Positions 1 to 64,000 of a stretch of 64,000 nucleotides of DNA are shown piece after piece (positions within the stretch are counted from its first letter, which is position 1; the number at the start of each line of letters is the position of its first letter). The notes beneath the pieces are model-generated. The model did not search any database and was not told the origin of the DNA. It was given only the letters and a program-made list of their open reading frames with translations. Source of the stretch: Rubrivirga marina (lineage in GTDB: Bacteria > Bacteroidota > Rhodothermia > Rhodothermales > Rubricoccaceae); the NCBI RefSeq assembly GCF_002283365.1, contig NZ_MQWD01000001.1:1795395-1859394 (forward strand), written 5' to 3'. The translations under genes were made by a program, and so were the position numbers.

Positions 1-90
1 GGACGGGGGACGGGGGACGGATAGGGCGCGCGGCCTCTGAAAAGTTCCGGTTGCCCCCACAGGCTGCACCCGATCCGGGGCGGACTCCCT

Positions 91-110
91 CCGCCTCGGC
101 GCCGAGGCGG
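91..110. repeat. Palindromic repeat, copy 1
   Basis: Perfect 20-bp palindrome built on the core CCTCGGCGCCGAGG (94-107). The same core recurs in intergenic positions across the window (2187, 5462, 9744, 23597, 24757, 32981, 37234, 47534). Here it stands in a 383-bp leader without a convincing gene, so whether it ends a gene upstream of the window cannot be seen. Confidence 0.85.
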
Positions 111-141
111 AAAGGGGCGAGCGGACACGGCGTCGAACGGG

Positions 142-290
142 TGTCATCCTGAGCGAGCGGAGCGAGTCGAAGGACCTCCGCCGAGCACACCGCGCGGGAG
201 GGCGTCCGAACGAGGTGTTCGCCAGAATCCTTGGCTGCGCTGACGCTTCGCGGTCGACGCCGCCGTTGCCCGGCTCCGCTCGGGAGGGCA
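142..290. repeat. MITE/REP-like dispersed element, copy A
   Basis: Starts with TGTCATCCTGAGCG (142-155) and ends with the degenerate inverted copy CGCTCGGGAGGGCA (277-290), three mismatches from the ideal CGCTCAGGATGACA. The interior carries GAAGGACCT and AATCCTTGG, matching the internal AAGGATCT of the other copies (9542, 14955, 30125). Short ORFs across it are arginine-rich frame shadows. With the palindrome at 91 this is all that is visible in positions 1-383. Confidence 0.7.
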
Positions 291-383
291 CGGGAGCGCG
301 GTGGTGCTCGCCGACGGAACCCGTGCGTCTGACTGGCGGTCGCCGTCCGCCAACTGCAGCTTCTTCCCCGAACCCCGAACTCC

Positions 384-1484
384 GTGGACTCCCTCACCCA
401 GGCCGTACTCGGGGCCGCCGTCGGCGAGGCGGTGGCGGGGGAGCAGCTGGGGCGGCGGGCCGCGCTGTGGGGCGCCGTCGCCGGGACGATCCCGGACCTC
501 GACGTGCTCGCCTACCCGTTCCTGACCGAAGCCGGCGCGCTCCGGGTCCACCGCGGCGTGACGCACGGGCTGCCGTTCGCGTTCGTCGCCGCACCCGTTC
601 TCGGGTGGGCCGTGTGGCGGTGGTATCGGTGGCGAGCCGCGCGGAGCCCGTCTGCCTCGGCGTCGAGGCGGGCGGAGCCGGACGCGCGGTGGGCGTGGAC
701 GGCCGTGTTCTTCTGGGGCCTCCTCACCCACCCCGTCCTCGACGTGTTTACGGTCTACGGCACGCAGCTGCTGGCGCCGTTCTCAGACGTCCCGTTCGCG
801 ATCGGGAGCGCGTTCATCATCGACCCGCTCTACACGCTCCCCCTGCTCGGCTGCCTGGTCGTCGCGCTCGCGACACGGCGGAGCGGGTGGGCCGCCGCCG
901 GGCTCGTGGTGAGCACGCTCGTGCTCGTGGCCGGCGTCGGGATGCAGATGCGGGCGACGGCGACGGTCGGGGCGGCGCTGGCGGAGCGGGGCGTCGAGCC
1001 GGAGCGGGTGCTCGTCGCGGCCGGGCCGTTCACGTCCGTCCTGTGGCGGGGCGTCGCCGAAAAGGGGGACGAGGCGGTCCCGTTCTCGCTCCACGTCGCC
1101 GACGCGCCCGAGGAGGTCGCCTTCGAGCCCGCCCTCCCTCTGGCGACGTTCCCGGCCGAGGGGGCCCCGCGGCCGGGCGCGGCGACGCTCGTCTGGTTCT
1201 CGCGCGGCTGGCTGACGCCACTCGACGGCCCGCCCGACGACCCCGAGACCGTGGCCGACCTCCGCTTCGGCCGCGCCGGGCTCCGCCCGGAGGCCCCGTT
1301 CGTATTTGCTTGGGACGTCCTCGACGATGGCGCGCGCATTCGCCAGCGCTCGCTCGGCATGGCCACCCGGATCGACGACATGACGATTCTGTGGCAACGC
1401 GTCTGGCGGACCGATTCGCCCGGACCCCGCCGAGTCCATCGCCGTACCATCCCCACACCTGATCCCGATTCCCCCTCGCCATGA
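384..1484 (+). CDS. YdjM/DUF457-type membrane-bound metal-dependent hydrolase
   Basis: A 366-residue inner-membrane protein of the YdjM/YbcI (DUF457) family, whose members carry conserved His/Asp residues of presumed metal-binding function; the substrate is unknown. Visible family residues are IPDLD (37-41), HRGVTH (56-61), and HPVLD with H116 and D120 next to FTVYGT. Several hydrophobic segments lie in residues 62-190; the C-terminal half is less hydrophobic and probably extracytoplasmic. The start is GTG at 384, which begins the conserved [10 protein letters not shown]. Its stop overlaps the next start (ATGA at 1481-1484), so the two genes are probably translationally coupled. Residues about 88-97 (SPSASASRR) are encoded by a near-copy of the window's palindrome (655-668) in what looks like an inserted linker. 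Confidence 0.8.
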
Positions 1485-2167
1485 AGTTCTTTATCGACAC
1501 CGCCGTCCTCGACGAAATCCAGGAGGCCTACGACATGGGCGTCCTCGACGGCGTCACCACGAACCCCTCACTCATGAAGAAGGTGGGCGTGAAGGACTTC
1601 CACGGCCACATCGCCAAGATCTGTGAGATCGTCCCGGGCCCGGTCTCGGCGGAGGTCACGGCGACGGACTACCAGGGGATCCTCGACGAGGGCCGCGAGG
1701 TCGCCCAGATCGCCGACAACGTCGTGGTCAAGGTGCCGCTCATCCTCGACGGCATCAAGGCCATCAAGACGTTCACGGAGGAGGGCATCGACACGAACTG
1801 CACGCTGTGCTTCTCGTCGACGCAGGCGCTCGTGGCCGCGAAGGCCGGCGCGACCTACATCAGCCCGTTCATCGGCCGGCTGGACGACATCTCATCGAAC
1901 GGGATGGACCTGATCCGCCAGATCGTCCAGATCTACGACACCTACGGGTATGAGACCGAGGTTCTGGCGGCCTCCATCCGCCACCCGATGCACGTGGTCG
2001 AGAGCGCGATGGCCGGCGCCGACGTCGGGACGATGCCGCTCGACGTGATCAAGAAGCTGATCGATCACCCGCTGACCGACGCGGGCCTCGCCAAATTTCT
2101 CTCGGACTGGGAGGCCCTCCAGGGGGCAGAGGAGCCGGCGAACGGGCAGGTCCACCGCGAGGCCTAG
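1481..2167 (+). CDS. fsa: Transaldolase / fructose-6-phosphate aldolase family (FSA/TalC)
   Basis: A 228-residue small-type transaldolase. These are cytosolic alpha/beta-barrel enzymes that use a Schiff-base lysine to transfer or release dihydroxyacetone units in the non-oxidative pentose phosphate pathway. Seen are the N-terminal MKFFIDTA and the GVTTNPSL loop, the catalytic lysine K84 in [19 protein letters not shown], and SPFIGRLDD. The length fits the 210-230-residue subfamily. Whether it acts as transaldolase or as F6P aldolase cannot be settled by eye. It overlaps the preceding gene by 4 bp. A long palindrome follows the stop at 2180-2207. Confidence 0.92.
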
Positions 2168-2179
2168 CCCGCCTCGGCG

Positions 2180-2207
2180 CCGCCCGCCTCGGCGCCGAGG
2201 CGGGCGG
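2180..2207. repeat. Palindromic repeat, copy 2 (28-bp arms, terminator-like)
   Basis: Perfect 28-bp palindrome centred on the common core (2187-2200), starting 12 bp after the stop of the transaldolase gene and preceded by a half copy (2170-2181). No T-tract follows, so it could be a hairpin terminator, an mRNA 3' stabiliser or a REP-like unit. Confidence 0.8.
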
Positions 2208-2300
2208 GACCGGCGGAGCGCCGGATCGGAACTCACCGAAAGCGCAGAACACCTCGTCCGGGGGCTCGGTAGCCTCCGGGGGACTCCTTGTTTCTGTTCG

Positions 2301-3683
2301 ATGCGCTACCTCTCCCTCGGCGATACCGACGACATCGCCGCGTCGTGCCACCACCTCACGTTCGGCGGCACCGGGCTCGTCCTTGATGCGGGCATGGACC
2401 CGGACCAGGACGGCTACGCGGCGCTCCCACCGTTCGAGCTTCTCCGCGACCGGCCGGTCGACCACGTCGTGGTCACGCACGCCCACCACGACCACCTCGG
2501 CGCGCTGCCGGTCCTCTCGCGCGAGGTGCCGCACGCGCAGATCCACATGTCGCGGCCGACGGCCATGCTGGCCGAGATGCTGCTCCCGTCCTCGGCGCGG
2601 CTCCAGAAGCGGCGCGTGCGGGAGGGCTCGACGAGCGCGGCGCCGGTCTTCGACGTCGAGATGGCCGAGGCGCTGAGCTACGTCTACGAGACGCACCTCC
2701 TCGACGCGCCGTTCGACATCGCCGGGCTCAAGGCCGAGGGGCCGCTCGCGGGCACGTTCTACCACGCGAGCCACGTGCTCGGCGCGGTCGGCCTGCTCAT
2801 CGAGGGCTACGAGGGCGGCACCCGGAAGCGCGTGTTCTACACGTCCGACACGAGCCTCCAGCCGCAGACGATCCTGCCCGAGGCCGACTACCCCGATGGC
2901 CCCGTCGACGTGCTCCTGCTCGAGTCGACGCTCGGCGCGGACCCCGAGGCGGAGACGACCAGCCGGAAGGCGGAGGAGAAGCGCCTCGGCAAGGCCATGG
3001 CCGACGTGCTCGAAGGCGGCGGCGTCGTGCTCCTGCCGGTCTTCGCGCTGGGGCGGAGCCAGGACATGCTCGCGCTCATCGACCGCTACAAGCGGCGCGG
3101 CGTCATCGACGAGGACGTCCCGGTGTACACGGCCGGCTCGATGCGCGGCGTGGCCGAGATCTACGACAAGACGCGGGAGTCGACGCCGCGGCTCGACCCC
3201 GAGTTCGAGGTCTACGGCGTCGATCAAGAGCGCTATCCGCGGACGAACAAGAAGAAGGCCGAGGCCCTCTCGCGGCCGGGCATCTTCGTCCTCACGTCGG
3301 GGATGCTCTTCGAGCGGACGCCGTCGTTCGACCTCGCCCAGCAGATCGTCGGCGACGAGCGGCACGGCATCTTCTTCGTCGGGTTCTCCAAGGAGGGCTC
3401 GCCGGGCGACCGGCTCCAGATCGCGGCGGCCTCCGGCGAGAAGATGACGTTCGACCCCGACGAGGGCCCGGTCGAGGTCAAGGCCCGCGTCGAGCGGTTC
3501 CGGTTCTCGGGCCACAGCCACCGCCGCGACCTAATCGAGGTCGTCGACCGCGTCAAGCCGCGGACGGTCGTCCTCGTCCACGGGGAGACGGCGGCGAAGG
3601 ACTGGCTCAAGGACAACATCGAGTTCTTCCACCCGGACGTCCGCGTGATCATCCCGGAGCAGGGCCAGGAGATCGAGCTCTAA
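2301..3683 (+). CDS. Beta-CASP metallo-beta-lactamase-fold nuclease (CPSF73/YSH1-like)
   Basis: A 460-residue MBL-fold hydrolase with an inserted beta-CASP domain, the architecture of RNA-processing exo/endonucleases; it should act on RNA in the cytoplasm. The zinc motif HxHxDH is HAHHDH at 60-65. Further motifs are HASHVLGAVG, YTSDTS, LLLESTLG, VLLPVFALGRSQD (typical beta-CASP entry), TSGMLFER, FSGHSHRRDL, and a C-terminal VLVHGE. The start ATG is placed by the conserved MRYLSLG. The next gene begins inside its stop codon (TAATG at 3681-3685), so the pair is coupled. Confidence 0.88.
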   Translation: MRYLSLGDTDDIAASCHHLTFGGTGLVLDAGMDPDQDGYAALPPFELLRDRPVDHVVVTHAHHDHLGALPVLSREVPHAQIHMSRPTAMLAEMLLPSSARLQKRRVREGSTSAAPVFDVEMAEALSYVYETHLLDAPFDIAGLKAEGPLAGTFYHASHVLGAVGLLIEGYEGGTRKRVFYTSDTSLQPQTILPEADYPDGPVDVLLLESTLGADPEAETTSRKAEEKRLGKAMADVLEGGGVVLLPVFALGRSQDMLALIDRYKRRGVIDEDVPVYTAGSMRGVAEIYDKTRESTPRLDPEFEVYGVDQERYPRTNKKKAEALSRPGIFVLTSGMLFERTPSFDLAQQIVGDERHGIFFVGFSKEGSPGDRLQIAAASGEKMTFDPDEGPVEVKARVERFRFSGHSHRRDLIEVVDRVKPRTVVLVHGETAAKDWLKDNIEFFHPDVRVIIPEQGQEIEL

Positions 3684-4159
3684 TGGACCTCGCGCCCGAG
3701 CCCGGCTGGACGCCGCTGACGCCCTTCTGGGAGGCCCTCGGCACGCGGTCGTTCGTCTCGTCCGACGCCGACGGCGACCGGCTCCGCGTCCGCTACTTCT
3801 CGGACGAGGACGGCGGGACGTGGGCGCGGGCGGTCTTCGGGCCGGGCGCCGAGGGGCCGCCGGGCCACGTCCACGGCGGGGCCCTCGCGGCGCTCCTCGA
3901 CGAGGCGATGGGGATGGCCGCCCTCTCCACCGGGCGCGTCTGCGTCGCCGGGCGGATCGAGGTCGACTTCCGGTCGATGGTCCGCCTCGGCGAGGTCGTC
4001 ACCGTCGAGCTGGCGCTCGGCGAGGCGACGCCGAAGAAGGTGCCCGTCACGGCCACGCTCCGCCGGCCCGGCGGCGCGACGGCGTGCGAGGCGACCGGCC
4101 TGTTCGTCGACATCGGCACCGACCGCCTCGGGCGGGCCGCCGAGGCGGCCGGACTCTAG
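3683..4159 (+). CDS. PaaI/hotdog-fold acyl-CoA thioesterase
   Basis: A 158-residue single-domain hotdog protein of the PaaI/YdiI-like thioesterase group, which hydrolyses acyl- or aroyl-CoA in the cytosol. The central helix motif is HVHGGALAALLDEAMG, followed by GRIEVDFRSMVRLGEVVTVE, the usual second strand pair. The start overlaps the stop of the beta-CASP gene by one base, making a tight bicistron. The acyl substrate cannot be read from the sequence. Confidence 0.85.
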   Translation: MDLAPEPGWTPLTPFWEALGTRSFVSSDADGDRLRVRYFSDEDGGTWARAVFGPGAEGPPGHVHGGALAALLDEAMGMAALSTGRVCVAGRIEVDFRSMVRLGEVVTVELALGEATPKKVPVTATLRRPGGATACEATGLFVDIGTDRLGRAAEAAGL

Positions 4160-4262
4160 CGGCTCGGCTGCACGGAATCGTCGCCAGCGGGGCGGAGCGC
4201 CGCGCAGGGTGGGGCGTACAGGGCACCCGGCACACGCCGCGATCTCCCCCCGACCCCACCTC

Positions 4263-4838
4263 ATGACCTCGCACTTCGACCCCGCCTCTGAGACCGCCCA
4301 CCGTCAGGCCGACTGGGAGCGGGCCGCGCCGTACATCGACTGGCTCGACGCCGCCGACGAACTCGAAGACCTCTGGGCGTCGGCCACGGCTCGCGCCGTC
4401 GTCTCGGAGGACCTCGTGGCCCGCGCCGAGGCGGTCCCCGGCGAGTGGAAGCTGATCGTCCTCTCGGAGGACTGGTGCCTCGATGCCACGAGCACGATCC
4501 CGCCCGTCGCCGCGCTCGCCGCGGCGGCGTCGAACCTCGACCTCCGCGTGCTCGACCGGGACGACAACCTCGAGCTCATGGACGAGCACCTCACGAACGG
4601 CACGGCCCGGTCGATCCCGATCGTGATCGTCCTCGACGGCGGGGGCGTCGAGCGCGCGTGGTGGGGCCCCCGCCCGGCCGATCTCCAGGCGTGGTTCTAC
4701 GGCGACGGCCAGGAGATGGAGAAGGAGGACCGTTACCGCGAGCTCCGCAAGTGGTACGCCCGCGACCGTGGCCAGACGACCGTCCGCGAGATCGTCGAGC
4801 TCTTGGAGGAGGTCAGCGGCGCCGGCGGCGTCGCGTGA
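4263..4838 (+). CDS. Thioredoxin-family protein with single-Cys WCxDA motif
   Basis: A 191-residue thioredoxin-fold protein. The active-site-like segment SEDWCLDATSTIPP has one cysteine rather than CxxC; this matches a bacterial family with EDWCGDA-type motifs whose reductant and targets are not known. The cis-proline context is SIPIVIVLDGGG. The in-frame start upstream at 4209 would add 18 non-conserved residues; ATG 4263 (MTSHFDP) is preferred. An 80-bp gap separates it from the next thioredoxin-fold gene on the same strand. Confidence 0.8.
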   Translation: MTSHFDPASETAHRQADWERAAPYIDWLDAADELEDLWASATARAVVSEDLVARAEAVPGEWKLIVLSEDWCLDATSTIPPVAALAAAASNLDLRVLDRDDNLELMDEHLTNGTARSIPIVIVLDGGGVERAWWGPRPADLQAWFYGDGQEMEKEDRYRELRKWYARDRGQTTVREIVELLEEVSGAGGVA

Positions 4839-4918
4839 CGCGTGAGACGGTGCGCGGGGGCGGCCCTCGTCCCGAACCTACTCGACCTCTCGCCGCCTCG
4901 ATCCCCTCTCCCTCTCCG

Positions 4919-5452
4919 ATGCCCCTCGCCCCGCCCCTCTCCGACGCCGACCACGCCCGCGGCCCGGCCGACGCGCTCGTCACGCTCGTCCAGTACGGCG
5001 ACTTCGAGTGCCCCTTCTCGAAGGACGTCCACGACCTCGTGCAGGACATCCGCCAGCACCACCCGGACGGCGTCCGGTTCGTGTTCCGACACTTCCCGCT
5101 GCGGCCGCACCCGAACGCTCTCGCCGCCGGGGTGGCGGCCGAGGAGGCCGCGCGCCAGGGCGGCTTCTGGGCGTTCCACGACCGGCTCTACGAGCACCAG
5201 CTGGCGCTCCGCCCGGCCCAGCTCGCCGAGCACGCCGAGGCCGTCGGGCTCGACGGCGACGCCGTCCGCCGCGCGATCGAGAGCGGGGACGACCAGGCCC
5301 AGATCCTCCGGCAAAAGCGGCAGGGCGTGAAGTCCGGCGTCCGCTCGACGCTCGGGCTGTGGATCGACGACGAGTGGGTGGAGGAGGACGCCCTCGAGGA
5401 CGCCGTGATTGCGCGCGTCATCCGCCCGCTCCAGGCGGCCGAGCGCGCCTGA
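4919..5452 (+). CDS. DsbA-family (NhaA-associated type) thiol protein, degenerate active site
   Basis: A 177-residue DsbA/DSBA-like thioredoxin-fold domain. The strand and active-site context VTLVQYGDFECPFSK is typical of the family, but the second cysteine is serine (C31-P-F-S34) and there is no other cysteine in the protein. The usual cis-proline loop (GTPTFF-like) reads GVRSTLGLWID, without the proline. There is no signal peptide, so it is predicted cytosolic. The start is ATG 4919, just before the first conserved residues. It may be a monothiol or non-catalytic binding version. A palindrome and a strong hairpin follow. Confidence 0.78.
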   Translation: MPLAPPLSDADHARGPADALVTLVQYGDFECPFSKDVHDLVQDIRQHHPDGVRFVFRHFPLRPHPNALAAGVAAEEAARQGGFWAFHDRLYEHQLALRPAQLAEHAEAVGLDGDAVRRAIESGDDQAQILRQKRQGVKSGVRSTLGLWIDDEWVEEDALEDAVIARVIRPLQAAERA

Positions 5453-5459
5453 CCCCGCC

Positions 5460-5477
5460 CGCCTCGGCGCCGAGGCG
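5460..5477. repeat. Palindromic repeat, copy 3
   Basis: 18-bp perfect palindrome with the common core at 5462-5475, starting 7 bp after the stop of the DsbA-like gene in the convergent gap before hppA. Confidence 0.8.
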
Positions 5478-5493
5478 AGGGCATTCAACGAGA

Positions 5494-5525
5494 AGCGCCC
5501 GGCCCCCCATCGGGAGCCGGGCGCT
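5494..5525. terminator. Hairpin between convergent DsbA-like gene and hppA
   Basis: A 10-bp perfect stem (AGCGCCCGGC / GCCGGGCGCT) with a 12-nt loop lies between two convergent genes. It can serve as a bidirectional terminator. There is only a weak T-rich tail (TTCTCG) on the minus side. Confidence 0.6.
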
Positions 5526-5562
5526 GAAACCTGCGGCTGGCGGGGCGCCAGCGGGAGCCGAG

Positions 5563-7833
<2,271 letters not shown>

Positions 7834-7890
7834 GGTGTGCGGGTGAGCGAGTCGGAAGTCCTGTGGGTGAGAGGCCTCGCGTCGGAGGCG

Positions 7891-8571
7891 CTAGCGGCGG
7901 TTGTGCCGGTTCATGGCGGCGGTCAGCCCGTCCCGGGCGAAGGTCAGCGCGGCGTCGGCCGCCTCGTCGAGGCCGGCGTCGGCCGCCTCGCGCTCCGCGT
8001 CGTCGAACGGGGACAGGACGAAGTCGACCTGGCCGCCGGGCGGGAAACTATTCCCGACCCCTACACGCAACCGGGGAAACTCGGTGGAGCCCAGGGCCTC
8101 GATCACGCTCTGGACCCCGTTGTGGCCGCCCGCGGAGCCTTTTCCGCGGAGGCGGAGCGTTCCGAGCGGGATCGCGAGGTCGTCGTAGACGACGAGCAGG
8201 GCGTCGGGGCCCAGGCCGTAGCGGTCGAGGAGCGCGGCGACGGGCGGCCCGCTCCGGTTCATGAACGCGAGCGGCTTGGCGAGCGCGACGGCGGTCGGGC
8301 TTCCGTCGGCTCCGTCCGCCTCGGCGTCGAGGCGGGCGGGGTCGGCGTCCGGGTCGGGCGGGAGGACGGCCTCGCCGCAGAGCGCCCGCGCGGCCTCGGT
8401 CTCGAAGCCCACGCCGAGCCGGTCGGCCAGCCGGTCGAGCACCATGAACCCCGCGTTGTGCCGCGTGTCGACGTAGTCGGGCCCGGGGTTGCCGAGCCCG
8501 ACGATCAGCCGGGACACGGGCCGCGACGGCGGCGGGGGCACGGTGCCGAACAGGCGGGACAGCCAGGACAT
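7891..8571 (-). CDS. pth: Peptidyl-tRNA hydrolase
   Basis: A 226-residue bacterial-type Pth that releases peptidyl-tRNAs dropped from ribosomes. Catalytic residues are visible: N28 in GLGNPG, H38 in TRHNAGF, the aspartate pair 130-131 in VVYDDLAIPLG, and N151 in SAGGHNGVQS. It carries an N-terminal extension of about 20 residues and an unusual acidic insertion at about 71-93 ([17 protein letters not shown]) between GEAVL and AVALAKPLAFMNRSG. In other Pth proteins these two segments are nearly contiguous. The insertion is encoded by a near-copy of the genome's palindrome (8319-8332). It sits behind rplY, the usual rplY-pth order, with a strong hairpin between. Confidence 0.95.
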   Translation of the reverse strand: MSWLSRLFGTVPPPPSRPVSRLIVGLGNPGPDYVDTRHNAGFMVLDRLADRLGVGFETEAARALCGEAVLPPDPDADPARLDAEADGADGSPTAVALAKPLAFMNRSGPPVAALLDRYGLGPDALLVVYDDLAIPLGTLRLRGKGSAGGHNGVQSVIEALGSTEFPRLRVGVGNSFPPGGQVDFVLSPFDDAEREAADAGLDEAADAALTFARDGLTAAMNRHNRR

Positions 8572-8598
8572 GGCGGGCGCGGGGAGGGCGGAAACGAC

Positions 8599-8630
8599 GC
8601 AGGGGCACGGCGGGTGGGCCGTGCCCCTGC
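8599..8630. terminator. Strong hairpin between rplY and pth
   Basis: A 13-bp perfect stem (GCAGGGGCACGGC / GCCGTGCCCCTGC) with a 6-nt loop occupies most of the 85-bp gap between rplY and pth. It lacks a clear U-tract. It could terminate or attenuate between the two genes, or act as a processing site. Confidence 0.6.
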
Positions 8631-8656
8631 GGGGACTACACGTCGGGCGGGGAGGG

Positions 8657-9310
8657 CTACGCCTCCTCGGCGGTCGCGGCGGCCTCCTCGTCGCCCTCGA
8701 GCGGGACGGCGCCTTCGAGGCCCTCGGCGGGCTCGAGCGCCTCCTCGTCCTCGTCGGCCGCGATGGCCTTCGGCGCGGTGACCGTGGCGATCGTCCGAGC
8801 GGGGTCGGTCAGGAGCTGGATCGAGCCGCCAAGGCCGAGCTCGTCGACGTGGAGCGACTCGCCGACCTCGAGGGTCGAGACGTCGATCGAGATGTGGCCC
8901 GGGATGTCCTTCGGGAGCGCGCGGATCTCGAGCGACGAGAGCGGCTGCGAGAGGATGCCGCCGGCCTTGACGCCGCGCGGGGTGCCCTCGAGCCGGATCG
9001 GGATCGTCATCGTCAGCGTCTCGCCGGCCGTCAGCGCCAGGAAGTCGGCGTGGAGCGGCTGGTCCGTGACCGGGTGGTAGTCGACCTGCTTGAGGATCGC
9101 GTCGTGGGTGTCGCCGTCGAGGGACAGCGCGACGCGGTAGGTCTCGGTCGTGAAGATGAGCGGGCGGAGCGCCAGCGTCTCGACGGCGAAGTGGACGGGG
9201 TCGGTGTGGACGCCGTAGAGGACGCACGGGACGAGGCCCTCGCGGCGGACGGCCTTCGTGGCGGCCTTGCCGGTCTCGCGCGGCTGGACGTCGAGCGTGA
9301 TGGACTGCAT
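8657..9310 (-). CDS. rplY: 50S ribosomal protein bL25 (CTC form)
   Basis: A 217-residue long-form bL25/CTC protein, a 5S rRNA-binding component of the large subunit. The N-terminal domain shows RETGKAATKAVRREGLVPCV and LYGVHT; the second domain includes GHISIDVSTLEVGESLHVDEL. The C-terminus is a Glu/Ala-rich acidic tail (about 185-217), as is common in this form. It lies in the conserved prs-rplY-pth order. The gap to prs (480 bp) has been expanded by a dispersed repeat and a palindrome. Confidence 0.95.
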   Translation of the reverse strand: MQSITLDVQPRETGKAATKAVRREGLVPCVLYGVHTDPVHFAVETLALRPLIFTTETYRVALSLDGDTHDAILKQVDYHPVTDQPLHADFLALTAGETLTMTIPIRLEGTPRGVKAGGILSQPLSSLEIRALPKDIPGHISIDVSTLEVGESLHVDELGLGGSIQLLTDPARTIATVTAPKAIAADEDEEALEPAEGLEGAVPLEGDEEAAATAEEA

Positions 9311-9541
9311 GGTTCGGTCTGGTTCGGTCGGGGCTGCCAGCGATCGGGGACCCCGGTGGGGCGGCCGTCTCCTGTCGACGGCGTGTGGCGCGGGCCCGGA
9401 ACCAGAAGCCTACGGACCGGCGGCCCCCTCAGACCGCGACGAATCCGCGAAGAGCCGGCCCACCCGCCGCGGACGGCCCTCTCCCCGCCTCGGCACCGGG
9501 AAATCTGAGACGGGAGGAGTCAGAGCAGAGCCCCTCTGCCA

Positions 9542-9716
9542 TGTCGTCCTGAGCGCAGGCCGCAGGCCGGAGTCGACCGCGAAGCGACGGCGCAGCCAAG
9601 GATCTCTGGTGCGACTCCACCTCGAGCCGACGCCGAGAGCGCGCATCGAAGCCGTGCTCGCCAGAGATCCTTCGACCGCGCTTCGGTCTTCGCCCTTCAC
9701 TTCGCTCAGGATGACA
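9542..9716. repeat. MITE/REP-like dispersed element, copy B (most complete)
   Basis: A 175-bp element with terminal inverted repeats TGTCGTCCTGAGCG (9542-9555) and CGCTCAGGATGACA (9703-9716). A nested inverted pair is AAGGATCTCTGG (9598-9609) and CCAGAGATCCTT (9661-9672). It lies in the 480-bp gap between the prs stop and rplY start. Apart from this element and the palindrome at 9743, the gap shows nothing gene-like except the likely rplY promoter region. Confidence 0.8.
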
Positions 9717-9742
9717 GGGTCGGGGCGAGGCCGACCGCCTTT

Positions 9743-9758
9743 GCCTCGGCGCCGAGGC
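9743..9758. repeat. Palindromic repeat, copy 4
   Basis: 16-bp palindrome with the common core (9744-9757), 32 bp beyond the stop of prs on the minus strand, fitting a 3'-end role for prs mRNA. Confidence 0.75.
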
Positions 9759-9790
9759 GGACACAGCCAGTCGGATCCGCTCCTCGGACC

Positions 9791-10774
9791 CTAATCCACG
9801 AACAGCGTCGAGATCGACTCGTCGGAGCCGATCCGGTGGATCGACTCGGCGAAGAGGGGGGCGACCGAGATGACCTCGATCTTGTCGGACGCCCGGCGGA
9901 GCGGGACCGAGTCGGTCACGATGACGCGGCTGAGCGGGCTGGCCTCGATCCGGTCGACGGCGGGGCCCGAGAGCAGCGGGTGCGTGCAGAACGCCTGGAC
10001 GTCGAGCGCGCCCGCGTCCGTGAGCGCCTTCGCGCCCGACGTGAGCGTCCCGGCCGTGTCGCAGAGGTCGTCGATGACGAGGCAGTTCTTCCCCTCGACG
10101 TCGCCGATGATGTTCATGACCTCGGCCACGTTCGCCTCCGGCCGCCGCTTGTCGATGAGCGCGAGGCCGGCCTGGAACCGCTTGGCGTAGGCCCGCGCGA
10201 TCTTCGAGGCGCCGACGTCCGGGGCCACGACCACGAGGTTCCGGCGGAAGTCCTTGGGCGACTGGCCGTTGGAGGTCGCGAGGGCGAGCGTGTGCTCCTC
10301 GAGCCATTCCTCGAACACGGCCGAGCCGTAGAGGTGGTCGACCGGGATGTCGAAGAACCCCTGGATCTGGGCCGCGTGGAGGTCCATCGTCAGGACCCGG
10401 TCCACGCCGGCGTCCTGGAGCATCTTCGCGATCATCCGCGCCGCGATGCTCACGCGGGGCTGGTCCTTCCGGTCCTGCCGCGCGTAGCCGAAGTACGGGA
10501 TGACGGCCGTGATCCGCGCCGCCGAGGCCCGCCGCGCGGCGTCGACCATCAGGAACAGCTCCATCCAGTTCTCGGCCGGCGGCGGCGTCGACTGGATGAT
10601 GAACAGGTCGGTCCCGCGAATGGACTCCTCGTAGCGGACGTAGATCTCGCCGTCGGAGAAGTTCTTGAGCGTGACGGCGCCGAGCTCCTGGCCGTAGGCC
10701 TCGGCGATGCTCCGCGCGAGGGCGGGATTCGAGCGGCCGGCGAAGATCGAGACGGGGAGCGCAGGGGTCGACAC
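9791..10774 (-). CDS. prs: Ribose-phosphate pyrophosphokinase (PRPP synthetase)
   Basis: Makes PRPP from ribose-5-phosphate and ATP for nucleotide, His and Trp synthesis. From GTG 10774 it is 327 residues, the usual class I size; upstream in-frame extension to 11044 is Arg/Pro-rich and not conserved. Seen are IFAGRSNPALARSIA, the FSDGEIYVRYEESIRG loop, TAVIPYFGYARQDRKDQPR (flexible catalytic region), LTMDLHAAQIQGFF, and the PRPP-binding loop VIDDLCDTAGTL. It heads the prs-rplY-pth cluster and is divergent from the endonuclease I gene at 11049. A small hairpin lies in its leader. Confidence 0.95.
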   Translation of the reverse strand: MSTPALPVSIFAGRSNPALARSIAEAYGQELGAVTLKNFSDGEIYVRYEESIRGTDLFIIQSTPPPAENWMELFLMVDAARRASAARITAVIPYFGYARQDRKDQPRVSIAARMIAKMLQDAGVDRVLTMDLHAAQIQGFFDIPVDHLYGSAVFEEWLEEHTLALATSNGQSPKDFRRNLVVVAPDVGASKIARAYAKRFQAGLALIDKRRPEANVAEVMNIIGDVEGKNCLVIDDLCDTAGTLTSGAKALTDAGALDVQAFCTHPLLSGPAVDRIEASPLSRVIVTDSVPLRRASDKIEVISVAPLFAESIHRIGSDESISTLFVD

Positions 10775-10795
10775 GGCGGCGCGGGGAAGGAAGAG

Positions 10796-10814
10796 GCCCC
10801 GGCCAGACCGGGGC
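10796..10814. promoter_or_regulatory. Leader hairpin upstream of prs
   Basis: A 7-bp perfect stem (GCCCCGG / CCGGGGC) with a 5-nt loop, 22 bp upstream of the chosen prs start on the minus strand. It could be an attenuator or mRNA 5' structure; no sequence-specific riboswitch fold was recognised. Confidence 0.35.
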
Positions 10815-11048
10815 GGAGGACCACTCGCCTCAAAATAGGCCGGCCCTCGGAGGCGAGCGGATGGAGATCGAGGAAGAGTACGGGACCCTGCCGGCCGATT
10901 CAGACAAACCTCGCGGGGATGTGACGCGCCCGTCATCGGACCGGCGTAGCGTGGGGGCTGCGCCGCCCGAGCGTTCCGGGGCGAGCGCGACGCTCTCCGC
11001 CCGCCGGTTCGAACGGCCCCCGTCCGTTCCGGTCTTCCCACCACGCCC

Positions 11049-12779
11049 TTGCGTCACGTTCTCGTCGTCGCGGCTGTCGCCGCGCTGTCCCTCCCGGCCC
11101 TCGCCCAGGGCGTGTGCCCCGGCCTCGAAGGGTCCGCCGGGCTCGCGTGCGTCGTCGACGGCTACCGCCCGTCCTCGGTTCTCTCCCTCAACGACTCGAA
11201 GGACCGGCTCTACGACACCGTGGACCGAGGCGGTCAGGGCGGCCAGGACGGTGTCTTCGGCCTGTACACCGGCCACTTCGTCCCGTTCGACGGCGCCCCC
11301 AACGCCGACCCGTCCCAGGACGTTTACAACAACGACGGCTCAAACGGGATCAACCAGGAGCACGTGTTTCCCCGCTCGCGCGGGACCGACGGGAACGCCG
11401 CCGAGCGCGACCTCCACCACCTCTTCCCGACGCGGGGTGCCGTGAACTCGGCCCGCGGGAACGACCCGTTCGGGACGATCGACGACGGCGCCGCATCGAG
11501 CTGGTACCGCGGCGGTGAGCGGACGACGGCCCGGCCGTCGGATCCGGACGCGTGGAGCCAGTCGTCGGGCGGGCGGTTCGAGCCCCGGGCCGCCGTCCGC
11601 GGCGACGTCGCCCGGGCCATGTTCTACGTCGCCGCCATCTACTCGGGGACCGTTGACGGGGCGTGGTTCGACACCCAGCTCGACGACCTCCTCGCGTGGC
11701 ACCAGGCCGACCCGGCCTCCGACGGCGAGCAGTTCCGGTCCCGTCGGGTGGCCCAGTTCCAGTCGGGGTGCGGGGTGGGCGAGTGCCTCAACCCGTTTGC
11801 CTTCGACCCAACGCTCGCTCAGCGGATCTTCGCGCCGGGGACGGGCGGTCCCGGTGAGCCGCCCGGGAACGGGGCGCCGGCGCTCGTGGCCGACGTGGTC
11901 GAGACGGACGAGGACGTGCCGCTCGTCGTCGCCGTTCTCGCCAACGACGGGGACCCCGACGGCGACGCGCTCACCGTCACGGTCGTCACGCGCCCCCAGG
12001 GCGGGACGACGACCACCGACGGCACGACCGTGACCTACACGCCGGCCCTCGACTTCTCCGGCACTGACCAGTTCGAGTACTCGGTCTCCGACGGCGAGGC
12101 GACCTCGACGGCCTCGGTCCGCGTGACCGTCCGGTCGGTCAACGACGCCCCGACCGCGCCCGAGATCACGGCGCCGGCCGACGGGGCCGTGCTCGTGGTG
12201 GAGGGCGACCCGGACACGCCGGTCGCGGTCGCGTGGACGGCGTCGACGGACGCCGAGGGCGACCAGTTCGCGTACCGGTGGGAGCTGGCCGAGACGGCGG
12301 TGTTCGACGCCGTCGTGCTTTCGGTGAGCGCCCAGGGGCCGAGCGTTCGCCTCACGGTCGGCGCGCTGGCCGACGCGCTCCCGGATCTCGGAGCCGGCGA
12401 GTCGGTCGAGCTCTGGCACCGGGCCGTCGCCGACGACGGCGAGGACGCGGCGGCGGGCCCGGCGTCGCGGGTCGTGGTCGAGCGCGGGGTGGTGACGGCC
12501 GGCGAGGGCGGCCCCGGCACGGCGCTGGCAGTCGCCGTGCGGCCGAACCCGGCGCGTAGCGTGGCCATCGTGTCCGTCAACCTCGGCGTGGCGGCCGACG
12601 TCCGCGTCGAGGTCGTCGACGCGCTCGGCAGGACGGTGGCCGTCCCGCTCGACGGCTGGCGGGCGGCGGGTGCGGTCCCCGTGACGGTCGACGCGGCTGC
12701 GCTCCCAGCGGGCCTCTACCTCGTCCGGGTCGTCACCGAGGCGGAGGTGGCCGTGGCGCGGTTGACCGTCGTCCGCTAG
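11049..12779 (+). CDS. Secreted endonuclease I family protein with Ig-like domain and T9SS tail
   Basis: A 576-residue exported nuclease. TTG start, signal peptide 1-20 ending ALAQ. The endonuclease I (EndA/NucM, His-Me finger) domain spans about 25-255 with INQEHVFPRSRG (H105) and RDLHHLFPTRGAVN (121-133), the metal/catalytic core. A cadherin-like/Ig repeat follows (about 275-360: VLANDGDPDGDALTVTV, FEYSVSDGEA), then a fibronectin-like segment (about 365-490). A T9SS type A sorting domain ends the protein (VRPNPARSVA, VDALGRTV, PAGLYLVRVV). It probably degrades extracellular DNA or RNA at or outside the cell surface. A hairpin and tRNA-Gln follow. Two homologues occur at 57023 and 62746. Confidence 0.88.
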   Translation: MRHVLVVAAVAALSLPALAQGVCPGLEGSAGLACVVDGYRPSSVLSLNDSKDRLYDTVDRGGQGGQDGVFGLYTGHFVPFDGAPNADPSQDVYNNDGSNGINQEHVFPRSRGTDGNAAERDLHHLFPTRGAVNSARGNDPFGTIDDGAASSWYRGGERTTARPSDPDAWSQSSGGRFEPRAAVRGDVARAMFYVAAIYSGTVDGAWFDTQLDDLLAWHQADPASDGEQFRSRRVAQFQSGCGVGECLNPFAFDPTLAQRIFAPGTGGPGEPPGNGAPALVADVVETDEDVPLVVAVLANDGDPDGDALTVTVVTRPQGGTTTTDGTTVTYTPALDFSGTDQFEYSVSDGEATSTASVRVTVRSVNDAPTAPEITAPADGAVLVVEGDPDTPVAVAWTASTDAEGDQFAYRWELAETAVFDAVVLSVSAQGPSVRLTVGALADALPDLGAGESVELWHRAVADDGEDAAAGPASRVVVERGVVTAGEGGPGTALAVAVRPNPARSVAIVSVNLGVAADVRVEVVDALGRTVAVPLDGWRAAGAVPVTVDAAALPAGLYLVRVVTEAEVAVARLTVVR

Positions 12780-12808
12780 CGGACGAGAACGAGCCGCGCG
12801 CGAACGGA

Positions 12809-12837
12809 AACGGCCGCCTCCCCACGAGGCGGCCGTT
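12809..12837. terminator. Bidirectional terminator hairpin
   Basis: A 12-bp perfect stem (AACGGCCGCCTC / GAGGCGGCCGTT) with a 5-nt loop, between the stop of the endonuclease I gene (+) and the 3' end of tRNA-Gln (-). A/T pairs at the base give a short U-run in each direction. Confidence 0.75.
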
Positions 12838-12839
12838 CG

Positions 12840-12910
12840 TTGCCCGAGGAGGATTCGAACCTCCACAACCACTTCCAAAGAGTGGTGTGCTGCCATTACA
12901 CCATCGGGCA
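12840..12910 (-). tRNA. tRNA-Gln(TTG)
   Basis: On the minus strand a 71-nt cloverleaf: acceptor TGCCCGA/TCGGGCA, D arm GTGT/GCAC, anticodon stem CCACT/AGTGG around loop CTTTGGA (anticodon TTG, reads CAA), T arm GGAGG-TTCGAAT-CCTCC. The discriminator base is A; CCA is not encoded. Confidence 0.95.
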
Positions 12911-13071
12911 ATCGGCACCGGCGGCGGCTGGGCGCGTACCGAAGGCGCGCGGGCCCAGCCGGGCCGGCGTGCCGAGTATAGAGGGCCCGCCCCGAGCCGG
13001 TCAACGCGTCGGGCGCCGTTCGCGCCCGTTGTCCTCGTGCTCGGACTGCTCTTGCCCCCCTTTTCACGCCC

Positions 13072-13911
13072 GTGCCCGACGTCCCGCCGACCCGCCTCGA
13101 CCCCGCTCTCTCCACCCTGAACGGCGCGCCCTCGCCCGATGAGCGGACCGCCATCGGCGTCCTCGGCGGGCTGGGGCCCTACGCCGGCCTCGACCTCGTC
13201 CGCTGCGTGTTCGACGAGACCGACGCGCGCACCGACCAGGAGCACCTGCCGGTCGCGCTCATGTCCTACCCCAACCGGATCCCCGACCGCGCGACGTGGC
13301 TGGAGGACGAGACGGCGCCGAGCCCGCTCCCAGGGATGATGGAGGTCCTCCGCCGGCTCGACGACGCGGGCTGCGCCGTCGCCGGCATCCCGTGCAACAC
13401 GGCCCACGCCGCGCCCATCTACGACCGGCTCCTCGACGGCCTCGAGGCCGACGGCCGCGAACTCCGTCTCCTCCACATCGTGGACGCCATCGTGGAAAAC
13501 GTCGGGGAGGTGGCCCCGGGTGCCACCCACGTCGGCGTGCTCGCGACCACGTCGTCGATTCGGAACCGGCTCCACCAGGTCGGCCTGGAGGCGGCCGGGT
13601 ACCAGGCCGTGGTGCCGAGCCGGGAGGTCCAGCAGGCGGTCCAGGAGAGCATCTACGGGCCGTGGGGGCTCAAGGCCCAGAGCGCCCCGCCCGACCCGCG
13701 CGCGCGGGAGGTGCTCCTGGCGGCGACCGAGCACCTCGTCGAGCGCGGCGCCGACGCGGTCATCCTCGGTTGCACGGAGCTCCCGCTGGCGGTCCCCGAG
13801 CGCCGGCACGAGGGGGTCCCGTTCGTCAACTCGACGCGGGCGCTCGCGCGGGCGCTCATCCGGGCCACGCACCCCGACAAGCTCCGCTTCGCGCGGACGG
13901 CCGTCGCCTGA
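13072..13911 (+). CDS. Aspartate/glutamate racemase family protein
   Basis: A 279-residue cofactor-independent amino-acid racemase of the aspartate-racemase type (two alpha/beta domains, two cysteines). Visible are GVLGGLGPYAG, the first catalytic cysteine in GIPCNTAHA, and the second in VILGCTELPLAVP. GTG start at 13072. The family interconverts L- and D-Asp or related amino acids; the substrate is unproven here. It is convergent with the DUF4249 gene, with an imperfect palindrome (13919-13935) between the stops. Confidence 0.87.
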   Translation: MPDVPPTRLDPALSTLNGAPSPDERTAIGVLGGLGPYAGLDLVRCVFDETDARTDQEHLPVALMSYPNRIPDRATWLEDETAPSPLPGMMEVLRRLDDAGCAVAGIPCNTAHAAPIYDRLLDGLEADGRELRLLHIVDAIVENVGEVAPGATHVGVLATTSSIRNRLHQVGLEAAGYQAVVPSREVQQAVQESIYGPWGLKAQSAPPDPRAREVLLAATEHLVERGADAVILGCTELPLAVPERRHEGVPFVNSTRALARALIRATHPDKLRFARTAVA

Positions 13912-13918
13912 TCCCCTC

Positions 13919-13936
13919 CGCCTCGGTGACGAGGCG
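13919..13936. repeat. Degenerate palindromic repeat in convergent gap
   Basis: CCGCCTCGGTGACGAGGCGG-like sequence, a variant of the common palindrome with an altered centre, 8 bp after the racemase stop and 12 bp before the stop of the opposing DUF4249 gene. Confidence 0.55.
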
Positions 13937-13947
13937 GGCGCACTCGG

Positions 13948-14928
13948 CTAGAACGACGGCTCGCGGAGCGTCGTCCGGACCTCCACGAGCGCGTACGAGC
14001 CGAACACGCCGAGCCCGCCCTCCACGTTCGTCACGAGGTTGGGGATCTCGCCCGGCGACAGCGTCGAGCCCCCGCCCTGGACCGCCTGCGACTCGACGAA
14101 CGCCTCCAGCGCCGCGTCCACCGAGATCAGTCGGACGGCGTACGGCCCGTAGAACGTGAACCCGATAAACGGGACCTGCACCAGGAGCGTCCCGTCGGCC
14201 CGCTCGATGTAGCTGGCCTCGTTGATGATGGGCGAGGTCCCGGTCGTGAAGTCGTCGTCGCTCGGGTCCTCGTCGCAGAGGAGCGTCCCGCCGGCCTCCT
14301 CCTCGCAGTCGAGGAAGCGGCGGACGATCGGCACCGGGAGGAACGTCTCGGGGTCGGGCACGCTCCGGTACAGCGTGTCGCCGTCGACGCCGACCGGCTC
14401 GAAGGCGGCCGGCGCGAGGGCGCGTGTCGAGGCGATGAACGCCGCCCGCCGCTCGGCCGTCGTCGACCGCGTGATGACGACCTCGGGTCCCTGACCGGCG
14501 CCGTAGACCACCTCGCCGGGCGGGCCCTGCACGAGCTCCACGGCCGGCGGCGTCGTGGTCGTGGCCGTGAGCCGGTCGCGGGCCTGCACGTCGAGCCGGT
14601 ACGTCCGCTGCGGGAGGACCGTCACCGTGCCGTCGAGCGGGACGTAGGTGCCCGCCTCGGCCTCGGCGTAGGGGTAGACGGCCTCGTCGGAGCCGTCGGC
14701 CGCGAGGAGCGTGACGGTCACGGTCGCGCCCGAGACCGCCATGTCGGCCGGGTCGAACACGTCGAGGAGCGGGGCGACCTCGGAGAGCGCCACCGGTGGG
14801 AGCGCCTCGCCGACGCCGAGGGAGGCTGAGACCACGAGCTGCGGGTCGAGGTCGTCGTCGGTGGTCCCGTCGCAGCCGCCGACGAGCACGACCAGCGCGA
14901 GGAGGAGCAGGGGGAGGAGCGCGCGCAT
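13948..14928 (-). CDS. DUF4249-like outer-membrane-associated lipoprotein
   Basis: A 326-residue lipoprotein: signal peptide with lipobox LVGGC (about 17-21), then a beta-rich domain. The positional pairing with a TonB-dependent receptor on the same strand is the hallmark of DUF4249 proteins, thought to act with the receptor at the outer membrane; the ligand is unknown. Seen features are an early TVTVTLLAADGSDE Ig-like segment, RTYRLDVQARD, and a ring of aspartates around CDEDPSDDD. The ORF continues upstream to 15105, but those residues come from a dispersed repeat; ATG 14928 with a signal peptide is the start. Confidence 0.75.
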   Translation of the reverse strand: MRALLPLLLLALVVLVGGCDGTTDDDLDPQLVVSASLGVGEALPPVALSEVAPLLDVFDPADMAVSGATVTVTLLAADGSDEAVYPYAEAEAGTYVPLDGTVTVLPQRTYRLDVQARDRLTATTTTPPAVELVQGPPGEVVYGAGQGPEVVITRSTTAERRAAFIASTRALAPAAFEPVGVDGDTLYRSVPDPETFLPVPIVRRFLDCEEEAGGTLLCDEDPSDDDFTTGTSPIINEASYIERADGTLLVQVPFIGFTFYGPYAVRLISVDAALEAFVESQAVQGGGSTLSPGEIPNLVTNVEGGLGVFGSYALVEVRTTLREPSF

Positions 14929-14954
14929 CAGGCGAGAGCCGAACGGCAAGGAGG

Positions 14955-15083
14955 TGTCATCCTGAGGGGCGGAGCGAGGAGGGGACTCGCCGGACTCGGC
15001 CGGAACGCCCATCGGCACGCCGAGGCGGACGACGCGAGATCCTCGGCTGCGCCGACCTTCCGGTTCGCTGCGCTCAAGATGAC
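14955..15083. repeat. MITE/REP-like dispersed element, copy C
   Basis: A 129-bp element, ends TGTCATCCTGAGG (from 14955) and CGCTCAAGATGAC (to 15083), with internal GAGATCCTCGGCTGCGC as in copy A. It fills the gap between the TonB receptor stop (15110) and the DUF4249 start (14928), inside a likely operon. Confidence 0.75.
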
Positions 15084-15109
15084 GGGGGAGGGAGGTCGTC
15101 GCCATCGTC

Positions 15110-17404
15110 CTAGAAGGCGAGCGAGAGGGACACGTTGGGGAGCACCGGGAGCTGGCGGACCTCCGTGACCTCGACCGGGTTCTCGTCGAAGTCGTACACG
15201 AAGAACCACAGGTTCCGGCGGTTGTAGACGTTGACGAGCTGGAGCTGGAGCTCGTAGTCGGCGAACGACCAGCGGCCCCGCTTCGTCGCGCCGATGTCGA
15301 CGCGGTGGTAGGGCGGCAGGCGCGACGTGTTGAGCCCGTTGACGAACAGCCCGTTGAGCGTGCCGTCGCCGAACGGGAAGCCGGGGATCTCGTAGCGCCC
15401 GCTCGGGACGGTGTAGGCCTGGCCGGTCGCGTACGAGCCGGCGGCCGTGGCCTCCCAGCCGCGCCCGAGGTCGTACTGGAGGACGACCGTCAGGTCGTGG
15501 AGCCGGTCGTACTTCGGCGGGAAGGTTTCCCGGAACTGCTGGAGGTCCGGGTAGCGCCGCCGCGTCGCGCCGATGGTGTACGACGTGAGGCCCGTCAGCC
15601 GGCCCAGCCCTTTTTCCAGGAGGAACTCCGCGCCGTAGGCGTAGCCCTCGCCGAACCGGAACAGCTCGCGGTAGCTCAGCCCGGCCACGTCCTGGTTGTT
15701 CGGGTCGATGTCGAACAGGTCGCGGAGCGTCCGGCCGTAGACCTCGACGTCGAGCCGGTACGCCTCGCCCAGGTTCGTCTTGACGCCGAGCACGACCTGC
15801 TCGCTCGCCTGCGGCGGCACGCCGACGCCCGTCGTGACCCACGTGTCGAAGCCCGAGAACGACTCGTTCGAGATGAGCGAGAGGAACTGGTGGTAGCGCC
15901 CGGCCGCGGCCTGGACCACGACGTTCTCGCCGAACGTCCGCTCGACCTGGAGCTGGGGCGACACGCGGAGGTAGGCCGAGGGCTCCGGGTCAACGGCGTC
16001 CGTGAGGTCGTCGGTCACGCTCCGGAAGTACTCGGCCCGGAGGCCGCCGGTCACGATCCACCCACTCCCCGGCCGGAGCTTGCCCTGCACGTAGCCCGAG
16101 GCGTAGCGCGACGGGTTCGAGTAGTCGGTCTGGACGCTCTCGTTGAACGAGCTCTGGAGGCCGAGATTCAACACGCCGCCCCAGACGCCGGTCCGCGCCT
16201 CGAACGTCTGGTTGGGCAGCCACTCCACGTCGAGCCGGCCCGAGTAGTCGGTGAGCGTGTTGGGCCGCTCGAACTCGGTCTCGGCGAACGACCCGACCGG
16301 GTAACTGAAGTAGCGGCTGGCCGTGAGGCGGGCCTGCGCGAAGGCCGTCCCCGACAAGACCCGGTTGTAGGCCAGCGAGGCCGTCCGGTTGCCGTAGTCG
16401 AGATCGAACCGCGCGTCGTCGCCGAAGGGCACCACGACCTGGTCGCGGCCGGCGTAGGCCGCCAGCGAGATCCGGTCGTTCGGCCCCAGGTCCACGCCGA
16501 CCTTGCCGTTGAGGTCGTAGAAGTAGAAGCTCTCCGGGATGCCGTCCTGGTCGAGGTTCTCGCGGAGGACGGCGAGGAGCGGCTCGAGCGTGCTCCGGCG
16601 GGCGTTCAGCGAGTACGACCCGTTCACGCCCGGGAGGGGGCCCTCGATGCCCACGCGGCTCGCCAGGAGGCCGGCCGTCAGCGATCCGTGCGTCTCGTTC
16701 CGGTTGCCGTCGCGGTTGTAGATGTCGACGACGCTCCCGAGGCGGCCGCCGTACGTGCTCGGGTAGGCCCCCTTGTAGAGGCGGACGTCCTTGATGGCCT
16801 CCGTGTTGAACGTCGAGAAGAAGCCGAAAAAGTGGGTCGGGTTGTAGACCGTCGTCCCGTCGAGCAGGATGAGCGTCTGGTCCGGCGAGCCGCCACGGAT
16901 GTAGAGGGCCGACGAGAAGTCGGACGAGGCCTTGACGCCCGGGAGGAGCTGGATCGAGCGGAAGAGGTCCGCCTCGAAGACGGTCGGGAGGGCCTCGACG
17001 AGGTCGATCGACACGTTCTGCGTGCCCGGCGCGCGCTCTTCCTCGATCGGCTCCTCGGCCTCGACCACGACCTCGTCGGACGTGAGCCCCTCGGGCGGGA
17101 GATCGAGGTCGAGCCGTCGCGTCGCGCCGGGCGCCAGCGTCACGGTCTGGCGGGCCGTCTCGTAGCCGACGTAGCTGGCGACGACCGTGACCTCACCCGC
17201 GTCGAGCCCACCGAGCGTGTAGAACCCCTGGACGTTGGTGGCCGCCCCGCGCGTCGTGCCGTCGACACGGACGGTGGCCTGGATGAGCGTCTCGCCGGAG
17301 GCCGCGTCGCGGACGTAGCCGTTGAGCGTGGCCGGTTGGGCGCTGGCGCCGGCCGCGAGGGCGAGGGCCAGCAGCAGGAGCCGGGAAAGCGTCGGAAGGG
17401 GCAT
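15110..17404 (-). CDS. TonB-dependent receptor with carboxypeptidase-regulatory-like N-domain
   Basis: A 764-residue outer-membrane receptor. Signal peptide 1-22 (ending ASAQ), then a CarboxypepD_reg-like beta-sandwich (24-100: LNGYVRDAASGETLIQATV, GFYTLGGLDAGEVTV). The plug follows (about 128-245: SIQLLPGVKASSDFSSALYI, RGGSPDQTLILLDGTTVYNP), then a beta-barrel to a C-terminal LSLAF. It takes up a large or scarce ligand using TonB energy; the ligand is not evident. DUF4249 follows on the same strand, typical of Bacteroidota receptor pairs. ATG 17404 is chosen because the signal peptide begins there; upstream in-frame sequence is not protein-like. Confidence 0.9.
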   Translation of the reverse strand: MPLPTLSRLLLLALALAAGASAQPATLNGYVRDAASGETLIQATVRVDGTTRGAATNVQGFYTLGGLDAGEVTVVASYVGYETARQTVTLAPGATRRLDLDLPPEGLTSDEVVVEAEEPIEEERAPGTQNVSIDLVEALPTVFEADLFRSIQLLPGVKASSDFSSALYIRGGSPDQTLILLDGTTVYNPTHFFGFFSTFNTEAIKDVRLYKGAYPSTYGGRLGSVVDIYNRDGNRNETHGSLTAGLLASRVGIEGPLPGVNGSYSLNARRSTLEPLLAVLRENLDQDGIPESFYFYDLNGKVGVDLGPNDRISLAAYAGRDQVVVPFGDDARFDLDYGNRTASLAYNRVLSGTAFAQARLTASRYFSYPVGSFAETEFERPNTLTDYSGRLDVEWLPNQTFEARTGVWGGVLNLGLQSSFNESVQTDYSNPSRYASGYVQGKLRPGSGWIVTGGLRAEYFRSVTDDLTDAVDPEPSAYLRVSPQLQVERTFGENVVVQAAAGRYHQFLSLISNESFSGFDTWVTTGVGVPPQASEQVVLGVKTNLGEAYRLDVEVYGRTLRDLFDIDPNNQDVAGLSYRELFRFGEGYAYGAEFLLEKGLGRLTGLTSYTIGATRRRYPDLQQFRETFPPKYDRLHDLTVVLQYDLGRGWEATAAGSYATGQAYTVPSGRYEIPGFPFGDGTLNGLFVNGLNTSRLPPYHRVDIGATKRGRWSFADYELQLQLVNVYNRRNLWFFVYDFDENPVEVTEVRQLPVLPNVSLSLAF

Positions 17405-17593
17405 CCGGTCGGGGGGACGACGGGGAAGGGGGCCGGCCTCGGCAAGCTGGCCGACCGTGCGGCCGCAGCCCGTGGGAAACCAGCGAAATGCGACGGCCTC
17501 GCCGCGCAGGCGCCGAACGAAGCCACACGGTGCAGGGTTACGGTTCCGTGAGCCCGTCCCGCCTCGGGACACTCCCCGAGGTGGACGACCTCG

Positions 17594-17953
17594 CTAGCGG
17601 ACGCGGTCGAGCCACGGGCGCTCGCCGAGGCAGAACGTCGAGGTGTCGGCCTCGAGGCGGCGCGGGGTGGGGCCGGCCGGGTAGCGCGAGGTGGCGCTGC
17701 CGAGGTTCCACCTCAAGAGGAGCGCGCCGTCCTCGACGGCCCACGAGTGGACCGAATCGACGCGGACCGAGTCGGGGTGCTCGTAGCTCCACGCCATGAG
17801 CCCGTCGGGGCGGAGACGGACGTAGGCCGTGGCGATCTCGGGGGCGGGGCAGACCTCGCGCCACGTGGTCCCGACGAGGTCGGCGCGGGAGAGGCGGGCG
17901 ACGCCGGCGCAGGCGGCGAGCGCGAGGGCGGCGAGGAGGAGAGAGCAGCGCAT
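17594..17953 (-). CDS. Small putative lipoprotein, unknown function
   Basis: A 119-residue protein with a signal peptide and lipobox-like LAACAG (cysteine at about residue 15). The body has about 100 residues with a WREVCP segment, predicted strands (TAYVRLRPDGLMAWSYEH), and two further cysteines that could pair. It resembles small lipocalin-like lipoproteins that report a text-like 'value' domain, but no family was recognised with confidence. It lies 189 bp upstream of the TonB receptor on the same strand and could share its transcript. Its 5' region holds an inverted repeat. Confidence 0.6.
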   Translation of the reverse strand: MRCSLLLAALALAACAGVARLSRADLVGTTWREVCPAPEIATAYVRLRPDGLMAWSYEHPDSVRVDSVHSWAVEDGALLLRWNLGSATSRYPAGPTPRRLEADTSTFCLGERPWLDRVR

Positions 17954-17959
17954 GGGAGT

Positions 17960-17974
17960 CGAATCTACGATTCG
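17960..17974. promoter_or_regulatory. Inverted repeat upstream of small lipoprotein
   Basis: CGAATC-TAC-GATTCG lies 7-21 bp before the start codon of the minus-strand lipoprotein, in a stretch markedly richer in A/T than its surroundings (17955-17985). It could be an operator or part of a promoter; no protein is assigned to it. Confidence 0.4.
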
Positions 17975-18043
17975 AATAGTAGTCCGTCATCCCCTGGCGC
18001 GTGCCTCGCCGAATTGCGCGGGCGGGTCTAGCTTGGGCGGCCC

Positions 18044-19666
18044 ATGCGCACCGCCGTCCTCGCCGCCCTTCTGGTTCTCGTCGCCGCGCCCGGTGTGGCC
18101 CAACCCGACGTGGTCCTGATCGTGGCCGACGACCTCGGCTTCGGCGACGTCGGGTACAACGGGTCCGACATCCAGACCCCGCACCTCGACCAGCTCGCGG
18201 CCGAGGGGCTCGTGCTCGACCGGTTCTACGTGTCGCCGCTGTGCTCGCCGTCGCGCGCCGGCCTCCTCACGGGCCGCTACGGCGTCCGCATGGGGATCAA
18301 CGAGCCCGTCTCCCACTCCGACACGCTCGGGCTCCCACCGGCGGAGGTCACGCTCGCCGAGTACCTCGACGACGCGGGCTACGAGACGGCCATGGTCGGC
18401 AAGTGGCACCTCGGCGACGACTGCCCCTTCCACCCGCTCCAGCAGGGGTTCGACTCGTTCGTCGGCCTCCTCAGCGGCGGCGCGAGCTACTTCGACCGGC
18501 GCAACGTCGTCGGGCTCGACTGGTGGCGCGACGCGGCGCCGGTCGACACGGGGGGGTACACGACGGACCTCATCGCGGCCGAGGCCGTCGAGGTCCTGTC
18601 GAGGCCGCGCGACGGGCCTCTTTTCCTGTACCTCCCGTTCACGGCGCCCCACACGCCGCTCCACGCGCTTGAGGAGGACCTCGTGCTCTACCCCGGCGTC
18701 GCCGAACCGCATCGGACGTTCGCCGCCATGACCACGGCGCTCGACCGTGCGGTCGGGCGCGTCATGGCGTCCGTCCGCGCCTCGGGCCGCCCGACGCTCG
18801 TGTGGTTCCTGTCCGACAACGGGGCCGTCGAAGACTTCGGCGGGAGCAACGGGGGGCTCCGTGGCGGCAAGGGCCAGCATTGGGAGGGCGCCATCCGCGT
18901 GCCCTCCGTGGTGTGGTACCCCGAGTGGGGCGCGGGCGAGGTCTCGCACCCCGTGTGGTACCTCGACGTCCTCCCGACCGTCCTCGGGCTCCTCCCCCAG
19001 CCGCCCACCCCCGTGAACCCGCTCGATGGGACCGACCAGGGCGCGTTTCTCGCGGGCGCCCCGCCCGATGCCTCCGTGCTCGAACGGACGCTCTTCTCAT
19101 ACCGCCGGACGGGCACCGATGGCTACTGGCTCGCCGCCCAGAGCGCTCTCTGGAAGTACGCCGAGCACCGGACGCCCGACCGGACCGCGGTCGATCTGTT
19201 CCGCATCGACCTCGACCCGTACGAGCAGGCCGATAGCAGTCGGTCGTATCGAGGCCAGGTGGCCGCGATGCGCCAAGCCGCCATCGCCTTCACCGAGCTG
19301 ACGCTCCCGGGTGCGGCCCACGACGAGACGCTTACGATCGACCGGCCGCCGGACCTCGCCGAGTGCTCCGGGATCCTCACGACGCCCCCCGGGCCGCCCC
19401 CTGGCGGGCTCTCGCTCCGCGTCGGGCCGAACCCGCTCCGCGACGACAGCGCGGTCCGCATCGAAACGGACCGGTACCGAGAGGTCCGGGTGGACCTGTT
19501 CGACCTGCTGGGCCGCCGCGTGCGGACCCTCTTCACAGGGACGGTCGAGGCCGGCGGGCGGCGAGCGGTTCCGCTCCGGCCGGGCGGCCTCCCGAGCGGC
19601 GTGTACATCGTCCGCGTGACGGCCTCGGGCGCCTCGATGTCGGCGCGGGTCGTGGTGGCGCGGTAG
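18044..19666 (+). CDS. Secreted sulfatase (FGly-type) with T9SS sorting domain, copy 1
   Basis: A 540-residue type I sulfatase. Signal peptide 1-19, metal-binding DD at 29-30 (VADDLGFGDVGYNG), and the formylglycine site C67 in CSPSR (67-71) within LCSPSRAGLLTGRYG. Further motifs are GKWHLGD, PLFLYLPFTAPHTPL, SDNGAVEDFGGSNGGLRGGK, and a C-terminal T9SS type A domain (about 460-540: VGPNPLRDDSA, FDLLGRRVRTLF, SGVYIVRVTASG). It should hydrolyse sulfate esters on extracellular glycans; context resembles arylsulfatase B-like enzymes, but the substrate is unknown. A maturase is not seen in this window. A close paralogue follows at 19729. Confidence 0.9.
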   Translation: MRTAVLAALLVLVAAPGVAQPDVVLIVADDLGFGDVGYNGSDIQTPHLDQLAAEGLVLDRFYVSPLCSPSRAGLLTGRYGVRMGINEPVSHSDTLGLPPAEVTLAEYLDDAGYETAMVGKWHLGDDCPFHPLQQGFDSFVGLLSGGASYFDRRNVVGLDWWRDAAPVDTGGYTTDLIAAEAVEVLSRPRDGPLFLYLPFTAPHTPLHALEEDLVLYPGVAEPHRTFAAMTTALDRAVGRVMASVRASGRPTLVWFLSDNGAVEDFGGSNGGLRGGKGQHWEGAIRVPSVVWYPEWGAGEVSHPVWYLDVLPTVLGLLPQPPTPVNPLDGTDQGAFLAGAPPDASVLERTLFSYRRTGTDGYWLAAQSALWKYAEHRTPDRTAVDLFRIDLDPYEQADSSRSYRGQVAAMRQAAIAFTELTLPGAAHDETLTIDRPPDLAECSGILTTPPGPPPGGLSLRVGPNPLRDDSAVRIETDRYREVRVDLFDLLGRRVRTLFTGTVEAGGRRAVPLRPGGLPSGVYIVRVTASGASMSARVVVAR

Positions 19667-19728
19667 GGGCGTAGGGAGTCGCCCCCCGTCTTGATGGGTA
19701 TCTAGGGAGGCGAGTCCACTTCGTTTGC

Positions 19729-21363
19729 GTGTCGACCGTTCGGACCGTCCTGCTCTGCCTGGTGGCCGCGGTGGCGGCCCGTGCCCAGCCGTTGAGCGGC
19801 GTCCTGCCGGACGTCGTGATCATCGTGGCCGACGACGTCGGGTTCGGTGACGTGGGGTACAACGGGTCCGACATCCGAACGCCCAACTGGGATCGGCTGG
19901 CGGCCGAGGGCGTCGTGCTCGACCGGTTCTACGCCGCCTCGCAGTGCTCGCCGTCGCGGGCCGCGCTCCTGACGGGCCGCTACGGGCTCCGCATGGGGAT
20001 CAACGACCCGGTGAGTCCGGCCGACACGATCGGGATTCCGCTGTCGGAGGTCACCCTCGCTGAGGCGCTCGGGGCGGCCGGATACGAGACGGCGGCGGTG
20101 GGGAAGTGGCATCTCGGCGACGAGTGCCACCAGCACCCGACGCGCCACGGGTTCGACTCGTACGTCGGCGTTCTGGGTAGCGGGGCGCACTACTTCGACC
20201 GGAGCACGTACTGGGGCACGGACTGGTGGCGGAACCACGAGGTCGAACAGGTCGAGGGGTACACGACCGACCTCCTCGCCGTCGAGGCCGTCGAGGTCCT
20301 GTCGCGCCCTCGCGACGGCCCGGTCTTCCTGTACCTCCCATTCACGGCGTCGCACGGCCCCTTCGAAGCGCGCCCCGAGGACCTCGCCGACTACGCCCAC
20401 CTCGGCGAGCCGCGCCGGACGTTCGCCGCCATGACGGCCCGCCTCGACTGGGCCATCGGCGAGGTCATGGACGCCATCCGGCGGACCGGCCGACCGACGC
20501 TCGTGTGGGTCCTCTCCGACAACGGCGGTCACGACCGCCAGGGCGCGAGCAACGGCCCGCTCCGCGGCCGGAAGGGCCTCACGCTTGAGGGGGGCATCCG
20601 CGTCCCGTCGGTGGTGTGGTACGCCCCGCTGGGAGCGGGCCGCGTCGAGCACCCGGTCTGGATCGCCGACGTGCTCCCGACGCTCCTGAGCCTGGTCGAG
20701 GTGGAGCGCCCGGCCGGCCCGCCGCTCGACGGCGCCGACCAGTCGGCGCAGCTGGCAGGCGCGCCGCCGACCGACGCGCTCCTCGACCGCGTCCTGTTCT
20801 CGTACCGCCGCGTCGACGCCGACACGCTGTACTGGCTCTCGGCCCAGACGGCCCGGTGGAAGTTCGTCCGCGAGCCGTCGCGCCGCGCGCCGCGCGAGGC
20901 GCTCTACCGGATCGACCTCGACCCGTTCGAGGCGGCCGACAGCCTCGACGTCTACCCGGAGCGGGCGGCGTGGCTCCGCGACCAGGCCCTCGCCTTCCGC
21001 GATCAGACGTGGCCGGGCGCCTCCCACGACCTGTCGCTCACCGACCTCGCCGTGCCCGACCTGTCCGCGTGCCCGCAGGCCCTCCCGAGTACGCCGAGGC
21101 CAACCGACTTCGACGTCTGGGTGGGCCCGAACCCGTTCGCCTCGCAGACCACGGTCCGGCTGCGGATGCCGGCGTCGGCGGCGGTCCGCGTCGACGTGCT
21201 CGACGCGCTGGGGCGCCGCGTGCGGACCCTCTTCGAGGGGGCGGTCACGGACCCCGAGGTGGCTGTGCCGTTCCGGGCCGGAGGGCTCCCGAGTGGGGTC
21301 TACCTCGTCCGCGTGTCGCGTGGCGGCCCGGCCGTCTCGGTCCCCGTCGTGCTCACGCGGTAG
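19729..21363 (+). CDS. Secreted sulfatase (FGly-type) with T9SS sorting domain, copy 2
   Basis: A 544-residue paralogue of the preceding sulfatase, 62 bp downstream on the same strand. GTG start, signal peptide to about residue 20 (AARAQ). DD at 35-36, CSPSR with C73 as the predicted formylglycine, GKWHLGDECHQHPTRHGFDS, VFLYLPFTASHGPF, LSDNGGHDRQGASNGPLRGR, and a T9SS tail (VGPNPFASQTTV, LDALGRRVRTLF, SGVYLVRVSRGG). The pair evidently arose by tandem duplication, and differences around the substrate-facing loops suggest they act on different sulfation positions. It is convergent with uvsE, whose stop lies 11 bp inside this gene's 3' end. Confidence 0.9.
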   Translation: MSTVRTVLLCLVAAVAARAQPLSGVLPDVVIIVADDVGFGDVGYNGSDIRTPNWDRLAAEGVVLDRFYAASQCSPSRAALLTGRYGLRMGINDPVSPADTIGIPLSEVTLAEALGAAGYETAAVGKWHLGDECHQHPTRHGFDSYVGVLGSGAHYFDRSTYWGTDWWRNHEVEQVEGYTTDLLAVEAVEVLSRPRDGPVFLYLPFTASHGPFEARPEDLADYAHLGEPRRTFAAMTARLDWAIGEVMDAIRRTGRPTLVWVLSDNGGHDRQGASNGPLRGRKGLTLEGGIRVPSVVWYAPLGAGRVEHPVWIADVLPTLLSLVEVERPAGPPLDGADQSAQLAGAPPTDALLDRVLFSYRRVDADTLYWLSAQTARWKFVREPSRRAPREALYRIDLDPFEAADSLDVYPERAAWLRDQALAFRDQTWPGASHDLSLTDLAVPDLSACPQALPSTPRPTDFDVWVGPNPFASQTTVRLRMPASAAVRVDVLDALGRRVRTLFEGAVTDPEVAVPFRAGGLPSGVYLVRVSRGGPAVSVPVVLTR

Positions 21364-22303
21364 CCTCGGCCGCCTCGGGCGTCTCCATCGGGATCGCGCG
21401 GTCGGGCCCCTCGCCGGTCTCGAGGTAGCGCCGGACCTCGAGGAGCGCGACCTCCTTCTGCTTGGCCTCCAGCATCAGGTCGTACGGCGCGTCGGGCTCG
21501 CCGACGCCGGCCATCACCTCCACCAACTCGTCGACGTCGTCCATGTGGAGGTAGTCGGCGTGGCCGGTGCGGGTGCCGGGCTTGTGGGACGACAGGTGGA
21601 GCTTGGGCGCCCGCCCGACCCACGTCGCGACGGCCCGCTCCAGGAGCTCCCCGAGGCCGGCGTCCCACGTGTCACCGGACGGGTTGAGCTTGTGGTGGAA
21701 CAGGTCAACGATGACGGGAAGGCCCGTCCGCTCCGCCAGCCCGACGGTTTCCTCGAGCGTGTACGTCGTGTCGTCGTTCTCGATCGCGAGCCGCCCGCGG
21801 GCCTCGTCGCCCAGCCGGTCCAGGTTGTGCGCGAACCGGTCCATCGCCGCCTCCTTGTCGCCGTAGGCCCCGCCGACGTGGAGCGTCATGGTGTCGCCGC
21901 CCATGAGCTTGAGGACCTGCGCCTGGAAGTCGAGCTCGTCGACTGAGTTCTGGACGACCTCCTCGCGCGGGCTGTTGAGGACGGTGTACTGCCCGGGGTG
22001 GCTCGTGAGGCGGATCCCCTCGGCCTTGACGAGCCGGCGGATGTCGCGGAACAGCCAGTCGAACGCCTCGGCCCAGTCGAACGGGAACGCCGGGAGCGGG
22101 CCGAAGGGGATCAGGTCCGACGAGATCCGGAAGAAGCGGAGGTCGTGCTCAGCGTTCCACCGGAGCGCGTCGCGGACGTCCTCCAGGTTCTGCGTGATGA
22201 CGGGGATGACCGCCTCGGTGCGGAGGTTGGCGAGGCGGACGGTCCGGGACTTCGTGCCCAGCGTCGTGTTGATGCAGGCGTAGCCGAGGTGGCGGAGGCG
22301 CAT
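21353..22303 (-). CDS. uvsE: UV DNA damage endonuclease
   Basis: A 316-residue UvsE/UVDE TIM-barrel endonuclease that nicks DNA 5' of UV photoproducts, starting an alternative excision repair. Conserved features are the N-terminal RLRHLGYACINTTLGTKSRT, FFRISSDLIPFGP, LTSHPGQYTVLNSP, LMGGDTMTLHVGGAYGDKE, RLAIENDDTTYTLEE, VDLFHHKLNP, and HLSSHKPGTRTGHADYL, which supply the His/Glu/Asp metal ligands. The start is ATG 22303 at MRLRHLGY; the longer ORF to 22885 adds low-complexity sequence. It overlaps the 3' end of the upstream sulfatase by 11 bp, tail to tail. Confidence 0.93.
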   Translation of the reverse strand: MRLRHLGYACINTTLGTKSRTVRLANLRTEAVIPVITQNLEDVRDALRWNAEHDLRFFRISSDLIPFGPLPAFPFDWAEAFDWLFRDIRRLVKAEGIRLTSHPGQYTVLNSPREEVVQNSVDELDFQAQVLKLMGGDTMTLHVGGAYGDKEAAMDRFAHNLDRLGDEARGRLAIENDDTTYTLEETVGLAERTGLPVIVDLFHHKLNPSGDTWDAGLGELLERAVATWVGRAPKLHLSSHKPGTRTGHADYLHMDDVDELVEVMAGVGEPDAPYDLMLEAKQKEVALLEVRRYLETGEGPDRAIPMETPEAAEATA

Positions 22304-22414
22304 GGCGCGGCGCGGGGAAGGAGGGTGGGCGTACGCGGGCGGCCCGGCGAGTGTCCCATACGTGCCGGGCGGTCGGGGGCTACGCGGTATCGTTCGGCGC
22401 TGCGCCCCGGTCCC

Positions 22415-23578
22415 ATGATCATCCATACCACGCCGGCACCTCCCGAGCCGCCGCCCGAGCCCGCTCGAGACGCAGCGGGGCTCCTCCCGCCCGGCGCCGT
22501 TCCGCACGCCGAGCGGTACCAGACGCTCGGGCCGCTCGCGGTCGACCTCGCCCTCGCCGCGTATTGGAAACCCGGCCCGCTCCGCGCGGCGCTCGAGGCG
22601 GCCGGGGCCACCGACGTCCTCACGGTCCGGTCGGGGAGCCAGTTCGCCGTCGCGTGCCGAATCGGTCGCCGGGCCTGGGTCGCCTTCCGCGGGTCCGACG
22701 ACCTCGACGACTGGATCGTCAACGTGACGTTGCGCGGGTCCGTGCCCGAGGCGCCGTGGGTCAAGCCCGATCCGGCGCTCACGGGGTGCCATCCCGGCTT
22801 TGGAACGGCGTGGAGCGGTCTCCGCCACGACCTCGCCGACTGGTTCGACCGGGTCGAGCCGGAGGCCGTCGTGCTCGCGGGCCACTCGTTGGGCGGGGCC
22901 CTCGCGACGCTGTCCGCGGCCTCACTCGCGCGGGCCGGCCGGTGGGTCGAGGCCGTGATCACGATCGGCGCCCCGCGGGTCGGACGTCCGGCGTTCGCGG
23001 CCGCCTACGCTGCGCTGACCACGGGGCCCGAAGCGATCTCCCTCCGCGCGGTCACCTGGCGGGTCGTCAACCCCGGCGACGCTGTGCCGGCCGTCCCCCC
23101 CACGCTCCTCGGGTTCGATCACGTGGGAGAGGAGGTCCTCCTCGAGCCTCGACACCCGCTGCTGGGAACGGGGGGGCCGACGCTCCAGACCTCGCCGCTC
23201 GGGGCGTTCTTCCAGTTTGTCGAGTCGGTCTGGATCGGCACGCCTGCTTGGGCGCTGTCCGCCGCGGGACGCTGGGGCGCGCGCCGGAAGGCCGATCATG
23301 CCAAGGGGCTCTATGGGGCCATCTTCCGTGCATCGGAGGCGCCGCTCGCGCCCCTCCGGGTCTCCGCCGAGGAGCATGCGGCGAACACGGACGACCCCAC
23401 GCCGCCGAGCCCAGCCGCTCGGCGCCTCCGCCTGGGGGTGGTCGTCGCCCTCGTCGCCGTCGTGGCGGGCGCGCTGTGGGGGACGTACGTGCTGGCCCCG
23501 GAGCTGACCGCGGCGCTGGCGGTCGGCCTGGTGCTGTTCGGTTTCCTGGAGTGGGTCGTTCGGGCGGACGTCCTGTGA
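22415..23578 (+). CDS. Lipase class 3-like alpha/beta hydrolase with C-terminal membrane anchor
   Basis: A 387-residue alpha/beta hydrolase. The nucleophile elbow is GHSLGGALA with S158; AWVAFRGSDDLDDW (89-101) is the class 3 lipase oxyanion-side motif; VNPGDAVPAVPP gives the likely acidic residue and HVG or HPL the histidine. No signal peptide is seen. Two hydrophobic segments at about 337-380 suggest a C-terminal membrane hairpin, so the enzyme may work at the inner membrane on lipids. It is divergent from uvsE (111-bp gap). The stop is followed by a palindrome that also forms one of a pair of 35-bp direct repeats. Confidence 0.8.
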   Translation: MIIHTTPAPPEPPPEPARDAAGLLPPGAVPHAERYQTLGPLAVDLALAAYWKPGPLRAALEAAGATDVLTVRSGSQFAVACRIGRRAWVAFRGSDDLDDWIVNVTLRGSVPEAPWVKPDPALTGCHPGFGTAWSGLRHDLADWFDRVEPEAVVLAGHSLGGALATLSAASLARAGRWVEAVITIGAPRVGRPAFAAAYAALTTGPEAISLRAVTWRVVNPGDAVPAVPPTLLGFDHVGEEVLLEPRHPLLGTGGPTLQTSPLGAFFQFVESVWIGTPAWALSAAGRWGARRKADHAKGLYGAIFRASEAPLAPLRVSAEEHAANTDDPTPPSPAARRLRLGVVVALVAVVAGALWGTYVLAPELTAALAVGLVLFGFLEWVVRADVL

Positions 23579-23579
23579 C

Positions 23580-23614
23580 TCCGCCGGGTGTCCCCGCCTC
23601 GGCGCCGAGGCGGG
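23580..23614. repeat. 35-bp direct repeat (left copy) containing palindrome copy 5
   Basis: Identical over 35 bp to 24740-24774. It contains a 22-bp palindrome (23593-23614) with the common core and lies in the 43-bp gap between the stops of the lipase (+) and the unknown gene (-). Confidence 0.85.
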
Positions 23615-23621
23615 AGGAGCC

Positions 23622-24688
23622 TCAGAGCCCGCCGAGCAGTCCCGAGAGCGCCTCGTCGTCGGCGGTGCCCGAGCGCGGACGGGCCGACGGCGGGGCGAAG
23701 GCCCCGCCCGACCGGATCGAGACGTCGACGGCCCGGAGCAGGTCGGACAGCGCGGCCTCCCCCTTCCGGAGCCCCGACGCGTAGGCGGCCCGGTAGCCGG
23801 CGTAGGTCAGCGCGCCCGTCCCGGTCGACCCGAGCCCGGCGCCCGTCGCCGCGATGAGGCCGCCGTCGCCGAGGGCGATTCCGAGAGCGAGCCCGAAGGC
23901 CCCGCCGAGGGCCGCGACCAGCCCCGTGAGCCAGCCGCCGACGGTGAAGTTGCGGGCCTTGCCGTGGCGGAGGTCGACGGTCACCGTCGCCTCGGTGCGC
24001 CCGTCGCCGAGCGGGTGGAGCGTGACGACGGCCCGCGTGAGGTCGGCGATCGTCATGGCATACGAGAACGGCGTGTAGCCGCCGGTCTGCGCGGCCATCG
24101 CCCCGACCTGCGGGACGTCGAAGATGAGGACGGAGTCGGTGAGGGCGTCGCTCTCGCCGACGACCTCGGCCAGCGTCAGGCGGTAGGGGTCGGCGGGGAA
24201 GACGCGCTCCATGGCGGCGAGGACCGCGTCGGGCGCGGCCCGGAAGGTCCGCGTGACGCTCAGCCGCTCGACGTCGGTGCCGAGGAACGCCGAGGCCCGG
24301 GCGTGCCGCGCGTCCGAGACCGGGGTCGTGGCCAGCCCCTCCGCGGCGACCTCGCGCCAGGCCAGCTCCAAGAAGCCGGAGTCGATCCCGGCGGCCTCGG
24401 CGATCTCGATCACCTCCGCTCGCGTGAACGCGGCCCGGTCGGGCTCATTCGGCGCGTGCGTTCGGGCGAGCGTCTCGGAGCGGGCGTCGAGCCGGCGGGC
24501 GGCCTCGGCCTGAAGCCGGGCCGCGGCCCGCCACACGCGCCGGGCGTCGGCCTCGGCGACGGTGTCTTCGGTCGGCGGCTCGGGGGGGCGGACGGCGTGG
24601 CGAGGCCGGCGGCGTCGGGCCAATCGACGGCGTCGTCCGACTCGGCGGAGACGTCCTCGGCGGAGCGGGCGGGACGGGGGCGTTCCAT
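23622..24688 (-). pseudogene. Unknown membrane-associated protein with apparent frameshift in a G7/C7 run
   Basis: The main open frame (through 23622) encodes a good protein from about EPPTEDTVAEADARRVWRAA onward: a helical region with TRAEVIEIAEAAGID, a central domain (VTRTFRAAPDAVLAAMERVF), and two adjoining hydrophobic segments (GGWLTGLVAALGGAFGLALG, GLIAATGAGLGSTGTGALTY). Upstream in that frame it is arginine-rich nonsense. The neighbouring frame gives a sensible start at ATG 24688 (MERPRPARSAEDVSAESDDA, then VDWPDAAGLATPSAP). The two join at a run of seven G (24582-24588, C7 on the coding strand) if one base is restored, or by a -1 slip. No family was recognised. It may be a real frameshift, a slippage gene or a sequencing error. 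Confidence 0.6.
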
Positions 24689-24739
24689 GAGGGTGGGCCG
24701 GCCTGGAGGGGGGGCAGCTTGGCAAGAGCAGCGCAAACG

Positions 24740-24784
24740 TCCGCCGGGTGTCCCCGCCTCGGCGCCGAGGCGGGGACACCCGGC
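24740..24784. repeat. 42-bp perfect palindrome (copy 6) and right 35-bp direct repeat
   Basis: Positions 24743-24784 form a 42-bp perfect palindrome, the longest in the window, with the common core at 24757-24770; its end touches the stop codon of the minus-strand M28 peptidase. Positions 24740-24774 are identical to 23580-23614, so the unknown gene is bracketed by 35-bp direct repeats. Confidence 0.9.
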
Positions 24785-26193
24785 TAATTCGAGGCCGACG
24801 TACCGTGCGGGAGCCGCTCCGGCATCTCGGCGGCGACGTAGATCAGGATCGCCGTCGCGGCCACGGCGCGCTGGACGTGCGCCGGGTCCAGCTTGTCGAT
24901 CGTGTCGGCCGGCGTGTGGTGGTAGACGAAGTAGTCGCCGTTGTCGGTCCGCAGGCTGAGGCCGGGCACGCCGTCGCGCATCATCGGGCCGATGTCGGCA
25001 CCGCCGCCGCCCTCGGTGATCCCCGCCGGGCCGGCGTCCGCGTCCGTCTTGAGGAGGCCCTCCAGGAGCGGCTCGACGCGCGCCGCCAGGAGCTCGCGTC
25101 CCCCCTCGCCGCCGGAGTAGCCGAACCCGACGGGGTCGAACAGGCCGCTGTCGCTCTCCAACGCGAGCTGGATGTGGGAGACGCGGTCGCCCAGCGAGTC
25201 GCGGAACGCCTGGGCCCCGCGGAGCCCGTTCTCCTCGTTCGTCCACAGCGCCACCTGGACGGTCCGGCGCGGGCGGAGGCCGAGATCGTGGAGCAGGCGG
25301 ACGGCCTCCCACGTCACGACGCAGCCCGCGAGGTCGTCGTGGACGCCCTGCCCGACGTCCCACGAGTCGATGTGGCCGCCGAGGATCACCAGCTCGTCCG
25401 GACTCTCCCGGCCCGTGACCTGCGCGATCGCGTTGCGCGACATCCGGTCGGCCCGCGTCTCGGCGCCCATCGTGAGGCGGACGACCGGGCGCTCGCCTCG
25501 GGCCTGGATCCGGTGGAGCCACTCGGCGCCCTCGATCGTGAGCGCGGCGTGCGGGATTTCGGGGATACCCTCGCCGTAGCGCATCGTCCCGGTGTGCGGC
25601 GTGCTCAGGCCGCTCGGCCCGACCGACCGGACGAGGCTGGCGACGGCCCCGGCCTCGGCCGCCGCGGCGGCCCCCGCGGTCCGGTACTGGACCGTTTGCC
25701 CGTACGTCGTGAACGGCACGTCGAACAGGACGATGCGCCCGGCGGCCTCGTCGGCGCGCTCCGTCAGCTCCTCGAACGACGTCACGACGAGGACCTCGGC
25801 CTCGATGCCCTCGGGCGGCGTCGCGACGCTCCCGCCGAGGCCGAGCATCGGCAGGTCGAACTCGCCGTGCGGCGTCACGAGCGTGGCCGACTCCTCGCCG
25901 CGGACCCACGTCGGGACGAGCGCCGGCTGGCCGCGGACGCCCTCGAGCCCGTCGGCGCGCATGGCGTCGAGGATCCAGTCGAGGGCCGCCTCGAGCGCGT
26001 CGGAGCCCGAGAGGCGCGGGCCGAACGTCGTGGCGATGTGGGCGACGCGGTCGTAGGCCGCGCTGTCGGCCAGGGCCGCCTCGGTGATTCGGGCGGCGGC
26101 CTCGGCGTAGGGCGCCGACGGGTCGGGCTGGGCGTGGGCCCCGGGGGCGAGGGCCGACAGGCCGACGAGCGCGAGGAGGGCGGCGAGGCGCAT
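24784..26193 (-). CDS. Secreted M28 zinc peptidase with PA domain (carboxypeptidase Q-like)
   Basis: A 469-residue exported metallopeptidase. Signal peptide 1-21 (GAHAQ); an N-terminal cap, an inserted PA domain (about 110-235: GRIVLFDVPFTTYGQTVQYR), then the M28 catalytic domain. Zinc-ligand segments are LGGHIDSWDVGQG (H274) and HDDLAG (D287), WTNEENGLRG (catalytic Glu320/321), ALESDSG (D348), and FVYHHTPADTID. Related to plasma glutamate carboxypeptidase and bacterial aminopeptidases; it likely trims peptides in the periplasm or outside. ATG 26193 is preferred over the in-frame ATG at 26229 because it begins the signal peptide. A second, less similar M28 enzyme is at 42952. Confidence 0.9.
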   Translation of the reverse strand: MRLAALLALVGLSALAPGAHAQPDPSAPYAEAAARITEAALADSAAYDRVAHIATTFGPRLSGSDALEAALDWILDAMRADGLEGVRGQPALVPTWVRGEESATLVTPHGEFDLPMLGLGGSVATPPEGIEAEVLVVTSFEELTERADEAAGRIVLFDVPFTTYGQTVQYRTAGAAAAAEAGAVASLVRSVGPSGLSTPHTGTMRYGEGIPEIPHAALTIEGAEWLHRIQARGERPVVRLTMGAETRADRMSRNAIAQVTGRESPDELVILGGHIDSWDVGQGVHDDLAGCVVTWEAVRLLHDLGLRPRRTVQVALWTNEENGLRGAQAFRDSLGDRVSHIQLALESDSGLFDPVGFGYSGGEGGRELLAARVEPLLEGLLKTDADAGPAGITEGGGGADIGPMMRDGVPGLSLRTDNGDYFVYHHTPADTIDKLDPAHVQRAVAATAILIYVAAEMPERLPHGTSASN

Positions 26194-26242
26194 GGTGCAA
26201 TCGGACGGGGACGCCAAGCTAGCCCGCATCTAGCTTCGGGCC

Positions 26243-28969
26243 GTGCGCGTGCTCCGCTTCCTCCTCACGGCCCTGTTCGTCCTCGTCGCCCTGTGGGCCG
26301 CGGCGGAGACAAATGACGAGTCGGTTGCCGTGCTGGCGCTCGCCGTCGGCGTGCTCGTGGCGCTGCGGCTGGTCGACGGCGCTCGGCTCCGTGCGCTCCG
26401 GCAGCGCGTCGAGGCACTGGAGCGGGGCGCGGCCTCGGCCCCACTCGCCGCCTCGGCCCCGCCTGCCGCCGACGTGCCCGTTCTCGACGTGCCCGACGTC
26501 GGCACGCCTCCCGAGCCGGCGCGGCGGGTGCGCCCCCCGACCGACCGACCGAGGCGGGCGCGGCCGTCGCTCCCGTCGCTCTCGCTCGACGACCTCCCAC
26601 CGCCGCTCCGCCGGGCGTGGGACTTCGCGACGGGCGGCAACCTGTTCGCGCGGATGGGCCTGCTCATCCTGTTCGTCGGCCTCGGGCTTTTGATCCGCTA
26701 CGCCGTGGCGCAGGGCGTGATCTCGGTCGAGGTCCGGCTCGCGTTCGTGGCCGCGGTCGGGCTCGGGTTCGTCGCACTCGGCTGGCGGCTCCGAAGGGGC
26801 ACGCCCGGGTTCGGCCTCACGCTCCAGGGCGGCGGCGTGGCGACGCTCTACCTCACGGTCTACGCTGCGTACGCGCTCTACGGGCTGCTCCCGTCGCTCC
26901 TGGCGATCGTGCTGATGGGCGTCGTGGCCGTCGCGTGCGGCGCGCTGGCGGTCGTCCAGAACGCGCCCGGGCTGGCGGTCCTCGGCGTGACCGGCGGGTT
27001 CGCGGCGCCGGTGCTGGCGGGGACGGCCGAGGGCAACCACGTCCTGCTCCTCAGCTACTACGCGCTCCTCAACCTCGGCGTGCTCGGCGCGGCGTGGGCG
27101 AAGGGCTGGCGGTCGGTCGCCGTCGTCGGGTTCCTGTCGACGTTCGTGACGGGGGGGCTGTGGGGCGGGCTGAGCTATCGGCCCGAGTGGTTCGCGTCGG
27201 TCCAGCCGTTCGTGGTCCTCAACTTCGCAATCTACCTCGCCCTGGCGGTTCGCTTCGCGCTGCGGACGGCGAAGACGGGCGCGACGCCGGAGCGGGCGCT
27301 CGCGGTCGACGGCGCGCTCGTGTTCGGCCTCCCGGCGGCGACGTTCGTGCTCCAGGCGGGCCTCGTCGAGGGCGTCGTCCCGTTCGGGCGGGCGTGGAGC
27401 GCGGCGGTGCTGGCCGTCGTGTACCTCGTCGGCGCCGGCCTCCTGCGCCAGCGCGCCGGCGTGCGGCTCCTCGCCGACGCGTTCCTCGCCATCGGCCTCG
27501 CGTTCGCGACGCTGGCGCTTCCGCTGGCCTTCCAGCGCGTCGTGTTCGGGGCGATGTGGGTGCTGGAGGGCGCCGGGCTCGTGTGGGTCGGCGGCCGGCA
27601 GGGCAAGCGGTGGATGCGCCTCGGCGGGCTCGCGCTCCAGGCCGTCGCCGCGACGTTCCTGTTCGTCGAGGGCGTCCTCGCGCCGTCCGGCACGTTCTTG
27701 CCCGAGACGCTCACCGGCTGGATCGTCGCCCTCGGCCTCGGCCTCTCGGCCTACGTGCTCCGCCCCCGGCCCGAGGCTGGGTCCGCCGACCTCGACGCCG
27801 AGGCGGAGGGGGGCGAGCCCGAGCACACCGCCGTCCTCGCCGGTCCGCGGTGGGACCGCGTCGAGCGCTTCGCCGCGCGCGCGTTCCTCGGCTTCGCCCT
27901 GTTCTGGTGGACCACGACGGCCGCGGTCCACGTGCTCGACCTCGCGGCCGAGCGGCACCAGCTGGCGGCGATGCTCGGCGCGGCGGCCCTCTCGGCGGCC
28001 CTCTTCCTCGGCCTCGGGCGCGCGCTCGGGTGGGCCGCGCTTCGGGCGTCGTCGTTCGGGCTCGTCGGCGCGGGGTGGGCGCTCTGGGGCGTCGCGCTCG
28101 TCACCGAGGCGGACGCGGTCGCCCAGTGGCGAGGCCTCGCGTGGCTCGCCGTGTTCGCCGTGGCGTGGCTCGCGCTCCGCGTCGAGCGGGCGCACCGGCT
28201 CCGAGCGCCGGCCTTCATGGGGACCGTCTGGCTGGCCGTCGCCGTCCTCGCCTGGGCGCTCGCCGACACCGTCGGCGCCGCGACCGCGGGCGGGTGGGCA
28301 ACGGGCGCGGCCGGCGCCGTGATCGCGGTCGGGCTCCTCCTGGCCGTCCGGATCCCGGCCACGGCCGCCGCGGCGCGCACGTGGGAGTGGAGCGTCGCCG
28401 GGCTCGTGCTGGCGGCGACGCTATGGACGCTCGGGTCGTGGTCCAGCGCCGGCGCCGCCGATCCGCTCCCGACGCTCCCCGCCCTCAACCCGCTCGGCCT
28501 GCCGACGATCGCGATCCTCCTCGGGCTCCGGGCCGCGTGGCGTGTGCTCCCCGACTGGCGGCGCGCGCTGGACGTCCTCGTCGGCGCCCTCGGCTTCGGC
28601 GCTCTCACCGTCGAGGTGTTCCGCGGGGCTCACGCCCTCGGCGCCGCGCCGTGGACCGCCGACGGCCTGTACACGTCGTCGACGGCGCAGGCGGCGCTGG
28701 CCGTCACGTGGACCGTGCTGGCCCTCGTGCTGGCCGTCGCCGCCGTCCGCCGCGAGAGCCGCGGGCTGTGGTTCTTCGGCGCCGCGGTGTTCGGGGCCGT
28801 CGTCCTCAAGCTGTTCCTCGTGGACCTCTCGCAGGCCGAGGCGCTCGTCCGCATCGTCGCGTTCATCGCGGTCGGCGCGATCGGGCTGCTGATCGGATAC
28901 CGCGCCCCGCTGCCGCCGCGCCGCGCCGAGGCCGTACGTTCCGAGGAGACCTCGTCACCACCGCCATGA
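26243..28969 (+). CDS. DUF2339 multi-spanning membrane protein
   Basis: A 908-residue inner-membrane protein of the DUF2339 family, function unknown. GTG start; two N-terminal hydrophobic segments, then a short coiled-coil-like stretch (LRALRQRVEALERG) and a Pro-rich linker. About twenty or more transmembrane helices follow, beginning GNLFARMGLLILFVGLGLLI, the usual DUF2339 entry. Near residue 516 a linker (GSADLDAEAEGG) is encoded by a near-copy of the genome palindrome (27790-27803). Its stop overlaps the start of the next gene (ATGA at 28966-28969), suggesting coupling. Confidence 0.85.
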   Translation: MRVLRFLLTALFVLVALWAAAETNDESVAVLALAVGVLVALRLVDGARLRALRQRVEALERGAASAPLAASAPPAADVPVLDVPDVGTPPEPARRVRPPTDRPRRARPSLPSLSLDDLPPPLRRAWDFATGGNLFARMGLLILFVGLGLLIRYAVAQGVISVEVRLAFVAAVGLGFVALGWRLRRGTPGFGLTLQGGGVATLYLTVYAAYALYGLLPSLLAIVLMGVVAVACGALAVVQNAPGLAVLGVTGGFAAPVLAGTAEGNHVLLLSYYALLNLGVLGAAWAKGWRSVAVVGFLSTFVTGGLWGGLSYRPEWFASVQPFVVLNFAIYLALAVRFALRTAKTGATPERALAVDGALVFGLPAATFVLQAGLVEGVVPFGRAWSAAVLAVVYLVGAGLLRQRAGVRLLADAFLAIGLAFATLALPLAFQRVVFGAMWVLEGAGLVWVGGRQGKRWMRLGGLALQAVAATFLFVEGVLAPSGTFLPETLTGWIVALGLGLSAYVLRPRPEAGSADLDAEAEGGEPEHTAVLAGPRWDRVERFAARAFLGFALFWWTTTAAVHVLDLAAERHQLAAMLGAAALSAALFLGLGRALGWAALRASSFGLVGAGWALWGVALVTEADAVAQWRGLAWLAVFAVAWLALRVERAHRLRAPAFMGTVWLAVAVLAWALADTVGAATAGGWATGAAGAVIAVGLLLAVRIPATAAAARTWEWSVAGLVLAATLWTLGSWSSAGAADPLPTLPALNPLGLPTIAILLGLRAAWRVLPDWRRALDVLVGALGFGALTVEVFRGAHALGAAPWTADGLYTSSTAQAALAVTWTVLALVLAVAAVRRESRGLWFFGAAVFGAVVLKLFLVDLSQAEALVRIVAFIAVGAIGLLIGYRAPLPPRRAEAVRSEETSSPPP

Positions 28970-30039
28970 TCCGCCTCTTCGCCGCCGTCCTCCTCCTCAC
29001 GGCGTCCGTCAGCGCCCAGACGCTCGAGCTCATCGGGACCGTCGACCTCCCCGCCATCGTCACCGACTCGCTCGAGACGGGCGGCTCCGACGTGTGGGGC
29101 TACGTCGCGCCCGACGGCGCCGAGTACGCCATCATGGGCGACATCGAGGGCGTCTCGGTCGTCGCCGTGCCCTCGCTCGAGGTCGTCGCCCGTGTGCCCG
29201 GTCCCACGAACGACGCCCGCTGGTACTGGCGCGACATCAAGACGTACGGGCGCTACGCCTACGTCGTGACCGAGGCCTACGGGCCGAGCGAGGGCCTCCA
29301 GATCCTCGACCTCAGCGGGCTCCCGGAGCGCGTCGAGGAGGTCGCCGTCGTCCGCGGCCCCGACGACGCGTTCGTCTCGTCGCACAACCTGTCGATCGAC
29401 ACGGCCACGGGCCACGCCTACGTGCTCGACTCCGACGGCGAGTCGGTCTACGTCCTCAGCCTGGCGGACCCCGTCGCTCCCGAGGTCGTCGCCCGGCTCG
29501 ACGTCGGCGACGTCCACGACGTGTACGCCCACGAAGACCGGGCCTACGTCGCCGAGGGGCGGAACCCGACGTACTCGATCTGGGACCTGAGTGACAAGAG
29601 CGCGCCCCAGCTGGTCAGCCGCGTGACGGTCCCGAACGCCGGCTACGTCCACAACATCTGGCCGACCGACGACGGCCGGCACGTCCTCACGACGGAGGAG
29701 ACGGCCGAGAAGACGGTCAAGGTGTGGAACGTGGAGGCCCCCGAGAACCCGGAGCTCGTGGGCGAGTGGCTCGGGGCGAACCGGATCGCCCACAACGTGC
29801 TCGTCCGCGGGCGCTACGCGTTCCTGTCGCACTACTCGGCCGGCGTCTACGTGCTGGATCTGGCCGACCTCGCGAACCCGGCCGTCGTCGCCCACCACGA
29901 CACGTACCCGAAGAACGACGACGTGGCGATGGACGGCAACTGGGGCGCGACGCTGCCGTCGCCGGGCGGCTACGTCTACGGCAGCGACGGGACCGGCCAG
30001 CTCACCGTCCTCCGCTGGACGCCGCCAGCGGACTCGTAG
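28966..30039 (+). CDS. Secreted LVIVD/choice-of-anchor-B-type beta-propeller protein
   Basis: A 357-residue exported protein: signal peptide 1-18 (VSAQ), then repeated blades of the LVIVD type, each with a 'YAYV ... LxILDLS.P..P' pattern (for example YAYVVTEAYGPSEGLQILDL, HAYVLDSDGESVYVLSLAD, RAYVAEGRNPTYSIWDLSD, YAFLSHYSAGVYVLDLADL). Conserved histidines occur in SSHNLSID, DVHDVYAHED, YVHNIWPTDDG and RIAHNVLV, typical of the family. The function is unknown; no T9SS tail is seen. It is translationally coupled to the DUF2339 gene. Confidence 0.85.
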   Translation: MIRLFAAVLLLTASVSAQTLELIGTVDLPAIVTDSLETGGSDVWGYVAPDGAEYAIMGDIEGVSVVAVPSLEVVARVPGPTNDARWYWRDIKTYGRYAYVVTEAYGPSEGLQILDLSGLPERVEEVAVVRGPDDAFVSSHNLSIDTATGHAYVLDSDGESVYVLSLADPVAPEVVARLDVGDVHDVYAHEDRAYVAEGRNPTYSIWDLSDKSAPQLVSRVTVPNAGYVHNIWPTDDGRHVLTTEETAEKTVKVWNVEAPENPELVGEWLGANRIAHNVLVRGRYAFLSHYSAGVYVLDLADLANPAVVAHHDTYPKNDDVAMDGNWGATLPSPGGYVYGSDGTGQLTVLRWTPPADS

Positions 30040-30124
30040 GGGAAAGGCGAGGGGGACGAGGCAAGAGGCAGGGAGCCTCGGCCCGGCCTCCTCCGCCGCG
30101 GCGCCGAGGCGAGCAGGGAGGGCT

Positions 30125-30228
30125 TGTCATCCCGAACGCAGTGAAGGATCTCGCGCCGGCCGCCGTGGCGCTCCGAGGAGCGTGGCGGTCGCGTTCGATG
30201 AGATCCTTCGCATTCGCTCAGGATGAAC
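30125..30228. repeat. MITE/REP-like dispersed element, copy D
   Basis: A 104-bp element: TGTCATCCCGAACGCAGTG (from 30125) and CATTCGCTCAGGATGAAC at the right end, with inner GAAGGATCTCGC and GAGATCCTTCGC as inverted partners. It lies in the 325-bp gap 30040-30364, together with an imperfect palindrome copy at about 30093-30110; nothing else is seen in that gap. Confidence 0.75.
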
Positions 30229-30364
30229 GCATTCCTTGAGGGGACCGAATCTGGCTGGGCCCTCTCGGACCGTCGGCTTCGCCACGAGAGCCGCCGAGGC
30301 GGGCAGGGTCAGGAGAACCCGTGCCGCCAGCGGTGGCGTACCCCGCGGCCCCGGCCGTCCCCCC

Positions 30365-32971
30365 ATGCCCCTCGCCCGCTCGAGCCGACGCTACCTGCTC
30401 CGGCACCCGCTGCTGACGGCGCTGTCCGTCCTCGGCGTGGCGCTCGGTGTGGCCGTGAGCGTGGCCGTCGACCTCGCCAACACGAGCGCGCTGCGAGCCT
30501 TCGAGCTGTCGGGCGAGGCCGTGACCGGGACGGCGACGCACCAGGTCGTCGGCGGGCCGGGCGGCGTGGACGGGGCGCTCGTGGCGCGGCTCGTGACCGA
30601 GGCCGGCGTGGCGCAGGTCGCGCCGGTCGTCGAGGGCGCCGCGCGCGTGGCCCGCCAGCCAGAGCGTGTCGTGTCGGTGCTGGGCGTCGACCCGTTCGCC
30701 GAGGCCGCGTTCCGGCCGTTCGTCGGCGGGCCGGGCAGCGGCCTCGACGCCGGCACGTTCCTGACCGTCCCCGGCGCCGTGCTCCTCTCCGAGGCGACGG
30801 CCGCCGAGCTCGGCGTCGCCGTCGGCGACACGCTGGGGCTCGCCGTCGACGGCCGCCCCGAGGTCGCCCACGTCGTCGGCCTCCTCCAGCCCGACGACGA
30901 CCGCTCCGAGAGCGCGCTCCAGAACCTCCTTGTCGCCGACGTCGCGACGGCGCAGGAGTGGTTCGGGATGACGACGCGTGCAGAGGCCCCGTCAGGGTCC
31001 GCGCTGGACGCCGACCCTCGAGCTCCGAACGCGGGCACGCTCACCCGCATCGACCTGATCCTCCCGGCCGACGACCCCGCCCGCCTCGACGCCGAGGTGG
31101 ACCGGGTCGCGGCGCTCCTGCCGGAGGGGACCGAGGTCCGCCCGGCGTCGACGCAGGCCGACGCCCTCGCGACGATGACGGCCGCGTTCCGCCTCAACCT
31201 GACCGCGCTGTCGCTGCTGGCGCTCGTCGTCGGCGTCTTCCTGATCTACAACACGGTCACGTTCGCCGTGGTGCAGCGGCGGCGCGTGCTCGGGACGTAC
31301 CGCGCGCTCGGCGTCACGCGGGCCGAGGTGTTCCGCGCCATCCTCGGCGAGGCGCTCGTGATCGGCGCCGTGGGGACCGCGATCGGGCTCGCCCTCGGCG
31401 TGCTGCTCGGGACCGGCCTCGTCCGGCTCGTGACGCAGACGATCGGCGACCTGTACTTCGTGGTCCGCGTGCGGGAGCTGGCGCTGTCGCCCGTCGCGCT
31501 CCTGAAGGGCGTCGCGCTCGGGCTGGGGGCGACGGTGGTGGGCGCGCTCCGGCCCGGGTGGGAGGCCGCCTCGACCGCGCCCGCCTCGGCGCTGCGGCGG
31601 TCGACCCAGGAAGATCGGTTCGCCGAGGGCGCCGGACGGCTCGCGGTGTGGGGTCTCGGCGTGCTCGCGCTCGGGGGTCTGGTGCTCCTGGTCCCGGCCG
31701 GCGTGCCCGGCGCGTACGCCGGGATGCTCGGGATCCTGGCCGGGACCGCGCTCCTCGTCCCCTACCTCACGCGGGCCTGGGCCGCGCTCGCCCGGCCGGT
31801 CCTCGGGGCGCTGCTGGGGCCCGTCGGGCGGATGGCCGCGCGCGGCGTCTCGGCGTCCCTCAGTCGGACCTCCGTGGCCGTCGCCGCGCTCGCCGTGGCG
31901 GTCGCCGCGACGGTCGGCGTGGCGACGATGGTCTCGTCGTTCCGCACGACCGTGGCCGACTGGCTCGGGGCCGTCCTCCAGTCCGACGTCTACGTCCAGC
32001 CGCCGGCGACCGTCTTCCGCCGCGGCGGCGCCGTCCTCGACGACTCGCTCGCCCAAGCCCTCGCCGCGCTCCCCGGCGTCGCCCGCGCCGACGCCATCCG
32101 CGTGCGGACGATCGAGGACGACAGCGGCCCCTTCGACCTCGTCGTGGCGCGGCTCGATGAGGTCCGCGCCGGCGTAAACCGCTACAAGGAGGGCTCGGCC
32201 GAGGCCGTTGCCCAGAGCGCCGCCGCGGGAGCGGTCGCCGTCAGCGAGCCGTTCGCGTTCCGCTTCGGCGTCGGCGTCGGCGACACGCTCCGCCTCCCGA
32301 CCGATCGGGGGACGCGGACCTACCCGATCGCCGGCGTCTACTACGACTACGGCAACGACCTCGGCGTCGTGCTCATGGACGAGCGGCCGTTCCTCGCCGC
32401 CTTCCGCGACCCCGGCTACACCGGCATCGCCCTTACCGCCGCGTCCGGCGTCGACCCCCCCGACCTCGTCCAGCGCGCCCGGCGGCTCGCCGAGGCCTCC
32501 GCCCAGGACGTCACGGTCCGCTCCAACCGGGACCTCCGGGAGGCGAGCCTCGAGATCTTCGATCAGACGTTCGTCGTGACGAGCGTGCTCCGGCTTCTGG
32601 CCGTCGCCGTCGCGTTCGTCGGCGTCCTGTCGGCGCTGATGGCGCTCCAGCTCGAGCGGCGTCGCGAGCTGGCGATGCTCCGAGCGCAGGGCATGACGCC
32701 GGGCGAGGTCCGCAAGATGGTGTTCGCCGAGACCGGGCTGATGGGGCTCTGGGCCGGGCTGCTGGCGGTCCCGCTGGGGCTGGCGCTGGCGGCCGTCCTC
32801 GTGTTCGTCGTCAACGTCCGGTCGTTCGGGTGGACGCTGGCGTTCACGGTCTCATCGGGCGTGCTGGTCCAGGCCGTGGCGCTGGCGGTCGGTGCGGCGC
32901 TCCTGGCCGGCGTGTACCCCGCGTGGCGGATGGCGCGGACGAGCCCGGCGCTCGCGATGCGGGAGGCGTAG
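30365..32971 (+). CDS. FtsX-domain ABC permease (YbbP-like, two FtsX domains)
   Basis: An 868-residue inner-membrane permease of the type VII/MacB-FtsX superfamily. Transmembrane helix 1 at about 15-37 is followed by a periplasmic MacB-like core. The first FtsX domain is about 275-400 (LIYNTVTFAVVQRRRVLGTY, RALGVTRAEVFRAILGEALV), a middle pair of helix clusters about 425-535, a second periplasmic region, and a second FtsX domain about 735-868 (LERRRELAMLRAQGMTPGEV). This doubled layout is that of YbbP, the permease of YbbAP; lipoprotein or hydrophobic substrate extraction is inferred. No ABC ATPase lies next to it, so its partner must be elsewhere. ATG 30365 chosen; upstream residues derive from repeat D. 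Confidence 0.85.
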   Translation: MPLARSSRRYLLRHPLLTALSVLGVALGVAVSVAVDLANTSALRAFELSGEAVTGTATHQVVGGPGGVDGALVARLVTEAGVAQVAPVVEGAARVARQPERVVSVLGVDPFAEAAFRPFVGGPGSGLDAGTFLTVPGAVLLSEATAAELGVAVGDTLGLAVDGRPEVAHVVGLLQPDDDRSESALQNLLVADVATAQEWFGMTTRAEAPSGSALDADPRAPNAGTLTRIDLILPADDPARLDAEVDRVAALLPEGTEVRPASTQADALATMTAAFRLNLTALSLLALVVGVFLIYNTVTFAVVQRRRVLGTYRALGVTRAEVFRAILGEALVIGAVGTAIGLALGVLLGTGLVRLVTQTIGDLYFVVRVRELALSPVALLKGVALGLGATVVGALRPGWEAASTAPASALRRSTQEDRFAEGAGRLAVWGLGVLALGGLVLLVPAGVPGAYAGMLGILAGTALLVPYLTRAWAALARPVLGALLGPVGRMAARGVSASLSRTSVAVAALAVAVAATVGVATMVSSFRTTVADWLGAVLQSDVYVQPPATVFRRGGAVLDDSLAQALAALPGVARADAIRVRTIEDDSGPFDLVVARLDEVRAGVNRYKEGSAEAVAQSAAAGAVAVSEPFAFRFGVGVGDTLRLPTDRGTRTYPIAGVYYDYGNDLGVVLMDERPFLAAFRDPGYTGIALTAASGVDPPDLVQRARRLAEASAQDVTVRSNRDLREASLEIFDQTFVVTSVLRLLAVAVAFVGVLSALMALQLERRRELAMLRAQGMTPGEVRKMVFAETGLMGLWAGLLAVPLGLALAAVLVFVVNVRSFGWTLAFTVSSGVLVQAVALAVGAALLAGVYPAWRMARTSPALAMREA

Positions 32972-32978
32972 CCCCGCC

Positions 32979-32996
32979 CGCCTCGGCGCCGAGGTG
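32979..32996. repeat. Palindromic repeat, copy 7
   Basis: Common core at 32981-32994, 9 bp after the stop of the FtsX permease; the right arm is slightly decayed (GAGGTGGG). Confidence 0.75.
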
Positions 32997-33099
32997 GGGG
33001 AGGCGGGTGCGAGAAGGGGCCATTTGCGCGGTGAGAAGAGACGCCGGATTGCCCCGGCTCGGGGCTCTGCCGAGGGGTCAATGTGGATATGATCCCCAC

Positions 33100-36069
33100 A
33101 TGACCCGATCGATCGGTTTCTTCGCCGCCCTCTGGTTGGCCGTCGCAGCGGCCCACGCGCAGGGGTTCTACCTCGAGCCGCTCACGGAGGACGGCGCGTT
33201 CCTCTTCCCGACCGACGTCGCCGTCCGCCCCGACGGCGGCTACTACGTGGTCGACAAGCGCGGTTACGTGTTCGGCGTCGAGCCCGACGGGACGGTCCGC
33301 AGTGAGGTCGTCCTCGACCTGCACACGGAGGTCGTCTCGAGCGGCGACCGGGGGCTTCTCGGGATCGCGCTCCATCCCGACTTCCCGGAGCGGCCCGACG
33401 TCTACCTCTACTACACGGCGTACGACCGGACGACGCTCGATCGCGAGACGCCGTTCGGGGTCGGGCGCGTGACGCGCTACACGATGGCGGGGCCGGGACT
33501 CTGGCAGGCCGACTCCGCGAGTCGGACGATCCTCCTCGGTGAGAGCTACGACGACGGGGTCCCGGTCTGCCTCCCGTTCCACGCGGGCGGGACGATTCTC
33601 TTCGCGCCCGACCGCTCGCTCGTCCTCAGCTTCGGCGACGCGGGCCACGCCGCCTATGCCGACGTCGGCGGCAACGAGCCCGACTGCTTCGCCGAGGGCC
33701 GGGCGGACCCGGCCGTCGACGTCGGGGCCTTCCGGTCCCAGATGCTCTCGAGCCCGAACGGGAAGATCGTCCGGATCGACCCCGAGACCGGCCTCGGCCT
33801 GCCCGACAACCCGTTCTACACGGGCGACCCGGCAGACTGGGCCTCGCGGGTGTGGGCGCTCGGGCTCCGCAACCCGTTCCGGTTCGCCATCGACCCCGAG
33901 GCGGACGGCCTCCGCCTGGTCATCGGCGACGTGGGGTGGGGGACGTGGGAGGAAGTCGACGTTTCGGAGGGGGGCGAGAACTACGGGTGGCCGTGCTACG
34001 AAGGGGCGGCCCTGGTCCCTGCCTTCGCCGCCACCGCGCCCGCCGGCTTCGACTGCGAGGGGCCGTGGACGGGCGCGTTCACGCTCCCGGCGGCCGTCTG
34101 GAACCACTACTACCCAGAGCGCTCGGCGCCCCCCGGCGTCACGGCCAACTCCATCACGGGCGGCGCGTTCTACACCGGGGCGGCCTACCCAGAGGCGTAC
34201 CGCGGCGCCTTCGTCTTCGCCGACTTCGCCATCGGCTGGCTGTCGGCAGGCCGGTTCGCCGAGGGCCAGCTCGAGGGGGCCGAGCGGATCATCGAGGGCG
34301 CGGCGGGGATCGTCGACGTCGAAATGGATCCGGCCCAGGACGCGCTGGTCCTCGCCGACCTCTACAACGGCCGGCTCCTGCACCTCCGCCACGCCGGCGG
34401 CGGCCCGACGGCCCCGGTCGCCCGCGCGACGGCCGACGCCCGGACGGGCGCGGCGCCCTTCGCCGTCCAGTTCCGCGGCGCCGACTCGCTCGATCCGGAG
34501 GGCGGGGCGCTGAGCTATGGCTGGAGCTTCGGCGATGGCGCTGTCTCGAGCGACCCCGACCCCGTGCACGTCTACGAGGAGCCCGGTGCCTACGTGGCCA
34601 CGCTGACCGTGACGTCCGAGGCGGGCCGCGAGTCGCAGGCCACAGTGCCGGTCCGTGTGGGCCGCGCGGCGCCGACGCTCACGGTCGTCGAGCCCTCCGC
34701 GCGCGTCGTGTACGGCAACGAGCTCGTCCCGCTGCACGCCGAGGTGACGGACCCCTATGAGCCCGCCGAGGCGCTCGAGGTCGAGTGGGAGGTCCGGCTG
34801 GTCCACAACGTCCACGAGCACCCAGGCTTCTTCCGGGCCGAGGGCGCACGGGCCTCGTTCGTCGCGCTCCCGCACGGGGAAGATGGGGAGGTCGCGTTCT
34901 ATGAGGCGACGGCCCGCGTGACCGATGGCGAGGGGATTCGGGTGTCGACGTCGGTCGCGCTTCTGCTGGCGGCGCCCGGGGCCGTCCTCGCTGCGACCAC
35001 GCCGATCTGGACCGACGGGGTCGCCCGGTTTGGCCGGCGGCTCCGCGTGCGGAGCGTTCTCCTCCCCGGCCTCGACGCCATCCCGGAGGGAGTCACGGTC
35101 GAGGTCTTGATCGACGGCGTGTGGCAGCCGGTCGTCTACCCCCGCGTGCTCATGGAGCCGGGCGGCGTCCGCGTCGTGTTCGTGGCCGTCGAGGCCGACG
35201 GGCTCCGGGTGACGAACGGCCTCGTCGAGCCGCAGGTCCGCGTGGACCTCGGGACCACCGCCGGCTCCCCCGAAGGCACGGTCGCGGGCCGGATCGGCGA
35301 CGGCCCCGAGTTCGACCCCGCGACGTCGAGAGACGGCGCGCTCGTGCTCTATGGACCGGCCTCGCTCGGCGACGTCGACGCGGCCCCGTTCGTCTACGGC
35401 CCGCTGGCGGAGGGCGGCGCCGTCTCGGCCACGGTCGACGGCACCATCGACGCGACGGCGGGCGTGATGGTCCGCACGTCGCTCGACCCCGCCGCGCCGG
35501 CCGCCGCGCTCCTCGTGGCCCCCGACGGTCAGGTCACGCTCCGCGTGCGCACCGAGGCCGGCATTCGCCTCGACTCCCTCGGCAGGGCGGAGCTCCCGAC
35601 GCGGCTGCAGCTCTACGCCGGGCCGGTCGGCCTTCAGGCCGCCGTCGCGAAGGAGGACGCGTGGACGGTGCGGGCCACGGTCGCCGGGTGGCCCCGGACG
35701 GGCCAGCTCGCCGGCCTCGTGCTCGGGTCGGGCGGGTTCGCCTGGACGCGCGACCTCCGCCTCGACACCGAAGACGAAGTCCGCGGGATGACGCCGCCGG
35801 GGACGCTCGGCATCGCCTCCATCGCTCCGAACCCGACCTCGGGTACGACCACCGTCGTCGTCGAGACGGGGCGCGAGGGGCGCCACACGGTAGACGTGTT
35901 CGACGTGCTCGGCCGCCTCGTCTCCACGCGCGAGCTCACGGCCGACCGGCCGGGGCTGCTTCCCGTCCGGCTGGACCTCTCGGGCCAGGGGCCGGGCGTG
36001 TATGCCGTGCGCGTCCGGCACCCGGACAGCGGGACCGCCGTCACGCAGACGCTGACGGTGGCCCGCTAG
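33100..36069 (+). CDS. Secreted PQQ-type sugar dehydrogenase-like propeller with PKD domain and T9SS tail
   Basis: A 989-residue exported protein. Signal peptide 1-20 (AAHAQ). Residues about 25-440 form a soluble glucose/sorbosone dehydrogenase-like six-bladed propeller: FPTDVAVRPDGGYYVVD, RGLLGIALHPDFPERPDVYL, SSPNGKIVRIDPETG, ALGLRNPFRFAIDPE, GENYGWPCYEG. A PKD domain follows (about 445-530: VQFRGADSLDPEGGALSYGW), then beta-rich sequence. The T9SS type A domain is at about 910-989 (IAPNPTSGTTTVVV, FDVLGRLVSTRE, GVYAVRV). PQQ-dependent sugar oxidation is a family-level inference; many relatives are uncharacterised. An imperfect inverted repeat (TGTGGAT / ATCCCCACA, 33082-33100) abuts the ATG. 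Confidence 0.82.
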   Translation: MTRSIGFFAALWLAVAAAHAQGFYLEPLTEDGAFLFPTDVAVRPDGGYYVVDKRGYVFGVEPDGTVRSEVVLDLHTEVVSSGDRGLLGIALHPDFPERPDVYLYYTAYDRTTLDRETPFGVGRVTRYTMAGPGLWQADSASRTILLGESYDDGVPVCLPFHAGGTILFAPDRSLVLSFGDAGHAAYADVGGNEPDCFAEGRADPAVDVGAFRSQMLSSPNGKIVRIDPETGLGLPDNPFYTGDPADWASRVWALGLRNPFRFAIDPEADGLRLVIGDVGWGTWEEVDVSEGGENYGWPCYEGAALVPAFAATAPAGFDCEGPWTGAFTLPAAVWNHYYPERSAPPGVTANSITGGAFYTGAAYPEAYRGAFVFADFAIGWLSAGRFAEGQLEGAERIIEGAAGIVDVEMDPAQDALVLADLYNGRLLHLRHAGGGPTAPVARATADARTGAAPFAVQFRGADSLDPEGGALSYGWSFGDGAVSSDPDPVHVYEEPGAYVATLTVTSEAGRESQATVPVRVGRAAPTLTVVEPSARVVYGNELVPLHAEVTDPYEPAEALEVEWEVRLVHNVHEHPGFFRAEGARASFVALPHGEDGEVAFYEATARVTDGEGIRVSTSVALLLAAPGAVLAATTPIWTDGVARFGRRLRVRSVLLPGLDAIPEGVTVEVLIDGVWQPVVYPRVLMEPGGVRVVFVAVEADGLRVTNGLVEPQVRVDLGTTAGSPEGTVAGRIGDGPEFDPATSRDGALVLYGPASLGDVDAAPFVYGPLAEGGAVSATVDGTIDATAGVMVRTSLDPAAPAAALLVAPDGQVTLRVRTEAGIRLDSLGRAELPTRLQLYAGPVGLQAAVAKEDAWTVRATVAGWPRTGQLAGLVLGSGGFAWTRDLRLDTEDEVRGMTPPGTLGIASIAPNPTSGTTTVVVETGREGRHTVDVFDVLGRLVSTRELTADRPGLLPVRLDLSGQGPGVYAVRVRHPDSGTAVTQTLTVAR

Positions 36070-36373
36070 CCCAGTCCACCGGAAACCGGTCCGCCGGAGG
36101 GGCTTCGAAGGGGCATGCCCCCCGGTGCCCTCTCGCCGTTCGACGCCGCCGTGGCTCGCTGGGTCGGCCTTGGGCCGGCCCCGCGCGCGGCGTTGCGCTC
36201 CGCGTTGCGCTCCGCGTTCGAGCGGCGCAGCGCCGTATCACCTGGCCAGCTACCTGGGCGTGACCGACGTCCACCTCTCAAGGATCCGCCGCCGGGCCGC
36301 CGTTTCTGAATCAAGGTTCAGGCGCGAGCGCCGGCCTCCTCCCGACCCTCGGGTCTCACTCACGACCCCTCCC
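36070..36373. other. Gene-free stretch with a short tandem repeat and a regulator relic
   Basis: Contains two adjacent copies of GCGTTGCGCTCC (36190-36213) and, after them, the Crp/Fnr relic listed separately. The in-frame ORFs through it are not otherwise protein-like. The promoter of the dehydrogenase at 36374 is presumably at its right end. Confidence 0.5.
36236..36310 (+). pseudogene. Relic of a Crp/Fnr-family regulator (C-terminal HTH only)
   Basis: Twenty-odd codons read YHLASYLGVTDVHLSRIRRR, which matches the end of the winged-helix domain of Bacteroidota Crp/Fnr regulators (pattern 'ASYLGITPE.LSRIRK'). There is no cyclic-nucleotide-binding domain before it; upstream in the same frame is arginine/serine-rich filler and a tandem repeat. 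It is probably the surviving 3' end of a deleted gene. Confidence 0.6.
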
Positions 36374-37228
36374 ATGCAGATCGCCTTTCTCGGCCTCGGC
36401 GCCATGGGCGCCCGGATGGCCGCCCACCTCCTCGACGACCACGACCTCACCGTCTGGAACCGATCCGACGGCCCGGCCGACGCCTTCCGCGAGCGCGCCG
36501 CCGTCGCCGCGACGCCCCGCGAGGCGGCCGAGGCGGCCGACCTCGTGATCGCGATGGTCACTGACGACCGGGCGAGCCGCGACGTCTGGACCGGCCCCGA
36601 CGGGGCGCTCGCCGGAATGAAGAGCGGCGCCGTGGCGGCCGAGATGAGCACGGTGTCGCCGGGCTGGGTCCGCGAGTGGGCCGGCCTCGTGACCGAGGCG
36701 GGCGGGCGGCCGCTCGACGCGCCGGTCTCGGGGTCCCGCCCGCAGGCCGAGGGCGCCACGCTCGTCGTCCTCGTCGGCGGCGCCGCCGACGCGCTGGAGA
36801 CGGCGCGGCCGGCGTTCGAGGCGATGGGCAAGAGCGTCCAGCACGTCGGGGGGACCGGGACCGGCGCGCTCGTCAAGCTGGCCGTCAACGCACTGATGGG
36901 CGTCGGCGTGGCGGCGGCGGCCGAGCTGCTCGCCGTCCTCCGGCGCTCGGGGGTCGACGAGGCCACCGCCGCCGAGGTCCTCGGCGCGACGCCCGCCGCC
37001 GCGCCCGTCGTGGCGACGGCGATGCGGCTGATGGCGGACGGCCGGCACGACCCGCTCTTCCCGGTCGACCTCCTCGACAAGGACCTCCGCTACGCGCTCC
37101 ACGTCGCCGCCGAGGCCGAGTCGGCTGCCCCGCTGGTATCGGCCGCGCGCGCCCAGTTCGAGCGGGCCGCCGAGGCCGGTCTCGGCGGGAAGAACATGAC
37201 GGCCGTCGCGATGCTCTACGACGACTGA
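36374..37228 (+). CDS. NAD(P)-dependent beta-hydroxyacid dehydrogenase family
   Basis: A 284-residue cytosolic oxidoreductase of the 3-hydroxyisobutyrate/glyoxylate-reductase family. The Rossmann motif is AFLGLGAMGARMAAHLL at the N-terminus; the substrate-binding stretch is DAPVSGSRPQAEGATLVVLV; the catalytic lysine is in GTGALVKLAVNALMG; and the C-terminal helix has LLDKDLRYALHVAAE. These enzymes reduce or oxidise small beta-hydroxyacids; the exact substrate is open. ATG 36374 starts exactly at the Rossmann strand. A palindrome follows 2 bp after the stop. Confidence 0.88.
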   Translation: MQIAFLGLGAMGARMAAHLLDDHDLTVWNRSDGPADAFRERAAVAATPREAAEAADLVIAMVTDDRASRDVWTGPDGALAGMKSGAVAAEMSTVSPGWVREWAGLVTEAGGRPLDAPVSGSRPQAEGATLVVLVGGAADALETARPAFEAMGKSVQHVGGTGTGALVKLAVNALMGVGVAAAAELLAVLRRSGVDEATAAEVLGATPAAAPVVATAMRLMADGRHDPLFPVDLLDKDLRYALHVAAEAESAAPLVSAARAQFERAAEAGLGGKNMTAVAMLYDD

Positions 37229-37230
37229 CC

Positions 37231-37250
37231 CCGCCTCGGCGCCGAGGCGG
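37231..37250. repeat. Palindromic repeat, copy 8
   Basis: 20-bp perfect palindrome (core 37234-37247) in the 28-bp gap between convergent stops (37228 on +, 37257 on -), the best placed candidate for a bidirectional terminator of this family. Confidence 0.85.
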
Positions 37251-37256
37251 ACGGGG

Positions 37257-37883
37257 CTACTGCTCGGGCGGGTACGGCACGCCGATCCGCCGTGCGTACT
37301 CGCGGATCGGGTCGAGCCCGACCGCCGCGCGCCGCGCGTCCACTGCGGCCGGGTCTTCGATCGGGTAGAACGCCCGCTGGCCGGTGTCGGGGTCGGTCCG
37401 CTGCTCGGAGCCGTAGCGCTGCGGGAGGCCCTGGCGCACGAGGATCCGGTCGGTGAGGTAGGCCAGCCAGACGGGCTCGGCCTCGCCGGCCTCGACGGCG
37501 TCGGCGATCGTGGGTTCGTAGCGCAACTGGACGTCGAGCGGCGCGTGCTGGACGACGAGCCACGCGGCCCCGGCCGCCCACGTCCCGACCTCGCTCGCGA
37601 GCGGCCACCCGCGCTCGTCGACGAGCGCCTCCAGCCGGATCAGATTGACGGAGTCGGCCGCCTGGACCTCGCGGGCGAGCGGGCGGTAGAGCGAGTCGGG
37701 CGGCGCGCGGTCGTACCGCTCCAGGAGATCGACGAGGCGGGTCCGGGGGGCCTGGTCGGCCTCGCGGAGGTCGAGGAGCGCGGCCCGGTAGGCGGCGGCC
37801 TCGGGCGTCGCCGGGGCGAAGGCCGACGAGCCCCCGCACGCGGCGAGCCCGAGCGAGAGGGTGAGGAGGACGAACGGGCGCAT
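37257..37883 (-). CDS. DUF6624-like lipoprotein
   Basis: A 208-residue lipoprotein: signal peptide with lipobox LAACGG (C at about residue 16). The body matches the DUF6624 pattern: LLDLREADQAPRTRLVDLL, a helix with DSVNLIRLEALVDERGWPL, AAWLVVQHAPLDVQLRYEP, AYLTDRILVRQGLPQRYGSE and FYPIEDPAAVDARRAAVGL. Function is unknown. ATG 37883 starts the signal peptide; an in-frame ATG eight codons earlier is less likely. Confidence 0.8.
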   Translation of the reverse strand: MRPFVLLTLSLGLAACGGSSAFAPATPEAAAYRAALLDLREADQAPRTRLVDLLERYDRAPPDSLYRPLAREVQAADSVNLIRLEALVDERGWPLASEVGTWAAGAAWLVVQHAPLDVQLRYEPTIADAVEAGEAEPVWLAYLTDRILVRQGLPQRYGSEQRTDPDTGQRAFYPIEDPAAVDARRAAVGLDPIREYARRIGVPYPPEQ

Positions 37884-37931
37884 CGGCGGACGGGGTGGAC
37901 CCGTCAAAGGTCGCGCGTGCCGCCTCTCCGG

Positions 37932-39458
37932 TCACGCGCCTACCCCGTAGAGGCGCTGGACCTTCTCCCGTGCGTAGGTCAGCCACGGCCCGGCGTCGAG
38001 GTCGCTTCCGGTCGCGTCACGGAGGATCTGCCCGGCGGTCTTCGCGCGGCCCCAGCGGTGGACGTGCTCGCGGAGCCACCCGAGGAGCGGATCGAACTCG
38101 CCTCGCTCCATCTGTGCGTCGAGGCCGCCGAGGTCGGCGTCGGCGGCCGTCCAGAGTTGGGCGCTCATGAGCGTGCCGAGCGTGTAGGTCGGGAAGTAGC
38201 CGACGGCGCCGAGCGACCAGTGGATGTCCTGGAGGCACCCGTCGGCGTCGGTCGGTGGGGCGATCCCGAAGGACTCGGTCATCCGCTCGTTCCAGGCGCC
38301 GGGAAGGTCGCTCACGGCGAGGTCGCCCGAGAGCATCGCCCGCTCCAATTCGAACCGGAGGAGCACGTGGAGGTGGTACGTCAGCTCGTCGGCCTCGACG
38401 CGGATGAGCGACGGCTCGACGCGGTTGACGGCGCGGACGAAGGCGTCGCGCGGCACGTCCTGGAGATGCGGGAATCGAGCCTCCAGCATGGGATAGGCCC
38501 ACGTCCAGAACGGCGCGCTCCGGGCGACGAGGTTCTCGTACAGCCGCGACTGGCTCTCGTGGACGCCGAGCGACGCGCCGTCCGCCAGCGGCGTGCCGGC
38601 CAACTCCGGCGCGAAGCCCTGCTCGTAGATCCCGTGCCCGGCCTCGTGGATCGTGCTGAAGAACGCCGTCGGGAAGAAATCGGGGTCGACGCGCGTGGTG
38701 ATCCGGACGTCGGTGGCGCCGAAGGCGGTCGTGAACGGGTGGGCCGAGCGGTCCTGGCGGCCGTGGTCGAGGCTGTAGCCGAGCTGTTGGGCCACGTCGA
38801 GCCCGAAGGCCCACTGGGCGTCGGCGTCGAACGGCTGGCGGAGACACGCGTCGTCGGGTGGCTCGGTCCCGGCGACGGCGGCCACGAGCGGCACGAGGCC
38901 CTCGCGGAGCTCGGCGAACACAGCGGCCACTCCCGAGGCGGAGGCCCCGGGCTCGAAGGCGTCGAGCAGCGCGTCGTAGCGAGCGTCAGCACCGGACGGC
39001 GCGTAGCCCGGCCCCCGCTCCTCGGCCACGAGCGGGCGGACGAGGTCGGCCTCCTCCCGCGCCAACGCCAGGATCCGCTCGAGGTGCGGCGCGAAGAGTT
39101 CGAAGGAATCGGCCTCGCGGGCCGCCTTCCACGCCCCCTTCGCCCGGGCCGACGCCTCGGCCTTCTCCGACACGAGCCGCGACGGCAGGAGCGTCGCCCG
39201 CCGCCAGTCGCGCGCCGTCACGCGCAGGAGCGCCGCGTCGAGGTCGCTCTCGGCCGTGCCCGCCTCGATCCACTCGCCGACCCGCTCGTCGACGAACCGC
39301 TCGTGGGCGAACCGCCGGAGCGTGGCGACCTGCCGGCCCCGGGCCTCGGCGCCTCCCGGGGGCATGTACGTCTCCTGGTCCCACTCGAGGACGGCGGCGG
39401 CGTGGGCGAGGTCGGCCACCTCGGCGAGGCGCTGGAGGAGGGCGTCAGGGACGGGCAT
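37932..39458 (-). CDS. M32 carboxypeptidase (carboxypeptidase Taq type)
   Basis: A 508-residue cytosolic zinc metallocarboxypeptidase. HEAGH at 271-275 (TIHEAGHGIYEQG) gives two zinc ligands and the catalytic glutamate; HESQSR at 300-305 supplies the third ligand, E301. Other M32 marks are AAVLEWDQETYMPPGGAEAR, FGATDVRITTRVDPDFF, AYPMLEARFP, and the C-terminal LSAQLW-like MSAQLWTAADADLGGL. Length is normal for M32 (about 500). It removes C-terminal residues broadly except proline, by family knowledge. It lies 48 bp upstream of the DUF6624 gene on the same strand. Confidence 0.93.
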   Translation of the reverse strand: MPVPDALLQRLAEVADLAHAAAVLEWDQETYMPPGGAEARGRQVATLRRFAHERFVDERVGEWIEAGTAESDLDAALLRVTARDWRRATLLPSRLVSEKAEASARAKGAWKAAREADSFELFAPHLERILALAREEADLVRPLVAEERGPGYAPSGADARYDALLDAFEPGASASGVAAVFAELREGLVPLVAAVAGTEPPDDACLRQPFDADAQWAFGLDVAQQLGYSLDHGRQDRSAHPFTTAFGATDVRITTRVDPDFFPTAFFSTIHEAGHGIYEQGFAPELAGTPLADGASLGVHESQSRLYENLVARSAPFWTWAYPMLEARFPHLQDVPRDAFVRAVNRVEPSLIRVEADELTYHLHVLLRFELERAMLSGDLAVSDLPGAWNERMTESFGIAPPTDADGCLQDIHWSLGAVGYFPTYTLGTLMSAQLWTAADADLGGLDAQMERGEFDPLLGWLREHVHRWGRAKTAGQILRDATGSDLDAGPWLTYAREKVQRLYGVGA

Positions 39459-39554
39459 GGGGGAAGGGGGAGGGGGCGATCTGGAATGGTCCCGCCGACG
39501 GATTGAGTTCCCTTCCGTCGCCTCTCGCTGTCATCGCCCGGGAGCGGGCGCGCC

Positions 39555-41030
39555 CTAGAGCCGGAGGCCCCTCGGAATCAGGACCCGGCCGAGGAGCGAG
39601 AATAGGCCTTGGGCGAGGAGCGCGAGGACGGCGGCCGGGACGGCCCCTTCCAGAATCAGCCCGAGGTCGTCGAGGCGGATGCCCGTGAGGATCGGCTGGC
39701 CGTAGCCGCCGGCGCCGACGAGCGCGCCCAGCGTCGCCGTCCCGATGTTGATGACGGCGCTCGTCTGGATGCCGGCTAGGATCGACGGGGCCGCGAGCGG
39801 AAGTTCGATCCTCCACAGGCGCACCGAGGCGGGCAGGCCCAGCGCCGCCGCGCTCTCCTGCAGACCGGGCGCGATCCCCGTGAGCCCCGCGTGCGTGTTG
39901 CGGACGATGGGGAGGAGGCTGTACAGGAACAGCGCCGCGAGGGCCGGCGCCGCACCGATGCCCACGAGCGGGAGCATGAACACGAGGAGCGCCAGCGACG
40001 GGATCGTGTACGCCACGCCGACGGCCCCGAGCACGGGCGCCTCCAGCCCCCGCACCTTCGCCGCCGCGATGCCCAGCGGGACGGCGACAAGGATCGCCGC
40101 CAGCAGGGAGAGGCCGACGAGCGCGAGGTGCTCCTTCGTCCGCCGCCAGACGCGCTCGGCCCGGCCGGCCACCTCCACCTCGGCGTCGAGGCCGACGGAC
40201 CCGCGGAGGAAGTCGGCGGCGACGACGGCCTCCGGCTGGCCGTCGAGCTTGACGCGGGCGTTGAGCGCGGCCATCGAGTCGGCGGAGAGGGTGCCGGCCA
40301 GACGCTGCCAGGCGGCGACGGCGTCGGGCGCGCGGTCCTCGAGATCGGCGCGGTAGAGGAGGACGGCGTCGTAGCGTGGGAAGAATGCGCGGTCGTCGTC
40401 CAGGACGCGGAGGCCGTAGTACGGGATCTCGGCGTCGGTCGAGTAGAGGTCGACGGCGTCGAGGTCGCCGGCCGCGAGGGCGCGGTAGGCGAGGTCGTGG
40501 TCGAGCCCGCGGACGTCGCGCTGGGGGAGGCCGTAGGCGTCGCGGAGGCCGGGCCAGCCGTCGGCGCGGTCGAGGAACTCGTTCGAGAAGCCCAGCCGGA
40601 GGTCGGGGTGCGTGCGGAGGTCGGAGACCGCCTCGATGCCGAGCGCCTCGGCCCGGTCCTCAGCCATCCCGATCGCGTACGTGTTGTTGAATCCGAGCGG
40701 CGGCGTCATCCGGATCCCCTCGCGGGCGAGCGCCTCCGCCAGCGCGTCGTCGGTCGCCACGTCCTCCCCCGAGAAGATCTCCTGGGCGAGCGTACCGGTG
40801 TACTCGGGGTAGGCGTCGAGGTCGCCGCGGAGCAGCGCGCTCCACAGCACGCGCGTTCCGCCGACCTCCCGTCGGTGCGTCGCCTCGACGCCCGCGCCCC
40901 GCGCCGCCTGTGCCGCGACCTCGCCCAGCACGACGCCCTCGGTGAACGTCTTTGACCCGACGACGACCTCGGTGTCCTGGGCCCCCGCGACGCCGGTGAT
41001 CAGCAGAGAGAGAAGGACGGCCCGGATCAC
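39555..41030 (-). CDS. Osmoprotectant/ergothioneine-type ABC importer, substrate-binding and permease fusion
   Basis: A 491-residue fusion. An N-terminal signal ([18 protein letters not shown]) is followed by an OpuC/YehZ-type substrate-binding domain (about 22-290: VVVGSKTFTEGVVLGEVAAQ, YPEYTGTLAQEIFSGED, GFNNTYAIGM, DAVDLYSTDAEIPYYG). A permease domain of about five to six helices follows (about 310-491: VAVPLGIAAAKVRGLE, YTIPSLALLVFMLPLVGIG, LPLAAPSILAGIQTSAVINI, GTATLGALVGAGGYG). Substrates in the family are glycine betaine, choline, carnitine or ergothioneine; this one is undetermined. GTG start overlaps the ATPase stop (GTGA). The binding-domain-first order is the reverse of the better-known permease-first fusions. 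Confidence 0.87.
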   Translation of the reverse strand: MIRAVLLSLLITGVAGAQDTEVVVGSKTFTEGVVLGEVAAQAARGAGVEATHRREVGGTRVLWSALLRGDLDAYPEYTGTLAQEIFSGEDVATDDALAEALAREGIRMTPPLGFNNTYAIGMAEDRAEALGIEAVSDLRTHPDLRLGFSNEFLDRADGWPGLRDAYGLPQRDVRGLDHDLAYRALAAGDLDAVDLYSTDAEIPYYGLRVLDDDRAFFPRYDAVLLYRADLEDRAPDAVAAWQRLAGTLSADSMAALNARVKLDGQPEAVVAADFLRGSVGLDAEVEVAGRAERVWRRTKEHLALVGLSLLAAILVAVPLGIAAAKVRGLEAPVLGAVGVAYTIPSLALLVFMLPLVGIGAAPALAALFLYSLLPIVRNTHAGLTGIAPGLQESAAALGLPASVRLWRIELPLAAPSILAGIQTSAVINIGTATLGALVGAGGYGQPILTGIRLDDLGLILEGAVPAAVLALLAQGLFSLLGRVLIPRGLRL

Positions 41031-41758
41031 GGCAGCGCGTACCGCTGGGCCTCGACGAACGCCTCCACGAACGGCGTCGCGGGCGCGTCTGCGATCTCGG
41101 ACAGCGTCCCGCGCTGGACGATCCGCCCGCCGTCCATGACCCCCACGCGGTCGGCGAGGACGGCGGCCTCGCGGAGGTCGTGGGTGACCAAAAGAACCGT
41201 CGCGCCGAGGTCGGTGATGAGGCGCCGGAGGTCGGATTGGAGCGCCTCGCGGGTGACGGGGTCGAGCGCGCCAAGCGGCTCGTCGAGCAAGAGCAGGTCG
41301 GGCCCGAGGACGAGCGCGCGGAGGAGCGCGACCCGCTGGCGCTGGCCGCCCGAGAGCTCGGCGGGGAAGCGGTCGAGGAGGGCCCGGTCGAGACGGACGA
41401 GCTCGGCGAGCTCCTCCAGCCGGCCGCCGAGGCGGGCGGCGTCCCAGCCGAGGTGGCGCGGGACGAGCGCGGCGTTCTCGCGGCCCGTGAGGTGCGGGAA
41501 CAGGCCGCCGCCCTGGATCACGTAGCCCGCCCGCCGACGGACCGCCCCGACCGTCGCCGCCGTCACTTCGGTCCCGTCGACCGTGACGGTCCCGGCGTCG
41601 GGGACGATGAGGCGCAGCACCGACCGCACCAGCGTCGACTTCCCGCCGCCGCTCGTGCCAAGGAGGGCGACCGTCTCGCCCCGCGCCACGTCGAGGTCGG
41701 TGGGGTGGAGCGCGACGGCGGCCCCGTACCGTTTGGCGACGCCGCGGAGCCGGATCAC
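41027..41758 (-). CDS. ABC transporter ATPase of the osmoprotectant-type importer
   Basis: A 243-residue ABC ATPase energising the importer encoded next to it. Walker A is [11 protein letters not shown], the signature [15 protein letters not shown], Walker [15 protein letters not shown]-loop VTHDLREA, Q-loop [15 protein letters not shown] start at 41758 ([12 protein letters not shown]); the longer ORF to 41908 has no conserved residues. It has no CBS domains, unlike OpuAA/ProV. Its stop overlaps the start of the fusion gene by 4 bp, so the two subunits are co-translated. It is divergent from the LLM oxidoreductase at 41856. Confidence 0.9.
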
Positions 41759-41855
41759 GAGGGGAGAGGGGGACGAGAGAGCGAAGGTACGCGGGCCGTC
41801 GCGGGGACCCGACGGCCGCGTCGGACGTTTGCCTGTCGGAACAACCAATTGCACG

Positions 41856-42878
41856 ATGGAGCTCGGCCTCTTCTCTTTTGCGGAGGTGCCGCCCGACGGC
41901 ACCGACACGACCCGCCTCCGCGACCTCCTCGAGGAGATCGCCCTCGCCGATCAGGTCGGCCTCGACGTGTTCGGGGTCGGGGAGCACCACCGGAAGGACT
42001 ACGCGGCGTCGGCCCCGGCCGTGGTCCTCGCCGCCGCCGCGGCCCGCACGGAGCGGATACGCCTGACGAGCGCCGTGACGGTCCTCTCGTCCGACGACCC
42101 GGTCCGCGTGTTCCAGGACTTCGCGACGCTCGACCAGCTCTCGAACGGGCGCGCCGAGATCCTCGTCGGCCGCGGGTCCTTTACCGAGTCGTTCCCGCTC
42201 TTCGGCTACGACCTCCGCGACTACGACACCCTCTTCTCCGAGAAGCTCGACCTGCTCCTCAAGCTCCGCGAGTCGGAGCGCGTGACGTGGAAGGGCCGGC
42301 TCCGCGCGCCGCTGAACGACCAGGCCGTGTACCCGCGGCCGGTCCAGACCCCGCTGCCCGTGTGGATCGCCGTCGGCGGCACGCCCGCCTCGGTGGCGCG
42401 CGCGGGGCGGCTGGGGCTGAACCTCGCCATCGCCATCATCGGCGGGCAGCCGGCCCGGTTCCGCCAACTCGTCGACCTCTACCGCCAGTCGGCCGCCGAG
42501 GCGGGGCACGACGCGGACGCGCTGAAGGTGTCGATCAACGGCCACGGCTTCATCGGCGAGACGGCCGGCGAGGCGGCCGAGGTCGCGCTCGGCCCGTTCA
42601 CGGAGCGGATGGCCCAGATCGGCCGCGAGCGCGGGTGGCCCCCGCCGTCGGCCGCGCAGATGGCGGCGGAGCTCCGCCTCGAAGGCGCGCTCGTGCTGGG
42701 GAGCCCGCAGGAGGTGATCGACAAGATCCTGTACCAGCACGAGATCTTCGGACACGACCGGCACCTGCTCCAGCTGACGGTCGGCCCGCTGCACCACAAG
42801 GACGTGCTGCGGGCGATCGAGCGGTTCGGGACCGAGGTGGCCCCGGTCGTTCGGAAGGAGGTCGGGGTCCCGGCGTAG
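41856..42878 (+). CDS. LLM class (luciferase-like) flavin-dependent oxidoreductase
   Basis: A 340-residue bacterial-luciferase-fold oxidoreductase, cytosolic, using FMN or F420-type flavin. N-terminal [10 protein letters not shown], then [18 protein letters not shown] (flavin-binding EHH), [59 protein letters not shown] and a C-terminal [14 protein letters not shown]. This group is common and mostly uncharacterised; reaction unknown. ATG 41856 begins the first strand. It is divergent from the importer ATPase, with a 97-bp gap, and followed after 73 bp by an M28 peptidase. Confidence 0.88.
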
Positions 42879-42951
42879 CGGACGAGGGCGGTCGGTCGGA
42901 ACGCTCCGCTAGATTCGGGGCCGACCTGCCGTCCTCCCCGACCGACTCGCC

Positions 42952-44508
42952 ATGCTCCGTCTCGCTTCTTCGGCCGTCCTCGCGCTCGTCCTCCTGACGG
43001 CTGCGCCCGCCTCGGCGCAGCACTTCCCCACCGACGACCCGGTGATCCGCGAGATCTGGACGGAGGGGATGGAGCGCTCGCAGACCGAGGCTCTCGCTCA
43101 CCACCTCGTCGACGTGATCGGGCCGCGGCTGGCCGGCTCGCCCGGGCTGGTGCAGGCGCAGGACTGGCTCGTCGAGACCTACGAGGCGTGGGGCGTCCCG
43201 GTCCGGAAGGAAGAGTACGGGACGTGGAACGCGTGGCAGCCCGGCGCCCTCCACGTCGAGATGATCGCGCCCCGCGTGCAGCCGCTCGTGGCCGAGCTCC
43301 TGGCGTGGAGCCCGGGGACCGACGGCCCGGTCGAGGGCCCGGTGGTGATGCCGCCCGCGGACCTCACTGAGGAGACGGTGGAGGCGTGGCTCGCGACGGT
43401 CGAGGGCGCGTTCGTGCTCCTCGACGCGCCGGAGCCGATGTGCCGGGCCCCCCAGGAGCTCGAGGCGAACGCCCGCCCCGAGACGGTCGCTCGCCTCGAC
43501 TCGCTCCGCGACGCCGCCCGGGCCGACTGGGCCGGGCGATACGCCGCGCTCGGCGGGGCCCAGGAGCGGACCCAGGCGCTCGAAGACGCGGGCATCGCCG
43601 GCACGCTGAGCTCGCGCTGGTCGGGCGGATGGGGCGCCAACAAGGTGTTCAGCACGGACAACCAGCGCGCCGTGGGCCTCGACGTGTCGTGCGAGGACTA
43701 CGGGCTGCTCGCCCGGCTCGCGTCCTCGGGCCACGCCCCGCACCTCCGCGTCGACGCCGAGGCCGAGGACCTGGGCGTCGTCCCCCAGTTCAACGTGATC
43801 GCCGAGGTGCGCGGGACCGAGCTCCCCGACGAGTACGTGCTCCTCAGCGCGCACCTCGACTCGTGGCACGCCGCGACGGGCGCGACCGACAACGGGACCG
43901 GCACCATCACCATGCTCGAGGCCATGCGCATCCTCCGGGAGACGTACCCCGCCCCGCGGCGGACCATCCTCGTCGGCCACTGGGGCGCCGAGGAGATGGG
44001 GCTGATCGGGTCCGGCGCGTTCCGGGAGGACCACCCGGAGGTCGTGGCGGGGCTCCAGGTCGGGTTCAACCAGGACAACGGGACGTGGCGGTTCGAGCGG
44101 ATCGAGGGCCAGGGGTTCCTCGACACGGCGAAGCACCTCCCGGCGTGGATGGCCGCCGTCCCGACCGAGATCCAGGCCCAGGTGACCGTCGAGGTGCCGG
44201 GCGAGCAGAACAACCGGGGCAGCGACCACACGTCGTTCGTGTGCACCGGGGCGCCCGTCCTCCGCCTCCAGTCGCCGTACGACGAGTACCGCCAGTACAC
44301 CTGGCACACGAACCTCGACACCTACGACAAGATCGTGTTCGACGACCTGAAGCAGAACGCGACGCTCGCGGCCATGCTGGTGTACCAGGCGTCCGAGGAC
44401 CCCGAGCGGATGACGCGCGAGATGGCCCTCCTCCCGGACGACCCGCGGACCGGCGAGCCGCGGACGTCCGGCCCCTGCGTTCCGCCCCGCCGCGAGCCGC
44501 GCGACTAG
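42952..44508 (+). CDS. Secreted M28 zinc peptidase
   Basis: A 518-residue exported metallopeptidase. Signal peptide 1-22 (APASAQ); a PA-like inserted region (about 120-245); catalytic domain with SAHLDSWHAATGATDNGTG (H301, D313), GHWGAEEMGLIGS (E347/E348), GFNQDNGTW (D375) and YTWHTNLDTYDK for the last histidine. It has four cysteines, two of which (SCEDYG, MCRAP) might form a disulfide. It likely acts as a periplasmic or outer aminopeptidase/carboxypeptidase. It is only distantly similar to the M28 enzyme at 24784. The C-terminal 25 residues are Arg/Pro-rich. Confidence 0.9.
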   Translation: MLRLASSAVLALVLLTAAPASAQHFPTDDPVIREIWTEGMERSQTEALAHHLVDVIGPRLAGSPGLVQAQDWLVETYEAWGVPVRKEEYGTWNAWQPGALHVEMIAPRVQPLVAELLAWSPGTDGPVEGPVVMPPADLTEETVEAWLATVEGAFVLLDAPEPMCRAPQELEANARPETVARLDSLRDAARADWAGRYAALGGAQERTQALEDAGIAGTLSSRWSGGWGANKVFSTDNQRAVGLDVSCEDYGLLARLASSGHAPHLRVDAEAEDLGVVPQFNVIAEVRGTELPDEYVLLSAHLDSWHAATGATDNGTGTITMLEAMRILRETYPAPRRTILVGHWGAEEMGLIGSGAFREDHPEVVAGLQVGFNQDNGTWRFERIEGQGFLDTAKHLPAWMAAVPTEIQAQVTVEVPGEQNNRGSDHTSFVCTGAPVLRLQSPYDEYRQYTWHTNLDTYDKIVFDDLKQNATLAAMLVYQASEDPERMTREMALLPDDPRTGEPRTSGPCVPPRREPRD

Positions 44509-44593
44509 GGCGGGGAGACGCGGTGAGGACGGCGCCGCGCCGCGCCGCCGTCGGTGGGGGAGGGCTAGCATCGGGCGTCCCTCCACCCCCTCC

Positions 44594-45526
44594 ATGTCCG
44601 ACGACTCGGCGGCGCCCCTCGGGGCGGTCCTCGCGGCCTTCGCCGCGCTCTACGTCATCTGGGGCTCGACGTACCTCGGCATCCGGTTCGCCATCGAGAC
44701 GATGCCGCCGTTCACGATGGCCGGCGTCCGGTTCCTCTGCGCGGGCACGCTGATCTACGGGTGGGCGCGGGCCCGCGGCGCCGGGCCGGGGACGCGGCCC
44801 CAGTGGCAGACGGCCGCCATCGTCGGGGCGCTGCTGCTCCTGGGGGGCAACGGCGGCGTGACGTGGGCGGAGCAGCGGATCCCGTCCGGGATCGCGGCGC
44901 TCCTCGTGGCCTCGACGCCGATGTGGATGGTGGTCCTCGACGCGCTCCGGCCCGGCGGCGAGCGCCCCGGCCCGTCCGTGGTCGCCGGTCTGGCGGTCGG
45001 GGTGGCGGGGATCGTCCTGCTCGTGGGGCCGAGCGACCTGGGCGGGGAGCCGGTCGACACGGTGGGCGCGCTGGCGGTCGCGGCGGCGGCGTTCTGCTGG
45101 GCCGTCGGCTCGGTCTATCAGCGGGGCGCCCCGAAGGCCGACTCAACGCTCCTCAACGTGGGGATGCAGATGCTGGCCGGGGGCACGCTGCTGCTGCTCG
45201 TCGGGGTCGGGCTGGGCGAGCGGCTGGACGTGAGCGCCGTCTCGGCCCGGTCGGCGCTCGCGCTGGCGTACCTCGTCCTCGTCGGCGCGATCGTGGGCTA
45301 CTCGGCGTACGTGTGGCTCTTGAAGGTGTCCTCGCCGGCGAAGGTCTCGACCTACGCCTACGTCAACCCGGTCGTGGCGGTCCTGCTCGGGTGGGCGCTG
45401 GCCGACGAGCCGATGGGGCCACGTGTGATCGCCGCGGGCGCGGCCGTCGTGGCCGCCGTCGCGCTCATCACGACCGCCCGGACGGCCCCGGCGCGGCCGC
45501 CGTCGGCCGACGGGACGGTCCGCTAG
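44594..45526 (+). CDS. EamA/DMT-family transporter
   Basis: A 310-residue inner-membrane exporter of the drug/metabolite transporter superfamily, with ten predicted helices in two EamA repeats. Typical motifs are LYVIWGSTYLGIRFAIETMP, PPFTMAGVRFLCAGTLIYGW, SGIAALLVASTPMWMVVLDA, GAIVGYSAYVWLLKVSSPAK and YAYVNPVVAVLLGWALADEP. The substrate is unknown. Its stop and the stop of uup overlap head-on in the tetranucleotide CTAG (45523-45526), leaving no space for a separate terminator. Confidence 0.9.
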   Translation: MSDDSAAPLGAVLAAFAALYVIWGSTYLGIRFAIETMPPFTMAGVRFLCAGTLIYGWARARGAGPGTRPQWQTAAIVGALLLLGGNGGVTWAEQRIPSGIAALLVASTPMWMVVLDALRPGGERPGPSVVAGLAVGVAGIVLLVGPSDLGGEPVDTVGALAVAAAAFCWAVGSVYQRGAPKADSTLLNVGMQMLAGGTLLLLVGVGLGERLDVSAVSARSALALAYLVLVGAIVGYSAYVWLLKVSSPAKVSTYAYVNPVVAVLLGWALADEPMGPRVIAAGAAVVAAVALITTARTAPARPPSADGTVR

Positions 45527-47448
45527 GCCCGCTCGGCGAGCTCGGCCCAGCGGTCGACGTCGGCCTCGAGCTGGCGGCCCAGCTCGGCGAGCTCTTTCGA
45601 GAGGGCGACGACCGTGTCCGCCTCGGTCGCGTGCTCGGCCAGCTCGGCCTCGAGCTCCGGCTGGCGGGCCTCGGCCGCGGCGATCCGTTCTTCGAGCATC
45701 GCCAGCTCGCGCTTCTCGTTGTACGAGAGCTTCTTTTTGGCAGGCCCGGGCGTCGACTCCTCCCGCGGAGGGGCCGAGGCGGGCGCCGGCGCCGGGGTGC
45801 GGGCGGCCGCCTTCGCCTCGCGCGCGACCGCCTCGCGCGTCTGGATCTCGGCCCACGCCGAGTAGTCGCCCGGGATCTCGCGGACGCCGCCGTCCCCGTC
45901 CAGCCGCAGCAGGTGCCCGACGGTGCGATCCAAAAAGTAGCGGTCGTGCGAGACCGTGACGACGGCGCCGGCGAACGTGTCGAGGTAGTCCTCGAGCGCC
46001 TGGAGCGTCGGGATGTCGAGGTCGTTCGTCGGCTCGTCGAGGAGGAGCACGTTCGGCGCGCCGAGGAGGACGCGGAGGAGGTACAGCCGCCGCCGCTCGC
46101 CGCCGGAGAGGAGGCCGACGGGCGTGTAGTGCTGGCTGCGCGGGAAGAGGAACCGCTCCAGCATCTGCGCCGCCGTGATCACCGCCCCGTCCGAGAGCCG
46201 GACGTTGTCGGCGATCTCCTCGACGTAGTCGATCATCCGCTGGTCGCCGCCCTCGCTCTGGGCCGCCGCGAGCGCGCGGCTCTCCTGGTCGTAGTAGCCG
46301 ACCGACACCGTCGGGCCGACCTCGACGGTGCCGGCGTCGGGCGCCAGCCGCCCGGCGAGGATCTCGAGGAGCGTCGTCTTGCCCGACCCGTTGGGGCCGA
46401 TCAGCCCGAGCCGGTCGTCGCGGGCGACCTCGTAGGTCAGGCCCGAGAAGAGCGGCTCGCCGTCCCAGCCCTTCGCCACGCCCTTGAGCTGGATGACCTT
46501 CTTGCCGAGCCGCGTGGCGACCGAGTCGATCTCGATGTCGCCCGGCCCCGCCTCGGGCTTGGCGTCGAGGAGCGCGTGGGCCCGGTCGATCCGCGCCTTC
46601 GACTTCGAGGTGCGGGCCTTGGCGCCGCGCCTCAGCCACGCGAGCTCGCGCGTGGCGAGGTTCTGGCGCTTGGCCTCCTCCGCCGCCTCGACCTCGGCCT
46701 GCGCCTCCTTCTGCTCGAGGTAGTCGGAGTAGGAGCCGACGTACCGCGCGACGTCGCCGCCGCCGACCTCCAGCATCCGGTTCGTGACGCGGTCGAGGAA
46801 GTACCGGTCGTGCGTGACGAGGAGGAGCGCGCCGGTCCACGACCGGAGGAGGCCCTCCAGCCACTCGATGGTCTCGGTGTCGAGGTGGTTCGTCGGCTCG
46901 TCGAGGACGAGGAGGTCGGGCCGCTCGACGATCGCCCGCGCCAGGGCCACGCGCTTCTTCTGCCCGCCGCTCAGGGTGTCGACGACGGCGTCGGGGTCTT
47001 CGAGGCCGAGGCGGTCGAGCGTGGCGCGGGCCTGCGCCTCGAGGTCCCACCCGCCGACGGCGTCGAGGCGGGCGGAGAGGCGCGTGACCGCCGCGACGGC
47101 GTCGGCGTCGTCCGGCTGGCGGTCGAGGCGGGCGAGCGCGTGCTCGTAGTCCCGGACGGCCTGCGCCGCGGGCCCGTCGCCGGCCACGACGGCGTCGAGG
47201 ACGGTCGCCCCCGGCGCGAGGTCCGGCCGCTGCTCCAGCACGCCGATGCGGGCCCCCGGCGTCACGATCACGCGCCCGGCGTCCGGAGGCTCGGCGCCCG
47301 TCGCCAGCCGCAGCAGCGTCGACTTGCCGGCCCCGTTCGCGCCGATCACGCCGACCTTCTCGTCGGCCTCGACGACGAACGAGACGTCGTCGAGGAGCGG
47401 CTTGGTGCCGTAGTCCTTGCGGACGCGGTCGAAGGAGAGGAGGGCCAT
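45523..47448 (-). CDS. uup: ABC-F ATPase, Uup type
   Basis: A 641-residue soluble duplicated ATPase of the ABC-F family. First cassette: GANGAGKSTLLRL, LSGGQKKRVALARAI, LLVLDEPTNHLDTETI. Linker with the charged helix pair around EQKEAQAEVEAAEEAKRQN. Second cassette: GPNGSGKTTLLEI, LSGGERRRLYLLRVL, VLLLDEPTNDLDIPTL. The C-terminal LSYNEKRELAMLEERIAAAE and a coiled coil to the end are the DNA/ribosome-binding extension of Uup. Uup is linked to transposon excision and replication or ribosome maintenance. It is downstream of the GH2 gene with a palindrome between. Confidence 0.92.
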   Translation of the reverse strand: MALLSFDRVRKDYGTKPLLDDVSFVVEADEKVGVIGANGAGKSTLLRLATGAEPPDAGRVIVTPGARIGVLEQRPDLAPGATVLDAVVAGDGPAAQAVRDYEHALARLDRQPDDADAVAAVTRLSARLDAVGGWDLEAQARATLDRLGLEDPDAVVDTLSGGQKKRVALARAIVERPDLLVLDEPTNHLDTETIEWLEGLLRSWTGALLLVTHDRYFLDRVTNRMLEVGGGDVARYVGSYSDYLEQKEAQAEVEAAEEAKRQNLATRELAWLRRGAKARTSKSKARIDRAHALLDAKPEAGPGDIEIDSVATRLGKKVIQLKGVAKGWDGEPLFSGLTYEVARDDRLGLIGPNGSGKTTLLEILAGRLAPDAGTVEVGPTVSVGYYDQESRALAAAQSEGGDQRMIDYVEEIADNVRLSDGAVITAAQMLERFLFPRSQHYTPVGLLSGGERRRLYLLRVLLGAPNVLLLDEPTNDLDIPTLQALEDYLDTFAGAVVTVSHDRYFLDRTVGHLLRLDGDGGVREIPGDYSAWAEIQTREAVAREAKAAARTPAPAPASAPPREESTPGPAKKKLSYNEKRELAMLEERIAAAEARQPELEAELAEHATEADTVVALSKELAELGRQLEADVDRWAELAERA

Positions 47449-47527
47449 CGGTCAGAGCGGGGTCGGGTCAAGATCCCGCCGGCCGGGGCGCTCGGCAGCG
47501 AAGAGCGAGCGGAACCGGTGGCCGGGT

Positions 47528-47553
47528 CGCCCGCCTCGGCGCCGAGGCGGGCG
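47528..47553. repeat. Palindromic repeat, copy 9
   Basis: 26-bp perfect palindrome (core 47534-47547), 3 bp beyond the stop of the minus-strand GH2 gene and upstream of uup. Confidence 0.85.
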
Positions 47554-47556
47554 GGG

Positions 47557-49407
47557 CTAGAAGCCGGTGGGGGAGGGCCGCCAGTCGCGGGCGACCTCGG
47601 CGTAGAACCGCTGGAGCACGCCGAACGCCAGCTTCCGCTCGCCGCGCTCGGACAGCAGGCCCTTCCGGTTCCAGAACTCCTGGATCGTCGGGAGCGGACG
47701 GCGCGGGCTCCGGAAGTCCATGAGGATCCACGGGCTCAGGCCGCGCAGGAACGGGACGTCCCGGAGCATGGCGAGCTGCTCCTCGTAGAGGTAGGCCTGG
47801 TAGTCCTCGCTCCAGCGCGTGAGCGAGTCGCCGCGGAGGCCGTAGAGCGCGCCGGCCCCGAACTCCGAGAGCACGAGCGGCTTCCCGACCGTGTCCTCCC
47901 AGCGGATCGTCCCGATCTTGTCGGGCAGCCCGTCGTACCACCCCACGTACTCGTTCACGCCGACGACGTCGAGGTGCTCGGCCAGCGGGTCCTCGACGCG
48001 GAAGACGGTCGAGCCGTCGGGCTGGCGCTCGTGGTCGGCGAAGACGGCGGCCGTGATGAGGCGGGTGGGGTCGAGGGCGCGCGCGGTCTCCGTGAGGCGC
48101 GTGAGGAAGTCGGTGCGGGCGGGCGAGACGGGCGTCTCGTTGGCCACCGACCACAGGACGACGGCCGCCCGGTTCTTGTCGCGCGTGATCATCTCGCGGA
48201 GCTGCTGGTCGGCGCTGGCGAACGTGGCCGGGTCGTCCCAGGCGAGGGCCCAGTAGGCCGGGATCTCGCTCCACACAAGGAGCCCCATCTCGTCGGCCGC
48301 GCGGACCATGGCCTCGTTGTGCGGGTAGTGCGCGAGGCGGACGTAGTTGCACCCGAGCTCCGTCGCCCACTCCAAGAGCTGGCGGTCCTCGTCGGGCGTG
48401 AGCCCACGTCCGCCCCGAAACGGCGCCTCCTCGTGGATCGAGATGCCGCGCAGAAACACGGGCTCGCCGTTGACGAGCACGTCGACCCCGTCGACCTCGA
48501 CCGTCCGGAACCCGATCCGGTCCTCGACGCGGTCGGTCTCGGCTTCGACCACGACGTCGTAGAGGCGCGGGTCGAGGGGCGCCCACCGCTCGCCGCGGAA
48601 CGGGAGGCGGAGGCGCGCGACGCCGTCGGCGTCGGTCTGCGCGCTCGCCTCGGCGCCGAGTTCGGGGATGGCCACCCTCACGCGCTGCCCGAGGCGGGCA
48701 CCGTCGAGGGCGACCCAGGCGACGATCTCCTCCGGCGCCTCGGGGTCGAGCTGGACGCTGTAGTCGCGGACGTAGGTCGCGGGCAGGCGGAGGAGCCGCA
48801 CCGAGCGCGTGATGCCGCCGTAGTTCCACCAGTCCATGTTGTCCATCGGCACGCCCGCCTTGCTCCGCGTGTCGTTGGCCATGACGACGAGGGAATGGTC
48901 CTCCGCCTCGGCGCCGACGTGGTCGGTGATCTCGACGTCGAACGGCGTGTAGCCGCCCTCGTGCTCGGCGAGGAGGTCGCCGTCGAAAAACACACGGGCG
49001 CGGGCGTTGACGGCGCCGAACCGGAGGATCAGCCGTTCGTCCTCGGCACGGGCCAGCCGGACGCGGCGGCGGTACCAGACCGTCCCCTCGTAGAGGAAGA
49101 GCTCGGGCCGCTGGCTGTTCCAGTCGCCCGGGACGTGGAGCGCGTCGGCCGCGTCGAAGTCGTACTCGAGGCGGTCCCACCGTTCGGTCTCCTGGGCGTC
49201 GTGAGCGAACCAGCTGGTGGTCAGCGGCTCGTCGAAGATGTTGCGGTAGCCGACGTCGTACGGGTCGACGACGACGCGCCAGGCGCCGTCGAGGACCTCG
49301 TGGGCACGGCCGTCGGCGTGCTGGACGAGCGGGACGTGGCCGGTCTGCGTGGCGGCGGGGAGGGCGGCCGTCACAAGGAGGGCGAGGGCGATCGAGCGGG
49401 GGGACAT
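47557..49407 (-). CDS. Secreted GH2 glycosidase (beta-galactosidase/beta-glucuronidase family)
   Basis: A 616-residue exported glycoside hydrolase. Signal peptide about 1-21. A sugar-binding jelly roll (about 35-210: HVPGDWNSQRPELFLYEG, WWNYGGITRSVRLLRLP), an Ig-like domain (about 215-305), and a TIM barrel (306-616: GISIHEEAPFRGG, NYVRLAHYPHNE). Acid/base E424 is in LWSVANETP and the nucleophile E515 in VLSEFGAGA; NEYVGWYDG (485-493) precedes it, as in beta-glucuronidases. Substrate class remains open between galactoside and glucuronide. No T9SS tail is visible. The longer in-frame ORF to 49533 runs into the tRNA-Thr gene, so ATG 49407 is right. Confidence 0.88.
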   Translation of the reverse strand: MSPRSIALALLVTAALPAATQTGHVPLVQHADGRAHEVLDGAWRVVVDPYDVGYRNIFDEPLTTSWFAHDAQETERWDRLEYDFDAADALHVPGDWNSQRPELFLYEGTVWYRRRVRLARAEDERLILRFGAVNARARVFFDGDLLAEHEGGYTPFDVEITDHVGAEAEDHSLVVMANDTRSKAGVPMDNMDWWNYGGITRSVRLLRLPATYVRDYSVQLDPEAPEEIVAWVALDGARLGQRVRVAIPELGAEASAQTDADGVARLRLPFRGERWAPLDPRLYDVVVEAETDRVEDRIGFRTVEVDGVDVLVNGEPVFLRGISIHEEAPFRGGRGLTPDEDRQLLEWATELGCNYVRLAHYPHNEAMVRAADEMGLLVWSEIPAYWALAWDDPATFASADQQLREMITRDKNRAAVVLWSVANETPVSPARTDFLTRLTETARALDPTRLITAAVFADHERQPDGSTVFRVEDPLAEHLDVVGVNEYVGWYDGLPDKIGTIRWEDTVGKPLVLSEFGAGALYGLRGDSLTRWSEDYQAYLYEEQLAMLRDVPFLRGLSPWILMDFRSPRRPLPTIQEFWNRKGLLSERGERKLAFGVLQRFYAEVARDWRPSPTGF

Positions 49408-49502
49408 GGGCGGCGGTTCACGGTGTTTTCGGCCAGGGGCGGGTTGGCGGGCCCGGCGGGGCGTCGTAGGTTTCGCACCCGCTGGCGCCCGCCGCCGGCC
49501 AC

Positions 49503-49574
49503 GCCAACGTAGCTCAGGGGTAGAGCAGCTCACTCGTAATGAGCAGGTCGTCGGTTCAAATCCGACCGTTGGCT
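49503..49574 (+). tRNA. tRNA-Thr(CGT), island insertion site
   Basis: A 72-nt cloverleaf: acceptor GCCAACG/CGTTGGC, D arm GCTC/GAGC, anticodon stem GCTCA/TGAGC around CTCGTAA (anticodon CGT, reads ACG), T arm GTCGG-TTCAAAT-CCGAC, discriminator T, no encoded CCA. A tyrosine recombinase begins 163 bp downstream on the same strand, so the 3' half of this tRNA is the likely attachment site. Confidence 0.95.
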
Positions 49575-49737
49575 CCCGAGACCGGCCTCCAGACCCCTGG
49601 AAAGCCGGTCTCTTCGCTTCGGGCTCCCACGCCGACCGCCGTCCCGGCCACCGCCGGGCCCCCGAACGGTCAACATGTGGTCAACGGCCGCCGCCGGTCG
49701 CACGGGGTTCCAAGCGCTGCGACAGCCCCGCAGCCCC

Positions 49738-50796
49738 ATGGCACGGCTCCACCGCTCGAAGGGCAGCTACTACGCCCGGTTCCACGACAAGACGAAGTCG
49801 CCCGCCCGGAAGACGGTCCCTCTCCGGACCCGCGACGAGGCCGCCGCCCGCGCGGCGCTCCGCCGGCTCGAGGTCCACTACGCCGAGGGCCGGTTCGACC
49901 CCTGGGCCCCTCCCGAGGCCCCGCCCACCCGCCTGTCCGAGGCCGTCGCGGTCTTCTTCGAGGCCAAGGCCCACCGGGCCCCGGCGACGCTCCGGCTCTA
50001 CCACACGGTCCTCGACGGGCTCGTCGCGCACGTCGGCGACCCGCTCCTGAGGGACGTCCGGCCCCGCGACGTCCTCGCCTTCCTCGGCGCCCGCGACCTC
50101 AACGACACGGGCCGCGACGCGTACTTCACCCGGCTCAAGGCGTTCTTCCGGTGGTGCCGCCGGCAGGGCCTCGCCGACGACGTGGTGACCGACCGGGTCG
50201 ACGTCCCGCGCGGCCCGCAGGTGTTCCCGCACTGGCTGACTCGGGACGAGTTCGGCCGGCTCGTCGGCGCGATCCGGTCGGCGGCCGGCGAGGCCAACGA
50301 GGGCGAGGTCGCGTGGCTCATCCCGTTCGTCACCGTCGCCGTGTACACCGGGCTCCGGCTCGGGGAGCTCGTCGGGCTCCGCTGGGCCGACGTGGACCTC
50401 GAGTCCCGGCGCCTCGTCGTCCGGAACCGGGCGGCGGCCCGGACCAAGAGCAGGAGGGACCGGTCGGTCCCGCTCGCGGGCCCGGCCGTCCGGGCGTTCG
50501 AGTCGGTGGGGAGAGGGGACCGCGAGGCGCTCGTGTTCGTCGGCGCTGGCGGGGGGCGGGTCAACAAGGAGTACGCGTCGAAGGCGTTCCTCCGGTACCG
50601 CCGGGCGGCCGGCCTCGCCGAGGAGATCCACTTCCACTCGCTCCGCCACACGTGTGCCTCGTGGCTCGTCCAGGGGGGCGTCTCGCTCGTCCGGGTCAAG
50701 GAGGTCCTCGGGCACGCGTCGATCCAGACGGTCATGCGCTACGCCCACCTCGCGCCGAGCACCGCGCTCGACGAGGTGGAGCGGGCGCTCGGGTGA
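49738..50796 (+). CDS. Tyrosine recombinase/integrase
   Basis: A 352-residue site-specific recombinase. An N-terminal arm/AP2-like region (MARLHRSKGSYYARFHDK), a SAM-like core-binding domain (about 62-150: RLSEAVAVFFEAKAHRAPAT), and a catalytic domain with the full set: R207 (YTGLRLGEL), K about 237, H300xxR303 (HFHSLRHTCAS), H326 (VLGHASIQ) and nucleophile Y335 (TVMRYAHLAP). Position right after tRNA-Thr, in the same orientation, implies an integrated element using that tRNA. ATG 49738 begins the arm domain; upstream in-frame codons are not conserved. It converges with a three-gene minus-strand module whose last stop is 18 bp away. Confidence 0.93.
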   Translation: MARLHRSKGSYYARFHDKTKSPARKTVPLRTRDEAAARAALRRLEVHYAEGRFDPWAPPEAPPTRLSEAVAVFFEAKAHRAPATLRLYHTVLDGLVAHVGDPLLRDVRPRDVLAFLGARDLNDTGRDAYFTRLKAFFRWCRRQGLADDVVTDRVDVPRGPQVFPHWLTRDEFGRLVGAIRSAAGEANEGEVAWLIPFVTVAVYTGLRLGELVGLRWADVDLESRRLVVRNRAAARTKSRRDRSVPLAGPAVRAFESVGRGDREALVFVGAGGGRVNKEYASKAFLRYRRAAGLAEEIHFHSLRHTCASWLVQGGVSLVRVKEVLGHASIQTVMRYAHLAPSTALDEVERALG

Positions 50797-50814
50797 GCCC
50801 GCGCGGCCCGTGTA

Positions 50815-51354
50815 CTACAGGACGTCGGGGTGGAGGACGACGAAGGCGACCCGGTCGGTGGCCACGACGTTCCTCTCCCCGTCGTCGTCGGTGAACGCGA
50901 AGAACGGGGCGAAGAGGAAGCCCTCGGGGACCGTGTCCGGCAACGTATCGGCGGTCTCGCGTGTCTGGTCGTGGAGGTCGAGCACGCCGACGCCCTCGAT
51001 CCCGATCGTCACGACGGGCGGGGCCCACTCGTGCTCCTCGGCGACCCGCTCCGGGACGGCGACCCCGTAGACGCCGGGCGGGGGAGGCCCCTCGGCCAGC
51101 CCGTACTCGTACGAGTGGGTGACGAGCGTGAGGTGCTCGCGGTCGAGGAGGGCGAGGGAGCCGTCGGCGAGCGGGACGCGGACCCAGAGCGGGGGCTCGT
51201 CCGCCGGCTCCCCGTCGTCGTCGACGGGGAACGTGAGCGCGGCGAGCGTCGCCTCGGCCGCGGCGGCGGACACGCCGAAGGTGACGGGCTCCGGCAGTCC
51301 CTCGAACGTGACGAGGAGGTAGTTCTCGGCGAGCGAGTACGGCCGGAACTCCAT
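50815..51354 (-). CDS. Unknown acidic protein of the island module
   Basis: A 179-residue soluble, acidic protein without recognised family. It opens MEFRPYSLAENYLLVTFEGL and has alternating predicted strands (PVTFGVSAAAAEATLAALTF, WVRVPLADGSLALLDREHL), with an aromatic FLFAPFFAFTDDDGERNVV near the C-terminus. No cysteine, signal peptide or membrane segment. It is the third gene of a minus-strand cluster, 38 bp after the DUF5131 gene, so probably co-transcribed with it and the HTH gene. Could be an accessory or immunity component; this is only positional. Confidence 0.6.
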   Translation of the reverse strand: MEFRPYSLAENYLLVTFEGLPEPVTFGVSAAAAEATLAALTFPVDDDGEPADEPPLWVRVPLADGSLALLDREHLTLVTHSYEYGLAEGPPPPGVYGVAVPERVAEEHEWAPPVVTIGIEGVGVLDLHDQTRETADTLPDTVPEGFLFAPFFAFTDDDGERNVVATDRVAFVVLHPDVL

Positions 51355-51392
51355 GGGTCGGGCGGGGCGATGGGTGTTGGGACGGCAGAGCG

Positions 51393-52229
51393 TTACTCCC
51401 GGCGGGCTCCACGGGCGCTCGTCTTGGCCGCCGCGGCCTGGAGACACGCGTGGCGCATGAACTCCGCGTACCACTCGGGCTCGTCGTCGTGGGTCCGGCC
51501 GTCTAGCTCACGGCCGGCCCGCTTGGTCCCGACGAGGTCGCCCTCGGCGTCGTGTGCGCCCCACTGCTTGAAGTGGAACGCGACGCCCTGCTCGGCGCAC
51601 GCGTCGCGGATCTCGCGGGCCCACTCCGGCCGCATGGGCCGGGCGCCCGCCTCGCCCGGCGTGTGCGAGTCGCTCTCGCCGCCCACGATGGCGTAGTCGA
51701 TGCCGGTGAGGTCGACGTGGCCGTCGGCGTCGAGGACCGAGCCGAGGAGGGGCTCGAAGCTCACGAACGTCCGGCGGGCCCCGCATTCGCGGAGCGCGTC
51801 GAGGCGGTACGAGCGCTCGGCGTCCTCGACCGACACGCCGGCCATGACGTGGTCGCCCCATGGGAGGTGGGGCCCGAGTTCGGCCAGCCGGCGCTCCCGT
51901 TTCGTCAGGACCATGTAGAGGTGCCAGGGCGCCCGGCCCATCGCCTCGAACACCTCGTACACGAACTCGTCCGGGATCGCCTCGTGGAGGAGGTCGCTCA
52001 TCGAGTTGACGAACACCTTCGAGGGAGTGAGCACGCTGGCCGTCGCGTCGAGCGTCCGGGGGTGGAGCGTGACGGCCGTCCCCGCTGCGTACTTGCCGGG
52101 GACGTTGTACTGGAGCCGGCTCTCGACCTCCGAGAACATGTAGCACCGGTCGCAGCCGGGAGAGACCCGCGTGCACCCGGTCGTCGGGTTCCACGTCTCC
52201 TCGGCCCACTCAATCTTCGTCGCGGCCAT
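51393..52229 (-). CDS. DUF5131 / phage Gp37-Gp68 family three-Cys-motif protein
   Basis: A 278-residue protein. The cluster C19-x6-C26-x2-C29 (TGCTRVSPGCDRCYM) follows WAEETWNPTTG and fits a radical-SAM-like Fe-S site; the rest is a TIM-barrel pattern: VFVNSMSDLLHEAIPDEFV (72-90), PWHLYMVLTKRERRL, VMAGVSVEDAERSYRLDAL, FVSFEPLLGSV, YAIVGGESDSH, and the end segment GVAFHFKQWGA. Known in phages and mobile elements and often near genes called three-Cys-motif partners (TcmP); no TcmP is seen here. Reaction unknown. ATG 52229 is taken (MAATKIEW); a longer start at 52307 adds a hydrophobic non-conserved stretch. Confidence 0.85.
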   Translation of the reverse strand: MAATKIEWAEETWNPTTGCTRVSPGCDRCYMFSEVESRLQYNVPGKYAAGTAVTLHPRTLDATASVLTPSKVFVNSMSDLLHEAIPDEFVYEVFEAMGRAPWHLYMVLTKRERRLAELGPHLPWGDHVMAGVSVEDAERSYRLDALRECGARRTFVSFEPLLGSVLDADGHVDLTGIDYAIVGGESDSHTPGEAGARPMRPEWAREIRDACAEQGVAFHFKQWGAHDAEGDLVGTKRAGRELDGRTHDDEPEWYAEFMRHACLQAAAAKTSARGARRE

Positions 52230-52303
52230 CCCGACGGCCGCCACGAGCGCGGCGGCGAGTGCGAGCGGGAGGGGGGCGGCGGTGACGACGGTGACGAGGA
52301 CGA

Positions 52304-53992
52304 TCATTGACGGGAGGACGGGCGGGGGAGGTCGGCTGTGACCGGCGCGGGGGCCCGCTCTGGGGTCTGTTCTGGATCATCGGCGACGCCTGACAGGCCG
52401 TCCCACGGGCGGTGCGGGACGTCGGCCGCCGCGACGAACGCGAGGCCGCGCGGTCTCATCCCGAGGAAGGAGTCGTAGGCCCCGCGGCTCGTCCTCTTGC
52501 CGCGGAGGATGACGGCCGACGCTGAGGCGGGGAGACGGCCGAGCAACTCGTCGGGCAGGGGAGAGGGCCAGCTATCGAGCACCAAGATGCCACGGACCCC
52601 CGCTCTGTCGAACGCGTCGAGCGCGCGACGGGCGGCCTCCACTCCGTCGTCGTCCGCGCCGTCGATGCCGATGGCCGGGTGGACATTGGGTGGCCACGCG
52701 ACCGCGTCGAGCCGGTCGGCGTGCCGTGTGGCGGCGAGGAACGCGAGGTGTTCTCCGGCCCCCGCACGTCGTAAGATCTCGGAGACGACCTCGTCGGGGA
52801 GGTCGGACCGGAGAAGGTCGACGCCCGGGGCTAGGAGGACCGCTCGGGCAGTCGGGAGTCTGAGGTCGAGGGCGTGCGGCCGCGTGTTCGCCGGTTGTGT
52901 GAGCCGCGCCGGGACGTAGCACGGCGGGGCGGCGTCGGAGGCGGGGAACCACGAGGTCGCGCTCCGGAACGGGCCGGGGAGGAGGACGGGCCACGTCCAG
53001 GCGGCCACCTCGGGCTCGAGTCGGCAGCGGGCCATCGACCGTCGTCCCCTGACGTCGCGTCTCTCGATCGGGTCGAGGTCGTCGGTGTCGTCCTCGTCCA
53101 GCGCCCCGACGAGCGGCGAGACGAGGCCGCTCGTCGGCGCGTACGCTGCGAGGTACGAGCCGCCGACCACGCTGAGCGCGGCCGTGGCGTCCGGGCTGGT
53201 GTCCGACCGGTCGAGGAGGTGCCTCTCCAGCAGGACCGTGAGGCCTCCGGGGACGTCGGTGCGTCGTGGAGCCGGTGCGCCCCGTTCGGTGGCGAGCGCT
53301 CGGACGGCCCCGCGGAGCGCGGCTCGGTCGACCGACTTGAGCCGTCCCTCCGCGTCGTACGACGTGTCCGCGTCGGCCTCGTGGGTCGCCCGTCGCCAGA
53401 CCTCCGCTTCGTCGCCCGGGTCGAGCAGCCCGAGGGCCCACCTCGTCTCCCGGTGGAGGTCGTCGGACGGGGCCGGGTTCCCGTCGAGCTCGCGTTCGAG
53501 CGCGGCCAAGCCGAGCCGTGAGGGGAGCGGCTCGGCCCCCGTGCCGAGGACCCCCGCCACGGCGTTGGCGGCGAGCTCGACATCCTCCTGTGTGAGCCGC
53601 GCCTCGTCGCCTCCCGTCGTCTCTAACGCTCGCTCCCATGCCCGGCGGCGGTCGGCGGCTTTGTCGAGCCCCGTGAGCGGCCGGAGCTGGGCCTCGCTGC
53701 GCGGGAGGGGGGCGACGCCCGCCTCCTCGAACTCGGCGTACACGCGGCCCGCCTTCGCGAGCTGGTAAGCTCGTCGGCGCCGGATCCCGAACGTCGCGAG
53801 GGCGAACTCGGCGAACGTGCCGGTCTCTACGTAGAGCTCATCGTCCATGATCGCAGCGAGGGCCCTCGCTGCTTCCACGCTCTTGGCCTGGTACTCCCGC
53901 ACGGTGGCGACGTGGGCGTCGAGGGCGATCCGGTCGGCGTCTGCCAGGCGGCGTTGGACACGGACCTCCGCCGTGGGTATGGGATCGGGCAT
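52304..53992 (-). CDS. ParB-like HTH protein with degenerate DUF5131-like C-terminal domain
   Basis: A 562-residue protein. Residues 55-125 show a plasmid/ICE-type HTH module: GTFAEFALATFGIRRRRAYQ, LPRSEAQLRPLTGLDKA. The middle is helical and acidic. The C-terminal third (about 330-530) appears to align with the neighbouring DUF5131 protein: PHALDLRLP...VLLAPGVDLLRSDLPDEVVSEIL (372-407) against LHPRTLD...VFVNSMSDLLHEAIPDEFVYEVF, then HLAFLAATRHADRL against HLYMVLTKRERRL. At the three-Cys position only one cysteine remains (C358-Y359). Start ATG 53992. It is the first gene of the minus-strand cluster, 74 bp before DUF5131. A DNA-binding partner or adaptor is inferred. Confidence 0.72.
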   Translation of the reverse strand: MPDPIPTAEVRVQRRLADADRIALDAHVATVREYQAKSVEAARALAAIMDDELYVETGTFAEFALATFGIRRRRAYQLAKAGRVYAEFEEAGVAPLPRSEAQLRPLTGLDKAADRRRAWERALETTGGDEARLTQEDVELAANAVAGVLGTGAEPLPSRLGLAALERELDGNPAPSDDLHRETRWALGLLDPGDEAEVWRRATHEADADTSYDAEGRLKSVDRAALRGAVRALATERGAPAPRRTDVPGGLTVLLERHLLDRSDTSPDATAALSVVGGSYLAAYAPTSGLVSPLVGALDEDDTDDLDPIERRDVRGRRSMARCRLEPEVAAWTWPVLLPGPFRSATSWFPASDAAPPCYVPARLTQPANTRPHALDLRLPTARAVLLAPGVDLLRSDLPDEVVSEILRRAGAGEHLAFLAATRHADRLDAVAWPPNVHPAIGIDGADDDGVEAARRALDAFDRAGVRGILVLDSWPSPLPDELLGRLPASASAVILRGKRTSRGAYDSFLGMRPRGLAFVAAADVPHRPWDGLSGVADDPEQTPERAPAPVTADLPRPSSRQ

Positions 53993-54420
53993 GGGCGGCC
54001 GGTGGGTGGACGTGGGCGTAGACGAGCACACGGATGCTACGGAAGCTGATGCGATCTCGGGCTCGTACCATCGGCCTGCTTCACGATGTCCTCTATGCCG
54101 GCTCTGCTCCGGCGCGAACGGCGGCTCCGCTCGGCCGGCCCATGCCGACCGGTTCCGGGGCCGCGCTTTGGCGCCGGGAGTTACGGCCGTGGTTAGGGAG
54201 GCGCTCATGTAGCGGGTTCGATCTCGCGATGCGAGTACTCAAACCCGTGAGTACATTGTCGGTATCCAGTCGCGGTGATCACTCAGTTCTGCGCGGCGTC
54301 CACACGCACGGCGGTCTGCCGGCGACGCTGGCTGAACCGCTCGCCTCGTCCCACGCCGCGATCATCCATGATCGCCGTGCTAAACGAGCCGCGGCCCCGC
54401 CAGCGTCGCCCCAAGGTCCC
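53993..54420. other. 428-bp divergent control region
   Basis: Lies between the ParB-like gene (-) and the Shedu gene (+). G+C is lower than elsewhere around 54180-54300, and third-codon positions there are not GC-biased, so the ORFs crossing it are unlikely to be translated. It holds a 7-bp inverted repeat (54235-54254). No tRNA or other gene is seen. Confidence 0.6.
54235..54254. promoter_or_regulatory. Operator-like inverted repeat before the Shedu gene
   Basis: GTACTCA-AACCCG-TGAGTAC, a perfect 7-bp inverted repeat with a 6-bp spacer, in an AT-richer stretch about 170 bp upstream of the preferred Shedu start. Fits a dimeric HTH repressor site. The nearby HTH protein (53992) is a possible binder, unproven. 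Confidence 0.45.
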
Positions 54421-55557
54421 GTGGAGCTTGTCCAGATCGTGAGGAGTGGAGGCGCGGCGCGGTGCGACGACGTGGTCCTTCGTGAGACCTCGACGACCCG
54501 CCTCGTCTTCCGGGCCGTCCTCGTCGACAACGCCAAGGACGCCGCGCAGCCCGTCCGGGGTTGGATCGTCTCGCAACGGAAGCGGAAGGGCGACGAGTGG
54601 GAGGACCACAACGAGGTCGCGCTCTCGAACATGAGGGCCGGGGAGTGGGTCAAGACGGAGCTCCGCGCCGAGGAGGTCGACAAGCTCGTGCGCCACGTCG
54701 GAGGCCTCTACCGGCTGTACCGGTCGGGCGGGCTCCCGTCGGGGAAGACCCACTTCCTGAAGCTAGATCTCCAGGCTGGAGAGTCCCCCGAGGATCTCGA
54801 GGGCACGGTCAGGACGCTCCTCGCCCTCGGCCGCCGGTCTGGCCTCGACACTTTCGGGAAGGTCGTCGACCTCACGCTCCGCGACGAGGACTCTGCCGAG
54901 GTCGTCCGCCAGCTCGAGCGCCTCGAGGTTTCGACGGTCCAGAAGCTCCAGAGCCTCGCCGGCGTCGCCGCCCTCCGGGCCGCGCTCGACACCTGGGAGG
55001 CGAACGAGGGCAACACGAGCGAGGAGTTCTGGCAGCAGACGTTCAAGGACAACGCGTTCATCCTCTCGCAGGCCTTCAGCGTCCCGGTCCTTCTCATCCA
55101 AGACAAGGCCTACGTCGGCGGGCGTGAGCTCTCGCGCGAGGGGGCGACCGAGCTCGACTTCCTCTACGCCAACCCGATCACAGCGAACGCGGCGTGCGTC
55201 GAGATCAAGACGCCGGCCACGCCGCTCCTCGGCACGCCCTACCGGGGGAAGTCGGGCGGGCGAGTGTACGGTGCGTCCGTCGAGCTCTCGGGCGCCCTGG
55301 CCCAGGTCCGCAACTACCGGTACCGTCTGACGACGGGGTACTCCCACCTCCGGATTGAACGCGAGGGGGAGTTCGAGGTGGCCGCGCCCCGCTGCCTCAT
55401 CGTGGCAGGCCATGCCGGCTGCAGCCTAGGCGATGACGACGCGAAGAAGCGCTCCTTCGAGGCCCTCCGTGGCGGACTCGCCGACATCGACGTGATCACG
55501 TACGACGAGTTGTTCGAGCGCGTACGGTCCCTCTGCTGCCTCCTCGAGGGTACATAG
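54421..55557 (+). CDS. sduA: Shedu anti-phage nuclease (SduA, DUF4263)
   Basis: A 378-residue (from GTG 54421) Shedu-type protein. The N-terminal part (1-190) is the family-typical mixed domain (LVFRAVLVDNAKDAAQPVRG). The core begins with NTSEEFWQQTFKDNAFILSQ (198-217). The PD-(D/E)xK nuclease site is ELDFLYAN with D246, then VEIKTP with E261 and K263, and ALAQVRNYRY with Q295. Shedu is an established single-gene anti-phage defence whose nuclease is regulated by its N-terminal domain. In-frame ATG 54229 would add 64 residues with neutral third-position composition across an operator-like repeat, so the later start is preferred; the exact start is uncertain. Confidence 0.85.
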   Translation: MELVQIVRSGGAARCDDVVLRETSTTRLVFRAVLVDNAKDAAQPVRGWIVSQRKRKGDEWEDHNEVALSNMRAGEWVKTELRAEEVDKLVRHVGGLYRLYRSGGLPSGKTHFLKLDLQAGESPEDLEGTVRTLLALGRRSGLDTFGKVVDLTLRDEDSAEVVRQLERLEVSTVQKLQSLAGVAALRAALDTWEANEGNTSEEFWQQTFKDNAFILSQAFSVPVLLIQDKAYVGGRELSREGATELDFLYANPITANAACVEIKTPATPLLGTPYRGKSGGRVYGASVELSGALAQVRNYRYRLTTGYSHLRIEREGEFEVAAPRCLIVAGHAGCSLGDDDAKKRSFEALRGGLADIDVITYDELFERVRSLCCLLEGT

Positions 55558-55793
55558 ACCGGGAGGGGCCTGCCGCAGTATCGGGAGCCGTTAGACGGTC
55601 TCGTGGCCGACCCGTGGGCCGGGCGACGTAGTGGTTCCGCAGGCCCGAGCGCATGAGCCCTTGCTGGCCGTCTTGACAGCCGAGGGCGACAGCATCGAAC
55701 TCGCCGACCGGCACCCGGCCACCGACGGGCCAGCGCTCTGAACGTCCACCTGCGTCGAGCTGAGAGTCTGGGCGCATGGCTTAGCTTCAGCGC

Positions 55794-56405
55794 ATGGCCA
55801 TCCTCGGAACAGCGTACCACGAAGCCGGCCACGCCGTCGTCGACTTCGACCACGGCAACCTCGCCGGCACCGTCACCATCGTCCCTGACGCCGACCGCCA
55901 CTCGGCGGGGTCGTCCCAGGCCGAGGAGTGGGACAGCGGCCTGGGCGAGGGGAGCACCGGCGACGACGGGGTCGCGGCGATCGAGGCGAAGGTCGTGGCG
56001 CTCTACGCCGGTCTCGAGGCGGAGCGGCTGGTCGACCCTGGGGCCGTCGTCGGGGCCGGCGATGATTACGAGAAGGTCCAGTGGCACGCGGACCTCGCGG
56101 GGCTCGACGACGTGGCCTTAGACGCGCTCCGCCACCGGGCCGCCGAGCACGTCGCCCGACGGCGGGACGTCATCGCCCGGCTCGCCCGCGTGCTCGTCGA
56201 CCTCCAGACGCTCGACCAGTTCCAGGTGGAGTGCGTCATCGAGGGCGAGCCATTCCGGACGGGCAACTCGCTCCGGAGCCCGCTCTACACAGCCCACCTC
56301 AGCGAGGGCGCTCAGCGGCGGTATGAGGAGGCGCGGTCCCGACCCAAACAGCGGGTCCACATCCCGCCGTTCGACCCCGACGACCCGACAGAGGCAACGC
56401 TTTAG
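55794..56405 (+). CDS. Stand-alone M41 (FtsH-like) metallopeptidase domain
   Basis: A 203-residue soluble protein whose N-terminus is a peptidase M41-like zinc site: AYHEAGHAVVDFDHG with H9-E10-x-x-H13, and VGAGDDYEKVQ (86-96), the counterpart of FtsH GASNDFERAT, giving the third ligand D91. There is no AAA+ ATPase or membrane anchor. Such proteins occur sporadically in phages and mobile elements; function unknown, perhaps a small processing protease. ATG 55794 lies just before the motif. It follows the Shedu gene by 236 bp, in which no further gene is seen. Confidence 0.75.
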   Translation: MAILGTAYHEAGHAVVDFDHGNLAGTVTIVPDADRHSAGSSQAEEWDSGLGEGSTGDDGVAAIEAKVVALYAGLEAERLVDPGAVVGAGDDYEKVQWHADLAGLDDVALDALRHRAAEHVARRRDVIARLARVLVDLQTLDQFQVECVIEGEPFRTGNSLRSPLYTAHLSEGAQRRYEEARSRPKQRVHIPPFDPDDPTEATL

Positions 56406-56501
56406 CCGAGAGGGCGTCCGCACGTCGCCGTCTCGACCAAGCCGCTGCCTCACGAACGCGCCGGCTCCTCTGGCACCGAGCGCGTGGTCTGTCCGAGGGC
56501 G

Positions 56502-56855
56502 CTACCGCCTGTAGACGTTCCACGACTGGCCCGACGACGACGCCGTTAGACGGCCGGTGAACCCGAGGTGCTCGCGAGCGAGCTCGACGACGCGCTCCAT
56601 CCCGGCGGCCGTACACCCCGGGTCGACGTATGGCGTGTGGTCGTCGGCGTCGAAGAGGGCGGCGACCTCGTCGGGCTTGACGTGGAACATGGGCCGCCGC
56701 TCCGGATCCTCGCTCCGCGCGAACGAGACGGCCCGGCACTCGGCGAGCCCGCAGCGCTCGAAGCGCCCGTCGTCGCCGAACCTCCAAGCGTGTGCCCCGA
56801 ACCGACCGTCCTCGGGTTTGCCGAGCTCGCGGGCGACGAAGGTGTCTAGGTCCAT
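56502..56855 (-). CDS. Small protein of unknown function
   Basis: A 117-residue soluble protein, no family recognised. It begins MDLDTFVARELGKPEDGRFG, has a C-x5-C pair (FERCGLAECRA) and a third cysteine in YVDPGCTAAG, and ends in a predicted helix and strand (MERVVELAREHLGFTGRLTA). No signal peptide. Opposite in direction to the M41-like gene, with 96 bp between their ends. Codon usage is normal for the genome, so it is probably real. Confidence 0.6.
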   Translation of the reverse strand: MDLDTFVARELGKPEDGRFGAHAWRFGDDGRFERCGLAECRAVSFARSEDPERRPMFHVKPDEVAALFDADDHTPYVDPGCTAAGMERVVELAREHLGFTGRLTASSSGQSWNVYRR

Positions 56856-57022
56856 GGGTCAACGACGCTGGCGCCGGGGGAGCCTTGTGTCGAGGGAGCC
56901 GCGACGTGTGTGAGAGCCCATGTCGAGCGCAGAAGTGTACTCCACCGAGAGAGAACCCGATCAGGCCATCGGTGCGCCGACCGGAGGTTGTAGGCTTGGG
57001 GGGCCCCGTCGACTTCGCACTC

Positions 57023-59161
57023 ATGGCCCGACTCCTCCGCACGCTCGTCGTCCTCGTCCTCCTCGCCCCGCTGGCGGCGACGGCCCAGACGGCCGGCGAC
57101 CTCGCCGTCGTCGGGTACCGGGCCGACGACCCCGACGAGTTCGCCGCCGTCGCGCTCGCCCCCGTCCCCGGCGGCGCCGAGGTCGCGTTCACCGACAACG
57201 GGTGGCGGGCCGCCGGCTCGTTCCGCGCCAACGAGGGCGTCCACCGCTACACGGTCCCCGCGGCCGGGCTCGCCCCCGGGACCGTCCTCACGTTCGCCGA
57301 CGTGGCCGGACCGGCGTTCTCGACGTCCGGCGACCAGCTCCTCGTCTACACCGGGCCCGACGACGCCCCCGCGTTCGTCTACGGGCTCAACGTCGAGGGA
57401 CCGGCCGAGTGGCAGGCCGACGCGACGAGCGCGAACACGTCGGCCCTCCCCGCGGGCCTCGCGAACGGCTCGACCGCCGTCGCCGTCGACGAGTTCGACA
57501 ACGTGGCCTACGACGGGCCCACGACGGGGACCCGGGCCGAGCTCCTCGCCGCGATCGGGGACCCGGCGAACTGGGTCGGGTCCGACGACGACCGGCCCCC
57601 CTTCCCCGACGACTTCGTCGTGACCGGGGCCGGGGGGAACCTCCCGCCCGCGTTCACGGCCGCCCTCGCCGACGGCGACGTCGTCGCCGACGTCCCGTTC
57701 GCGTTCGACTACGACGCGGCCGACGCCGACGGGGACCCCTTCACGTTCGCGCTCGCCGCGGGCCCCGCCGGCGCCTCGGTCGACGCCGCCTCGGGCGTCC
57801 TGACGTGGACGCCGACCCAGTCCCAGGCCGGCCCGTCGTACGACGTGACGGTCACCGTGTCCGACGGGGAGGCGGCGGCCACGACGACGGCCACGCTCAC
57901 GGTCCTCGCCGAGCCGCCCGACCGGGCCCCCGTCTTCTCGGACCCGACCTACGGCGTCCTCGTCGGCCAGGGCGAGGCGGTCGCCGTCGACTACGACGCC
58001 GAGGACCCCGAGGGGGCGCCGGTCACCTACGCCCTCGTCTCGGGCCCCGACGGCGCCGCGGTCGACGCCTCGACGGGCGTCGTGACGTGGACGGCCCCCT
58101 CGGCCGTTGGCGTGTACCCACTCGTCGTCACGGCGACCGACGGGGCCCTCACGAGCCGCGTGGACCTCTTCGTCGGCGTCCAGGGCGAGGTCGCCCCGGG
58201 CCTGCGCCTCGGCCCGCTCCGGGCCGCCGTCCGGGCCGCCTACACGGGGACGACGCTGGGGTACGACCGGGGCCGGGACTCCCTCTACGCCGGGGTCTCG
58301 GCGTTCCCCGACGGCGTCGTCCGCGGCGTGTACACCGGGTTCGCGGTCGCCCTCCCCGGAGGGGTCGACCCGAGCGCGTACCTCGCGAACGCCGGGATCA
58401 ACGCCGAGCACACGTGGCCCCAGTCGATGGGCGCGTCGTCGGAGCCCCAGCGGTCCGACATGCACATCCTGTACCCGGCGAAGTCGAACGTGAACGGGAG
58501 CCGGGGGAACAGCCCGTACGGCGAGGTCCCCGACGCCCAGACCCAGACGTGGTACCGGGGCGCCGAGTCCCAGACGACGATACCCACCGACGCCATCGAC
58601 GAGTGGAGCGAGCGAGGGCCGGTGTACTTCGAGCCCCGAGAGTCCGTCAAGGGCGACATCGCGAGGGCCGTCCTCTACTTCGCGACGGTCTACGAGCCGG
58701 CGGCCGACGCCTCGTTCCTGGAGGACCAGCTCGAGACGCTCATCGCGTGGGACGCGGCCGACCCGGCGTCGCCGGAGGAGGCCGTCCGGTCGGGGCTCGT
58801 CGCTCGGTACCAGGGGAACGTGAACCCGTTCGTCCTTGACCCCACGCTGGCCGGCCGAGCGTTCGACCCGAAGGACACGGCGGCCGAGGACGCGCCCGGC
58901 AGAGCCCTCGCCGTCTCGGTCCGCCCGAACCCGACCGCCACCTCGGCGACCATCGCCCTCGACCTCGCCGAGGCGTCGGCGGTCCGGGCCGAGGCGTTCG
59001 ACGCGCTGGGCCGGCGGGTGGCCGTCGCGTACGACGCCCCGTTCGCGGCCGGCCGGCACGCTGTAGCCCTCGACGCCTCGGGGCTCCCGGCCGGCATATA
59101 CGTCGTCCGCGTCGTCGCCGGGGACGAGGTCGTCCCCGTTCCCCTGACTGTCGTCCGCTAG
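57023..59161 (+). CDS. Secreted endonuclease I protein with two Ig-like domains and T9SS tail
   Basis: A 712-residue exported protein. Signal peptide about 1-20 (ATAQ). An N-terminal beta domain (about 22-205), two putative-Ig (He_PIG) domains at about 210-295 and 300-385 (each with 'GASVDAASGVLTWTP' or 'GAAVDASTGVVTWTA'), then the endonuclease I domain (about 395-615) with AGINAEHTWPQSMGASSEPQ, MHILYPAKSNVNGSRGN and a YFATVYEPAADASF segment. The T9SS type A domain closes the protein (VRPNPTATSATI, FDALGRRVAVAY, AGIYVVRVVAGD). Extracellular nucleic-acid degradation is likely. Related to the genes at 11049 and 62746, but with the nuclease domain C-terminal to the Ig repeats. Confidence 0.88.
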   Translation: MARLLRTLVVLVLLAPLAATAQTAGDLAVVGYRADDPDEFAAVALAPVPGGAEVAFTDNGWRAAGSFRANEGVHRYTVPAAGLAPGTVLTFADVAGPAFSTSGDQLLVYTGPDDAPAFVYGLNVEGPAEWQADATSANTSALPAGLANGSTAVAVDEFDNVAYDGPTTGTRAELLAAIGDPANWVGSDDDRPPFPDDFVVTGAGGNLPPAFTAALADGDVVADVPFAFDYDAADADGDPFTFALAAGPAGASVDAASGVLTWTPTQSQAGPSYDVTVTVSDGEAAATTTATLTVLAEPPDRAPVFSDPTYGVLVGQGEAVAVDYDAEDPEGAPVTYALVSGPDGAAVDASTGVVTWTAPSAVGVYPLVVTATDGALTSRVDLFVGVQGEVAPGLRLGPLRAAVRAAYTGTTLGYDRGRDSLYAGVSAFPDGVVRGVYTGFAVALPGGVDPSAYLANAGINAEHTWPQSMGASSEPQRSDMHILYPAKSNVNGSRGNSPYGEVPDAQTQTWYRGAESQTTIPTDAIDEWSERGPVYFEPRESVKGDIARAVLYFATVYEPAADASFLEDQLETLIAWDAADPASPEEAVRSGLVARYQGNVNPFVLDPTLAGRAFDPKDTAAEDAPGRALAVSVRPNPTATSATIALDLAEASAVRAEAFDALGRRVAVAYDAPFAAGRHAVALDASGLPAGIYVVRVVAGDEVVPVPLTVVR

Positions 59162-59583
59162 CGTCGCCCGGCGTCACCGCCTTCCGCGGGCGGTGGGCGA
59201 CCGTTGGGAGGAGAGCGGGCCGGATATGGTCGGGCGTCTGCACCCAGGAGGGGGCTAGCGTGCGCTCGGCCCACGAGCCCCCAGCGTGGGCGACTTCCTC
59301 CCGTGAGCCGCCGACAGAGGCTCTGCAAACGGGGCAAGTTCCCGTGTGCCTTTGAGGTAGAGAGTCTCTGCCCCAATGGGTTCCCACGTGCGAAGTCGAT
59401 ACCTAGAGCCGATCTCGAAAACCTGACTGGCCGACCAACGAGACAGATTCGTTGATCGGGTGGCCTTGCGGGGCACGAATGGTCACCTACTTTGGCGGCG
59501 CTCGCCGGCCGGCCGTGGGGCCCGCACGACGAAGCGCGTGACGGTCCACGGGCGCTCGCGACGGCGCCCCTTCCATCCCCTAC
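59162..59583. other. 422-bp gene-free stretch
   Basis: No convincing gene. The right half (about 59320-59480) is clearly lower in G+C and has an inverted repeat CAACGA-(7)-TCGTTG (59436-59454), possibly a promoter or operator for the FG-GAP gene at 59584. CGACCGTTGG at 59198-59207 matches ten bases of the tRNA-Thr 3' end (49563-49572), too short to call an attachment site. Confidence 0.5.
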
Positions 59584-61920
59584 ATGAACACGTTGTGTCG
59601 GACGGGCCTCCTGACCGCCCTCTCCTCTGTCCTCCTGGCGCTCGCCGCCGTGCCGTCGGCCTCGGCCCAGAGCTTCGCCGTCGACGAGGCGTCGAGCGCT
59701 GTCCTCGCCGACGTCGAGCGCAGCGCGCTCGTCTGGCTCGACCTCGACGGCGACGGGGACCCCGACCTCGTCGTGACCGGGCTCGACGCCTCTGGGACTC
59801 GCCGTGGCGAGGTGTACCGGAACGAGGGGGGGGCGCTCGTCCTCGACGCGGCGAACAGCGCCGTCGTCCCGGACGTGAGCGACGGGGCCCTCGCCGTGGC
59901 CGACTACGACGGGGACGGGGACCCCGACCTCGTGCTGACGGGGATCGACGGGGCCGGCGTCCGGTACGGCGAGGCGTACCGGAACGAGGGGGGGCTGCTC
60001 GTCCGCGACGCCGAGAGCAGCGAGAACATCGTCGACGTGAGCGGGGGGAACCTGTCGTGGGGCGACTTCGATGGCGACGGGGACCTCGACCTCGCGCTCG
60101 GCGGGCACACCACTCCGAGGCGGAGGGACGCCGTGGGGTACGTGTACAAGAACTACCGCGGGCGCCTCGGCGGGCCCGAGTACCGCACGCTCTGGGGGGC
60201 GTCCCCGGCCGGGAGCAGGCGGCTCTACGACGGGGACCTCGGGTGGGCGGACTACGACGGCGATGGGGACCTGGACCTCACCATCCTCGGCTTCGCGTAC
60301 AAGGCCGGGTTACCCGGGTCCGGAAGGAGCCCGATCAGCCTCGTCGAGACCCTCCGAAACACCGGAGGCCAATTCAGGCCCGGGCCGATGCTCGACAAGC
60401 TCGAGGACGGCGCGCTCGCCTGGGCCGATTACGACGGGGACGGCGATCCCGACCTTGCCTATACCGGTCGGCGAACCGTTCGGGGATACCGTGGTCCGTT
60501 CGCTGGGAACACCGGTTCCATCGCACGGCCGACCCCGGAATATGTCGGAGTATTCCGCCCGAACACGGGGGCCCAACTTGCACCCTCCAGCACGAGTATC
60601 GCCGGCGTAGACCTCGGAGAGCTCGCGTGGGGCGACTACGACGGCGACGGGGACCTCGACCTGGCCCTGACAGGTCTCGCCAAGGGCGCCGACAACGCGC
60701 TCAGCGAGATTTACCGGAACGACGGCGGGGCGCTCGTCCGCGACGACGCCGCGAGCGCGGCCCTCCGGCCCGCGGCCGGAGGGAGCCTCGCCTGGGCCGA
60801 CGTAGACGGCGACGGGGACCTCGACCTCGCCGTCACAGGCCGCGACGACGCCGGCGAGCCGTTCGGGATGGTGTTCCGGAATGGGCCGCCCGGCCCGAGC
60901 GCGGCGCCCGTCGCCGACGCCGGGCCTGACCAGACCATGTCGTGCGACAACCCCGACTACAGCCTCGTCCAGTTCGACGGGTCCTCGTCGTCGGACCCCG
61001 ACGGCGGGTGGCTCACGTACGTCTGGAGCGAGGGGGGGGCGGAGCTCGGCACGGGGCGGACCCCCGAATTCCAGCTCCCGTGCGGGAGGCACACGCTCAC
61101 GCTGACGGTGACGGACCCGAGCGGGCGGACGGCCGCGGACGAGGTCGAGGTCGCGCTCACGCCGGCCCTCGTCCTCACGCTCCGGCCGGTCCCGGTCACC
61201 CGGCCGTTCGTCCACGTCGACCCCGGCGAGTCGTTCCGGTTCAACTACAACCTCGACAACCGGACCGAGTACGTCCTGGGCGGCGACGGGGGGTTCGTCG
61301 TGACCGACCCGAACGGGGCGGAGGTGCTGAGGGGCGGGCCCGTCGAGTTCCTCATCCGGCAGTCTCAAGACCGGTCGTGGCGGCTCCTCGTCGACGTCCC
61401 GGCCGACGCGGCCCCCGGGGAGTACACGCTGGCAGGGTACCTCGAGGACCTCCGGACCGGCCGGACCCTCGGCACGGACTCCCTGACGTTCAGGGTCCGG
61501 GACACGGGGGCGCTCGCCTCGGCGGGGCGCACGGCCAGCGGGGCGTCGGTGCTCGGGGGCTCGGCGTGGGGCTTCCGCGACGCGGACACGGGGCTCCCGC
61601 TCTCGAGCGCGCTCGCCGCTCAGGCCGAGGGCGAGCCGGAGGAAGTGGGCGAGGCCGCGGCGTTCGCGCTCGGGACGCCGTACCCGAACCCGACGGCGGG
61701 GTCCGCGACGGTCCCGTACGGCGTGTCGGAGGCCGGGGCCGTCCGGCTCGCCGTGTACGACGTGCTCGGGCGCGAGGTGGCCCGGCTCGTCGACGGCGTG
61801 GCCGAAGCGGGGGGGCACCGGGTCGTCTTCGAGACGGCGGGCCTCCCCGCTGGGGCGTACGTCGTCCGGCTCGAGGCCGGCGGGGCCGTCGCGACGGCCC
61901 GCCTCGTCGTCGTGCGGTAG
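59584..61920 (+). CDS. Secreted FG-GAP/VCBS repeat protein with PKD-like domain and T9SS tail
   Basis: A 778-residue exported protein. Signal peptide about 1-28 (SASAQ). Seven calcium-binding-type repeats D-x-DGDGDxD between about residues 54 and 425 (for example LDLDGDGDPDLVVTGL, DYDGDGDPDLVLTGI, DFDGDGDLDLALGG, DVDGDGDLDLAVTG) predict a seven-bladed beta-propeller. A PKD-like domain follows (about 440-525: ADAGPDQTMSCDNPD, LTVTDPSGRTAADEVEV), then a further beta domain (about 530-640), and a T9SS type A domain (about 695-778: GTPYPNPTAGSATV, YDVLGREVARLV, GAYVVRLEAGG). Probably a surface-bound adhesin or scaffold; no enzyme is evident. Confidence 0.88.
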   Translation: MNTLCRTGLLTALSSVLLALAAVPSASAQSFAVDEASSAVLADVERSALVWLDLDGDGDPDLVVTGLDASGTRRGEVYRNEGGALVLDAANSAVVPDVSDGALAVADYDGDGDPDLVLTGIDGAGVRYGEAYRNEGGLLVRDAESSENIVDVSGGNLSWGDFDGDGDLDLALGGHTTPRRRDAVGYVYKNYRGRLGGPEYRTLWGASPAGSRRLYDGDLGWADYDGDGDLDLTILGFAYKAGLPGSGRSPISLVETLRNTGGQFRPGPMLDKLEDGALAWADYDGDGDPDLAYTGRRTVRGYRGPFAGNTGSIARPTPEYVGVFRPNTGAQLAPSSTSIAGVDLGELAWGDYDGDGDLDLALTGLAKGADNALSEIYRNDGGALVRDDAASAALRPAAGGSLAWADVDGDGDLDLAVTGRDDAGEPFGMVFRNGPPGPSAAPVADAGPDQTMSCDNPDYSLVQFDGSSSSDPDGGWLTYVWSEGGAELGTGRTPEFQLPCGRHTLTLTVTDPSGRTAADEVEVALTPALVLTLRPVPVTRPFVHVDPGESFRFNYNLDNRTEYVLGGDGGFVVTDPNGAEVLRGGPVEFLIRQSQDRSWRLLVDVPADAAPGEYTLAGYLEDLRTGRTLGTDSLTFRVRDTGALASAGRTASGASVLGGSAWGFRDADTGLPLSSALAAQAEGEPEEVGEAAAFALGTPYPNPTAGSATVPYGVSEAGAVRLAVYDVLGREVARLVDGVAEAGGHRVVFETAGLPAGAYVVRLEAGGAVATARLVVVR

Positions 61921-62117
61921 CAGGGCGAGGGGCCGGGGTCCGATGGGCACGCCTCGGCCCCCGTTCCCCGTGCCCTCTCCCCCAGGTGCCCCTACGACGA
62001 CGGGTGACGAGACGCGGTGAAGCGGCCAGCGGGGTGACCCCACCTCGTGCTCACCTCCTCCGGAGCCGGTGTGGGCCGAGGTGACCTTTCAACGCGTGGG
62101 CGTCGTACGCTAGCCCC

Positions 62118-62642
62118 GTGCGCGCCGTGCTCGCCCTCATCGTCCTCACGGCCGTCGCCGAGTGCGCGACGGCCCAGGCTGCTCCTTCGGACTCGCTGCC
62201 CTACGTCCCGCCGACCGAGCGGTACGGCGTCGCGTGGGGCGACGCGCCCGAGGCCGTCGTCGCCCGGTTCGGCCGGGCCCCCGACGCCGACGGGCCCGAG
62301 GGGACGCTGACGTACGTCGGCCGGAGCGGAGGCCAGGCCCTCTTCGTGTTCGAGCGGGGCCCCGGCGGGACCGACCGGCTCGCCGTGACGGTCGACGCGA
62401 CGCCCCGGTTCGACTCGGAGGCCGCGGCGTACGCGGAGTACGCCCGGTTCAAGGCCGCGCTGACCGAGCTCTACGGCGCGCCCGTCCTCGACGAGGAACC
62501 GCGGCCAGAGGCGCCGTTCACCGTCGACACGGTGTGGGAGCCGGACGGGCTCCGCGCCGTCGAGCTCACGATCGAGGCGGTCCCGGAGGGCGGTGGGGAG
62601 TGGGCCTACTTCTACGTCCGTGTCGTGGGGCCGGCCCAGTAG
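62118..62642 (+). CDS. Small secreted protein of unknown function
   Basis: A 174-residue protein: GTG start, signal peptide to about residue 20 (CATAQ). The mature part resembles the many small periplasmic proteins that begin 'GVAWGDAPEAVVARFG', followed by alternating strands (GTLTYVGRSGGQALFVFERG, DRLAVTVDATPRFD), a helix (YAEYARFKAALTELYG), and final strands (TVWEPDGLRAVELTIEAV). The pattern 'W G ... V...FG.P' recalls proteins with a SmpA/OmlA-like or DUF-type fold, not assignable with confidence. No partner gene is clear; 73-103 bp separates it from the next nuclease gene. Confidence 0.65.
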   Translation: MRAVLALIVLTAVAECATAQAAPSDSLPYVPPTERYGVAWGDAPEAVVARFGRAPDADGPEGTLTYVGRSGGQALFVFERGPGGTDRLAVTVDATPRFDSEAAAYAEYARFKAALTELYGAPVLDEEPRPEAPFTVDTVWEPDGLRAVELTIEAVPEGGGEWAYFYVRVVGPAQ

Positions 62643-62745
62643 ACCTAGACAGGGGGGCCGTAGGACGGAGCCGGACCGTGACGTAGGGACTACGCGGCGG
62701 ACGCCCCCGACCTCGATGTTCGAGGGCCGCCCTCCCCCTCTGCCC

Positions 62746-64000
62746 GTGCGCGTTGCCACCCTCCTCGCGGTCCTCCTCACCGCGCCCGCCCTCGCCCAGC
62801 CCCAGACCACGCTCTACCCCGGCCAGTCCGGCGCGTCGCTCCTGAACGCCGTCCGGTCGGCCTACACGCCGGCCCAGACGCTCGGCTACAACAACGGCCG
62901 CGACGTCCTCTACCAGCACGAGCAGGACACCCACGGCGAGGTCTGCGGCGTCTACACCCGGTTCTGCATCACGCTCACGCCCGGCCAGGACCCCTCGACC
63001 GACGCGTACACCAAGGGCGTCAACGCCGAGCACACGTGGCCCCAGTCGTACGGGGCCGGGTCGGAGCCGGCGAAGTCCGACCTCCACCACCTCTTCCCGG
63101 CCAAGGACAACGTGAACTCGTCGCGGGGGAACCACCCGTACGCCGAGGTCCCCGACGCCGAGGCGACGGCCTGGTACCGCGAGGGCCAGAGCCAGTCGTT
63201 CGTCCCGACCGTCGCCGTCGACGAGTGGAGCGAGCGGGCCTCGGGCCACCCCGACCCCGCGTTCTCGGCCCGGTTCGAGCCGCGCGAGGACCACGCCGGG
63301 AACGCGGCCCGGGCCGTGTTCTACTTCCGGGCGATCTACGACGCCGAGGTCCAGGCGGCCGGGTCCGAGGCGTTCTTCGACGTCCAGAAGGGCGACCTCA
63401 TCGTGTGGCACTACGAGGACCCCGTCGACCTCGCCGAGTACGCCCGCTCCGAGTGGGTCGCGACGCTCCAGGGGACGCCGAACCCGTTCGTCCTCGACTC
63501 GACGCTGGCCCGGCGGGCGTTCGGGCTGTCCGGCGTGCCGGGCAACGGCGGCGGCGCAGGGGGAGGCGGAGGGACGGGGTCCACCGGCCCGCTCTGGGTC
63601 AACGAGGTCCATTACGACAACGACGGGACGGACGTCGGTGAGGGCGTCGAGGTCGCGGGTCCGGCTGGGACCGACCTCGCCGGCTGGACGCTCGCCCTCT
63701 ACAACGGCTCCGGCGGCGCGGTCTACCAGACCGTCTCGCTCTCGGGGACCGTCCCGGCCCAGCAGGGCGGCCACGGGACCGTGTGGGTCGCCGTGTCCGG
63801 GCTCCAGAACGGGTCGCCCGACGGGCTCGCCCTCGTCGACCCGACCGGGACCGTCGTCCAGTTCCTGAGCTACGAGGGCCCGCTCACGGCGACCGACGGA
63901 CCCGCCTCGGGCGCGACCTCGACGGACCTCGGCGTGGCCGAGACGTCGTCGACGCCGGTCGGGTGGAGCCTCCAGGTCGGCGGGGCGGGCTCGGCCGCGG
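62746..64000 (+). CDS. Secreted endonuclease I with lamin-tail domain (truncated by window end)
   Basis: Open from GTG 62746 to the last base (418 codons seen, no stop). Signal peptide about 1-18 (APALAQ). The endonuclease I domain covers about 25-260: YNNGRDVLYQHEQD, KGVNAEHTWPQSYGAGSEPA, KSDLHHLFPAKDNVNSSRGN, FEPREDHAGNAARAVFYF, NPFVLDSTLARRAFG. After a Gly-rich linker a lamin-tail (LTD) beta-sandwich begins (LWVNEVHYDNDGTDVGEG, VEVAGPAGTDLAGWTLALYN). A further domain and probably a T9SS tail lie beyond the window. An in-frame ATG at 62716 is an alternative start that would lengthen the signal peptide by ten residues. Confidence 0.85.
   Translation, partial: MRVATLLAVLLTAPALAQPQTTLYPGQSGASLLNAVRSAYTPAQTLGYNNGRDVLYQHEQDTHGEVCGVYTRFCITLTPGQDPSTDAYTKGVNAEHTWPQSYGAGSEPAKSDLHHLFPAKDNVNSSRGNHPYAEVPDAEATAWYREGQSQSFVPTVAVDEWSERASGHPDPAFSARFEPREDHAGNAARAVFYFRAIYDAEVQAAGSEAFFDVQKGDLIVWHYEDPVDLAEYARSEWVATLQGTPNPFVLDSTLARRAFGLSGVPGNGGGAGGGGGTGSTGPLWVNEVHYDNDGTDVGEGVEVAGPAGTDLAGWTLALYNGSGGAVYQTVSLSGTVPAQQGGHGTVWVAVSGLQNGSPDGLALVDPTGTVVQFLSYEGPLTATDGPASGATSTDLGVAETSSTPVGWSLQVGGAGSAA

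What the first reader, a model, noticed from the sequence alone, without database searches (positions are those of the whole stretch)
50815..53992. Three-gene minus-strand module next to Shedu as candidate defence system
HTH/ParB-like protein, three-Cys DUF5131 and an unknown acidic protein are closely spaced in one direction, inside an island that has an integrase and a Shedu nuclease. Defence genes cluster, so the module is a candidate uncharacterised anti-mobile-element system. It lacks the TcmP partner often associated with three-Cys proteins.
Basis: inference. Interest (0 to 1): 0.6.

Follow-up and report, generated by a model that had tools for sequence, protein, structure and literature searches.

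The report
Working enzyme paired with decayed copy
On a mobile piece of bacterial DNA, an uncharacterised iron-sulphur-type enzyme sits beside a DNA-binding protein that carries a worn-out copy of the same enzyme, a pairing also seen in two other bacteria that may help mobile elements or hosts act on DNA during genetic conflict.

Summary
The three genes exist as described, but only two form a conserved unit. The acidic gene (50815-51354, pI 4.05) has no relative in 244 genomes of the class, in the plasmids or in the phages searched. The C-terminal part of the HTH protein (52304-53992) is a degenerate copy of DUF5131: it keeps one of three cluster cysteines and 4 of 20 family-invariant residues tested. 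The gene next to it is an intact DUF5131. The same HTH-plus-decayed-copy then intact-copy order occurs in two other genomes of the order. Relatives in three further places of the class, in Streptomyces plasmids and in viral contigs have one protein with a DNA-binding part fused to an intact DUF5131, so the pair looks like a fusion enzyme whose domain decayed while a separate copy took over catalysis. The DUF5131 model has a radical-SAM fold, nearest spore photoproduct lyase (Z 11.3). DUF5131 with TcmP is PADLOC's untested candidate PDC-M30/M41; here TcmP is absent. Defence is plausible (Shedu, restriction, AbiE neighbours; tRNA-bounded island) but unproven. Best reading: a DNA-directed radical-SAM pair serving mobile-element conflict; a new variant of a known candidate kind.

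The parts
52304..53992 (-). HTH protein, 562 aa: N-terminal HTH domain (about aa 21-150), low-confidence middle, C-terminal degenerate DUF5131 domain (about aa 319-525)
   Evidence: hhalign to DUF5131 prob 97.2, E 3.9e-11 with 3-row profile, 63.5-67.9% alone; HTH homology
52418..53038 (-). decayed radical-SAM (DUF5131) domain: one of three cluster Cys left, SMSD changed to PGVD, LTK to ATR, SxEP lost
   Evidence: alignment; 4 of 20 tested invariant residues kept
51393..52229 (-). intact DUF5131, predicted radical-SAM enzyme, 278 aa, Cx6CxxC
   Evidence: Pfam 6.9e-77; AF2 pLDDT 85.5, pTM 0.85; spore photoproduct lyase Z 11.3
50815..51354 (-). acidic orphan protein, 179 aa; co-directional but not conserved with the pair
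   Evidence: no match over a family cutoff as the 219-aa ORF
54034..55557 (+). Shedu nuclease SduA, divergent neighbour
   Evidence: SduA_N 1.8e-23, SduA_C 2.9e-18; PADLOC 1.7e-101
49675..50796 (+). tyrosine integrase of the island
   Evidence: Phage_integrase 1e-34; 39% identical to the integrase beside the G225 fused copy
49503..49576 (+). tRNA-Thr(CGT), left attachment site; 53 bases of its 3' part (49523-49575) repeated exactly 72.7 kb downstream in the genome

Best explanation
A two-gene accessory of an integrative element. Shown: an intact DUF5131 gene follows a gene whose protein joins an HTH domain to a decayed DUF5131 domain. Inferred: DUF5131 is a radical-SAM enzyme (three-Cys 4Fe-4S cluster, TIM-barrel-like fold). 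The decayed domain no longer catalyses but still pairs with the intact enzyme, so the HTH brings the catalytic subunit to DNA. There it carries out radical chemistry on a base or nucleotide, modifying or repairing DNA, most likely to protect the element or to act on competing phages and plasmids. The acidic gene is a separate or local cargo gene.
For: Decayed domain; among 498 ORFs near DUF5131 genes only these three places exceed 8% probability, each the gene directly upstream on the same strand. Reverse search with the decayed domain's profile: of 13 non-self places in 395 genomes, 12 are DUF5131. Fused intact relatives: G197, G225, second copy in the same genome, Streptomyces NBC_01238 plasmid with the same HTH, 9 viral contigs. 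HTH shared by split and fused forms. Partners of window and G164 are sisters, and so are their decayed domains, so the pair travels together. Fold. Settings.
Against: No experiment. Only three split pairs are known. Pairing of the two proteins is inferred from gene order, not modelled. Cx6CxxC is not the canonical radical-SAM CxxxCxxC, and Pfam Radical_SAM did not match the window protein. Foldseek found no match at E <= 0.001. The AF2 model of the HTH protein is poor overall (mean pLDDT 54.7) and its alignment held DUF5131 rows. G164's HTH only weakly resembles the window's (9.8%). DUF5131 also occurs in 156 phage records, which fits a phage or element function as well as host defence.
Confidence: 0.42

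Rival explanations
1. Element maintenance: the HTH protein is a plasmid or island regulator or partition-type protein, and the radical-SAM pair serves replication, repair or stability of the element rather than defence.
For: The HTH domain occurs alone in cyanobacterial plasmid proteins; one fused relative has a weak ParB_N match (0.07); the G197 copy lies near a ParA gene; DUF5131 is common in phages and plasmids.
Against: The window island has no identified plasmid-type partner gene beside the pair; neighbours in 4 of 6 HTH-type loci are defence genes.
Confidence: 0.3
2. A true anti-phage system: a form of PDC-M30/M41 in which the HTH-decayed protein replaces TcmP as specificity subunit.
For: Intact DUF5131 matches PDC-M41B 1.1e-77 and M30B 3.1e-74; TcmP proteins match the A models; HTH-type loci have no TcmP (0 of 6); Shedu, restriction and AbiE neighbours.
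Against: PDCs are mostly unvalidated (PMC12988326, passages); the same family is carried by phages; no background rate for defence neighbours was computed.
Confidence: 0.25
3. Decay without function: an old HTH-DUF5131 fusion is dying, and the intact DUF5131 beside it is an independent gene.
For: Decayed domains are very divergent (end branches 1.3-4.3); the partner of G194 groups apart from those of the window and G164.
Against: Open frames of 414-566 aa persist in three families with the intact gene always next (gap 33 bp in G164, 4 bp in G194), and the window and G164 C-terminal regions are 38% identical.
Confidence: 0.12
4. Viperin-like chemistry: the enzyme acts on nucleotides, not DNA.
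For: Viperins are the second-ranked fold group (Z 9.4) and rank high for the decayed domain (Z 9.8).
Against: Spore photoproduct lyase ranks about 2 Z above; the partner carries an HTH domain.
Confidence: 0.1

Closest known systems
PADLOC PDC-M30 and PDC-M41 (TcmP + DUF5131)
   Same: The intact DUF5131 matches the B models of both
   Different: No TcmP; an HTH protein with a decayed DUF5131 domain stands in its place
HTH- or ParB-like-DUF5131 fusion proteins (Streptomyces plasmids, IMG/VR contigs, G197, G225, second copy in this genome)
   Same: Same enzyme family; same HTH domain in G197, Streptomyces NBC_01238 and one viral contig
   Different: Fused enzyme is intact with CxxxCxxC (second copy in this genome: Cx3Cx4C); in the two Streptomyces loci and 6 of 9 viral loci a TcmP-like gene lies upstream; here the functions are split into a decayed and an intact copy
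Spore photoproduct lyase
   Same: Best fold match, Z 11.3 over 200 residues
   Different: 10% identity; no detectable sequence match in the PDB by profile; substrate unknown
NCBIfam TIGR04471 radical SAM mobile pair protein A
   Same: Distant sequence similarity, 1.5e-16
   Different: 60.6 bits against a cutoff of 355; the pair partner there was not looked for here

Membership tests
DUF5131 (PF07505) | Match over Pfam cutoff 28.9 bits | tested here: met
   258.7 bits, positions 2-243 of 243
DUF5131 (PF07505), C-terminus of HTH protein | Match over Pfam cutoff | tested here: not met
   no PF07505 hit for the window protein, 0.077 for G164; homology rests on profile-profile comparison
PDC-M30 / PDC-M41 | B gene (DUF5131) | tested here: met
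   3.1e-74 and 1.1e-77
PDC-M30 / PDC-M41 | A gene (TcmP) beside it | tested here: not met
   no PADLOC A-gene match in neighbours; TcmP profile at most 1.4% over 238 ORFs of six HTH-type loci
PDC-M30 / PDC-M41 | Protection against phage | not testable with these tools
   none
Radical SAM superfamily | TIM-barrel radical-SAM fold | tested here: met
   top rows of the second look: SPL, viperin, lipoyl synthase, RlmN, SuiB, NifB, Z 8.0-11.3; Foldseek itself had no match at E <= 0.001
Radical SAM superfamily | canonical CxxxCxxC | tested here: not met
   window DUF5131 has Cx6CxxC; fused relatives G197 and G225 have CxxxCxxC
Radical SAM superfamily | binds 4Fe-4S and cleaves SAM | not testable with these tools
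   none
Spore photoproduct lyase | sequence family match and its H-donor residues | tested here: inconclusive
   fold match only; no PDB sequence match; residue mapping not available
TIGR04471 rSAM_mob_pairA | score over cutoff 355 | tested here: not met
   60.6 bits
ParB | ParB_N domain | tested here: not met
   no Pfam hit in window HTH protein
Shedu (neighbour) | SduA N and C domains | tested here: met

The most novel reading that the evidence does not exclude
A DNA-directed radical-SAM system in which a DNA-binding pseudoenzyme recruits an active paralogue to phage or plasmid DNA, a defence mechanism based on radical chemistry on DNA that evolved from a single-chain HTH-DUF5131 enzyme by decay of one domain and capture of a separate catalytic copy.
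Probability: 0.2. Interest if true: 0.82.

Novelty: new variant of a known kind. Interest (0 to 1): 0.58.

Why it matters
DUF5131 is widespread in plasmids (392 records) and phages (156 records); the text searches listed no paper that gives it a function. A radical-SAM assignment plus a DNA-binding decayed partner gives a testable hypothesis for its substrate (DNA) and for why TcmP or an HTH chain accompanies it. It would also be a natural experiment in how a single-chain enzyme becomes an active/inactive pair.

Tried and rejected
Three-gene system: rejected, since the acidic gene has no relative in 244 class genomes, plasmids or phages. My first tries, used an end one base off (541 bases, wrong frame) and are void; 126-128 replace them. 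ParB identity of the window protein: no Pfam support. Hidden TcmP: none. Finding more split pairs by pattern scans: searches found nothing; (HTH protein in phages) no match. Sequence search of PDB: none, one weak, only weak dehalogenase matches, ignored. Folds: the VIA lists cannot exclude other folds. Acidic gene against the 144-aa gene after DUF5131 in G164: unrelated. A Pfam scan of two genes at the far end of the island failed on coordinates and one of them was never scanned. The invariant-residue count used 20 of 23 invariant columns of A4 (I6, S186 and P251 left out). In one search one hit (G320, locus L089) is not DUF5131. The tree warns of long branches (WIN_pseudo, G194_pseudo, G000b), so placing the decayed domains beside the fused clade is tentative. 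The 22 viral loci were drawn by two peptide patterns, so their lack of TcmP is not a frequency. Neighbour data for most class loci reach only 1.5 kb, so 24 of 45 with TcmP is a lower bound.

Full report
What is there. The window holds three consecutive minus-strand genes between a tyrosine integrase and a Shedu gene. In transcription order they are the HTH protein (53992 to 52304), DUF5131 (52229 to 51393) and an acidic protein (51354 to 50815, pI 4.05). All have the codon-position GC of real genes in this GC-rich genome. The integrase follows tRNA-Thr, and 53 bases of the 3' part of that tRNA recur exactly 72.7 kb downstream at G000:C1:1917600-1917652, so the genes lie at the left end of an integrated element or composite island that runs past the window's edge. 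Near the other end is an SNF2/HKD-type helicase with matches to several PADLOC defence models (best C3a139 7.8e-43).

The main finding. The C-terminal third of the HTH protein is a degenerate DUF5131 domain. Profile comparison gives 97.2% probability, E 3.9e-11, with a three-row profile. In a blind scan of 498 ORFs of at least 120 aa within 5 kb of DUF5131 genes, only the ORFs of three places exceed 8%: window (63.5-67.9%, seen alone), G164 (96.1%) and G194 (91.4%) (some places are held in two or three overlapping loci). Each is the gene directly upstream of an intact DUF5131 on the same strand, with gaps of 33 bp in G164 and 4 bp in G194. In reverse, a profile of the decayed domain (window and G164) searched in 395 genomes of the phylum gave 13 places besides itself; 12 are DUF5131 and one (G320) is not. 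The decayed domains keep 4, 4 and 3 of 20 residues that are invariant among 21 DUF5131 proteins; the intact partners keep 20, 20 and 17, and fused relatives 14-15. The window copy keeps one cluster cysteine of three, the others none.

Where it came from. In the same genome (C1:210088), in G197 and in G225, one protein joins an N-terminal DNA-binding part to an intact DUF5131 with CxxxCxxC or, in the first, Cx3Cx4C. The window's HTH domain is homologous to that of G197 (94.4%) and G194 (95.7%), and G164's to that of the second copy in this genome (93.3%); 60 shuffled controls reached at most 1.4%. The window and G164 HTH domains resemble each other only weakly (9.8%). A Streptomyces plasmid protein (NBC_01238) has the window-type HTH plus intact DUF5131, while the S. 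caniferus one has a ParB-looking start, judged by eye only. Nine viral contigs encode relatives with the canonical motif and long N-terminal parts, the start codons being unsure in several; in one of them, L142, the HTH profile matches. The same HTH occurs alone in three cyanobacterial plasmid proteins examined. In a 38-row tree the stand-alone DUF5131 proteins are set off from fused ones (91/98 and 93/94), the window and G164 decayed domains are sisters (99/96), their intact partners are sisters (100/99), and G194's partner groups elsewhere. The simplest account is that a fusion enzyme lost its active site and a separate DUF5131 supplied it, perhaps more than once; long branches make this tentative.

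What the enzyme is. The AF2 model of the window DUF5131 is good (pLDDT 85.5, pTM 0.85). Foldseek gave nothing at E <= 0.001, but the second look ranked six spore photoproduct lyase entries first (Z 11.1-11.3), then viperin, lipoyl synthase, RlmN, SuiB and NifB. NCBIfam's radical SAM mobile pair protein A matches distantly, and Pfam Radical_SAM is hit weakly, below its cutoff, by G197 and G225. Together with the conserved cysteines this supports a radical-SAM enzyme; the substrate is not known. For the HTH protein the model is poor except for residues about 384-500, whose fold again resembles radical-SAM barrels, with the caveat that its alignment contained DUF5131 rows.

Relation to known systems. 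PADLOC's PDC-M30 and PDC-M41 are TcmP (A) plus DUF5131 (B). TcmP lies near 24 of 45 class places examined, a lower bound, but near none of the six HTH-type loci. These candidates come from a guilt-by-embedding survey cited in PMC12988326, which says most PDCs are unvalidated (passages). In one P. aeruginosa panel PDC-M30 was predicted in 32 strains, of which 68.8% were resistant (PMC10855318, passages), a correlation only. In S. meliloti a TcmP gene is listed beside the Hna defence gene in an expression table (PMC12445080, passage).

Setting of the HTH-type loci in the class. Window: integrase, Shedu. G194: tRNA-Ser, a type I restriction subunit (REase_I 4.2e-33) and a weak PDC-S61 match. G197: AbiEi/AbiEii and ParA. 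Second copy in this genome: an HNH protein with a type IV restriction match (1.2e-9). G225: tRNA-Ala and an integrase 39% identical to the window's, no clear defence match. G164: near a contig end, none found. So 4 of 6 have a PADLOC-recognised neighbour among those I scanned; I chose the proteins scanned and computed no background rate.

Verdict. The unit is a two-gene radical-SAM pair with a DNA-binding decayed subunit; the third gene is local. A DNA-directed role is the best reading; whether it serves defence or the element itself is open. Text searches for DUF5131, TcmP and Gp37/Gp68 terms, PDC names and pseudoenzyme/radical SAM/ParB terms (and passages of PMC10853773) turned up no description of this pair in the open-access library held, which lacks bioRxiv and most subscription papers.

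Noticed in passing
G000:C1:1917600-1917652 (locus L105, from 3600): Exact 53-base repeat of the tRNA-Thr 3' part marks the right end of a 72.7 kb element; in relative G178 a 15 kb stretch beside the same tRNA ends in a similar 46-base repeat.
   Followed up: partly
L108:8402-11785: 1127-aa SNF2/HKD-type helicase near the right end of the element, matching several PADLOC models (best C3a139, 7.8e-43).
   Followed up: partly
window 55794-56405: Small stand-alone peptidase with a HEAGH motif (Peptidase_M41 3e-5, below cutoff) directly after Shedu; a metalloprotease gene is also annotated near DUF5131 in Gordonia phage Angelique.
   Followed up: no
L129:4313-5317, L131:4263-5207: Upstream genes of the Streptomyces fused proteins look like very divergent TcmP (20.5% and 41.5% against a background of at most 1.4%), with relatives upstream of the fused gene in six of the nine viral loci.
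   Followed up: partly
G000:C1:210088-210723 (L040:5676-7889): Same genome carries a second, fused HTH-DUF5131 gene with a Cx3Cx4C motif next to an HNH nuclease gene on the other strand.
   Followed up: partly
window 47557-49533: The glycoside-hydrolase-like gene upstream of tRNA-Thr is missing between the flanking matches in G178 and G180, so the variable region may extend to both sides of the tRNA.
   Followed up: no

Follow-up and report, generated by a model that had tools for sequence, protein, structure and literature searches.

Proteins of the DUF5131 or 'phage Gp37/Gp68' family (PF07505) are common on phages and plasmids, and are without known function. The family itself, fused DUF5131 proteins, and TcmP pairs are already known kinds. 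In the TcmP-DUF5131 pairs (TIGR04474; PADLOC candidate defence systems PDC-M30/PDC-M41), a stand-alone DUF5131 protein is accompanied by a partner with a DNA-binding-type winged helix-turn-helix (HTH). The TcmP found beside other stand-alone DUF5131 proteins matched TIGR04474 (E 4.6e-57) and the winged HTH family PF22560 (E 1.4e-17). Among the fusions, the Streptomyces protein WP_328743619.1 (L095) carries, ahead of an intact DUF5131 domain, an N-terminus that resembles ParB (TIGR00180 at E 2.9e-5, under the cut-off). Given these TcmP pairs and this ParB-like fusion, DUF5131 recurs with DNA-binding parts. A literature search for DUF5131 returned nothing but, as bioRxiv was outside its scope, this absence is weak evidence.

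The locus described here lies in the window, i.e., the whole 64,000-nucleotide stretch of Rubrivirga marina DNA that was analyzed. It encodes a 304-aa protein that is a full member of the family and, next to it, a 562-aa protein whose C-terminal domain is homologous to the family and is, by its sequence, a pseudoenzyme domain. As far as searched, there is no prior description of a fused copy that has lost its active site and is maintained next to an intact enzyme.

The two-gene unit and its setting

The coordinates and gene assignments given to both genes by the first-pass annotation were correct. The features of the locus are the following:

49503..49576, forward strand: tRNA-Thr(CGT)
49675..50796, forward strand: tyrosine integrase (PF00589, E 1e-34), adjoining tRNA-Thr
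50815-51294, reverse strand: uncharacterised third gene, just downstream of the DUF5131 gene, without convincing family match
51393..52307, reverse strand: intact stand-alone DUF5131 protein, 304 aa (PF07505, E 6.9e-77)
52143..52175, reverse strand: three-cysteine motif C45-x6-C52-x2-C55-Y of the 304-aa protein
52304..52307, reverse strand: 4-nt ATGA overlap of the two genes, which holds if the longer 304-aa start is used
52304..53992, reverse strand: 562-aa protein, with an N-terminal HTH-like region, a linker and a C-terminal degenerate DUF5131 (pseudo-radical-SAM) domain
52463..52507, reverse strand: motif LRGKRTxxxAYDSxL of the 562-aa protein (residues 496-510), common to the G415 relative, replacing the end of the family's GGES strand
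52463..53044, reverse strand: degenerate DUF5131 domain of the 562-aa protein (residues ~317-510)
53543..53935, reverse strand: N-terminal region of the 562-aa protein (residues ~20-150), HTH-like by eye
54034-55557, forward strand: Shedu SduA defence gene, oriented divergently to the two-gene unit (Pfam domains SduA_N and SduA_C; PADLOC E 1.7e-101)
55794-56405, forward strand: small protein lacking an ATPase domain, matched in part by the FtsH/M41 peptidase family at a score under the cut-off (Pfam E 3e-5)

Residues 1-26 of the 304-aa frame are hydrophobic and are missing in the relatives, which start MGETNIQW or MSNLSAIEW, so M27, at 52229, may be the true start of this protein. The start of SduA is probably also later than annotated, as the domain match begins at residue 138.

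Since the integrase and tRNA-Thr genes adjoin it, the two-gene unit is placed in an integrated element. The 3' 53 bp of the tRNA gene (49523-49575) have an exact copy ~72.7 kb downstream (G000:C1:1917600-1917652, L189), where no tRNA gene is present. Within the window, no clear flanking direct repeat was found, the att partner lying outside it. These 53-bp repeats are probably the attL and attR of a ~72.7 kb genomic island, with the integrase at 49675-50796. A role of the pair in phage infection is suggested only by context, namely the tRNA-integrated island and the adjoining Shedu gene.

The 304-aa protein scores 258.7 bits against PF07505, for a gathering cut-off of 28.9, and its three-cysteine motif and further family-invariant residues are present (C45, C52, C55-Y, S, D, LTK, EP, GGE, and K). 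Its Fe-S motif is C-x6-C-x2-C, versus the canonical CxxxCxxC, and its score against TIGR04471 (rSAM mobile pair A) is 60.6 bits, below the equivalog cut-off of 355. The structural model (pLDDT 84.9, pTM 0.84) finds its best solved matches in spore photoproduct lyases (Z 13.1 over 207 residues, 3.3 A), followed by viperin-like enzymes (Z 10.9) and RlmN (Z 10.8), and its top structural matches are radical-SAM enzymes (Z 13.1 to 9.4). The protein is thus, going by the model, a probable radical-SAM enzyme. A nucleic-acid substrate is plausible because spore photoproduct lyase is the best structural match, bearing in mind that a shared fold does not prove function. A sequence search of the PDB with the 562-aa and 304-aa proteins gave chance matches only.

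The degenerate domain of the 562-aa protein

Direct BLASTP comparison of the two neighbours gives a collinear match between residues 381-471 of the 562-aa protein and 94-182 of the 304-aa protein (E 5e-4). The profile-profile check proposed by the first-pass annotation was significant: with relatives added, hhalign relates the dead domains to the fused DUF5131 domains (98.7%, E 3.6e-16) and to the stand-alone ones (96.9%, E 2e-10), and the window domain alone matches the fused set (94.9%, E 4.6e-8). A profile built from 80 intact DUF5131 domains gives the window domain 14.6 bits, and the best of 3000 shuffles 3.4. The dead domain of a relative from genome G415 (protein P0008) scores 28.1 bits against the intact-only profile (best shuffle 10.3), and that of a relative from G344 (protein P0005) is, alone, weak (2.0 bits, with 5/3000 shuffles as good), this protein being joined to the family via fused relatives (E 1e-9). 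P0008 matches the 562-aa protein over residues 317-510 (E 1e-17), with 38% identity in the domain core, and, at E 2e-11, P0009, a fused protein with an intact DUF5131 domain. In Pfam itself, the 562-aa protein has no DUF5131 match up to E 10 and lies below the gathering cut-off, and P0008 gives E 0.053 (13.5 bits). When the degenerate profile was run over 395 genomes of the phylum, almost all matches were known DUF5131 genes.

Homology to DUF5131 is demonstrated over residues ~357-500, a segment which is a diverged DUF5131 domain sharing common ancestry with the family. The alignment of the C-terminal third with the neighbour, noted by eye for residues 330-530, is therefore firm as to homology but ends near residue 500. 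The shared blocks DLL-PDE-V, HL-x5-T, and RL are real, and the R-x-x-A-x4-G-x-R helix is present, although one residue out of register.

The catalytic site has been lost, as had been proposed. All three cysteines are absent from the DUF5131 domain of the 562-aa protein, the Fe-S loop being deleted, and all three dead proteins, when aligned with intact domains, are missing the segment C-x3/6-C-x2-C-Y. Taking as invariant the residues more than 85% conserved among 80 intact DUF5131 proteins, the dead domains have altered or lost C, C, C, N, S, K (of LTK), E-P, G, and the C-terminal K; D246 (alignment column) is the only invariant residue kept in all three. The pair C358-Y359, read earlier as the surviving end of the cysteine motif, does not fall on it in the profile alignments. 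The window segment A-P-P-C358-Y359-V-P-A-R-L aligns ungapped to F-x-P-x-x-x-P-x-R-L, which lies downstream of the Fe-S loop in the fused proteins (FVPTLHPARL, FEPVLLPGRL), so that C358-Y359 falls on the V-L of PVLLPGRL. The other two dead proteins have T-L or S-F at this position, and no cysteine. One MAFFT run did pair C358 with the third cysteine, but had to open a ~20-residue gap before PxRL to do so. We read the resemblance of C358-Y359 to the Fe-S motif as a coincidence of sequence.

The model of the dead domain is confident only in its core (residues ~374-500). Foldseek retrieves viperins as its best matches in the PDB and VIA-align mixed TIM barrels (Z 8.1 or less) but, as this model was built from the DUF5131 alignment, such matches are not independent evidence.

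The N-terminal region has no significant Pfam, NCBIfam, or PDB profile match, so that its helix-turn-helix is not confirmed by profile; no NCBIfam match of any part of the protein was obtained up to E 10, TcmP (TIGR04474) included. The 562-aa protein is, judging by sequence, probably DNA-binding. Its N-terminal region is common to P0005 (E 1e-11) and to cyanobacterial plasmid proteins (L002-L006), a family of 270-360 aa that is annotated as hypothetical and shows no annotated DUF5131 neighbour.

Recurrence and origin of the pair

A gene for an N-terminal region plus dead domain, immediately followed by an intact DUF5131 gene, occurs in three genomes including that of the window, all within one order. 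In G415, P0008 is followed by the intact DUF5131 protein P0007 (gap of 33 nt) and, in G344, P0005 by P0006 (gap of a few nt). In both genomes, the gene adjoining the dead protein is the only DUF5131 gene above the Pfam cut-off. The pairing of a dead-domain protein with an intact enzyme, first noticed in the window, is thus a kept arrangement. In the tree, the window and G415 stand-alone partners group as sisters (100/99), as do the corresponding dead domains (97/98); therefore, the two genes have been inherited as a unit. On its upstream side (L040:7426-10662), the G344 pair has a type I restriction R-subunit-like helicase and an unknown protein of 280 aa, again a defence-island setting.

Using sequence patterns, no relatives of the 562-aa protein were found in phages or viral contigs. 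On plasmids, matches cover the N-terminal region only and no dead example was found, and two scans of the genome_contigs set with degenerate-domain alignments, whose peptide patterns were narrow, gave no confirmed case. In one viral contig, a complete fused-type DUF5131 is accompanied, ~3 kb away, by a second piece of this type that is truncated (L162:8293-8757).

Related intact fused proteins have the domain order of the dead ones. P0003 (G328) couples an intact DUF5131 domain to an N-terminal region similar to that of the window protein (E 6e-11). P0004, encoded at a second locus of the window genome (G000:C1 ~208.9-210.9 kb), is likewise fused, its N-terminus matching that of P0008 (E 1e-8), while in P0009 (G135) the intact domain follows a different N-terminus, ParB-like by eye. 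These fused proteins keep the three cysteines, spaced C-x3-C-x2-C in P0003 and P0009 and as the variant C-x3-C-x4-C in P0004. No separate DUF5131 gene lies close to them and, in G328 and G135, the genome has no DUF5131 besides the fused protein. At the second locus of the window genome (L037:3928-5886), an integrase gene and one for a probable replication protein lie close to the fused gene.

The likeliest origin of the dead domain, from these sequences, is the decay of a fused enzyme after catalysis came to be supplied in trans. The tree gives the dead domains, with their long branches, no firm placement, so descent is argued from domain architecture. A decayed fused enzyme is the simplest course because the N-terminal half is common to intact fused proteins and the scores are higher to the fused subfamily.

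Local duplication, which the first-pass annotation favoured, is less likely. The neighbouring gene would have been copied and fused to a DNA-binding region before the Fe-S site was lost, leaving an inactive partner that shares its origin with the enzyme. The adjacency of paralogues in three genomes fits this course, and the AU test does not reject placing the dead pair with the enzymes beside it (p 0.48), any more than placing it with the fused clade (p 0.41). Nevertheless, the N-termini are shared with intact members of the fused subfamily (P0002-P0003, E 6e-11; P0008-P0004, E 1e-8), the degenerate profile gives 47-54 bits on fused domains against at most 34 on stand-alone ones, and P0005, which lacks any BLAST match to its own neighbour, matches the fused P0003 at E 1e-9.

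Proposed function and comparison with known systems

The reading we prefer, to which we assign a probability of about 0.5, is that the locus encodes a split DUF5131 module, in which a dead barrel would dock a separate catalyst and the N-terminal region would place it on DNA. The 304-aa protein, with its radical-SAM-type barrel and intact three-cysteine Fe-S site, would be the catalyst. The 562-aa protein would derive from a fused enzyme made of the N-terminal region and DUF5131, whose Fe-S loop and active-site residues would have decayed once the stand-alone enzyme had assumed catalysis. The dead barrel may have been retained as a docking surface, probably in a heterodimer, and the N-terminal region may bring the enzyme to mobile-element or invader DNA, where the docked enzyme could modify or repair a base. 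The support for this is indirect, coming from the winged HTH and ParB-like parts that accompany or are fused to other DUF5131 proteins. That the dead copy positions the working enzyme is suggested by the two other genomes that keep the same pair. More tentatively, and with the odds against it, the pair may form a DNA-acting radical-SAM system of two components, whose dead barrel, fused to a DNA-binding region, would recruit the active paralogue and position it on mobile-element or invader DNA.

It is doubtful that the 562-aa protein is instead a regulator of the operon or element, its dead barrel sensing SAM, a nucleotide, or the enzyme product and delivering no enzyme. A probably DNA-binding N-terminus, a gene upstream of that of the enzyme, and a divergent Shedu gene across a common intergenic region would all suit such a regulator, but intact fused relatives join the same N-terminal region to a catalytic domain, which favours targeting over transcriptional control. 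Least probable of all is that the C-terminal domain is a non-functional remnant, retained only because the N-terminal region is needed: most conserved residues are indeed gone, but the dead domain always adjoins an intact enzyme, and the open frames long kept by the window and G415 at 38% domain identity, together with their new shared motif LRGKRTxxxAYDSxL, argue for a function.

If the split module is real, the dead copy with its fused-type N-terminus, beside a separate enzyme, would constitute a natural experiment splitting targeting from catalysis. DNA would then be indicated as the workplace of DUF5131, which is directly testable, and the radical-SAM superfamily would count an unusual pseudoenzyme partner.

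Compared with the stand-alone enzymes of PF07505, the 562-aa protein falls below the Pfam cut-off and is without the three cysteines. Its domain order is that of the HTH/ParB-like fusions to DUF5131 (P0003, P0004, P0009, and the Streptomyces L095 protein), the N-terminus of P0003 being common to the window and G344 proteins and that of P0004 to the G415 protein. The dead proteins differ from these fusions in their missing cysteines and in having a separate DUF5131 gene beside them. The TcmP pairs likewise combine a stand-alone DUF5131 protein with a partner, but TcmP has no match to DUF5131 profiles, and no match to TcmP or PDC-M30A/M41A was obtained with the 562-aa protein. Spore photoproduct lyase, a radical-SAM DNA repair enzyme, is the best structural match of the 304-aa model, but at 11-12% identity; to our knowledge, it has no partner of the dead-twin kind.

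Dph1 and Dph2 are paralogous subunits. They form a radical-SAM heterodimer (PMC11048331), and a prozyme is a pseudoenzyme partner (PMC5201418). Such heteromers of paralogous subunits provide, by analogy only, a working model for the 562-aa/304-aa pair. In Dph1-Dph2, each subunit has an Fe-S cluster, whereas the 562-aa protein has its site deleted and carries, in addition, a probable DNA-targeting region.
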